DNA of 32,267 bases from Deltaproteobacteria bacterium (lineage in GTDB: Bacteria; Desulfobacterota; JADFXK01), in assembly GCA_015233625.1 (NCBI GenBank), contig JADFXK010000007.1, forward strand, positions 1-32,267, in the 5' to 3' direction. The notes beneath the pieces are model-generated. The model was given only the letters and a program-made list of their open reading frames with translations. It had not been told where the DNA came from and searched no databases. Positions 1 through 32,267 of the stretch are shown here, piece after piece. The stretch's first letter is position 1. Each line of letters begins with the position of its first letter. Made by a program: the position numbers and the translations under genes.

Positions 1-692
1 TTTTTCTCACCCACTACCTGGCCCTCGTACCGACGGCTTGTCTGGCCGCCATCGTGATGATCGCGGTCTACCACCTCATCGATTTTAAGCAGATCATTCG
101 GGCGTTCATTGTGAAGAAGACCGACGGCGTGGTTATCATGATAACTTTTCTGACCACACTGGGACTCGGAGTCCAGATGGGAATCCTGTTCGGAATCATC
201 TTTTCCTTCGGCTACATCATCTGGCAGGTGGCTCGGCCGCGGGTGTCCGTGATGGGGAGGCAGGAAGGAACCGCGGCCAGCTTCCACGATATCGCACTGG
301 GCCAGGCCGAAACCTGGCACGATCTACTCATTATTAAAGTAGACGGCCCGCTCTACTTTGCCAATGCCACCCTGGTCGAGAACTCGGTCATCAACCTGCT
401 GGCTGACTACCCGGAGGTTCGGACCATCATCATCAACGCCAGTGCGATCACGGACGTGGACAGCTCCGGGGACAAAGCCCTCTGGAACCTTCTCCGGATT
501 ATGATTCAAAAAGAGGTTCATTTTCTCATGGTTGCGGTAACCAAGCCGGTACTCGAAATAATGGACAGGTCGGGCTTCTACCAATTCCTTGGTCCCGAAA
601 ACTTCTATCACGCCCTTCCCGAGGCTGTGGCCGCAATGGGCCCAACTCCAACATTGGTGCCATCAAACGCGGTTTGCGGGGAACGTCCTTGA
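1..692 (+). CDS. SulP-family anion transporter, C-terminal part with STAS domain (5' truncated)
   Basis: The frame is open from base 3, so the gene begins before the window and only about 230 C-terminal residues are visible. They contain the last membrane segments of the SulP core, with hydrophobic stretches encoded at about 15-85 and 130-225, and then a cytoplasmic STAS domain at about 320-640. The STAS segment carries the DVDSSG loop (about 453-470), in the place where anti-sigma-antagonist-type STAS domains carry their conserved, often phosphorylated, Ser/Thr. SulP proteins are inner-membrane transporters or exchangers of sulfate, bicarbonate or other anions; the substrate cannot be read from this part. 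A GTG at 54 is internal and should not be taken as the start. No partner gene follows in the same operon. Confidence 0.9.
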   Translation, partial: FLTHYLALVPTACLAAIVMIAVYHLIDFKQIIRAFIVKKTDGVVIMITFLTTLGLGVQMGILFGIIFSFGYIIWQVARPRVSVMGRQEGTAASFHDIALGQAETWHDLLIIKVDGPLYFANATLVENSVINLLADYPEVRTIIINASAITDVDSSGDKALWNLLRIMIQKEVHFLMVAVTKPVLEIMDRSGFYQFLGPENFYHALPEAVAAMGPTPTLVPSNAVCGERP

Positions 693-720
693 ACGCCGGT
701 TAGCGTCTATCGAGCCGACG

Positions 721-745
721 CCACGGGTTTTGTCCAAGCCCGTGG
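721..745 (+). terminator. Hairpin downstream of the SulP gene
   Basis: A perfect 7-bp inverted repeat, CCACGGG/CCCGTGG, with an 11-nt loop lies 29 nt after the SulP stop codon. It is GC-rich but is followed by ATTCCTTC rather than a T-run, so it is at best a weak or factor-dependent terminator. Confidence 0.3.
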
Positions 746-794
746 ATTCCTTCGGCAGCCCGAATTGTTTCCGACGGATCTAGTGGAAACAACT

Positions 795-828
795 TAATTT
801 AGCGACATCGTGTCGCACCTCTAATTTA
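795..828. repeat. Short hairpin flanked by TAATTTA direct repeats
   Basis: GCGACA (802-807) and TGTCGC (811-816) form a perfect 6-bp stem with a 3-nt loop. Identical TAATTTA heptamers flank it at 795-801 and 822-828. A second small palindrome, CTGCC-GA-GGCAG, lies at 863-874. The position upstream of the carboxypeptidase gene allows an operator or leader hairpin, but no family is recognised. Confidence 0.3.
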
Positions 829-916
829 ACGGCCTTGGGGCAACACACGGCTCTGACCTTGTCTGCCGAGGCAGTTGCCGAGAATAGAGGTAACCCCAGG
901 ACAGGAAGTAATCTGA

Positions 917-1858
917 ATGAGAAAGTACGTAAAATTAGATCTGATGACCAGGATGCTGGCCAGGCGTTCGGCTTGGGGTATTATGTGGATCTTATCCTTC
1001 CTGCTGTCGGTCGTATCCTCCGATGCCGCGGCCACTCCTGCTCTGACCAAAACCTGTACCGATCTCTGCCGAGGCGTCCCCGGTCTGAAGCCGGCTGAAT
1101 GTCAAAAGAGCGGTCTGGAGCCGTCAGGAGCGTTCTCAACCAACGGTTTCCCTATTTTGATAAAAGAATATCCTCCAGTTCACTCTCGCAAACCTCAAGC
1201 GCGCATCCTGGTCATCGGCGGCACCCACGGCGACGAACCGGCCACGGTTATCACGGTCTTAAACTGGATGCAAAAACTTGATAAGTATCACTCCGGGGTT
1301 TTTCACTGGAAGGTCGTCCCTCTGCTCAATCCGGACGGTCTACTTAAAAAGAAGCCCACCCGGACAAATGCCAGGGGGGTGGACCTCAACCGAAATATGC
1401 CCAGTTCTTTGGGGGGCCGGGGGACGTATCAACGCTGGGCCGACAAAACCAACCGAGATACCCGTCAGTTCCCCGGTTTGAAGCCGGCCGGCGAACCTGA
1501 ATCCAAATGGCTGGTCAAACTTATTCAAGAGTTCCAGCCCCAGGCCATCATATCCGTCCATGCTCCCCTCAACGTGGTCGATTTCGATGGACCGGGTCAG
1601 GCTCCGACCCAATTGGGCCGGCTGCGATTGCGACGCTTAGGCAATTTTCCCGGCACGTTGGGTAACTATGCCGGCGAAGTACTGGGGGTGCCCGTGGTCA
1701 CCCTGGAACTGCCGTCAGATTCCATCCCGCCCTCCTCCGCAGAACTGACCGCCATCTGGACAGATCTGGTGAAATGGCTCAAGGCCGGCATCCCGGTCAG
1801 CCACCCCGATAGCGCTCCGGCCAAGAAAGTCACTTCTCAGGGAGTCGCGGCTGAATGA
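917..1858 (+). CDS. Exported M14-family zinc carboxypeptidase / murein peptide amidase-like protein
   Basis: This 313-residue protein has an N-terminal hydrophobic stretch (about residues 21-39, WGIMW...DAAA) that looks like a signal peptide, followed by a single M14 metallopeptidase domain. The zinc ligands and catalytic residues are visible: HGDE (H104, E107), the substrate-contact segment RGVDLNRN (153-160), the third zinc ligand in SVHA (H215) and the general-base glutamate in TLELP (E264). The compact domain and exported location resemble MpaA-type murein peptide amidases or D,L-carboxypeptidases that trim peptidoglycan peptides, but the substrate is inferred. The start is supported by AGGAAG at 903-908, 8 nt ahead of the ATG. 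It appears monocistronic, with 224 and 250 nt of noncoding DNA on its two sides. Confidence 0.85.
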   Translation: MRKYVKLDLMTRMLARRSAWGIMWILSFLLSVVSSDAAATPALTKTCTDLCRGVPGLKPAECQKSGLEPSGAFSTNGFPILIKEYPPVHSRKPQARILVIGGTHGDEPATVITVLNWMQKLDKYHSGVFHWKVVPLLNPDGLLKKKPTRTNARGVDLNRNMPSSLGGRGTYQRWADKTNRDTRQFPGLKPAGEPESKWLVKLIQEFQPQAIISVHAPLNVVDFDGPGQAPTQLGRLRLRRLGNFPGTLGNYAGEVLGVPVVTLELPSDSIPPSSAELTAIWTDLVKWLKAGIPVSHPDSAPAKKVTSQGVAAE

Positions 1859-2096
1859 TTTACCTGACGTGTTTGACGCGATCCCGATAAAAAAACTTCG
1901 GCCTCTATTCAGCAATCGAGATTTGTTGGCAAAAAATCCCCAATTCCATAAAATAGCCTTTACACCCGTCTTATCTTAAGGCAAACTATCTCTTTTAATC
2001 TGCCTCGGCCCGAGTCACCCTAGGTGCCTCAGGTAAGCTCTACGCACGGCAAATCTAGAGCCGACCAATATAGGACAACTTAACCAAATAAATCAA

Positions 2097-2109
2097 CGAG
2101 GTAACCTCG
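2097..2109 (+). promoter_or_regulatory. Small palindrome covering the ribosome binding site and start of the first glycosyltransferase
   Basis: CGAGG (2097-2101), TAA, CCTCG (2105-2109) is a perfect dyad. The GAGG half is the only Shine-Dalgarno-like sequence for the GTG start at 2109, and the other half ends on the first base of that codon. In RNA it could mask the site, although a 5-bp stem with a 3-nt loop is weak. An imperfect palindrome (GAGtCACC-cta-GGTGcCTC) also lies upstream at 2012-2030. Confidence 0.3.
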
Positions 2110-3182
2110 TGAGAATTGCTATTACCACTGAAATTACCGATGATCCCGAACCAACCGGATGCCAGTACTATGCCTCTCATTTAATCAACGAATTGCTTAA
2201 GCGTGACGATCTGGACATCACCCTGATCGGCTCGGACAGATTCCGGCGGGAATTGTTTCCCGATAACGCCAAAAGTTATATCCATAAACCGTTCCGCATA
2301 ATGAATACGGCTTTCTTTTCGTCGTTGATAAACCCGCCGCGCTGGCTTAATGAGTTCGATATCATTCACTGTCCGGTTCCCATCGCCCCGTTTTTCTTTA
2401 AACCGAACGCCCAAGTGGTAATGTCGATTCACGACTTGATTCCCAATCTGTTCCCTCAATACAATACGGTCAGAAGGAATATCTACTTTAAATACTTACT
2501 GAAGCACAGATTACAAAGAGTTGATAAGTTGATCTCAGTCAGTGATAATACCAAGCAGGACTTGATCCGACTGTTCAATATCCCGTCGGAACGAATCGTG
2601 ACCGTCTATGAGGGTGTCGATGAACAATTTCAACCGACGGATAAATCAAAAGAAGACTTCATTCTGGCGGTGAGTACCCTTGAGCCGCGCAAAAACCTCA
2701 AGGAAATTATCAATAGTTACATCAGACTCAAAAAGCAGTCCCATATTTCAGCGAAACTTCTGCTGGTCGGCCGATGCGGCTGGTATTATCATGACATCTT
2801 AAAAGTACCGACCGAATATCGGGACGACATTAAATTTTTGGGCTATGTACCCCGGGACAGGTTGGTGGAGCTTTATCAGACAGCTCTCTTCTTTGTCTTT
2901 CCGTCCTTTTACGAAGGGTTCGGGTTGCCGGTCCTGGAGGCCATGGCCTGCGGCTGCCCGGTCATAACCAGTAACCAGTCGAGCCTCCCCGAAGTAGGTG
3001 GTCAGGCCTGCCATTATGTTGATCCATACAAGCCAGTGGAGATGGACCAAGCCATTCACCTTCTGCTAACGGATGAGACTTACCGGACCGACTTGGCCGC
3101 CAAGGGACTGCTCCAGGCCCAAAAATTTACCTGGAAAAAATGTGCCGAAGAGACTCTGGCCGTCTACCAATCGATGTGTTGA
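2109..3182 (+). CDS. Glycosyltransferase family 4 (GT-B fold)
   Basis: The 357-residue protein has the two-domain GT-B layout of retaining GT4 enzymes. The N-terminal acceptor half contains the SIHDL segment (106-110). The C-terminal nucleotide-sugar half begins near residue 184 with AVSTLEPRKN (187-196) and carries the E-x7-E motif in YEGFGLPVLEAM (E269, E277). Such enzymes act at the cytoplasmic face of the inner membrane, adding mannose, glucose or similar sugars to a lipid-linked glycan. It opens a plus-strand block with another GT4 and a GDP-mannose synthesis gene, so mannosyl transfer for an exopolysaccharide or O-antigen is a reasonable inference. The start is a GTG, whose only ribosome binding site is the GAGG inside the adjoining palindrome. 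Confidence 0.88.
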   Translation: MRIAITTEITDDPEPTGCQYYASHLINELLKRDDLDITLIGSDRFRRELFPDNAKSYIHKPFRIMNTAFFSSLINPPRWLNEFDIIHCPVPIAPFFFKPNAQVVMSIHDLIPNLFPQYNTVRRNIYFKYLLKHRLQRVDKLISVSDNTKQDLIRLFNIPSERIVTVYEGVDEQFQPTDKSKEDFILAVSTLEPRKNLKEIINSYIRLKKQSHISAKLLLVGRCGWYYHDILKVPTEYRDDIKFLGYVPRDRLVELYQTALFFVFPSFYEGFGLPVLEAMACGCPVITSNQSSLPEVGGQACHYVDPYKPVEMDQAIHLLLTDETYRTDLAAKGLLQAQKFTWKKCAEETLAVYQSMC

Positions 3183-3251
3183 AGGCAGCTCGTCCCAGAT
3201 GCCGAATATGAATCCCGGCGCCGGTAATCCGGCCGGGTTAATCAACTCTAA

Positions 3252-4418
3252 TTGAAAACGAGCTTGATCTTGTCTTCCCGCCCCAGAGTTCTGGTCATAA
3301 ACAAATTTTATCCACCCTGGATAGGTGGCATTGAAAAGGCCGCCGCCGTAACGGTGGAGTCCTTATGGCACGACATTGACTTCCGCGTGTTGGTCTGCTC
3401 CCCTGATGGCCATGGTTCTTCCCAGGTGCTGCATGGGGCCACGGTGCTGCGCGCCCCATCCGTCGGCGTCTTTTGGTCTATGCCGGTGTCATTCCGGTTC
3501 ATGGCTCTTTACCAAAAACTTGTCCGGGATTGCGACCTGGTCCATTTCCATGAGCCATTTCCGATGGGGACCTGGGTGGGCTGGCGCTACGGTTTTCCCC
3601 GGGGAGTGTTGACCTATCATAGCGACATCCACCGGCAACGAATACTCAAGATAGCCTATCAGCCTATTTTTAATCGTTTCCTACACAAAATTGATTTGAT
3701 CATGCCGACGTCGGCCCGGCTGGCCGCACATTCGAGGTCGCTGGCTCCATTTGGTCATAAACTCCGTCCAGTCCCGCTGGGGATTGAGGATCAGGCCGGT
3801 CCGGTTACTCCGGCTCAACAGGATCAGATTCAGGCCATCCGGGAGTCGGCTCAAGGTCGAACCGTATTCTTCAATGTGGGCAGAATGGTTTCCTACAAAG
3901 GGCTGGATGTCCTGTTAGATGCGATGCGATATTGCCCCTTTGCCATCTTATACCTGGTCGGCGATGGACCGGAAAGACCGAGCCTGGAACGTTTGTGCCA
4001 AAAGTTGGGACTTACCGAACAGGTACGTTTTTGCGGCGTGGTCTCGGACATGGACTTGCCGGGATATTTCCGCGCCGCGGATGTATTTGCCCTACCCTCC
4101 AATTCGCCAGCCGAGGCCTTTGGGCTAACCCAACTGGAGGCCATGTCTTACGGGTTGCCGGTGATCAATACCGATCTCTTTACCGGCGTGCCGGACGTCA
4201 GCCTGCATGGCCAAACCGGGCTCACGGTGCCGGTTAATAACGCCCAAGCCTTTGCCGCGGCTATGACGATTTTATCCGAAGACGCCGGTCTCCGGGAGAC
4301 ATTTGGAAAAAATGCCAGGGAACGCTTCGAACGCCTGTTCACTCTTGAAATCACGGCCAAAGAAACACTCAAGGTATATCAGGAAGCGCTAACGAAGAAC
4401 CGGCGACGGGAACTTTGA
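3252..4418 (+). CDS. Glycosyltransferase family 4, second copy in the cluster
   Basis: This 388-residue GT-B protein shows the GT4 signatures: the N-terminal glycine loop WIGGIEKA (23-30), TYHSDIH (121-127) in the acceptor half, VGRMVSYKGLDVLL (209-222) opening the donor half, the LVGDGPE turn (235-241) and the E-x7-E pair in PAEAFGLTQLEAM (E288, E296). It is distantly related to the GT4 just upstream but clearly not a recent duplicate. The annotated start is a TTG with no good ribosome binding site, and another in-frame TTG at 3264 is possible, so the N-terminus is uncertain by a few residues. Its stop codon overlaps a potential TTG start of the next gene, and the two are probably translated together in a surface-polysaccharide operon. 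Confidence 0.88.
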   Translation: MKTSLILSSRPRVLVINKFYPPWIGGIEKAAAVTVESLWHDIDFRVLVCSPDGHGSSQVLHGATVLRAPSVGVFWSMPVSFRFMALYQKLVRDCDLVHFHEPFPMGTWVGWRYGFPRGVLTYHSDIHRQRILKIAYQPIFNRFLHKIDLIMPTSARLAAHSRSLAPFGHKLRPVPLGIEDQAGPVTPAQQDQIQAIRESAQGRTVFFNVGRMVSYKGLDVLLDAMRYCPFAILYLVGDGPERPSLERLCQKLGLTEQVRFCGVVSDMDLPGYFRAADVFALPSNSPAEAFGLTQLEAMSYGLPVINTDLFTGVPDVSLHGQTGLTVPVNNAQAFAAAMTILSEDAGLRETFGKNARERFERLFTLEITAKETLKVYQEALTKNRRREL

Positions 4419-4435
4419 CATCTATGAGGTCGAGC

Positions 4436-5533
4436 ATGAACCAAAATGATAGACAAAACTCAGATAACGCACCGGTGTTTGTAATCATGGCCGGCGGGTT
4501 CGGGACCAGGTTCTGGCCCTTAAGCACCAAGGAAAACCCTAAGCAGTTTCTTGATCTGTTTGGGCACCGTTCCTTATTACAACAGTGTTTTGACCGAATT
4601 TCCGGATTGACTTCACCGGATCGGGTGCTGGTCTTGACTAATCAATCGCTCACACATCTGGTGAGGAAACATCTCCCGGAATTGCCAGAGGACAACATTA
4701 TTGGCGAACCTGCCCGACGGGACACGGCCGCGGCTGTGGCCCTGGCCGCGTTCATCTGCCGGGCCCGTTACGGACAAGTCACCATGGCCGTGTTGGCGGC
4801 GGACCACTTGATAGAACCGCGGGGTGTCTTTACTAAGACCCTACTCTCGGCGATGCAGGCCGCCGACGCCGGGGAAAAACTCTATACTTTCGGTATCTCG
4901 CCAACTTATCCGGCCACTGGTTACGGTTACTTGGAATTAGGTGAATGTCTCGATGACGATCATGGAATCAAACATTTTAAGTTGATCAGCTTTAAGGAAA
5001 AGCCGGACTTCGAGACTGCCCGAAACTACCTGGAATCCGGCCGATACAGATGGAACAGCGGCATGTTCGTGTGGCGAACCGATACGATTATCAATGAATT
5101 CAAACAACATCTGCCTGAGCACTACGATGCCTTTAGTGAGCTTATACCTGCTTACCGCACTCCCGCCTGGGAAGAGAGACTCCGGGCCACCTTTGAGGCC
5201 CTGAAGCCTATTTCCATCGATTTCGGCGTAATGGAAAGAGCTCAGCACGTATCCTGCGTCTCATGTTCGTTTAACTGGAGTGATGTTGGCGGTTGGCCGG
5301 CTTTGGATGGGCTGCTCGACCAGTGTGCGGAAGGCAATTCCGCCCGAGGACAACTGGTCACTCATCAGGCCGAGGGGAATCTGGTCTATGCCCAAGACGA
5401 ATCCGAGCAGGTAGCCTTGATCGGGGTGTCCAACCTGATCGTGGTCAGGGCCGGGAAGCAGACTCTAATAGTGCCTAAAGACCGGGCGGAAGAAATTAAA
5501 CACCTGGTGGCTAAATTTCAGGACGTTAATTAA
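4436..5533 (+). CDS. manC: Mannose-1-phosphate guanylyltransferase (GDP-mannose synthesis)
   Basis: This is a nucleotidyltransferase of about 365 residues with the signature MAGGFGTRFWPLS (18-30) followed by NPKQFL, then AADHLI, NSGMFVW, IDFGVME and FNWSDVGGW, which together are characteristic of GTP:mannose-1-phosphate guanylyltransferases. It joins GTP and mannose-1-phosphate to give GDP-mannose, the likely donor for the neighbouring GT4 enzymes. It lacks the C-terminal cupin-type isomerase domain of the long bifunctional ManC/AlgA proteins, so it should be monofunctional. I chose ATG 4436 because GAGG (4426-4429) sits 6 nt upstream; in-frame TTG 4415 and ATG 4424 would add a few residues and overlap the previous stop. 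A 256-nt gap with a strong palindrome follows, so transcription may end or be adjusted there. Confidence 0.9.
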   Translation: MNQNDRQNSDNAPVFVIMAGGFGTRFWPLSTKENPKQFLDLFGHRSLLQQCFDRISGLTSPDRVLVLTNQSLTHLVRKHLPELPEDNIIGEPARRDTAAAVALAAFICRARYGQVTMAVLAADHLIEPRGVFTKTLLSAMQAADAGEKLYTFGISPTYPATGYGYLELGECLDDDHGIKHFKLISFKEKPDFETARNYLESGRYRWNSGMFVWRTDTIINEFKQHLPEHYDAFSELIPAYRTPAWEERLRATFEALKPISIDFGVMERAQHVSCVSCSFNWSDVGGWPALDGLLDQCAEGNSARGQLVTHQAEGNLVYAQDESEQVALIGVSNLIVVRAGKQTLIVPKDRAEEIKHLVAKFQDVN

Positions 5534-5624
5534 AAGCCGCCGGCCATCCGCTACGAACAATATATACCTCAAGCGGTCATATTTGTCCCTTATGAATCAG
5601 GAACAATGAATAACTTGACTTCTT

Positions 5625-5658
5625 GTGGCTTCGCCACCCAGACAACAAGTTGTCTGGG
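5625..5658. repeat. Tight 10-bp palindrome with an overlapping second hairpin
   Basis: CCCAGACAAC (5637-5646) and GTTGTCTGGG (5649-5658) are perfect inverted repeats separated by only AA. Immediately to the left GTGGC-TTC-GCCAC (5625-5637) forms a competing hairpin that shares one base. No T-run follows on the plus strand, so this is not a classical terminator. It lies in the 5534-5789 gap between the guanylyltransferase and radical SAM genes and looks like a dispersed palindromic element, although no second copy is present in this window. Confidence 0.5.
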
Positions 5659-5789
5659 CCACCCTCCTTTAATCCTGGGGCCACAGGGTGATATACAACG
5701 GATCGTCTACACCGCGAAGCAGGAAGAAGTAAGGCAAAAGAACGCCAATTATGCCGGTTCAAAGAATACTACCTCAGGACGAGTTGACC

Positions 5790-7121
5790 ATGACCCCGCC
5801 GGGTAAGCGTATCCTATTAATTAATCCCTGGATTTATGATTTTGCCGCGTTTGATATGTGGGCCAAACCATTGGGGTTGCTTCTTTTAGGCGGTGAATTG
5901 ATGCGGCGGGGTTACCAGGTCCGGTTGGTGGACTGCCTGGACGCCCCGGCCACTAGACGGCGGTTTGGCACCGGAAAATTCAAGAAGACCGATATTCCCG
6001 TACCCAGCACGTTATATGGCATTAAGAGACACTTTGGCCGCTATGGCTTGTCATCGCAAGAGGTTATAGGCAAACTGGCTCAATCACCACGTCCGGCGGC
6101 CATTTTGGTCACCTCGCTCATGACCTACTGGTATCCAGGGGTGGTGGAGGCTATCCGGTTAGCCAGGGTGGTACATCCCGGCGTGCCCATCATTCTGGGC
6201 GGGATTTATGCCCAGATCTGCCCGGAACACGCCCGGGAGGTCTGCGGGGCGGATGTGGTCTTTGCCGGAAATGATCTGGCCGCGGCCACCCAACTGGTAG
6301 CTGAGGTGACCGGCGGCGGGATGGAGACTGAGCATTCTGAAGACTCATCCATCGGCCCCTTTCCGGCCTGGCGGCTGATCTCCCAACCGTCATATTTGGT
6401 GACGGCCACCTCATTTGGTTGTCCGTTCAGTTGTCCCTACTGTGCCTCAAAAATACTCAACCGGACATTTTGGCAACGGGACGTGGACGTGGTCCTGGCC
6501 GAGATTCTCCTATGGCATAAAATCAGCGGATGCCGGGATATTGCCTTTTATGACGACGCCCTGCTGGTCAATGCGCCAGATCACATTATCCCGATTTTGG
6601 AAGGGCTGGTGGCCACCGGAATAGACTTTCGGCTGCATTGCCCAAATGGTTTACATGTATCCCTCTTCACGGAAGACCTGGCGGCGCTTCTGTTTCGGGC
6701 CGGTCTGACCACCATCCGATTAGGCCTGGAAACAACCTCTGCGACCTCACCAGCCGCGTTGGGGGCGAAGACGTCTTTTGAAGATTTCAAACGGGTCATC
6801 AGAATGCTTCGGCAAACCGGATTCCAATCCCATAATTTGGGGGCGTATCTGTTGGTTGGACTACCAGGACAAAGTGCCGCAGAAGTGGAAGACTCCCTGC
6901 TTCAGGTCATGGAGACCGGAGCCAGACCCTACCTGGCTGAATACTCTCCGTTACCCAAGACGGCATTATGGCCTCAGGCGGTCGCGGCGGCTAAGTTTGA
7001 TCTAGCCGAAGAGCCTCTTTATCATAATAACACTCTCCTGCCCTGCTCCAGCCCTGATCTGACCCATGAATTCCTGTCCAGGATGCGGAAGAACGTGGCA
7101 GATCAATTTCATGGCCGATGA
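5790..7121 (+). CDS. Radical SAM protein with N-terminal B12-binding-like domain
   Basis: The protein is about 443 residues long. Its N-terminal part, with a cluster of hydrophobic strands (ILLINPW, LLLLGGELMRRGYQV, ILGGIYAQICPEH), fits a cobalamin-binding Rossmann-like domain, as in class B radical SAM enzymes. The canonical CPFSCPYC motif (C211, C215, C218) follows and would bind the [4Fe-4S] cluster that cleaves SAM. Later segments (IRLGLETTS, GAYLLVGLPGQS) match the radical SAM barrel. The reaction is unknown; methylation or rearrangement of an unactivated carbon is typical of the class. I prefer ATG 5790 (AGGA at 5776-5779) over ATG 5751, which has no adequate ribosome binding site. Its stop lies within the ATGA that provides a possible start for the next gene. 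Confidence 0.85.
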   Translation: MTPPGKRILLINPWIYDFAAFDMWAKPLGLLLLGGELMRRGYQVRLVDCLDAPATRRRFGTGKFKKTDIPVPSTLYGIKRHFGRYGLSSQEVIGKLAQSPRPAAILVTSLMTYWYPGVVEAIRLARVVHPGVPIILGGIYAQICPEHAREVCGADVVFAGNDLAAATQLVAEVTGGGMETEHSEDSSIGPFPAWRLISQPSYLVTATSFGCPFSCPYCASKILNRTFWQRDVDVVLAEILLWHKISGCRDIAFYDDALLVNAPDHIIPILEGLVATGIDFRLHCPNGLHVSLFTEDLAALLFRAGLTTIRLGLETTSATSPAALGAKTSFEDFKRVIRMLRQTGFQSHNLGAYLLVGLPGQSAAEVEDSLLQVMETGARPYLAEYSPLPKTALWPQAVAAAKFDLAEEPLYHNNTLLPCSSPDLTHEFLSRMRKNVADQFHGR

Positions 7122-7237
7122 GTCACCGGCTTCCAACCGGCTCTGCCGATCGGATGAATAGAGCCCGCCAGTGGCCCGATCGGACCGGCGACTCAGCAGG
7201 AAAAAAACTCATTTTGTCTTTAAAAGATAGGATAATC

Positions 7238-8329
7238 ATGGGCACGGCCACACGGGGAAGAGGGAATGCCGACCGGAAAAAATCTCTGATCAACATCCGT
7301 GCGATTCCTCTGTTGCATGACTTTTGGGGCAAAAATTTCAAACGATATCTAAATTCCGAGGGGCTGAAGCGAACCCTTAAGATGGCGTTATCCCATCCCC
7401 AAAGTGAGTTGATCACCAGCTTATCTGAACTCAGAGGCGGTCCGTTTCCCCCGGAGGGTCTGCATCAAGTCAACGTCAGTTTGTTTCAAGAGGGAGATTT
7501 TCAGTATGTGTTTAAGGTTACCGTCCGGACCTGTGATGGGGCGGAAACCCTACTGGCCATGATCGTGGCCAAAGACACTGGGCACCTGAGCCAGTTGGCC
7601 CGGTCGGAACATGGTAATCTGAAGTATCTTTATCAGCGCCGCCCCGAATATCTGGTCAGGCCGTTGTCCGGTGGGGAGTTGCCGGTATCGCCTCAACAGG
7701 GTGGGCTAACCAGACCGGTTTATTACTATTTCACTTGCTGGCTCAGCCGATTTCATGAACTGGGCGTGAATCGGCAAATGAATTTCTATATAAACGAGAT
7801 CCCTTATCACCATTTTGATCGCCAAACATCTGACTTCATCAAAGTTCAGATCCTCAAGATTTTATTTAGCTGTTATGATCCCGTGTCCCAACGGGCGATT
7901 GAACCGGCCAAAATTGGGGCCGGAGACTTCGTGATCACCCGTCCGGAAGCGGGTAAGCCTATCCGTCTTCGGTTGATTGCTTGTCGTCGAATCTCAGCCA
8001 AGGTCACCCTGGAAAAGTGTCTTAGCCTGTATCTGGGTTATCACGGCGATTGGGGAGACAAAATTTTTACCTACATCCCCAGCAATCCCATGTTATTAAC
8101 CCAAGCCATTAATGACGGTTTGATTGTCCCGCATCATTTGCCGCTCGAAGACGTCATAAAGGCCCTGACCAGGTACCGTGACAAATTGACCAGGGAAAGA
8201 GAATGGTCAGACGCCTGGAGTCCGTTGCCGGTCATCAGGCAATTGCTGAAACCAAACGCCTTCCCGGCCAGGATGAAAAAAGCCCAACACCAGGGATTTG
8301 GAGAAAAAGCCGAAGACCTTGAGGGTTAA
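7238..8329 (+). CDS. Unrecognised protein, possible degenerate protein-kinase-like fold
   Basis: I do not recognise this protein of about 363 residues, which has no signal peptide or membrane segment. Its middle resembles the N-lobe of kinase-like proteins: a strand-rich stretch, LLAMIVAKD where a beta-3 lysine would sit, a helix with SEHGNLKYL, and a later KIGAGDFVIT where a catalytic or metal-binding loop might be. No HRD- or HGD-type catalytic loop and no clear DFG are present, so if the fold is right it may be a pseudokinase. ATG 7238 has AGGA (7229-7232) 5 nt upstream. An alternative ATG at 7118 overlaps the radical SAM stop (ATGA) and would add 40 low-complexity residues, but has no ribosome binding site. 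Either way it follows the radical SAM gene directly, and a partner role is inferred from position only. Confidence 0.75.
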   Translation: MGTATRGRGNADRKKSLINIRAIPLLHDFWGKNFKRYLNSEGLKRTLKMALSHPQSELITSLSELRGGPFPPEGLHQVNVSLFQEGDFQYVFKVTVRTCDGAETLLAMIVAKDTGHLSQLARSEHGNLKYLYQRRPEYLVRPLSGGELPVSPQQGGLTRPVYYYFTCWLSRFHELGVNRQMNFYINEIPYHHFDRQTSDFIKVQILKILFSCYDPVSQRAIEPAKIGAGDFVITRPEAGKPIRLRLIACRRISAKVTLEKCLSLYLGYHGDWGDKIFTYIPSNPMLLTQAINDGLIVPHHLPLEDVIKALTRYRDKLTREREWSDAWSPLPVIRQLLKPNAFPARMKKAQHQGFGEKAEDLEG

Positions 8330-8451
8330 AAAAACCTGGCCAGTTATTGCAGCAGGCGCAATGCTTGAAAAATCACTGCAGCCTCCGCGGTCTTGACCAC
8401 AGAAAAGACGGGCTGTTACCCTGGGCCGTTCCTTTTGCGGCAAGTGCGGCA

Positions 8452-9150
8452 TTATCCCAGAAGCGACCAGGGCGGACCCTGCGGCGGGGGAGCCTCCAGG
8501 GTGATCTGTTCGGCAGAGATGGGATGGTGAAAGGTCAGACTTTGGGCTTGAAGGGAGATTATCCCATCTTCCAGTCCATGGGATGATCCATAATTCCGGT
8601 CGCCGTATATGGGATGCCCCAAAGCGGCCAGTTGGGCCCGGATTTGATGACGGCGTCCGGTGGCCGGGATCACCTGGACCAGGCTGGTGCGGGGTCCTGT
8701 TTTCAACGTCTTATAACTAAGTTCGGCGGATTGGGCGGTGGCCTTTCCGGGAGAGGTCAAAACCGATTTAAAGCCCTGGCGGATGAGGTAAACCTTAGCT
8801 GTTCCGGCAGGAGGGGCCGGATGACCTTCCACCACGGCCAGATATATTTTAATGATTTGGCGGTTGCGAAACTGGGCTGATAACCGCCTGGCCGCTTTGG
8901 ATGTCTTGGCAAACAGCACCACACCCGACACCGGGCGGTCCAATCGATGCAGTAACCCCAGAAACGCCTGGCCTGGTTTCTGGTATTTTTCTTGCAACCA
9001 GTGCTTGCCCAGATCCAACAAGGACGGCCGACCGGTACTGTCACCCTGGGTGAGCATTCCAGCCGGCTTGAATAGGCCCAAGAGGTGATTGTCTTCATAA
9101 AGGACGTTCTGAGCAAGAGTTTCAAGATCCAGATCCGGGGTGATGATCAC
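8452..9150 (-). CDS. RluA-family RNA pseudouridine synthase
   Basis: The protein has the RluA/RluC/RluD catalytic core: VLYEDNHLLGLFKPAGMLT near the start, LLHRLDRPVSGVVLFAKT with the catalytic aspartate of HRLDR, and TGRRHQIRAQLAALGHPIYGD later. It would convert specific uridines in rRNA or tRNA to pseudouridine in the cytoplasm. There is no N-terminal S4 domain, so it resembles RluA/TruC-sized members rather than RluC/RluD; the target site cannot be deduced. A start at ATG 9183 has no Shine-Dalgarno sequence, whereas GTG 9150 has GGGAG 8 nt upstream (complement of 9159-9163), so I chose the latter; the difference is 11 residues. It is transcribed away from the RsmG-TrmH gene, and the 8330-8451 interval separates it from the convergent kinase-like gene. 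Confidence 0.88.
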   Translation of the reverse strand: MIITPDLDLETLAQNVLYEDNHLLGLFKPAGMLTQGDSTGRPSLLDLGKHWLQEKYQKPGQAFLGLLHRLDRPVSGVVLFAKTSKAARRLSAQFRNRQIIKIYLAVVEGHPAPPAGTAKVYLIRQGFKSVLTSPGKATAQSAELSYKTLKTGPRTSLVQVIPATGRRHQIRAQLAALGHPIYGDRNYGSSHGLEDGIISLQAQSLTFHHPISAEQITLEAPPPQGPPWSLLG

Positions 9151-9293
9151 GGATATCTCTCCCTGATGAGTTAATTGAGCCATTCAAAAGGAGCATAACC
9201 CGGATAACAGGCCGAAACGTTAGCGTCCTCGGAGTCATGCTCTTTTTTAATGATAGAATCCAACTTCAAACGACCATAACCAAAGGCGGGTTG

Positions 9294-10772
9294 ATGAAAC
9301 CCAGTTTAGATTACCTGATTCAACTTTTCAAACAATGCGGAATCAAGCTTTCAGAAAGAGAGAGCCGGTTATTCTGGAATTTCCACCAGCACCTCAGAGA
9401 CAAAAACGAGGAGTTGGATCTGACTCGGATTCGCCGGTTCGAAGACATGGTGCTCAAGCACTATGCCGATTGTGCGCTGGTTCCGCGGTTGGTGGAGTTG
9501 GCCTCACCGGTGCTTGACATCGGCACGGGGGCCGGATTTCCGGGTATTCCCATAAAGATCATGCAGCCGGAGATTCAGTTAATTTTGGCCGAAGGGCGGG
9601 GCAAGCGGGTAGCCTTCTTAGAAGAAATGATCAAGACATTGGAACTGCGCCAGGTCGTGGTCTACCCGCATAAAGTGTCCGGCAGTTTCGAACATCAGGT
9701 CAAAACGGTGATTACCCGCGCATTTGAACCGATGATCGAAACACTTCGGCGGGTCGGATCATTTCTTCCTCCGGGCGGAAAAGTGGTTTTCATGAAAGGC
9801 CCGGGCTGTGATGACGAGATTAACGACTCCTGTCGCGCATATGACCAGGAATACCGGTTAGACCGAGACATTCCGTACGCCATTCCAGGCACAACCTACC
9901 AGCGACGATTGGTGGTTTTTGCCCGGACCGAGGAATTAATGCGATTTCGTCAAGATGGGGAGGCCCAATCGCAGGCGGCTCTAACCGACCCTCATGGGGG
10001 CCAGATGAGAGTAGCTGAAATTAACAGTCCAGCCAATGAGACATTCAAGACCTTCATCAAGGTGCTGTCGGGTCGGGGCATCAAAAAACATGGTCTGGCT
10101 CTGCTTTCCGGACCGAAGCAAGTCAAAGAAGTGCTGCGTGATTTTCCAGAGCGGTGTCAGGGATTACTGGTTTCGAGCAAGAGTTCGGAAGAGATTGAGG
10201 GAGGTCCGCCTCACGTGACCATATATCGGCTCCATCCCGAGCTTTTCCGTCAAGTCGATCTGTTTGGCACAAATCGGGGAATTCTCTTGGTCACTCAGAC
10301 GCCTTTGCCGGTTTGGTCCGATGCCCTATGGTCCAAAGGATGCACCTTGTTTGTCCCGTGCCAGGATCCGGCTAATGTTGGAGCGCTTATTCGGTCAGCG
10401 GCCGCTTTTGGGGCAGCCGGAGTGGTATTATTGAAAGAAGCGGCCCACCCCTTTCATCCCAAATGTGTTCGGGTGGCGGGGAGCACTCTGTTCAGGACAA
10501 AGTTATGGGCCGGACCATCAATCCAGGAATTAGCCTCCAGCCGGATTCCGCTGATCGGACTGTCTCCAGATGGGTCGGACGTGGCATCTTTCCAATTCCC
10601 CGAAACTTTTGGTTTGATTCCCGGGTTAGAGGGGCCGGGGTTGCCCGCCGCGGTCGGTCGTCAGGTAACCCTATCCATCCCTATGGCCGAACAGGTCGAG
10701 TCAATTAACACCGCACTCTCGGCCGGGATCACGCTTTACCTGTGGCAGCGGCAGGTGCACACTCCAAGATGA
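9294..10772 (+). CDS. Fusion of RsmG 16S rRNA methyltransferase and SpoU/TrmH-family RNA methyltransferase
   Basis: The 492-residue protein joins two methyltransferases. Residues 1 to about 215 match RsmG (GidB), the SAM-dependent enzyme for N7-methylation of G527 in 16S rRNA, with the SAM loop VLDIGTGAGFPGIPIKI (73-89). After a linker, residues about 250-490 match an alpha/beta-knot SpoU/TrmH enzyme: motif 1 DPANVGALIRSAAAFGA (358-374), motif 2 LIPGLEGPGL (441-450) and motif 3 IPMAEQVESINTALSAG (462-478). TrmH proteins 2'-O-methylate tRNA or rRNA. Both catalytic cores appear intact, so the protein is probably bifunctional. ATG 9294 has AAAGG (9282-9286) 7 nt upstream and gives a normal RsmG N-terminus, whereas ATG 9237 adds 19 unlikely residues. 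No parA/parB or mnmG genes, common rsmG neighbours, are present. Confidence 0.9.
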   Translation: MKPSLDYLIQLFKQCGIKLSERESRLFWNFHQHLRDKNEELDLTRIRRFEDMVLKHYADCALVPRLVELASPVLDIGTGAGFPGIPIKIMQPEIQLILAEGRGKRVAFLEEMIKTLELRQVVVYPHKVSGSFEHQVKTVITRAFEPMIETLRRVGSFLPPGGKVVFMKGPGCDDEINDSCRAYDQEYRLDRDIPYAIPGTTYQRRLVVFARTEELMRFRQDGEAQSQAALTDPHGGQMRVAEINSPANETFKTFIKVLSGRGIKKHGLALLSGPKQVKEVLRDFPERCQGLLVSSKSSEEIEGGPPHVTIYRLHPELFRQVDLFGTNRGILLVTQTPLPVWSDALWSKGCTLFVPCQDPANVGALIRSAAAFGAAGVVLLKEAAHPFHPKCVRVAGSTLFRTKLWAGPSIQELASSRIPLIGLSPDGSDVASFQFPETFGLIPGLEGPGLPAAVGRQVTLSIPMAEQVESINTALSAGITLYLWQRQVHTPR

Positions 10773-10841
10773 GCATCGGGACTCTAGTCCTCTCACCCCG
10801 AAACAGGCTCAACCCGCAACTCGAAACGCGGAACTCGCAAC

Positions 10842-11834
10842 CTAGGACGCCTCAAGCCTCAGGCTAACCCCGTCAAAGGTAATTTTCTGGATACTCGTCC
10901 TGTCGACCTTGTCAAGGATGTCTGACAACAGTTCCAGGTTAAAGACGACGATTTTTTCGTTGGGATGAATCATATTGATATCTCTAACAATCTTCCGTTC
11001 TTTAACATTGTAAACATAAGCCACCACTTCGGCGAATTTGAGTATCTTCCCGACACCGCTGCTTCGGCCGTTGGGCAGTGGCTGGTCATCCCTAGACTGG
11101 AGGATGATTCCTCTATGGCCCAGGTATTCCCGTAAGAAACCGAAATGAATATTCCATAGGTTGTCGTCGGGCCGGACCAGGTAGAGGCCGTAGGCGGCCC
11201 GAGCTGCTTTTTTTTGAGACTCTATGGCCACGGCGGTGCGCGCGGTATCGCTGATCGGCCCGGCAGGTCCGGCCTTGGATGTATCCACCTTCTTTTGGAC
11301 CATGCTGGTCTTGATGTCGGACGGCAAATCTTCGCCTTGAACCGTCCTATTATCCAGGATATGCTTTTGTTGCTTGACATCCTCCATGATTTGCGACATT
11401 GAGATAGTTGTACCACCAACCTTAACCGCTTCACCTTCTTTGACCACAGCCGTCACTGATTTATCCAGCCCCGACTGTTTCTTCCGTTCGCCTAATTCAG
11501 TGGGGGGTTGTGGCGTCCCACTCACTTCTCCGGCAGGTGGAGTCTTGGTGGCTTCTTTCATCTCCTGGCTAACGGACGCCTGATTGAGATCGATCACTTT
11601 GGCCGGGGGCACGGCCCCGGGAGAAGGTTTTCCCAGCGTTTTTGTCACGGCGGGTGAGGCTACTACGTTCGGGGCCTGTTGCTCAGTCTCTTGGGATGAG
11701 AAAAGTTTTTTGAAATCACCTGGTCCGCCATGCTGATCTCTCTGGCTGATTATTCGGAGTCCGACCAAAATAATCACCAAAAGACTGACGACGGCTATAA
11801 TTATGGTATATTTGTGCCGTTTCAGTAGCTCCAT
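10842..11834 (-). CDS. Inner-membrane-anchored protein with LysM-like C-terminal segment, function unknown
   Basis: The 330-residue protein has a short cytoplasmic N-terminus, one transmembrane helix (about residues 10-28), a long Pro/Ser/Thr/Gln-rich linker (about 45-200) and a compact C-terminal domain. That domain starts with YGLYLVRPDDNLWNIH (215-230), which resembles the opening of a LysM module, but the rest is not a standard LysM repeat. Such a layout would suit an envelope protein that reaches toward peptidoglycan; this is an inference from architecture. The start is well supported by GGAGGATGAT directly ahead of the ATG, and a good sigma-70-type promoter lies 63 nt upstream. It stands alone, convergent with the RsmG-TrmH gene and divergent from the helicase gene. 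Confidence 0.75.
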   Translation of the reverse strand: MELLKRHKYTIIIAVVSLLVIILVGLRIISQRDQHGGPGDFKKLFSSQETEQQAPNVVASPAVTKTLGKPSPGAVPPAKVIDLNQASVSQEMKEATKTPPAGEVSGTPQPPTELGERKKQSGLDKSVTAVVKEGEAVKVGGTTISMSQIMEDVKQQKHILDNRTVQGEDLPSDIKTSMVQKKVDTSKAGPAGPISDTARTAVAIESQKKAARAAYGLYLVRPDDNLWNIHFGFLREYLGHRGIILQSRDDQPLPNGRSSGVGKILKFAEVVAYVYNVKERKIVRDINMIHPNEKIVVFNLELLSDILDKVDRTSIQKITFDGVSLRLEAS

Positions 11835-11896
11835 ATCATCCTCCGGGGTTGGATGGGCCTTTCGGCCAGGTTACTTATCCATAATTTCAAGCATTT

Positions 11897-11925
11897 CTTA
11901 TATAATAAATTCCACCGCGGGTCAA
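11897..11925 (-). promoter_or_regulatory. Sigma-70-type promoter for the LysM-like membrane protein gene
   Basis: On the minus strand TTGACC (complement of 11920-11925) and TATAAG (complement of 11897-11902) are separated by exactly 17 nt, ahead of the gene that starts at 11834. The match to the -35 and -10 consensus is good. The rest of the 334-nt interval 11835-12168 holds only the repeat-like run at 12064-12110. Confidence 0.6.
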
Positions 11926-12063
11926 TGAAAAAGCCATTTTCGTGTTGCGGGTCAATGCCATTAAGCTAAGGGTCACCTCACTATTGTCAGGAATGACATA
12001 ATGACGTTAGATTTCTATATTCGCTTGAAATGACAGCAGGCTGCATGTCACAGGTTGATGGTG

Positions 12064-12080
12064 GTCTTCAACAAGTAACC
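12064..12080 (+). repeat. 17-bp dispersed repeat, copy 1, upstream of the helicase gene
   Basis: GTCTTCAACAAGTAACC is repeated exactly at 25338-25354. Here it leads into a run of related aacccg/acgcgcaac words up to about 12110. About 45 nt downstream lies GTCGAGTATA (12124-12133), also mirrored near the second copy, in front of the DinG-type helicase gene. Confidence 0.45.
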
Positions 12081-12168
12081 CGTAACGCGCAACCCGTACC
12101 ACGCAACAGTTTTTTATAACCATGTCGAGTATACTTCACTCTAACCTGATCGGGAAGAAAAACATAAC

Positions 12169-14121
12169 ATGGGAAACAACCAGACCCCTCTTAAAGATAT
12201 TTTTGGCCCGTCGGGTCTGCTGTCCAAAACCTGGCCGGAATATGAATTTCGCAAGGGACAATTAGATATGGCTGGCATGGTGGCTCAGGCGCTTTCGGAC
12301 AGCCGCATGGCCATCATTGAGGCCGGTACCGGCACGGGCAAGACCTTGGCCTACCTGGTCCCCGCCATCCTAAGCGGGATGAAGGTGGTTGTCTCCACCG
12401 GAACCAAGAACCTGCAGGAACAGATTTTCTTTAAAGATATTCCCTTTATTCGGTCGCTGGGTCTCAAGGAATTCAGATCGGTGCTGATGAAAGGACGTCA
12501 AAACTACCTCTGCCTCAACCAGCTTATTAAAATTGCAGGACAATCAAGCCTAGGGTTGTCTAAGGAAAAATCACCATTAGACCGCATTTGGGATTGGTCT
12601 AAGAAGACAAAAACCGGAGACAAATCGGAATTAACCTGGCTGGCTGAAAATGATCCTCTCTGGTCCAAGGTCGCGTCCCGGGCGGATCGATGTCTGGGAC
12701 AAAAGTGCTCTAAGGTGCAGGATTGTTTTCTTAACCGACTCCGGGGAATGGCGGCTAAAGCCGACCTGGTGGTGGTTAACCATCATTTGTTCTTCGCTGA
12801 TCTAGCCGTGCGGGAATCTGGTTTTGGAGCGGTCATCCCCATGTACGAAGCGGCTATTTTTGATGAGGCCCACGAATTAGAGGACACTGCCGGGCAGTAT
12901 TTCGGCGTCTCGGTGAGTACCTACCGGTTTTCCGACCTGATAACAGATATCCGAGGTGCCCTCAAACCCAAGAACCGGCTTACCCCCAAAATATCGGATC
13001 TGTTGGATAGCCTGGATCGGGCTCTCAAATTTTTCTTCGACCTGTTTGGGCAGATGGAAGGACGCCGACCCATTCCCAAGAAACCACCCAGTGCCAATAT
13101 GGTTAACCAGGCAGTGGAAATAAGAGATAGGTTGTCGGATTTAGGCGAGCTAATGCTGGATCTGGCTAAGGGCGATCCCAATTTTGAGACATTACCGGAC
13201 CGGACCAAATCACTCAAGAATGATTTCTGGTCACTCATGAACGATGATGACGACAATTATGTCTACTTCAGCGAGAGTCGGGGCAAGCACACGTTCTTGT
13301 CTAGTTTACCCATTACAGTTCGGGACCTTTTGGCCAAGAGCCTGTTTAGCCAGGAAAAACCATTTATCTTGACCTCAGCCACCCTGTCCACCGGCGGAGA
13401 TTTCAATTATGTCAAGTCCCGCCTGGGGGTTACGGAATCCACTCTGGAATTGGTAGTGAATTCCCATTTCGACTACGCCCGGCAGGCCATACTCTATGTG
13501 CCGGCCAGGATGCCTTCTCCTTCTCACCCGGATTTTATTCGAAGCGCGGCCGAAGAGATCTCTCGCATTCTCCACATGAGCTCCGGCCGAGCTTTTGTTC
13601 TATTCACCAGCTATCGGAACATGACCCAGGCTTATGATCTTCTGGCGTCGCAACTCCCCTATACCATGATGATGCAGGGGGAACGGCCCAAAACAGCCCT
13701 GATCGACGCATTCAGGAAAGACCGTCATTCAGTTCTATTCGCGACCAGTAGTTTCTGGCAAGGGGTGGACGTTCCAGGGGAGGCATTAAGTTGCGTGATC
13801 ATCGATAAGCTGCCCTTTGACCCGCCGGGTGACCCGGTTGTTTCGGCCAGGATCAACATGATGAACAAAGAAGGGAGATCACCATTCATTGAATATCAGG
13901 TTCCGGTGGCAGTCATCGCCCTGAAACAAGGATTGGGCCGGCTTATCCGGGGCTCGAAGGACCGGGGCCTAATGGCTGTGTTGGATACCAGACTGGTGTC
14001 CAAAGACTATGGGCGGGTATTCATTAAAAGCCTTCCCCAGGCGCCGTTGACTCGCCGTCCTGAACATGTCGTCGAGTTTTTCCGCCGAATTGACGGAGAT
14101 TCCAAGAATAATGTCGGCTGA
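12169..14121 (+). CDS. DinG/YoaA-type ATP-dependent DNA helicase (XPD-like superfamily 2, Fe-S)
   Basis: The 650-residue protein contains Walker A EAGTGTGKT (51-59), four cysteines spaced as in the Fe-S domain of XPD/DinG helicases (C115, C175, C180, C186), the Walker B box DEAH (232-235), TSATLS, the late motif SSFWQGVDVPGEAL and the arginine-finger region QGLGRLIRG. It should unwind DNA 5'-to-3' from single-stranded regions, resolving R-loops or damaged structures in the cytoplasm. It has no exonuclease domain, unlike the longer Gram-positive DinG proteins. The ATG at 12169 follows GGGAAG at a somewhat long spacing. It is monocistronic and converges on the GAF gene, with a minus-strand terminator between them. 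Confidence 0.9.
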   Translation: MGNNQTPLKDIFGPSGLLSKTWPEYEFRKGQLDMAGMVAQALSDSRMAIIEAGTGTGKTLAYLVPAILSGMKVVVSTGTKNLQEQIFFKDIPFIRSLGLKEFRSVLMKGRQNYLCLNQLIKIAGQSSLGLSKEKSPLDRIWDWSKKTKTGDKSELTWLAENDPLWSKVASRADRCLGQKCSKVQDCFLNRLRGMAAKADLVVVNHHLFFADLAVRESGFGAVIPMYEAAIFDEAHELEDTAGQYFGVSVSTYRFSDLITDIRGALKPKNRLTPKISDLLDSLDRALKFFFDLFGQMEGRRPIPKKPPSANMVNQAVEIRDRLSDLGELMLDLAKGDPNFETLPDRTKSLKNDFWSLMNDDDDNYVYFSESRGKHTFLSSLPITVRDLLAKSLFSQEKPFILTSATLSTGGDFNYVKSRLGVTESTLELVVNSHFDYARQAILYVPARMPSPSHPDFIRSAAEEISRILHMSSGRAFVLFTSYRNMTQAYDLLASQLPYTMMMQGERPKTALIDAFRKDRHSVLFATSSFWQGVDVPGEALSCVIIDKLPFDPPGDPVVSARINMMNKEGRSPFIEYQVPVAVIALKQGLGRLIRGSKDRGLMAVLDTRLVSKDYGRVFIKSLPQAPLTRRPEHVVEFFRRIDGDSKNNVG

Positions 14122-14212
14122 AACAACTCGTTAAGGGATGCCCCTGATCATCCGGCCGGCGGAGCGGGCAGCATGGGCCTGGAGTATGGGGTTAAGGTCC
14201 TCGGTAACCACG

Positions 14213-14250
14213 AAAAAGGACGCACATATATCATCAATTCTGTGCGTCCT
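14213..14250 (-). terminator. Rho-independent terminator of the GAF-domain gene
   Basis: AGGACGCACA (14217-14226) and TGTGCGTCCT (14241-14250) form a perfect 10-bp stem with a 14-nt loop. Read on the minus strand the hairpin runs directly into TTTTT (complement of 14213-14217), the last base of which overlaps the stem. It lies 35 nt past the GAF stop codon. On the plus strand there is no T-run, so it should mainly stop minus-strand transcription. Confidence 0.85.
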
Positions 14251-14284
14251 CTGTCGGATCCTTGCTTTGCGACGGCAATTGATA

Positions 14285-14842
14285 TCAGAAGCCGGCCAGC
14301 CTTTTGGGCAGATCACCAATAGCTTCACTGATAGTGGTGACGATGTTGAGAAGGCGGGTGTAGCTCATGGCCAGGCCGATGTTGGCCGCCAATAGATGCA
14401 GGGAGTCTATGTCTTGAGGGGAAATATCCCAGACCTCGTGGTGATAAAGCCGGAGAACGCCGACAATGTCATTCATGAAGGTGATGGGTATCGAGACAAT
14501 CGTCCGGATGCCTTCCTTTTTGGTTTCTGCAGGATATTGCAGGCGGGGATCCGTCTCTGCGTCTCGAATAATCACTGGTTTGCCATTTAAGGCGTCGCCA
14601 ATACTTTTGTCAGCCTTGATCGGTCCTTTGAACAGATACGTCAGGCTTAACCCAAAGTTGGCCAGCATCTCCAGATCGCTGGTTTCCGGATTCAGGGCAA
14701 ATATGGCGCAGCCCTTAATCTGCAAAGCGGCTACCAGGAGCTGAGTCAGGTGATTGGTCATAATATCCAGCCGATCCGACTGGGCCACAGCGTGGGTGAT
14801 AATCTTAAATGTCTCTATAGTAATTTTATCTTCATCAGCCAT
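14285..14842 (-). CDS. Stand-alone GAF-domain protein
   Basis: The 185-residue protein is essentially one GAF domain (about residues 15-165), with the usual pattern of a central hydrophobic helix, CAIFALNPETSDLEMLANFG, SIGDALNGKPVIIRDAETDPR and the late strand GIRTIVSIPITFMNDIVGVLRLY. GAF domains bind cyclic nucleotides, haem, chromophores or other small ligands. No output domain is attached, so it may signal through protein contact. The ligand cannot be inferred. The start is certain: GAGGAGGT lies just ahead of the ATG. Downstream is a strong terminator, and the next minus-strand gene upstream encodes a UspA-type protein with its own ribosome binding site, so the two could be co-transcribed across the 144-nt gap, though a perfect dyad in that gap may be an operator. 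Confidence 0.88.
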   Translation of the reverse strand: MADEDKITIETFKIITHAVAQSDRLDIMTNHLTQLLVAALQIKGCAIFALNPETSDLEMLANFGLSLTYLFKGPIKADKSIGDALNGKPVIIRDAETDPRLQYPAETKKEGIRTIVSIPITFMNDIVGVLRLYHHEVWDISPQDIDSLHLLAANIGLAMSYTRLLNIVTTISEAIGDLPKRLAGF

Positions 14843-14901
14843 TCCTTACCTCCTCGATGGCGGTGATCAGATACACCGGAATAGATACTACAATGCATTC
14901 A

Positions 14902-14913
14902 TCACACTTGTGA
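14902..14913 (-). promoter_or_regulatory. Perfect 12-bp dyad in the leader of the GAF gene
   Basis: TCACA-CT-TGTGA lies about 60 nt ahead of the GAF start codon. Its half-sites are those of CRP/FNR-family operators but in the opposite orientation and with a 2-nt centre, so the binding protein is unknown. The site may be fortuitous. Confidence 0.25.
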
Positions 14914-14986
14914 CGGAATCACATCCGCCGTCAGTCAGTTGCGATTCAAATATGACGCACTATCGGCCAAATTTTGTTCGCCTAGA

Positions 14987-15451
14987 CTAAGTAACTAGAA
15001 TTATTGCTTTGTCTTTCAGAACTGAGGCGACTTTGGTCGACACTCTTTTCTTGAAGAGCCCAGTGATTTTTGCCGGCCGGGGAGCCATCACGATGATGTC
15101 AAAATTGCCGTTATTGGCCGTTTCAATTATTTCGTCAGCCACGTCTCTGTGGCGGCATTTGAATATGTAGTCAACATTGCCCTCTGAAAAGCCGTTGCTT
15201 ATCAGATGCTGCCGGGCGACCTTAACCCCTTCTTCGTTTTGGACGATGACTTGAGACATCAGATTCAGACTGGCTTTCAGTCTATCCGGCATCGGACCCA
15301 CATCAGCCTCAAAGGCCGGCAAAGGTGGATACGTGTGCATAATCGTCACCTGCACTTCCGGGTTACTCGCAAAGGTGCGAATAATAAAATCCAAGGCTTT
15401 CATGCCATAGTTGGAGTAGCTATAATTTAATAGGATTTTTTGTTTGGCCAT
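14987..15451 (-). CDS. Universal stress protein (UspA family) without the usual ATP-binding loop
   Basis: The 154-residue protein is a single Usp domain: an opening strand ILLNYSYSNYGMKALDFI, VTIMHTYPP, and a C-terminal FDIIVMAPRPAKITGLFKKRVSTKVASVL. In ATP-binding family members the last segment reads G-x2-G-x9-G-S/T; here those glycines are replaced (APRPA and RVST), which suggests it belongs to the non-ATP-binding UspA type. Usp proteins are cytoplasmic dimers induced by starvation, oxidative or respiratory stress. The start is supported by AAGGAGG ahead of the ATG. A 57-codon ORF ends 24 nt upstream on the same strand and may be a leader. Confidence 0.9.
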   Translation of the reverse strand: MAKQKILLNYSYSNYGMKALDFIIRTFASNPEVQVTIMHTYPPLPAFEADVGPMPDRLKASLNLMSQVIVQNEEGVKVARQHLISNGFSEGNVDYIFKCRHRDVADEIIETANNGNFDIIVMAPRPAKITGLFKKRVSTKVASVLKDKAIILVT

Positions 15452-15475
15452 ATCAACCTCCTTAGCTCATTATTG

Positions 15476-15649
15476 TCATGCGCATTCAACTAGCTGGGCC
15501 ACGGCATGGCACGAAAACGTAAAACCGGGTATATGAACATTGATCGTTCGATTAAATTTTCCTGGTGGCGACATCTCCGGGTGCAAACCCCATTTGTCGG
15601 CGCCGGGCAGCAATATAGGCGGTGGCTCCGCACCATGTGGACGCATCAT
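15476..15649 (-). CDS. Possible 57-residue small ORF, or structured leader, upstream of the UspA gene
   Basis: On the minus strand an ORF opens with ATG ATG CGT at 15649, directly after an in-frame TAA, and runs 57 codons to a TGA at 15476-15478. It ends 24 nt before the UspA start. The peptide is rich in Pro and Gly (it includes GAEPPPILLPGADKW and MSPPGKFNRTINV) and has no membrane segment or recognised domain. There is no Shine-Dalgarno sequence before the ATG, so translation is doubtful. Read on the plus strand, the same DNA contains stable hairpins: GGGT-GCAA-ACCC (15579-15590, a GNRA-type loop) enclosed by CGACA/TGTCG, and GCGG-TGGCT-CCGC (15619-15631). It may therefore be a structured element rather than a gene. 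The rest of 15452-15908 has only a GC-rich run and a long inverted repeat. Confidence 0.3.
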   Translation of the reverse strand: MMRPHGAEPPPILLPGADKWGLHPEMSPPGKFNRTINVHIPGFTFSCHAVAQLVECA

Positions 15650-15826
15650 ATGTTAAACAAGTGCATTAGTCAAGCATAAAAGCGAATCAAAGGGGCGAGT
15701 TGCGGGCGCCGGGTGGTGGCCGCGAGTTTGTGGCTAATTACCATGCGGTTATCTTGGACACACCACATCTGGCCCGTATCTGCTTCACCCTCACCGTGTC
15801 CGGCCTAGTCTGGCGGCCCTGGCCAG

Positions 15827-15871
15827 GGATTCTACCACGAAGGTTCCGGTTAAAGAGACCTGGTAGAATCC
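15827..15871. repeat. 11-bp perfect inverted repeat with interleaved direct repeats
   Basis: GGATTCTACCA (15827-15837) and TGGTAGAATCC (15861-15871) are perfectly complementary across 23 nt. CCGGTTAAA occurs twice, at 15846-15854 and 15870-15878. The element starts 38 nt past the stop of the VWA-protein gene (minus strand). It has no T-run, so it is a poor intrinsic terminator; it could be a processing or stability hairpin. Confidence 0.5.
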
Positions 15872-15908
15872 GGTTAAACCGTGGAGTCGATGACTTGACC
15901 GGCGTCAG

Positions 15909-17102
15909 CTAATTTCGGCTCATCAGGTGGGATACGGCCCGATCGAGACCGTCGAGGGTAAGCTCAAACATGGGGAAGATGCTTGAAATCATCCCAATGG
16001 TCCAGGTATAGGGCCACTGGTTCGCCGGAACCGGATTCAACCAGACACTATGCCTGAAGGTGTCGGCCAGGAACTGCAACCGTTCTTCACTGGGCCGGCC
16101 GCTCCGGTCATTAACATATATTGAACCATCCGGGGAGCGGAGTTCATACGGCGCCATGCTCGCGTCTCCCACGACAACCAGTCTGGTCTCAGGGTCTTTT
16201 CCTGCGAATTCCTCTAATCGGATCGGGGTCAAACGGCGTGACGCGTCCGCCCAGATGTGACCGTAGATTGTGTTGTGGAAGAAATATGACTTGACGTCCT
16301 TGAATTGGGCTCGGGCATAGTTGAACAGAACTTGAACCATCTCGATGTAAGGATCCATTGACCAGCCGCCATTATCGATCATCAAGATGACCTTTAGCCG
16401 GTCCCGCAAGCTGCGGTCAAAGATGATCTCGATCTCACCGGCGTTTTTTAATGTCGCCCGAATCGTTTCATCTACATTAACCTGGTCTTTGGGCCCTTCC
16501 GGGACCAGCCGCCGCAATCGCTTCAGGGCCTCACCCATTTGGGACTGGGTTAGCGGTCCGTCCTGGGAATAGTCACGATACCGTCGCTCCATGGCCACCT
16601 TAATGGCAGATTTGTTCATGGACTGGCCGCCGACCCGCATGCCCCCGGGATGGGTTCCCGAATGCCCCACGGGAGAGAAACCACGCGTGCCGATCCATTT
16701 GTGCCCGCCGTGATGGGCCTCGGTCTGATCTTTTAGGCGCTCCAGAAAATAATTGATCAACTCTTCCGGGGTCATTTTGGCCAGAGTCTCTTCGTCTACG
16801 CCCAATGCCCTGGCCAAAGACGGCGGATCATTGAGCCATTCATGCAACAGGGCTTTGGCCATTTCATCAAGTTCGACCCCTTTGAAATCGGCCAGTTCGG
16901 CTCCCTGGAAATAATGGGCGAAAAGCTGATCATAGATATCAAAGTAGCGTTCGCTCTTGACCAAAATAGCCCTGGCCGAGATATACAGATCATCTACTCC
17001 GGTCACCAGTCCTGAGTTAAGGGCCTTCTGCAGGCGCAGGAATGATGTCGGCGAGACGGGTACTCCGGCTTCCTTTAGCATATAAAAAAAATTAACGAAC
17101 AT
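15909..17102 (-). CDS. CoxE-like von Willebrand factor A domain protein
   Basis: The 397-residue protein has an N-terminal helical region, a glycine/histidine-rich middle (about residues 130-160) and a C-terminal VWA domain starting near 237. It fits the VWA/CoxE family, whose members work with MoxR AAA ATPases to insert metals or mature enzyme complexes; in CO dehydrogenase clusters CoxE pairs with CoxD. The metal-ion adhesion site is altered: instead of D-x-S-x-S it reads D243-N-G-G-W-S, although a later aspartate (VVGDAS) remains. It lies 50 nt downstream of the MoxR gene on the same strand, the standard MoxR-VWA arrangement, with a modest AAGGGA ribosome binding site. No recognisable client metalloenzyme is nearby. 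Confidence 0.85.
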   Translation of the reverse strand: MFVNFFYMLKEAGVPVSPTSFLRLQKALNSGLVTGVDDLYISARAILVKSERYFDIYDQLFAHYFQGAELADFKGVELDEMAKALLHEWLNDPPSLARALGVDEETLAKMTPEELINYFLERLKDQTEAHHGGHKWIGTRGFSPVGHSGTHPGGMRVGGQSMNKSAIKVAMERRYRDYSQDGPLTQSQMGEALKRLRRLVPEGPKDQVNVDETIRATLKNAGEIEIIFDRSLRDRLKVILMIDNGGWSMDPYIEMVQVLFNYARAQFKDVKSYFFHNTIYGHIWADASRRLTPIRLEEFAGKDPETRLVVVGDASMAPYELRSPDGSIYVNDRSGRPSEERLQFLADTFRHSVWLNPVPANQWPYTWTIGMISSIFPMFELTLDGLDRAVSHLMSRN

Positions 17103-17152
17103 GACGATCCCTTAAGAAATCTCTCAAAAAGCCGGATGGTTGACGACAGGGT

Positions 17153-18000
17153 TCAGGCCCGAAGACGAGGCACCTGACGGAGGGCCTGGCCATAATCCGG
17201 ACTCTTCTTAAATAGCACACCCAGAAAAGGCACTTTGCCCAGGGCCAGGTCTTTGGGCTTGAAGTCCGGATCCATCTTCAGGGCTCGAATCCAGTTGATT
17301 AATTCTCTGGTCGCCGGTTTTTTTTCAATCCCCGGAATCTCTCTGGTCTTGTAAAAGGTGGTAATACAGGCTTCCATCATGTTCTGATCCAGCTCGGGAA
17401 AGTGAACCCGGATAATCCGGCGCATCATTTCCGATTCCGGGAAAGCGATGTGATGAAAGTTGCACCGGCCGAGGAACGGGTCAGACAAATCTTTCTTGGC
17501 ATTTGAAGTAATAATGATCACAGGGCGATTTTTCGCTTTGACGGTTTTGTCAATCTCAATAATGTCAAATTGCATCTGGTCGAGGACATCAAGCATGTCA
17601 TCTTGAAAATCCGTATCGGCCTTGTCGACCTCGTCGATCAATAACACCACTCGCTTTCGGCCACAAAGGCCTGCCCGATTTTGCCCATCTTGATGTATTC
17701 TTCAATGTTGCTGACATCTCTTTGTGAATCGCCAAAGCGGCTGTCATTCAATCTGGTCAAGGTGTCGTATTGATAGAGGGCCTCGATGAGCTTCATGCTG
17801 GATTTGACGTTCAGAATGATCATCGGCATCTGTAACGATTCCGCGACGGCGTGAGCCAGCATGGTCTTACCTGTGCCCGGCTCCCCCTTGATCAGCAGAG
17901 GCATCTCCAAGGCGATAGAAATATTAACAATTTTTGATAATTCCCCGTCCAGTACGTATTTGCTGGCCCCGGTGAAGGCCGTGTAACCATTGCCACCCAT
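17153..18000 (-). pseudogene. MoxR-family AAA+ ATPase interrupted by a single-base frameshift
   Basis: Two overlapping minus-strand frames together give a full MoxR protein of about 282 residues. The first (17638-18000) starts after AAGGAG and contains Walker A GEPGTGKT, then runs out of frame after AFVAES into a premature TGA at 17638-17640. The second (17153-17650) continues with Walker B VVLLIDEVDKAD, the sensor region IIITSNAKKDLSDPFLGRC and the C-terminal lid. The family sequence is restored by stepping back one base at about 17653, that is, by one missing base near 17651-17656. MoxR ATPases act as chaperones with VWA proteins, such as the CoxE-like product encoded next. Everything else is well conserved, so the break is recent, a sequencing error, or bypassed by frameshifting; no classical slippery heptamer is present. 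Confidence 0.85.
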
Positions 18001-18684
18001 ACAAACTCCTTGTTATGACCGCTGAGAGACATCCCAGTCAGGCTGTGGATCGACATCCGGTCAGACAAGCCAACCGATGATTTTCTCAGCAAAATAAATA
18101 TAAATAATCTGGCCGAAGGAAACCGGCCTCGCCTTTTCTGGGACATCAATCCGGCCTCCGGCGTGGTATTGGCATACCACCGGGACCCCAGCCGCCCTGT
18201 TGTAAGATATCCGGCCACCACGTCACCTTAACTTCGGCCTACCCAGGCACAATTTTTGCATATAATCCATACAACAGCAAATTCTGTCAAATTTATGTCA
18301 GAACTCGCCCGAAAGATGGTTATGCCATAGCCATTTTGCGCGAAGCAGGCCCGCGCATGAACTGTGCCTGGAAAGCCCAAGGTTGGAGGACGTTAGATAT
18401 GATCAGATAACCTCAGGTGATTATAACCGCCAAACGAATTTTGTCAACGGGTAGATCGGACGAATATCGGTTTGTTCTTATTCTGTAGTTGGATAACCAC
18501 CCTGCCCTGGGGATCACCGTGGCTGCGAAGGAGGCGCCGTTGACAATATATGGTTTCCAAAATAAAAATCTTGTGAACACGCCCACATTCGATAAATAGG
18601 TTTTAATTATCAAAAAAAAATGATATCGTAAATAATTGTCAATGGAATGATTCTTTTGAATTCCGAAAGACATAAAGGTGACAT
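18001..18684. other. 684-nt intergenic region between divergent moxR-type and NosD-like genes
   Basis: I find no convincing gene here. It contains a perfect hairpin GTGGTAT-TGGC-ATACCAC (18163-18180), a sigma-54-type element (18246-18259), an 8-bp inverted pair CAGGCACA/TGTGCCTG (18245-18252 and 18364-18371), an imperfect palindrome near 18318-18332 and an AT-rich tract before the NosD-like gene. The long divergent spacer suggests extensive regulation. Confidence 0.5.
18246..18259 (+). promoter_or_regulatory. Candidate sigma-54 promoter (GG-N10-GC) upstream of the NosD-like gene
   Basis: GGCACAATTTTTGC has the -24 GG and -12 GC exactly 10 nt apart and matches the consensus GGCAC-N5-TTGC. It is nearly identical to the element at 31604-31617. 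The next plus-strand gene starts about 425 nt downstream, which is a long leader, so its target is uncertain. Confidence 0.5.
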
Positions 18685-20757
18685 ATGCCAAAATCTCTAA
18701 AGATATATTTCTCTCTGTCTTTTTTCTCACTAGGTCTCCTGGCCGGCCTAGCAGTTGAGGCTCAGGCCCGGGTCATTCAAGTCCCGACCCAATACACCTC
18801 AATCCGGGCAGCCGTTGATGCCGCCACTCGAGGCGACACCATCGAAATAGCTGGGGGTGTATACGTGGAGTCAATTGTGTTGATGGGCAATGAAAAATCA
18901 GGGATAACGATCAAAGGCGTCGGAACGCCACCTCCGACCATTACCTCCAATGGCCAAGGCCGGGTTATCAGTATATATGAGGCTGATAATGTAAGAATAA
19001 CCGGGGTACATATAACTGGTGGCGCGACGGCCGGTCAGGATATCCAGAACTTCGGCGGCGGTATTTTTGTTGACGGATCAAGCGGGATCGAGATATCAAA
19101 TAGTCTTTTTACCAATAACAAGGCGGTCTATGGTGGCGGCCTGGCCTTTAGGGGCTCAAATGTTTCCGTGATTAATAACACTGTTCAAAACAATGCCGTC
19201 ATAGCCGCAACAAACGCATATGGAGGGGGCATGTACCTTCACGGCACCACCGGTTTGATCAGCGGCAACACCATCTCGAATAACACCACGGCCGGTCCCA
19301 ACGCCGGACCAGGCGGCGGAGTGTGCATGGTCGTGTCTTCCCCCGCCGTGACCAACAATACCTTCCAGGGTAACAAGACATCCGGCTTACAGCATTATGG
19401 CGGCGGGTTATATACTTACCAGTGTAATGGATTTTCCATTACCAACAACACCTTTACGGGAAACCAAGGACTTGACGGCGGCGGAATGGCCATTATCGCC
19501 AGCAACCCGACCATTTTCAACAACCTGTTTACGCACAATCAAGGCCGCTGGGGCGGTGGGGTGTACGGCTGGCAAATGGCATCGACCATTGACAGCAACA
19601 CTTTTACTCAAAATAACGCTTCCGATGGCGGTGGCGGTATCCTCTTTGACGGATCTTGCGGGGCTGTATTTACCAATAATACCGTCACTGGCAACCAGGC
19701 GGTGAACTGGGGCGGTGGAGTGGATTTATTTATATCCAGTTGTCGGATAGAACAAAACGTCATTACCCTGAATACGTCGGCGAGAGGTGGCGGAGTGTGT
19801 ATAACTCCCAGCAGCGATGCCCGGATCAGCAATAACTTGATCACAAATAACCAGGCTACCCTATTTGGAGGTGGGCTGGTCGTCGGAGATGGCTCCAACG
19901 GAACAATCGCGAATAACTTGTTGGCCAATAACTCAGCCACGACCCAAGGTGGGGGTATCTGCGTTTATAGCGGCCAGAATGGGGTAAGCAGCCCCAAGAT
20001 AGTCAACAATACGATCGTGAGCAATCAACTGGGGAACACGACTGACAAGAGTGCCGGTGGGGGGATTCGAGTGGGCAGTTCGACCCCCATCATTATGAAT
20101 AACATCATTGCCGGACACAGCACTGGTGGGGGGATTGGGGCTGACAATTCCGGTCCCAAGTCGTCTAACAGTTACAATAACATGTGGGGCAATAACGCCA
20201 CCTATGTGTTCGTTACGGCCGGCACAGGGGCCACAGAACTCTTTCCCGCCTTTATCGACACCCAAGGCAAGGATTATCATTTGTTGAATACCTCTACTTG
20301 CCTAAATAAAGGCAATCCCGACGCCGCCTACAACAACCCCGATGGAACCAGAAATCACATGGGTATGTATGGTGGTCCGTGGGCTGATTGGCGTCCATAT
20401 GTCTTTATTCAAACGGATAAGAATAGCTATGTCCGAGGCGCCAAAATGCGTGTGACCATTTCTGAAGGGACGATGTCAAATGCCGCCAATCTGGCCCTGG
20501 GAATCGCCCTGCTCCGGCCTAACGGCGACCTGATCTTTTACCCGCATATGTCATCTGATTTCGCACCGTGGCAAACCAATTTGACATTATCCAAGAACGC
20601 CCAAGTGGTTAATTCCACCATTCCAGGCTACGATTCGTTTCTTATTCCATCTGATTACTCAACCGGCAACTATACCTGGCTGTGTGCCTTCCTGGACACT
20701 GCCACGGGAAAAATCACCAGTCGGATTTCCAGCACCAGTTTCATGGTAACGCCTTAA
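18685..20757 (+). CDS. Secreted right-handed beta-helix (NosD/pectate-lyase-like) repeat protein
   Basis: The 690-residue protein begins with a clear signal peptide cut after AQA (residue 28). Residues about 30-525 are a right-handed parallel beta-helix made of some 20 imperfect Asn/Gly-rich coils of the type SNNxxxxNxAxxxGGG. The fold is shared by NosD, carbohydrate-sulfatase-associated proteins, polysaccharide lyases and adhesins, so enzymatic activity cannot be assumed. Residues about 565-690 form a separate beta-rich C-terminal domain (VFIQTDKNSYVRGAKM onward) of immunoglobulin-like appearance, possibly for secretion or binding. No membrane anchor or sortase motif is seen. AAAGGTGA lies just ahead of the ATG. 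A VanZ-like gene begins 31 nt downstream, and the 3' end is partly duplicated at 21499. Confidence 0.88.
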   Translation: MPKSLKIYFSLSFFSLGLLAGLAVEAQARVIQVPTQYTSIRAAVDAATRGDTIEIAGGVYVESIVLMGNEKSGITIKGVGTPPPTITSNGQGRVISIYEADNVRITGVHITGGATAGQDIQNFGGGIFVDGSSGIEISNSLFTNNKAVYGGGLAFRGSNVSVINNTVQNNAVIAATNAYGGGMYLHGTTGLISGNTISNNTTAGPNAGPGGGVCMVVSSPAVTNNTFQGNKTSGLQHYGGGLYTYQCNGFSITNNTFTGNQGLDGGGMAIIASNPTIFNNLFTHNQGRWGGGVYGWQMASTIDSNTFTQNNASDGGGGILFDGSCGAVFTNNTVTGNQAVNWGGGVDLFISSCRIEQNVITLNTSARGGGVCITPSSDARISNNLITNNQATLFGGGLVVGDGSNGTIANNLLANNSATTQGGGICVYSGQNGVSSPKIVNNTIVSNQLGNTTDKSAGGGIRVGSSTPIIMNNIIAGHSTGGGIGADNSGPKSSNSYNNMWGNNATYVFVTAGTGATELFPAFIDTQGKDYHLLNTSTCLNKGNPDAAYNNPDGTRNHMGMYGGPWADWRPYVFIQTDKNSYVRGAKMRVTISEGTMSNAANLALGIALLRPNGDLIFYPHMSSDFAPWQTNLTLSKNAQVVNSTIPGYDSFLIPSDYSTGNYTWLCAFLDTATGKITSRISSTSFMVTP

Positions 20758-20787
20758 TCCGGCGAGTCGATTGGTACTTTTTCGATT

Positions 20788-21300
20788 GTGGATAATATCA
20801 TTACTATGTCAAGCTTCAATTATACGCTGACTACCGGTAGCCGGGACTGTTGGCCGGAAAAAAAGGTCATCGGCCACTACCCAACCAGTATGAAGATTAG
20901 ACCGGGAGCATCCCAGGCATTATGGTGCGCCGTAGTTATCCTCTATGTCTGGATGCTCCCTGAGGTCACCTACCTGTACCGACTTCTGTTGCGGATTCTG
21001 TCACCCGCCCAGGTCGGCAACATCCCTGCCATATTGACCATCCTGGCCGGAATGGTCGTCTCTATCTTATTACTCACTAAATTCAGGCAGGATGGTAGCC
21101 GGATGGCCCGCCCCGGCGGGGCCCTGATCGTTTGCGCCCTGATCGCGTCAGCCATGCCTTGGTTGGAGAATCTCCCTAACAAAAACATTCATCTGGTAGA
21201 ATATGGGCTCTTCATCTTATTGATTTTGGTTCATCCGACTAAAGCGTACTTGTCCTTGCTATTGGATGTCGGTGGACAGTGTAAGGCATATGAATCTTGA
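20788..21300 (+). CDS. VanZ-like small membrane protein, possibly truncated
   Basis: The frame encodes up to 170 residues with about four hydrophobic segments. Its centre, AMPWLENLPNKNIHLVEYGLF, carries the H-x2-E-Y signature of VanZ-like proteins, integral membrane proteins of unclear role first seen in teicoplanin resistance. The usual C-terminal part, with the D-E-x2-Q motif and last helices, is missing, and the frame ends soon after in a hydrophilic tail (VGGQCKAYES), so the gene may be a remnant. The GTG at 20788 has no ribosome binding site; ATG 20806 and ATG 20890 are alternatives, so the start is unsure. It follows the NosD-like gene by 31 nt, and part of it recurs in damaged form at 21591-21671. 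Confidence 0.6.
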   Translation: MDNIITMSSFNYTLTTGSRDCWPEKKVIGHYPTSMKIRPGASQALWCAVVILYVWMLPEVTYLYRLLLRILSPAQVGNIPAILTILAGMVVSILLLTKFRQDGSRMARPGGALIVCALIASAMPWLENLPNKNIHLVEYGLFILLILVHPTKAYLSLLLDVGGQCKAYES

Positions 21301-21498
21301 CGGATACTAAGAATCACTACCCTACCCTAAAATTGGGTCCGAACATCATTATAACGACGCAGACCGAAGCAATGGTATAAACGGCTGGTGGATATATTGG
21401 GCTTTCTCATCAGTTGTCCTTGATATTGGACAAAATCAATCAACCAGAGTGTCCACCTATTATATCAAGCCATCATGTACGTAAATTCCGGATGAACC

Positions 21499-21671
21499 AA
21501 AAATATCCAGTCGGATTTCAAGCACCAGTTTCATGGTAACGCCTTAATCGGCAAGTCAATTGCTACTTTTTCGATTGTGGATAATATCATTTATCTTTAC
21601 CGATTTCTGTTGCGGATTCTGTCACCCGCCCAGGTCGACGACATCCCTGCCATATTGACCATCCTGGCCGG
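21499..21671 (+). pseudogene. Decayed, internally deleted duplicate of the NosD 3' end and VanZ-like gene
   Basis: Bases 21499-21590 match 20709-20803, including the last 11 codons and stop of the NosD-like gene and the leader and start of the VanZ-like gene, with a few substitutions and one missing base. Bases 21591-21671 then match 20970-21050 inside the VanZ-like gene. About 165 bp of the original lying between these parts is absent. No open product remains. The rest of the interval, 21301-21498 and 21672-21769, shows no gene; a 6-bp hairpin TTGTCC/GGACAA lies at 21414-21433. Confidence 0.85.
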
Positions 21672-21769
21672 GTTTTCTTTGACGATCACTTGAGGTCCGA
21701 AATCTACCGCGGCGGTCCTCAATTTCCTCTGAGTGGTGCTGTATGCATTTTCATGAGAAGGAGAAAAAA

Positions 21770-23470
21770 ATGAAAAAAACATTGTTTATCTTGATAATAC
21801 TGTTATCCGTCAGTGGCGTCCCGGTCGGTTCTTTCGCCGCTGACCCCTCTTCGGGTAGCTCACCCAGTCGATCCGCCACCGGTTATGAGTCCCTGACTAC
21901 CTACGAACTAGGCGACGTCCTTCTGGAACAGGCCCAAACCGTTTGCCAAAAACGCTTGAGTCGGGGGGAGTTGTGTGAGGTTCTGAACGCCGGTCAGGAG
22001 ACTCCAAACTTTTTGAATACTACGGCGAGAGAAGGTTTCGCTTTGTTGCTGACCTTCGTAACCGACCTGGCCCATAGTTACCACAAAAATCCCTACCTGG
22101 GCATGCGGCCGGAGATGGATGGGATTTCGGTTAAGCTTGATAAGTATCTAAGTAAACAAGAACATAATAAAGGAGCCATCTTCCTCAGGTATGCTCTGGG
22201 GTTGGTTATGGAAAAATACAACCTGAATCCTGATAAACTGGTCTTAGAATTGGTGGACGCCGCTCTGGGCGCCGTGTATCCTACTCCGCCTCGCATTTTG
22301 CCTCAGACAGAGACAATCGTAAACGCTTATTTGAATAAAGCGCTACTAGGCAACCAAACGTCTGTGGTCAAGTTTGATCTTTTCGCTACTGAAGGAAGTG
22401 CGGCGGCCTTCACTTATCTGTTCAACTCCATGAAGGCAAACAAACTAATCCGTCCTGGCGATCAGATTGCCCTGGTCACCCCCATCTATGCCCCTTACTT
22501 GGATCTGCCGGTCATGAACGAGTTTGATCTGGCCGTGATCAAACTTCAAGGTGATGCGAAAAAGGGCTGGCAATTATCTGACGTCGAAATAGACAAACTA
22601 AAAGACAGCCGGATCAAGGTGCTGCTTTTGGCCAATCCCGGCAACCCCACCGGTGTGTCTCTGGATATGGGAGTGCTGGTCAGAATAGCCGAATTAGTCA
22701 AAACAGTCAGGAAAGACTTGATTATCATAACCGACACCGGAGAGGCCGATTTTGTAGACAACTATGTGAGCTTGTTTAAACATCTCCCTGAAAATACCAT
22801 CGGAGTTCATTCTTACTCCAAATACTTTGGCGTGCCCGGATGGCACCTGGGCTTGATCATGATAAATCCAACCAACGTGGTTGATCGGCTGATCTCCCGT
22901 CTGCCGGAAGGTGACCGGTCGGAATTAGCCAGAAGATATCATTGGAAATCACTGGACCAGGATAAGATTAAGTTTATTGACAGGCTGGCCCTGGACAGCC
23001 GAGATGTGGTCTTGTCCTATAAAGGGGGCTTATCCGGACCGCAACAAGCTGTAATGTGTCTTTTTTCTATCTTTGATTTGATGGATACCGACCATACCTA
23101 CAAAAAGTCGGTTCAAAACCTGCTCAAAGAACGACACACTCAGTTATATGAGGGACTTGGTCTCCCAGCGCCACTGCAGCCCGGACAGACCCTTCTCTAT
23201 ACCCTTATTGATGTCAAGCACCTGGCCCAGATAAAATACGGTGAAGATTTTGTGAAACATCTGGCTCAAACGTCTCTGGTCGATTTCTTATTACGGCTGG
23301 CTCGGGATTACAGCACAGTCTGTCTTCCGACCAAAGGCTTTGCCGGGCCGGAATGGACTATCAGGGTCTCGTTGGTTAATCTAAATCCCGAGGAATACAA
23401 AAAAATAGGTTCCCACATCAAAGACACCTTGCAGACCATGTACAACGAATGGCCGGGCAAACAAAAATAA
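21770..23470 (+). CDS. Exported aspartate 4-decarboxylase-like (AspD) PLP-dependent protein with altered active site
   Basis: The 566-residue protein is a fold-type I aminotransferase closest in motif pattern to bifunctional aspartate aminotransferase/aspartate 4-decarboxylase (AspD). Visible features are ATEGSAAAFTYLF for phosphate binding, ANPGNPTG (288-295), the Schiff-base lysine in HSYSKYFG (K351) and a late substrate-binding arginine in WTIRVSLVNL. The pyridine-binding aspartate is D322, but AspD and aminotransferases have a tyrosine three residues on (DDVY); here the segment reads DTGE, so that Tyr is Glu325. There is also a clear signal peptide (about residues 1-23), which is atypical for this family and predicts a periplasmic or lipoprotein-like location. 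ATG 21770 has AAGGAG 6 nt upstream; ATG 21743 is less likely. Activity on aspartate is therefore uncertain. Confidence 0.85.
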   Translation: MKKTLFILIILLSVSGVPVGSFAADPSSGSSPSRSATGYESLTTYELGDVLLEQAQTVCQKRLSRGELCEVLNAGQETPNFLNTTAREGFALLLTFVTDLAHSYHKNPYLGMRPEMDGISVKLDKYLSKQEHNKGAIFLRYALGLVMEKYNLNPDKLVLELVDAALGAVYPTPPRILPQTETIVNAYLNKALLGNQTSVVKFDLFATEGSAAAFTYLFNSMKANKLIRPGDQIALVTPIYAPYLDLPVMNEFDLAVIKLQGDAKKGWQLSDVEIDKLKDSRIKVLLLANPGNPTGVSLDMGVLVRIAELVKTVRKDLIIITDTGEADFVDNYVSLFKHLPENTIGVHSYSKYFGVPGWHLGLIMINPTNVVDRLISRLPEGDRSELARRYHWKSLDQDKIKFIDRLALDSRDVVLSYKGGLSGPQQAVMCLFSIFDLMDTDHTYKKSVQNLLKERHTQLYEGLGLPAPLQPGQTLLYTLIDVKHLAQIKYGEDFVKHLAQTSLVDFLLRLARDYSTVCLPTKGFAGPEWTIRVSLVNLNPEEYKKIGSHIKDTLQTMYNEWPGKQK

Positions 23471-23753
23471 CCAATAGTTAGCTTTAGTAGTTCGATGCTC
23501 TCGAAGGCGAAGGGACTCTGCTGACTCATTGTTTTAACTTAAAAATTGTCCACTAGGCCAATTCGTTAGATCATTAAACGATGACGGGAGAGTTCCGTGT
23601 CGGCTGAAGCACATCCATGGCCATCAGATTATGTCAGTTGGCACAATCACATACATGGGATAAGGGACGTCGCATCTGGAGTTACTCTCCGACCTTATCC
23701 GTCAAACTGTTCAAAATAAATCAATTAGTTATGCCATTCAGTCGATTAATTTA

Positions 23754-23782
23754 TTGAACCCGTTCCATATTTTTGATATTAT
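23754..23782 (+). promoter_or_regulatory. Sigma-70-type promoter of the DEAD-box helicase gene
   Basis: TTGAAC (23754-23759) and TATTAT (23777-23782) are separated by 17 nt, in an AT-rich tract 82 nt before the start codon. The predicted leader is about 75 nt. Apart from this promoter the 394-nt interval 23471-23864 shows no gene or clear terminator. Confidence 0.6.
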
Positions 23783-23864
23783 AAGCTGTTATATTTAATT
23801 CATCATTGTCCTCATTACAAAACTACTCAACATCTAAAGACTCTAGTCGGAAGTTGTATCTACT

Positions 23865-25328
23865 ATGGATGATTCCATAACATCGTGCGTTTCTTCACTC
23901 AGGCCTTTGACTGGTCAGGAGTTCCTGACCGATAAAGTCTTTACGGACTTTGACCTGTCCCCTCAAGTACTCAGTGCCTTGGAGGAGGCAGGATTTGAAC
24001 GCTGCACCGTGGTTCAAGAAAGGTGCCTGCCACTGTCTTTGAAAGGTGACGACGTTGCCGCACAGGCCCAAACGGGCACCGGCAAAACTGCTGCCTTCCT
24101 GATCACCATTTACGACAGGTTATTACAACTGCCCGTACCGAAAGGTCCTCATCCCCGGGCGTTAATCATCGTTCCTACCAGGGAATTGGCCATCCAGATT
24201 TATGCTGATGCCACAGTATTTGACCGTCACACCGGGCTCAAGACCTTGCCGGTCTACGGCGGCATGGACTACCAGAAACAGGCCCACCAGCTCCGGGAGG
24301 GGGTAGACGTGGTCGTAGCCACCCCCGGCCGTTTAATCGATTACCTCAAACAAGGCGCCGTTAATCTCGCGCACTGCAATATTCTGGTCATTGATGAAGC
24401 TGACCGGTTGATTGACATGGGGTTTATCACCGAACTGCGTTTTATCCTGCGTCGGTTGCCACCTTTTGACCGACGGCAGACCATGATGTTTTCGGCCACC
24501 CTATCTTACCGGGTTATGGATCTAACTTACGAATATACCAACTTACCCAAGCACATCTGTGTCAACCCGGAAAAAGTCACGACCGAAGGGATAGATCAGA
24601 TCATCTACCACGTGGGGTTAGATGAAAAATTCCGTCTCCTGCTCGGGTTGCTGGCAAAGGAAGAATGGAACCGAGTCCTTATTTTCAGCAATACCAAAGC
24701 CAGAGTGGAATGGTTAGCCAAGAAACTCAAGGCCAATGGATATGAGGCCAAAGGCATAACCGGCGATCTACCCCAGAAAGACCGAATCAAGCTAATCAAA
24801 GATTTTAAAACCGGAAAACTGAAGATCCTCACCGCCACGGACGTAGCCTCCCGAGGAATCCACGTGGAAGACATTAGCCACGTGATCAATTACGATATCC
24901 CGCTCGATCGCGAAGATTATGTCCATCGCATCGGCCGGACGGCCAGGGCGGGTAAGAGTGGCAAGGCCTTCACCCTGGCCTGTGAAGAGTATGTCTTCGG
25001 TCTGGAGGGGATGCTTAAGTTCATCGGGCAGACGATCCCTTATGAGATCGCCGACGAGTCGATGCTGGGTGAAGACCTGGCGCCGGAGCTCGGTCAAGGC
25101 CGATTCGGAGGAAAACGGATAGGCTCAGGGCGAAAACCTCTTAAGAAGGCCGCCGCTCCACCACGGCGGCAATCGTCGCCTAAACGTCCCCCCAGGGAAG
25201 AGGCGCCGGGTGTAGCCGCTGCTCCCGGACCTCCGGCAAAAAAACGACGCATCAGAAAACGTAAACCGAAGCCGGCCGCCACGCCTCAGCAAATTGGCCA
25301 CAGTAGCGGCGGTCACCAGGAAGTATAG
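23865..25328 (+). CDS. DEAD-box ATP-dependent RNA helicase (RhlB/RhlE-like)
   Basis: The 487-residue protein carries the full DEAD-box set: Q motif FTDFDLSPQVL...TVVQ (26-51), Walker A AQTGTGKT (68-75), PTRELA (104-109), TPGR (153-156), DEAD (177-180), SAT (210-212), then TATDVASRGI and HRIGRTARAG in the second RecA domain. Residues from about 405 form a basic, proline- and alanine-rich tail (KKRRIRKRKPKP) likely to bind RNA nonspecifically or attach to partners. These helicases remodel RNA in ribosome assembly, the degradosome or cold adaptation. VYGGMDYQKQ resembles RhlB, but naming is uncertain without a tree. The ATG follows GGAAG at a long spacing. It is monocistronic, with its own promoter. 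Confidence 0.92.
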   Translation: MDDSITSCVSSLRPLTGQEFLTDKVFTDFDLSPQVLSALEEAGFERCTVVQERCLPLSLKGDDVAAQAQTGTGKTAAFLITIYDRLLQLPVPKGPHPRALIIVPTRELAIQIYADATVFDRHTGLKTLPVYGGMDYQKQAHQLREGVDVVVATPGRLIDYLKQGAVNLAHCNILVIDEADRLIDMGFITELRFILRRLPPFDRRQTMMFSATLSYRVMDLTYEYTNLPKHICVNPEKVTTEGIDQIIYHVGLDEKFRLLLGLLAKEEWNRVLIFSNTKARVEWLAKKLKANGYEAKGITGDLPQKDRIKLIKDFKTGKLKILTATDVASRGIHVEDISHVINYDIPLDREDYVHRIGRTARAGKSGKAFTLACEEYVFGLEGMLKFIGQTIPYEIADESMLGEDLAPELGQGRFGGKRIGSGRKPLKKAAAPPRRQSSPKRPPREEAPGVAAAPGPPAKKRRIRKRKPKPAATPQQIGHSSGGHQEV

Positions 25329-25337
25329 TGGCTCGTT

Positions 25338-25354
25338 GTCTTCAACAAGTAACC
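25338..25354 (+). repeat. 17-bp dispersed repeat, copy 2, upstream of the DUF362 gene
   Basis: GTCTTCAACAAGTAACC is identical to 12064-12080. About 40 nt downstream is GTCAAGTATA (25392-25401), matching GTCGAGTATA near copy 1 at 9 of 10 positions and overlapping a possible -10 box (TATAAA). It lies between the DEAD-box and DUF362 genes. Confidence 0.45.
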
Positions 25355-25450
25355 ATAAACAATGGCCCTCACAAGCTTCATTTATGACCGAGTCAAGTAT
25401 AAATTTCGTATGATATGATTATTCCAGGACACCACTCACCGGAGGATGGC

Positions 25451-26392
25451 ATGTCGGAAAGGGTTATCAACAGACGAGAGTTCATTTATCAGACAGGAGC
25501 CGGGTTGGGATTGGCCGCGGCCGGCTGTTTGGCCGGACCGGGGTTGCTGGGCGATGTGGTTTACGGCGGAGAGCAGCCATCCCTGGTCGAGGCATCTGGA
25601 GCGCCTGGTCCGGCTACCCGAGCTGCCGTCAAAGGCCTGGGCGGGATGGAACGATTTGTGGCCAAGGGCGCCAAGGTAGTGATTAAACCGAATATGAGTT
25701 TCAGCAACCCACCGGAAATGGCCACCACAACTCATCCGGAAGTGGTTAAGGCTCTGGTCGAGATGTGCTGGGCGGCAGGAGCGTCCAAGGTGATGGTGCT
25801 CGACCATACCCTGCGCCGGCCCGAGGATTGCCTGGAGCGCACGGGAATCCGGGCCGCCCTGGCCGGCATGCCCAAAACCCTCTTGCTGGTATTGACCGAG
25901 GAACGCTTTTTCAAAGCTATAGATATACCTAACCACCGCACTCTGCCCAGTGCCATGGTTTTCAAAGACGTCCTGGATGCGGACACGTTTATTGCGGCGC
26001 CGGTAGCCAAATCTCACAGTTCCGCCGGTGTCAGCCTGTCCATGAAGGGCATGATGGGCATAATCTATGACCGCCGGTCCTGGCATTCCAAGTACGAACT
26101 TGACTCAGCCATTGTGGATCTCGCCACAGTGATCAAGCCCAAATTGACCGTTATTGACGCCACCCGGATGCTAACCACCGGTGGTCCCGGCGGTCCGGGT
26201 GAAGTGATCAAGCCGGAAAAGGTCATTGCCTGCACGGACATGGTTGCGGCAGATGCCTACACGGTGTCCATCGGAACCTGGTACGGCAAGCAACTTGCTC
26301 CTGACCAGATTAAGCATATCAAGGAAGCCGGAGAAAGAAAGCTGGGCCGGATTGATGTCGATAAATTTTCCGTCACCAAGGTAAAGGCCTAA
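25451..26392 (+). CDS. Tat-exported DUF362 (putative Fe-S/redox-associated) protein
   Basis: This is a 313-residue protein with a twin-arginine signal, INRREFIYQTGAGLGLAAAG (RR at 8-9), so a folded, possibly cofactor-loaded protein is exported. The mature part matches DUF362: VVIKPNMSF (76-84), THPEVVKALVEM, AGASKVMVLDHT and KSHSSAGVSLSMKGMMG. DUF362 domains often accompany ferredoxin domains, but their reaction is not established. No CxxC cluster is visible in this protein. GGAGG (25441-25445) lies 5 nt before ATG 25451, so the longer frame from 25415 is unlikely. The stop TAA is followed at once by the ATG of the membrane polyferredoxin gene, so the two form an operon and presumably exchange electrons at the outer face of the membrane. 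Confidence 0.85.
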   Translation: MSERVINRREFIYQTGAGLGLAAAGCLAGPGLLGDVVYGGEQPSLVEASGAPGPATRAAVKGLGGMERFVAKGAKVVIKPNMSFSNPPEMATTTHPEVVKALVEMCWAAGASKVMVLDHTLRRPEDCLERTGIRAALAGMPKTLLLVLTEERFFKAIDIPNHRTLPSAMVFKDVLDADTFIAAPVAKSHSSAGVSLSMKGMMGIIYDRRSWHSKYELDSAIVDLATVIKPKLTVIDATRMLTTGGPGGPGEVIKPEKVIACTDMVAADAYTVSIGTWYGKQLAPDQIKHIKEAGERKLGRIDVDKFSVTKVKA

Positions 26393-28126
26393 ATGCGCTT
26401 CCAACGGTTGATTCAAACAGTCACCTTTAGTCTGTTTATCATATTGCTTTGGTCGGCCACCCTCCCTCTGGCCGGGTGGGTCCCGGTTAATCTGTTCCTG
26501 AAGCTCGACCCATTGGCGGCAGTGGGCACTTTTGTGGCGGCCCGGGAATGGGCGGCCTGGATGGGTTGGGGGGTGTTGATCCTGGCCTTGACTCTGATTC
26601 TGGGCCGTCTTTTCTGTGGTTACGTTTGCCCTATGGGCGTTACTGTGGATCTGGCCGACCGGTTGATTAAGGGGAGAGGCCGAAAAAAGGCCAAGAATAG
26701 CGGGACAAGCCGTAATTTTGATGACTGGCGTCGGCTGAAATACATGATCCTGATCGGCCTCCTGACCGCCGGCCTGGCCGGTGTGTCTTGGGTGTCCTGG
26801 TTTTCCCCTTTGTCGCTGATAACCAGATTCTACGGACTGATCATCCACCCGCTGATCCTGACTTTGGAGCGGCTGGGGCTAGCCGTTTTGCGGCCTGTTT
26901 TTCCAGTCCTGGGTCTGGACAACTGGGTTTATATCGAAATCAAGAGCCGGGTATTCAGCGCCAATATCTTCATCGCGACATTAGTCTTAGGTATTCTCTG
27001 GTTGGGAATATTTCGGCCACGCTTTTGGTGCCGATACCTTTGCCCAGCCGGCGCGCTGATGGCCCTCGGCAGCCGGAAGCCGTGGATTCGACGCCGCGTG
27101 TCTTCAGATTGCACCGATTGCGGGATGTGTCGCCGGTCCTGCCCCATGGGCGCCATTAGTGAGGATAACAAGTCAGCCGCCCACACCGAATGCCTGGCCT
27201 GCCGGAGATGCGCCGAAGTCTGTCCGGTCAAAGCGGTCTCTTTCGGTCCGGCTGCAACGGTCAGTCCAGTCACCAATCCCGCTTTGGACCTGACCCGGCG
27301 GCGCTGGCTGGGATCATGTGCCGTTGGCGCCACCAGTGCCTTTTTGGTCATGACCAACACCCACCACCCTCAGGCAGCCGGCATGCAGCATGGATTCCGA
27401 GACACCAATCTGGTCCGCCCTCCGGGAGCTGTACCGGAACCGGATTTCTTAGCCAAGTGCATCCGGTGTGGCGAATGTATGAAGGCCTGTCCCACCAATA
27501 CCCTCCAGCCCGTGTGGTGGGAAGCCGGAATATATGGGATGTTCAGCCCCAGGACATTGGCCCGTTGGGATGGGTGTGAACAAAACTGCAATCTTTGCGG
27601 CCAAGTTTGTCCCACCGCGGCCATCCGATCCTTGCCGGTGGAAGAAAAGAAATATGCCAAGATCGGCACGGCTCAAATCAATCGAGCTAAGTGCGTTGCC
27701 TGGGAACAGGACCGCAAGTGCCTAATTTGCGATGAAATCTGCCCTTACAACGCCATAGTCTTTCAACCCCATCCCGGTCAACGCATCCCCGTGCCCTTTG
27801 TCGAAGAACAAAAATGCAACGGTTGCGGTTTCTGTGAAAGTCGTTGCCCGGTGGAAGGCAAGGCCGCTATTTTTGTAGAATTTTTCGGTGAGGTCCGCCT
27901 CAGTACCGGTTCCTACCTGGCCGTAGCCAAAGAACTGGGCCTAATCTTCCAGGCCAAAGAGGGAGCCAAGCACGACGAATGGGTTGATGAGACTGACCAG
28001 TCAAAAACTCTTTCACCGGGAAAAAACGCCCCTTCCCTTCCGTCAACTCCGGAATCGTCCTCCGACCCTTATCTTGACTCCTCCCCTCAGCCAGGCAAGC
28101 TCCCTCCCGGTATTATCACCCGGTAA
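26393..28126 (+). CDS. NapH-NapG-like fusion: membrane polyferredoxin with six [4Fe-4S]-type cysteine clusters
   Basis: Residues 1 to about 225 look like NapH: four membrane spans with CGYVCP (75-80) and CRYLCP (213-218). They continue into cysteine clusters at 240-250 and 267-277 (C-x2-C-x2-C-x3-C). At 302 a second module begins with RRRWLGSCAVGATSAF, which resembles a Tat-type hydrophobic leader now internal to the protein, followed by a NapG/MauM-type ferredoxin part with clusters at 356-366, 395-406, 434-450 and 475-485. NapH/NapG move electrons from quinol to periplasmic reductases. A fusion would keep both in one protein, with the DUF362 protein encoded just before as the likely partner. 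The tail after about 530 is Ser/Pro-rich. No nitrate reductase genes are present. The ATG abuts the preceding TAA. Confidence 0.85.
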   Translation: MRFQRLIQTVTFSLFIILLWSATLPLAGWVPVNLFLKLDPLAAVGTFVAAREWAAWMGWGVLILALTLILGRLFCGYVCPMGVTVDLADRLIKGRGRKKAKNSGTSRNFDDWRRLKYMILIGLLTAGLAGVSWVSWFSPLSLITRFYGLIIHPLILTLERLGLAVLRPVFPVLGLDNWVYIEIKSRVFSANIFIATLVLGILWLGIFRPRFWCRYLCPAGALMALGSRKPWIRRRVSSDCTDCGMCRRSCPMGAISEDNKSAAHTECLACRRCAEVCPVKAVSFGPAATVSPVTNPALDLTRRRWLGSCAVGATSAFLVMTNTHHPQAAGMQHGFRDTNLVRPPGAVPEPDFLAKCIRCGECMKACPTNTLQPVWWEAGIYGMFSPRTLARWDGCEQNCNLCGQVCPTAAIRSLPVEEKKYAKIGTAQINRAKCVAWEQDRKCLICDEICPYNAIVFQPHPGQRIPVPFVEEQKCNGCGFCESRCPVEGKAAIFVEFFGEVRLSTGSYLAVAKELGLIFQAKEGAKHDEWVDETDQSKTLSPGKNAPSLPSTPESSSDPYLDSSPQPGKLPPGIITR

Positions 28127-28182
28127 AACTGAATGCCGAAAGGTCGGCCGATGGTCATCTTTCTTAGCGGAGATCAGCCAGG

Positions 28183-28227
28183 GAGATCGGACGCGAAAGG
28201 GGTCGAGCCCCTCTTCGCATCGATCTC
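28183..28227. terminator. Extended hairpin between convergent polyferredoxin and cydB genes
   Basis: GAGATCG (28183-28189) pairs with CGATCTC (28221-28227). Inside it GCGAA-AGGGG (28193-28202) pairs with CCCCT-(C)-TTCGC (28208-28218) around a TCGAG loop. The structure is nearly symmetrical and lies between the stops of two convergent genes, 57 nt and 9 nt from them. It lacks a T-run, so efficiency as an intrinsic terminator is uncertain; a bidirectional end or stability element is likely. Confidence 0.55.
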
Positions 28228-28235
28228 TCTCGAGT

Positions 28236-29258
28236 CTAATAGACTTCCTCGGCCACATTCTCCCGCGTGACTTTGTAGATGAAGAAACGATAGACCATAA
28301 ATTGATAGATAATGACTATGGGGACGAATACCAACGCCACGCCCAGCATTATTTTCAAGGTTAACGGAGACGAGGCGGAATTGTAAATAGTCATCGACCA
28401 GTCCGGATTGAGACTCGATGGCAGCAGGTTAGGATAAAGGCCCACTACGCCAAACAGAGTACAAAGCACAATGACCCCGGCCGAACTGACCCAGGCGGCC
28501 AGCCAGGTTTTTCGGAGCAAGCTGATCCTGATCCACAACAAACAACACACCGCCCCGAACGGAATCACAAGTAACACCGGATGATTGAGGTAATTTGTCC
28601 ATAGGTTAGTGAATGCCCGAGACAGGGCCAGAAAAAGAACCGCCACGACCAGCAATACGGACCAGAGCTGGCCGGCTAACCGCGCGGCTCGGGCTTGTAA
28701 ATCATTTGTCGTACGGACAGCCAACCATAAAGCACCATGCAAAAGAAACAGCATGACAAAAAGTACACCGCCGGCCAGACCGTAAGGGTTGAGCAGAGTT
28801 AACAAAGAGCCCTGGTTGACCCCCTGCTCATTTATGGGTATCCCTTGAAAGATGTTGGCGAAGGCCACACCTAACAGGAGAGCCGGCAAGAAACTCCCGA
28901 TAAGAGCCGCGGTATCCCACAGTTTCCGCCAGCCGGGCGAATCGACCTGGCCTCTGAATTCCAGTGCCACGGCGCGGATAATCAAGGCAAACAGCAAAAG
29001 AAGCAAGGCGGAATAGAGAGAGGAAAACATCACGGCATAGGTTTTAGGAAAAGCCGCAAAAGTAACCCCACCCGCGGTGATCAGCCAGACCTCATTCCCG
29101 TCCCAAACCGGTCCCATGATGCTGTAGATAATCCGTCTTTCCGTCTCATCCTTCGGAAGAAAACGCTGCAACACCCCCAGGCCCAGATCAAATCCGTCTA
29201 ACATGAAGTAGACGGCCCACAGTACTCCCCACAAGACAAACCAAGTAGTCTCCAGCAT
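28236..29258 (-). CDS. cydB: Cytochrome bd quinol oxidase subunit II
   Basis: The 340-residue protein opens with the CydB signature METTWFVLWGVLWAVYFMLDGFDLG, after one extra Leu, and has about eight to nine hydrophobic spans across its length, as expected. CydB supports CydA in the bd-type quinol:O2 oxidoreductase of the cytoplasmic membrane and carries no catalytic haem of its own. It starts 15 nt after the cydA stop, with AGGAGGAAA ahead of the ATG, so the two are one operon. No CydX-like small membrane peptide follows it: the only short frame there encodes 18 hydrophilic residues within the downstream hairpin. Confidence 0.93.
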   Translation of the reverse strand: MLETTWFVLWGVLWAVYFMLDGFDLGLGVLQRFLPKDETERRIIYSIMGPVWDGNEVWLITAGGVTFAAFPKTYAVMFSSLYSALLLLLFALIIRAVALEFRGQVDSPGWRKLWDTAALIGSFLPALLLGVAFANIFQGIPINEQGVNQGSLLTLLNPYGLAGGVLFVMLFLLHGALWLAVRTTNDLQARAARLAGQLWSVLLVVAVLFLALSRAFTNLWTNYLNHPVLLVIPFGAVCCLLWIRISLLRKTWLAAWVSSAGVIVLCTLFGVVGLYPNLLPSSLNPDWSMTIYNSASSPLTLKIMLGVALVFVPIVIIYQFMVYRFFIYKVTRENVAEEVY

Positions 29259-29273
29259 GGGCTTTCCTCCTTC

Positions 29274-30593
29274 TTATAAAGTGATGGCCGGGGCCGTTTC
29301 CGGACCCTTGCGGGCCGCTTTAAGCAAGAGCCAAAAGGCAACAATACTCAATAGGGTATAGATGGCAATGAAGCCCACCAGCGAAACCGCCACCTGACTC
29401 ACCGCCAAAGGTGAAGCCGCCGCGGCCGTCTTCATGACACCATAAACAATCCATGGTTGCCGCCCCACTTCAGCCACAACCCACCCGGCCTGCAGGGCAA
29501 TGTACGGCAAGGGGATGGCATAAAGGATTATTTTAAGGAACCAGCCATAGTCCATCAATCGATGGCGGATGAACCAGCCGAAGATGGTCAGACCCATGAA
29601 CAGCATCCCCAGACCAACCATCAATCTAAACGAAATAAAGGTTAAGGCGACCGGTGGCCGCTCTTCTTTAGGCCAGGCATTCAGGCCCGTAACTTCAGCC
29701 GAAGGCGAATGATAGGCCAACATGCTGAGAGCCCCCGGTATGGGCAGAATTTGTAATGCATTGCGGCTATTCTTTTCATCAGGAATGGCCAGTAAGTAGA
29801 TGGGGGCGCCCTTTTCCGTTTCCCAGTGCGACTCCATGGCCGCCAGCTTGGTCGGCTGCGTTTTGGCGACTTCTCCGCCATTGTAGTGGCCATGCACCAC
29901 CGCCACAATCGCAAAGATCAGGCCCGCGGTCAAAGCCAACCGAAATGATTTTGTAAAAAGGGTCGTCTCATATTTTCGGAGTAGATGATACGCACTGACT
30001 CCCATGACAAAGAAGGCGGCCAGGACGTAAGCCCCGGAGAGAGTATGCAGAAGGGTGTGCCAGGCAAAAGGCTGGGTGACTACGGCCATGAAATCAGTGA
30101 GTTCCGCCCGTCCGTTTCTGATGGCGTAACCCACTGGATGTTGCATCCAGGCATTGGCGATAATGATCCATACGGCTGAAAAATTTGAGGCCACCGCCAC
30201 CAACCACATCACCGTGGCATGAGCTTTGGGGCTTAACCGCGTCCATCCAAATATCCAGACCCCCATAAAGGTAGATTCCAAGAAAAAGGCCACCGACGCT
30301 TCAATCGCCAGAAGAGAACCAAAAATATCACCCACATAGGCGGAATAACGAGACCAGTTGGTCCCAAACTGAAATTCCAGCGTTAAACCGGTGACCACCC
30401 CGACCACGAAGTTGATCACAAAGAGTTTGCCCCAGAATCGGGCCATCCGACGGTAATCTTCATCGCCGGTTTGGGCATACCGGGTTTCCATAATGGCCAA
30501 TAGAAGGGACAGGCCCAGGGTTAGTGGCACGAACAGAAAGTGAAAACAAGCCGCAATGCCGAATTGCAGCCGAGACAAAAAGACGACGTCCAT
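29274..30593 (-). CDS. cydA: Cytochrome bd quinol oxidase subunit I, short Q-loop type
   Basis: The 439-residue protein shows the CydA hallmarks: an early haem-ligand histidine in FHFLFVPLTLG, the glutamates in IEASVAFFLESTF, the second histidine region AWHTLLHTLSGAY, KLAAMESHWET in the quinol-binding loop and GRQPW. Its length is well below that of the E. coli long-loop enzyme, and little sequence separates the loop start from the following helix, so it has the short Q-loop. It transfers electrons from quinol to O2, probably for oxygen protection in an anaerobe. AAAAGGAGGATGAAT precedes the ATG. An Rrf2 regulator lies 226 nt upstream on the same strand, and a perfect dyad in the gap is a candidate operator. 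Confidence 0.94.
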   Translation of the reverse strand: MDVVFLSRLQFGIAACFHFLFVPLTLGLSLLLAIMETRYAQTGDEDYRRMARFWGKLFVINFVVGVVTGLTLEFQFGTNWSRYSAYVGDIFGSLLAIEASVAFFLESTFMGVWIFGWTRLSPKAHATVMWLVAVASNFSAVWIIIANAWMQHPVGYAIRNGRAELTDFMAVVTQPFAWHTLLHTLSGAYVLAAFFVMGVSAYHLLRKYETTLFTKSFRLALTAGLIFAIVAVVHGHYNGGEVAKTQPTKLAAMESHWETEKGAPIYLLAIPDEKNSRNALQILPIPGALSMLAYHSPSAEVTGLNAWPKEERPPVALTFISFRLMVGLGMLFMGLTIFGWFIRHRLMDYGWFLKIILYAIPLPYIALQAGWVVAEVGRQPWIVYGVMKTAAAASPLAVSQVAVSLVGFIAIYTLLSIVAFWLLLKAARKGPETAPAITL

Positions 30594-30663
30594 AATTCAT
30601 CCTCCTTTTATAAGGTTAGATCAAAACCGCTCAGGCCATTTCGCCACAGAGGAACTTATTGTC

Positions 30664-30675
30664 ACTACAAGTAGT
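30664..30675 (-). promoter_or_regulatory. Candidate operator dyad in the cydA leader
   Basis: ACTAC-AA-GTAGT is a perfect 12-bp dyad about 70 nt ahead of the cydA start codon. It lies beside an AT-rich tract (30679-30715) that could hold the promoter, although no pair of -35 and -10 boxes with good spacing stands out. The adjacent Rrf2 gene makes its product a natural candidate ligand. Confidence 0.35.
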
Positions 30676-30819
30676 TGCCTAAAATATTAGTATCGATTTT
30701 CTAAAAATCCGGCGGCACGGGAACAACCGAATTCAATTTTGTCGTTGTCAGCCGGGAGGGTTTAGATATGTCACGGCGATGTCCAGGCATTAGGTCCAAA
30801 TCGATCTTCCCCACAGGAC

Positions 30820-31212
30820 CTAAAGTTCCGCAAAAGTGACCCCGGCCAGGGTGTCTCGCAACTGGCCGCGCGCCTTTGCCCAGACTTGATGGACCGCGCA
30901 AGTGCCTTTCCGAGAGCAACGCTCATGTTCCAACAAGCAGTCGTTGAGGACCAACTCCCCTTCCACGGCTTCAATAACATCTAATAGAGTGATTTCTTCT
31001 GGGGAACGAATTAACCGATAGCCACCCTTGGCTCCCTGGGTGATCTGGATAAGCCCGGCCTTAGCTAATTGTTGGGCGATTTTACTTAAGAATTGCATGG
31101 GAATATCCATGTGGCCGGCCACATCGTGTCGCCTGATGGTGTCGGCTACATTCTGCCTGGATAGGTACAAGATGCATCTGATGGCATATTCGCCCGCTCT
31201 GGTAAGTTTCAT
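30820..31212 (-). CDS. Rrf2-family regulator with IscR-like Fe-S cysteines
   Basis: The 130-residue protein has the Rrf2 winged-helix N-terminus (MKLTRAGEYAIRCILYLS, then IPMQFLSKIAQQLAKAGLI and GAKGGYRL) and a C-terminal effector segment with three cysteines, C92, C99 and C105. The spacing C-x6-C-x5-C is close to that of IscR (C-x5-C-x5-C), so a [2Fe-2S] cluster sensing iron, oxygen or nitric oxide is likely. It lies upstream of cydAB on the same strand, and control of that operon is a positional inference. I use ATG 31212, the usual family start, rather than the TTG four codons upstream; neither has a good ribosome binding site. Its own promoter and two dyads lie directly upstream. Confidence 0.9.
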   Translation of the reverse strand: MKLTRAGEYAIRCILYLSRQNVADTIRRHDVAGHMDIPMQFLSKIAQQLAKAGLIQITQGAKGGYRLIRSPEEITLLDVIEAVEGELVLNDCLLEHERCSRKGTCAVHQVWAKARGQLRDTLAGVTFAEL

Positions 31213-31289
31213 CAACGCGCCCAACCGCTAAGGTTTTTGATGGAAAATTCTTGGAAGATGGCCATGTTCCGTCAGGAGTCGTCAGGCCT

Positions 31290-31330
31290 TATGCCTATCG
31301 GGCATATAGCATATTAAAGACCTTTTTAAT
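31290..31330 (-). promoter_or_regulatory. Two dyads downstream of the Rrf2 promoter, possible autoregulatory sites
   Basis: TATGCC-TATCG-GGCATA (31290-31306) and ATTAAA-GACCTT-TTTAAT (31313-31330) are perfect 6-bp inverted repeats. The second lies where transcription would start, just past the -10 box, a position suited to repression. Confidence 0.4.
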
Positions 31331-31332
31331 CC

Positions 31333-31361
31333 TATATACCGCAAAACGTGTCGGACGTCAA
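31333..31361 (-). promoter_or_regulatory. Sigma-70-type promoter of the Rrf2 gene
   Basis: On the minus strand TTGACG (complement of 31356-31361) and TATATA (complement of 31333-31338) are separated by 17 nt, about 120 nt ahead of the start codon. Confidence 0.65.
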
Positions 31362-31488
31362 GCATTTTTTGATAGACCGGCCGCGGTCAGCCTGCAACCC
31401 TGATATAATGGCCGTGATGTCAGGCTAACCAACCTGAAAGACACAGAAGATTAGGAGTTTGGGAGATTAGGTCACCCATACTTATCGC

Positions 31489-31514
31489 AATAATTATTAA
31501 ATAAAATAATTATT
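31489..31514. repeat. Paired AT palindromes upstream of the sigma-54 promoter
   Basis: The self-complementary decamer AATAATTATT occurs at 31489-31498 and again at 31505-31514, 16 bp apart centre to centre. The tract lies about 90-115 bp upstream of the -24/-12 element, the normal region for enhancer-binding or DNA-bending sites. Elsewhere in the 539-nt interval 31213-31751 I see no gene. Confidence 0.4.
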
Positions 31515-31602
31515 ATCACCATGCCCACAACCCGGTCCGGCCGGCCTGGACACTGTCATAGATTATCACGTTATTTAAGTATGTTGCACTTGACATGCCC
31601 CA

Positions 31603-31618
31603 TGGCACAATTATTGCT
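31603..31618 (+). promoter_or_regulatory. Sigma-54 promoter of the response regulator gene
   Basis: TGGCACAATTATTGCT matches the consensus TGGCAC-N5-TTGCW at every informative position, with GG and GC 10 nt apart. It lies about 135 nt upstream of the start codon. A TTGACA at 31590-31595 overlaps but has no convincing -10 partner. Confidence 0.75.
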
Positions 31619-31751
31619 TTGGTAACTACAGGACACCAATCGGGTCAGAGTGACATCTGCGTCTGGCAATGGTCTAGGCCAATGATTTAAGGGTAGACGG
31701 GAGAGGCAACACGATCACGGGTTGATCTTTTTCATCCAGAGGGGAGACAGC

Positions 31752-32135
31752 ATGATGAGGATTATGGTCATCGACGACGAGCTAATGATCCGCGAAGTTT
31801 TGTTTGAATATTTTACCGAGTTGGGACACCATGTGGTGACTGCGGACGACGGAGGCCAGGCTCTCTCCCTGTACGGGCAGCTCCACGCGGAGGGCGAGAC
31901 GATTGATCTAGTCATGACGGACAAAAACATGCCGGAACTCGATGGGATAAGTTTTATGCGGCAGATTCGGGACGAACATCACTACCACGGGCCGGCCATT
32001 TTGATGACCGCGGATGGGAATGAAGAGGATAAAAGAAATTTTTTATGTCTGGGAAGCAAAATGGTATATCTGGAAAAGCCTTTTTCGCTCTCCCGATTAA
32101 GTGGGCTGCTGGATGAAGTCTCCCCGACAAATTGA
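31752..32135 (+). CDS. Single-domain response regulator (CheY-like receiver)
   Basis: The 127-residue protein is one receiver domain with no output domain. The acidic pair D8/D9 (VIDDE), the phosphoacceptor D57 (MTDKNMPELDG), T86 (MTADG) and K109 (EKPF) are all in place, so phosphorylation by a histidine kinase should be possible. It would act by protein contact in a phosphorelay, chemotaxis or output-switching role. No kinase gene is adjacent within the window. GGGGAG lies 5 nt ahead of ATG 31752; the longer frame from 31722 is unlikely, and ATG 31755 is also possible. The sigma-54 promoter and AT palindromes upstream suggest expression under an enhancer-binding activator. Confidence 0.92.
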   Translation: MMRIMVIDDELMIREVLFEYFTELGHHVVTADDGGQALSLYGQLHAEGETIDLVMTDKNMPELDGISFMRQIRDEHHYHGPAILMTADGNEEDKRNFLCLGSKMVYLEKPFSLSRLSGLLDEVSPTN

Positions 32136-32216
32136 TCAGCTTGATCGACTCAGCCGCGGGGCGACCGGGTCGGGAGGTTCAAATCCGGTTTAATTCGTCC
32201 GGCATGACATATCAAT

Positions 32217-32259
32217 CTTTTTAATCCACAGATTGCGCTGATTTGCGCAGATTAAAAAA
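32217..32259. repeat. Nested hairpin element with 10-11-bp periodic repeats
   Basis: TTTTTAATC (32218-32226) pairs with GATTAAAAA (32250-32258), and TGCGC-TGATTT-GCGCA (32234-32249) forms an inner hairpin. Words of the form AGATT-x-GCGC repeat about every 10-11 bp. It lies 82 nt past the response regulator stop. With A/T runs at both ends it could be a bidirectional terminator or a dispersed intergenic repeat. Confidence 0.5.
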
Positions 32260-32267
32260 GACAAATG

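Follow-up and report, generated by a model that had tools for sequence, protein, structure and literature searches.

Described relatives

Aspartate 4-decarboxylases (AspD) are represented by the solved structures 2ZY2-2ZY5 and 3FDD. At four plasmid loci, as well as in the ordinary Desulfobacterota genomes sampled, an AspT-type aspartate-alanine antiporter is encoded beside aspD. Within the AspD pocket, we take Arg37 to be a substrate-side residue, and Thr382 presumably has a role there as well. Other positions can be read through the class I aminotransferases, in which seven residues are highly conserved (PMC9309667). The Arg that holds the PLP phosphate (AspD R323, aminotransferase Arg266) is known from PMC6715241 and PMC9309667, and PMC5054688, citing Graber 1999, describes the replacements Tyr225Arg/Arg292Lys/Arg386Ala as turning aspartate aminotransferase into an aspartate beta-decarboxylase.

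PLP enzymes also occur outside the cytoplasm. PvdN and PtaA of pseudomonads are periplasmic and active; they bind PLP in the cytoplasm and are exported folded by Tat (PMC6206403). For PvdN, cytoplasmic PLP binding is required for Tat export (PMC6206403). The amino acid racemase Alr of P. putida is likewise a PLP enzyme that is active in the periplasm (PMC6034422). For exported AspD-like proteins, no description was found in the open papers searched.

An AspD-family gene and its start

The window, that is, the whole 32,267-nucleotide stretch of DNA analyzed here, carries on its + strand an open frame (21743..23470) whose likeliest start is the ATG at 21770, giving a product of 566 aa. A strong Shine-Dalgarno sequence, AGAAGGAG, lies ahead of this ATG and is kept in both sister species (L006 and L057); the ATG at 21743, which begins the longer frame, has none. 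By sequence and predicted fold, the product of 21770-23470 is a protein of the AspD family. It scores 568.7 bits against NF006755 (cut-off 321) and 519.1 bits against TIGR03801 (cut-off 435.1), and its closest solved relatives by sequence are the AspD structures 2zy2-2zy5 and 3fdd (E 1e-106 or better). An AlphaFold2 model, computed from the window and locus sequences only, has a mean pLDDT of 90.9. Its best matches in the PDB are 3fdd and 2zy2-2zy5 (TM 0.84-0.87, with 36-38% identity in the fold alignment), and the top 21 are all AspD-type chains. Profile scores, model and PDB matches together place the mature AspD-fold protein at residues 24-566 (21839..23467, + strand).

The host class consists of three genomes of one genus (62-79% complete), and all three carry the gene, which in one of them breaks off after 98 residues where the contig ends. 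In a genome-wide scan, a single close orthologue turned up outside the window; the orthologue in L006 (JADFYN010000101.1) is 90% identical. The frame, the start, and the residues K351 and Glu325 named in the original prediction were all confirmed.

Signal peptides and export routes

The first 23 residues form a predicted Sec-type signal peptide (21770..21838, + strand). By inspection, n-, h- and c-regions can be made out in the N terminus, MKKTLFILIILLSVSGVPVGSFA followed by AD, with a core that is strongly hydrophobic; the cleavage site is Ser-Phe-Ala, and the predicted cut falls after residue 23 (between SFA and AD). The n-region is MKK in the window protein and MKK or MKR among such Sec-type proteins, and the same leader pattern is found in L006 and L057. 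The 12-residue hydropathy peak is 2.84, within the 2.8-3.3 seen for proteins of this type; the peaks are 1.5-1.9 in the Tat relatives discussed below and at most about 1.5 in other relatives. The signal peptide proposed at the outset remains a prediction, one that inspection, hydropathy, and the two sister species favor. Leaderless homologues sharing the same start region were looked for. The ordinary relatives examined are leaderless, with an N terminus directly before the LSPFELK motif, and because this is where the extension of the window protein stops, they do not share its start region.

A second kind of leader is found in five relatives from Desulfobacterota (L041, L063, L064, L065, and L098), which carry twin-arginine leaders with the motif SRRDFFK. 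Tat-signal models are among the best matches of these five N termini, mostly below the cut-off, with L098 just above it. The N terminus of the window protein gave no match to a Tat-signal model and has no twin-arginine motif. TatC was found in two genomes of the host genus (G001 and G002). Elsewhere in the window, a DUF362 protein (25415-28126), which adjoins a NapH-like polyferredoxin, has a twin-arginine-like N terminus, NRREFIYQTG, followed by Cys, and this suggests that the host uses Tat.

It had also been asked whether the signal peptide and the Glu form of the cofactor site always occur together. Both full-length Glu forms are indeed of the Sec type, but the five relatives with Tat signals keep Tyr, so export does not require Glu325.

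The cofactor site

Residues were mapped by alignment in AspD numbering, with roles taken from the aminotransferase papers (PMC6715241, PMC9309667); all codons given here are on the + strand. Much of the site is kept: the Schiff-base Lys, K351 (22820..22822; AspD K315); the pyridine-nitrogen Asp, D322 (22733..22735; D286); the alpha-carboxylate Arg, R532 (23363..23365; R497); and the counterparts of N253, N256, Y134 and both Ser before the Lys. Seven of these, K351, D322, N292, S348, S350, Y170 and R532, are kept in both the window protein and L006.

Other parts of the site have changed. E325 (22742..22744) stands in place of the Tyr that contacts PLP O3' (AspD Y289, aminotransferase Tyr225), a column that is Tyr in 42/42 ordinary relatives, in L042, and in all five Tat relatives. 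H359 (22844..22846) replaces the PLP-phosphate Arg, which is present in all 42 ordinary relatives. The Tyr and the Arg that are lost here both belong to the seven residues that are highly conserved in class I aminotransferases. Arg37 is replaced by Q76 (21995..21997; NAGRGNP to NAGQETP), whereas L042, the four Tat forms that are full-length, and 42/42 ordinary relatives all have Arg in this column. In the PLP phosphate loop, G174-T175 has become S210-A211 (22397..22402); the pair reads T-S in L006, so that T175 corresponds to Ala here and to Ser in the sister species. The invariant H381-T382 is replaced by Y417-K418 (23018..23023), and F204 by Y240. These changed columns are invariant in the 42 ordinary relatives, the four full-length Tat relatives and L042, and, with the exception of the T175 column, the substituted residues are the same in L006. 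L006 has in addition lost the conserved Gly two residues past the phosphate Arg (GWHLG to GWHLV).

The replacement of Tyr by Glu, on which the original prediction centered, is therefore real: E325 aligns with Y289, and a conserved Tyr was sought at this position and is absent. Since the alignment with all relatives is gap-free around E325, it leaves no room for a conserved Tyr at that position, and misalignment is ruled out. Sequencing error or a chimera is also ruled out, because the E, H and Q recur in L006, an independent MAG whose gene order is the same. However, the Glu is not the change but one of a set, together with those at R37, T175, R323 and H381/T382.

Compared with AspD (2ZY2-2ZY5, 3FDD), then, the window protein is alike in whole-length homology, in predicted fold, and in the Lys, Asp, Asn and alpha-carboxylate Arg, but it has a signal peptide and no AspT neighbor, and it differs by Tyr289 to Glu, Arg323 to His, Arg37 to Gln, Thr175 to Ala/Ser, and His381/Thr382 to Tyr/Lys. 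As regards membership among active AspD enzymes, Lys315 and Asp286 are present, and Tyr289, Arg323, Arg37 and His381-Thr382 are absent. Databases would label the protein an ordinary aspartate 4-decarboxylase, here a periplasmic one, as its scores exceed both NCBIfam equivalog cut-offs. That it acts as one is very unlikely, given the loss of residues that are invariant in the 42 ordinary and the Tat relatives and the failure to find an aspartate-alanine antiporter in the genus (genomes 62-79% complete).

A clade of probably exported relatives

In a maximum-likelihood tree, the window protein, L006, the Tat proteins and L042 are joined with support of 100/99 (100/100 in the enlarged set). Within this clade, the window protein and the Tat proteins form a closer union, but support of 88-90 / 70-77 does not make it secure, and long branches meet there; an exclusive sister relationship between the two is accordingly not upheld.

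The Tat-signal proteins share with the window protein the clade, export, and the Cys of the CLP motif (C518 in the window protein). Unlike it, they have the SRRDFFK signal, Tyr in 5/5, and a protected PLP shell, and the four full-length ones keep Arg37, the Thr, and the phosphate Arg. With Tyr kept in all five and the other PLP residues in the full-length four, these proteins are probably exported, AspD-like PLP enzymes, as judged from sequence. L042 (G323) belongs to the same clade, is 45% identical to the window protein, and has the common cysteines, but it is leaderless from its best-supported start, a GTG with a good ribosome-binding site, and its PLP residues are intact.

The cysteines at residues 430 and 518 are found in most or all of the clade and in 0/42 ordinary relatives. 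Cysteines within residues 59-69 (21943-21978) likewise occur in most of the exported clade and are absent from the 42 ordinary relatives. It is possible that these clade-specific cysteines form disulfides.

By analogy, PvdN and PtaA suggest that the Tat relatives are exported folded and loaded with PLP. Like the window protein, the two pseudomonad proteins are exported and related to fold-type I PLP enzymes, but they are analogous only to the Tat relatives, not to the window protein. The original prediction had pointed out that PLP loading outside the cytoplasm would need explaining. PvdN and PtaA provide an answer as far as the Tat relatives are concerned; for the Sec-type protein the question may not arise, because its site no longer appears to evolve like a PLP site, as described next.

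Where selection acts

Between the window gene and L006, dN is 0.049 and dS 0.336, a dN/dS of 0.145 over 566 codons, which indicates that the protein is maintained by purifying selection and the gene is functional. The loss of cofactor residues could by itself be taken for the decay of a gene without function. This is extremely improbable in view of the dN/dS, the open frame in both complete copies, and the preserved ribosome-binding site and gene order.

The constraint has an unusual distribution. A PLP shell was defined as the positions within 4 residues of the PLP-site residues, and widths of 2, 4 and 6 were also run, together with a second site list that took in only the residues mapped from papers. 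For 17 pairs whose site is intact, the ratio of the difference rate in the shell to that in the rest is 0-0.34; for the pair of the window protein and L006 it is 0.77. Of the 47 differences in the latter pair, on which alone the test is based, 8 fall in the shell, as compared with 38/827 pooled over 12 independent active-type pairs (Fisher p 0.002). The excess has the same direction at all three widths and with both site lists (Fisher p 0.00009-0.013), and is weaker when the comparison is with the least protected of the active-type pairs by itself (p 0.002-0.18). Conversely, only 4/47 of the differences lie in residues 71-200, versus 265/827 in the active-type pairs (binomial p 0.00014), a region that in active relatives is often among the more variable parts. 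In this one species pair, then, the PLP-site shell appears no longer protected, constraint having shifted off the PLP pocket. A separate count of changes at otherwise-invariant columns gave no significant excess at the PLP positions mapped beforehand (4/12, p 0.24); enrichment reached p 0.025 only when the set was enlarged post hoc, and was dropped as an argument.

Two further explanations retain a function in catalysis. In the first, the main rival to the model given below, the protein would have remained a PLP enzyme that is exported and takes up its PLP outside the cytoplasm, and whose pocket, remodeled by Tyr to Glu, Arg37 to Gln and His-Thr to Tyr-Lys, serves a new substrate or reaction. 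The Schiff-base Lys, pyridine Asp, Asn, alpha-carboxylate Arg and intersubunit Tyr are all kept, and His359 with the phosphate-loop Ser/Thr could still hold the phosphate. Alr, although of a different fold family, shows that PLP outside the cytoplasm is possible. Periplasmic PLP enzymes do exist (PMC6034422, PMC6206403), and Tyr225 is a position of reaction specificity (PMC5054688). Nevertheless, the shell is unprotected between the two species, and a Glu beside the PLP phenolate oxygen would be electrostatically unfavorable; we regard this explanation as possible but doubtful. In the second, the pocket (E325, K351, H359, Y417, K418) would have been remodeled for other chemistry that is independent of PLP. 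Several new polar residues are the same in both species, but the shell of the pocket shows no special conservation and a precedent in the fold family was not found, making this quite improbable.

The gene neighborhood

Upstream of the AspD-like gene lies a gene (18685..20757, + strand) for an exported NosD-like right-handed beta-helix protein of 690 aa (Pfam Beta_helix, NosD), a candidate operon partner. In L006 and L089, a nosD-like gene is directly upstream of the AspD-like gene, less than 100 bp away; in the window, an additional stretch of about 0.9 kb, repetitive in part, separates the two. This intergenic stretch (20709-21671) is absent in both sister genomes. It contains partial direct repeats of 85, 51 and 43 nt, including a copy of the nosD-like 3' end, and a 170-aa hydrophobic ORF (20788-21300) without a match in a Pfam search. 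A DEAD-box helicase gene lies downstream of the AspD-like gene. On the opposite strand, a MoxR-like AAA gene (17153-18000) is split into two overlapping frames that correspond to a single 282-aa frame in L006 (3182-4030), the result of a frameshift or an assembly error. No AspT-type antiporter was found near the AspD-like gene or in the three genus genomes (62-79% complete), nor in four of the five genomes of the Tat relatives.

A proposed model for the Sec-type form

Taken together, these results have led us to a model in which the window protein is a Sec-exported pseudoenzyme derived from AspD, having lost PLP catalysis and being kept for a non-catalytic role, a reading of the sequences that we consider reasonably probable. 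In this model, the protein would take the Sec route, pass through the membrane unfolded and free of PLP, and adopt the AspD fold outside the cytoplasm. Its pocket, from which the Tyr and the Arg residues on the phosphate and substrate sides have gone, would no longer serve as a PLP site. A binding or structural role would be retained, perhaps with the co-encoded exported beta-helix protein. As residues 71-200 are under the strongest constraint, function may have shifted to an interface there. The absence of PLP, the non-catalytic role, and the partnership with the beta-helix protein we infer.

In favor of the pseudoenzyme are purifying selection combined with an unprotected PLP shell and the loss of the O3' Tyr and phosphate Arg. 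TatC is present in the genus, yet the protein has no twin arginine; since Tat export of PvdN needs cytoplasmic PLP binding, leaving Tat would fit a protein without PLP as cargo. Against it count the seven PLP-site residues kept in both species, which are more than would be expected of a wholly free site, and the compatibility of Sec-type export with PLP, as in periplasmic Alr (PMC6034422). The suggestion that this is an exported, functionally shifted branch is thus supported, and a new catalytic substrate ranks as less likely than the loss of PLP catalysis. It may also be imagined that an exported PLP enzyme moved from Tat to Sec and lost its cofactor site while acquiring a new non-catalytic role outside the cytoplasm, route and cofactor dependence changing together. 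Given the insecure union of the window protein with the Tat forms and the long branches, such a switch is only a hypothesis, and a tentative one.

Although the fold and the family are known, the exported branch with its degenerate Sec form and the group of AspD-like proteins with Tat signals are probably new relative to the open papers searched. Two curated equivalog models would label a probable pseudoenzyme as an active decarboxylase. Within one clade there is a natural series, from a leaderless form with an intact site, to Tat-exported forms with an intact site, to a Sec-exported form with a broken site, and this series offers a way to test whether the export route is dictated by the loading of the cofactor. 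The window protein itself would represent a secreted, probably repurposed cousin of AspD in one deeply branching lineage of relatives of sulfate reducers.
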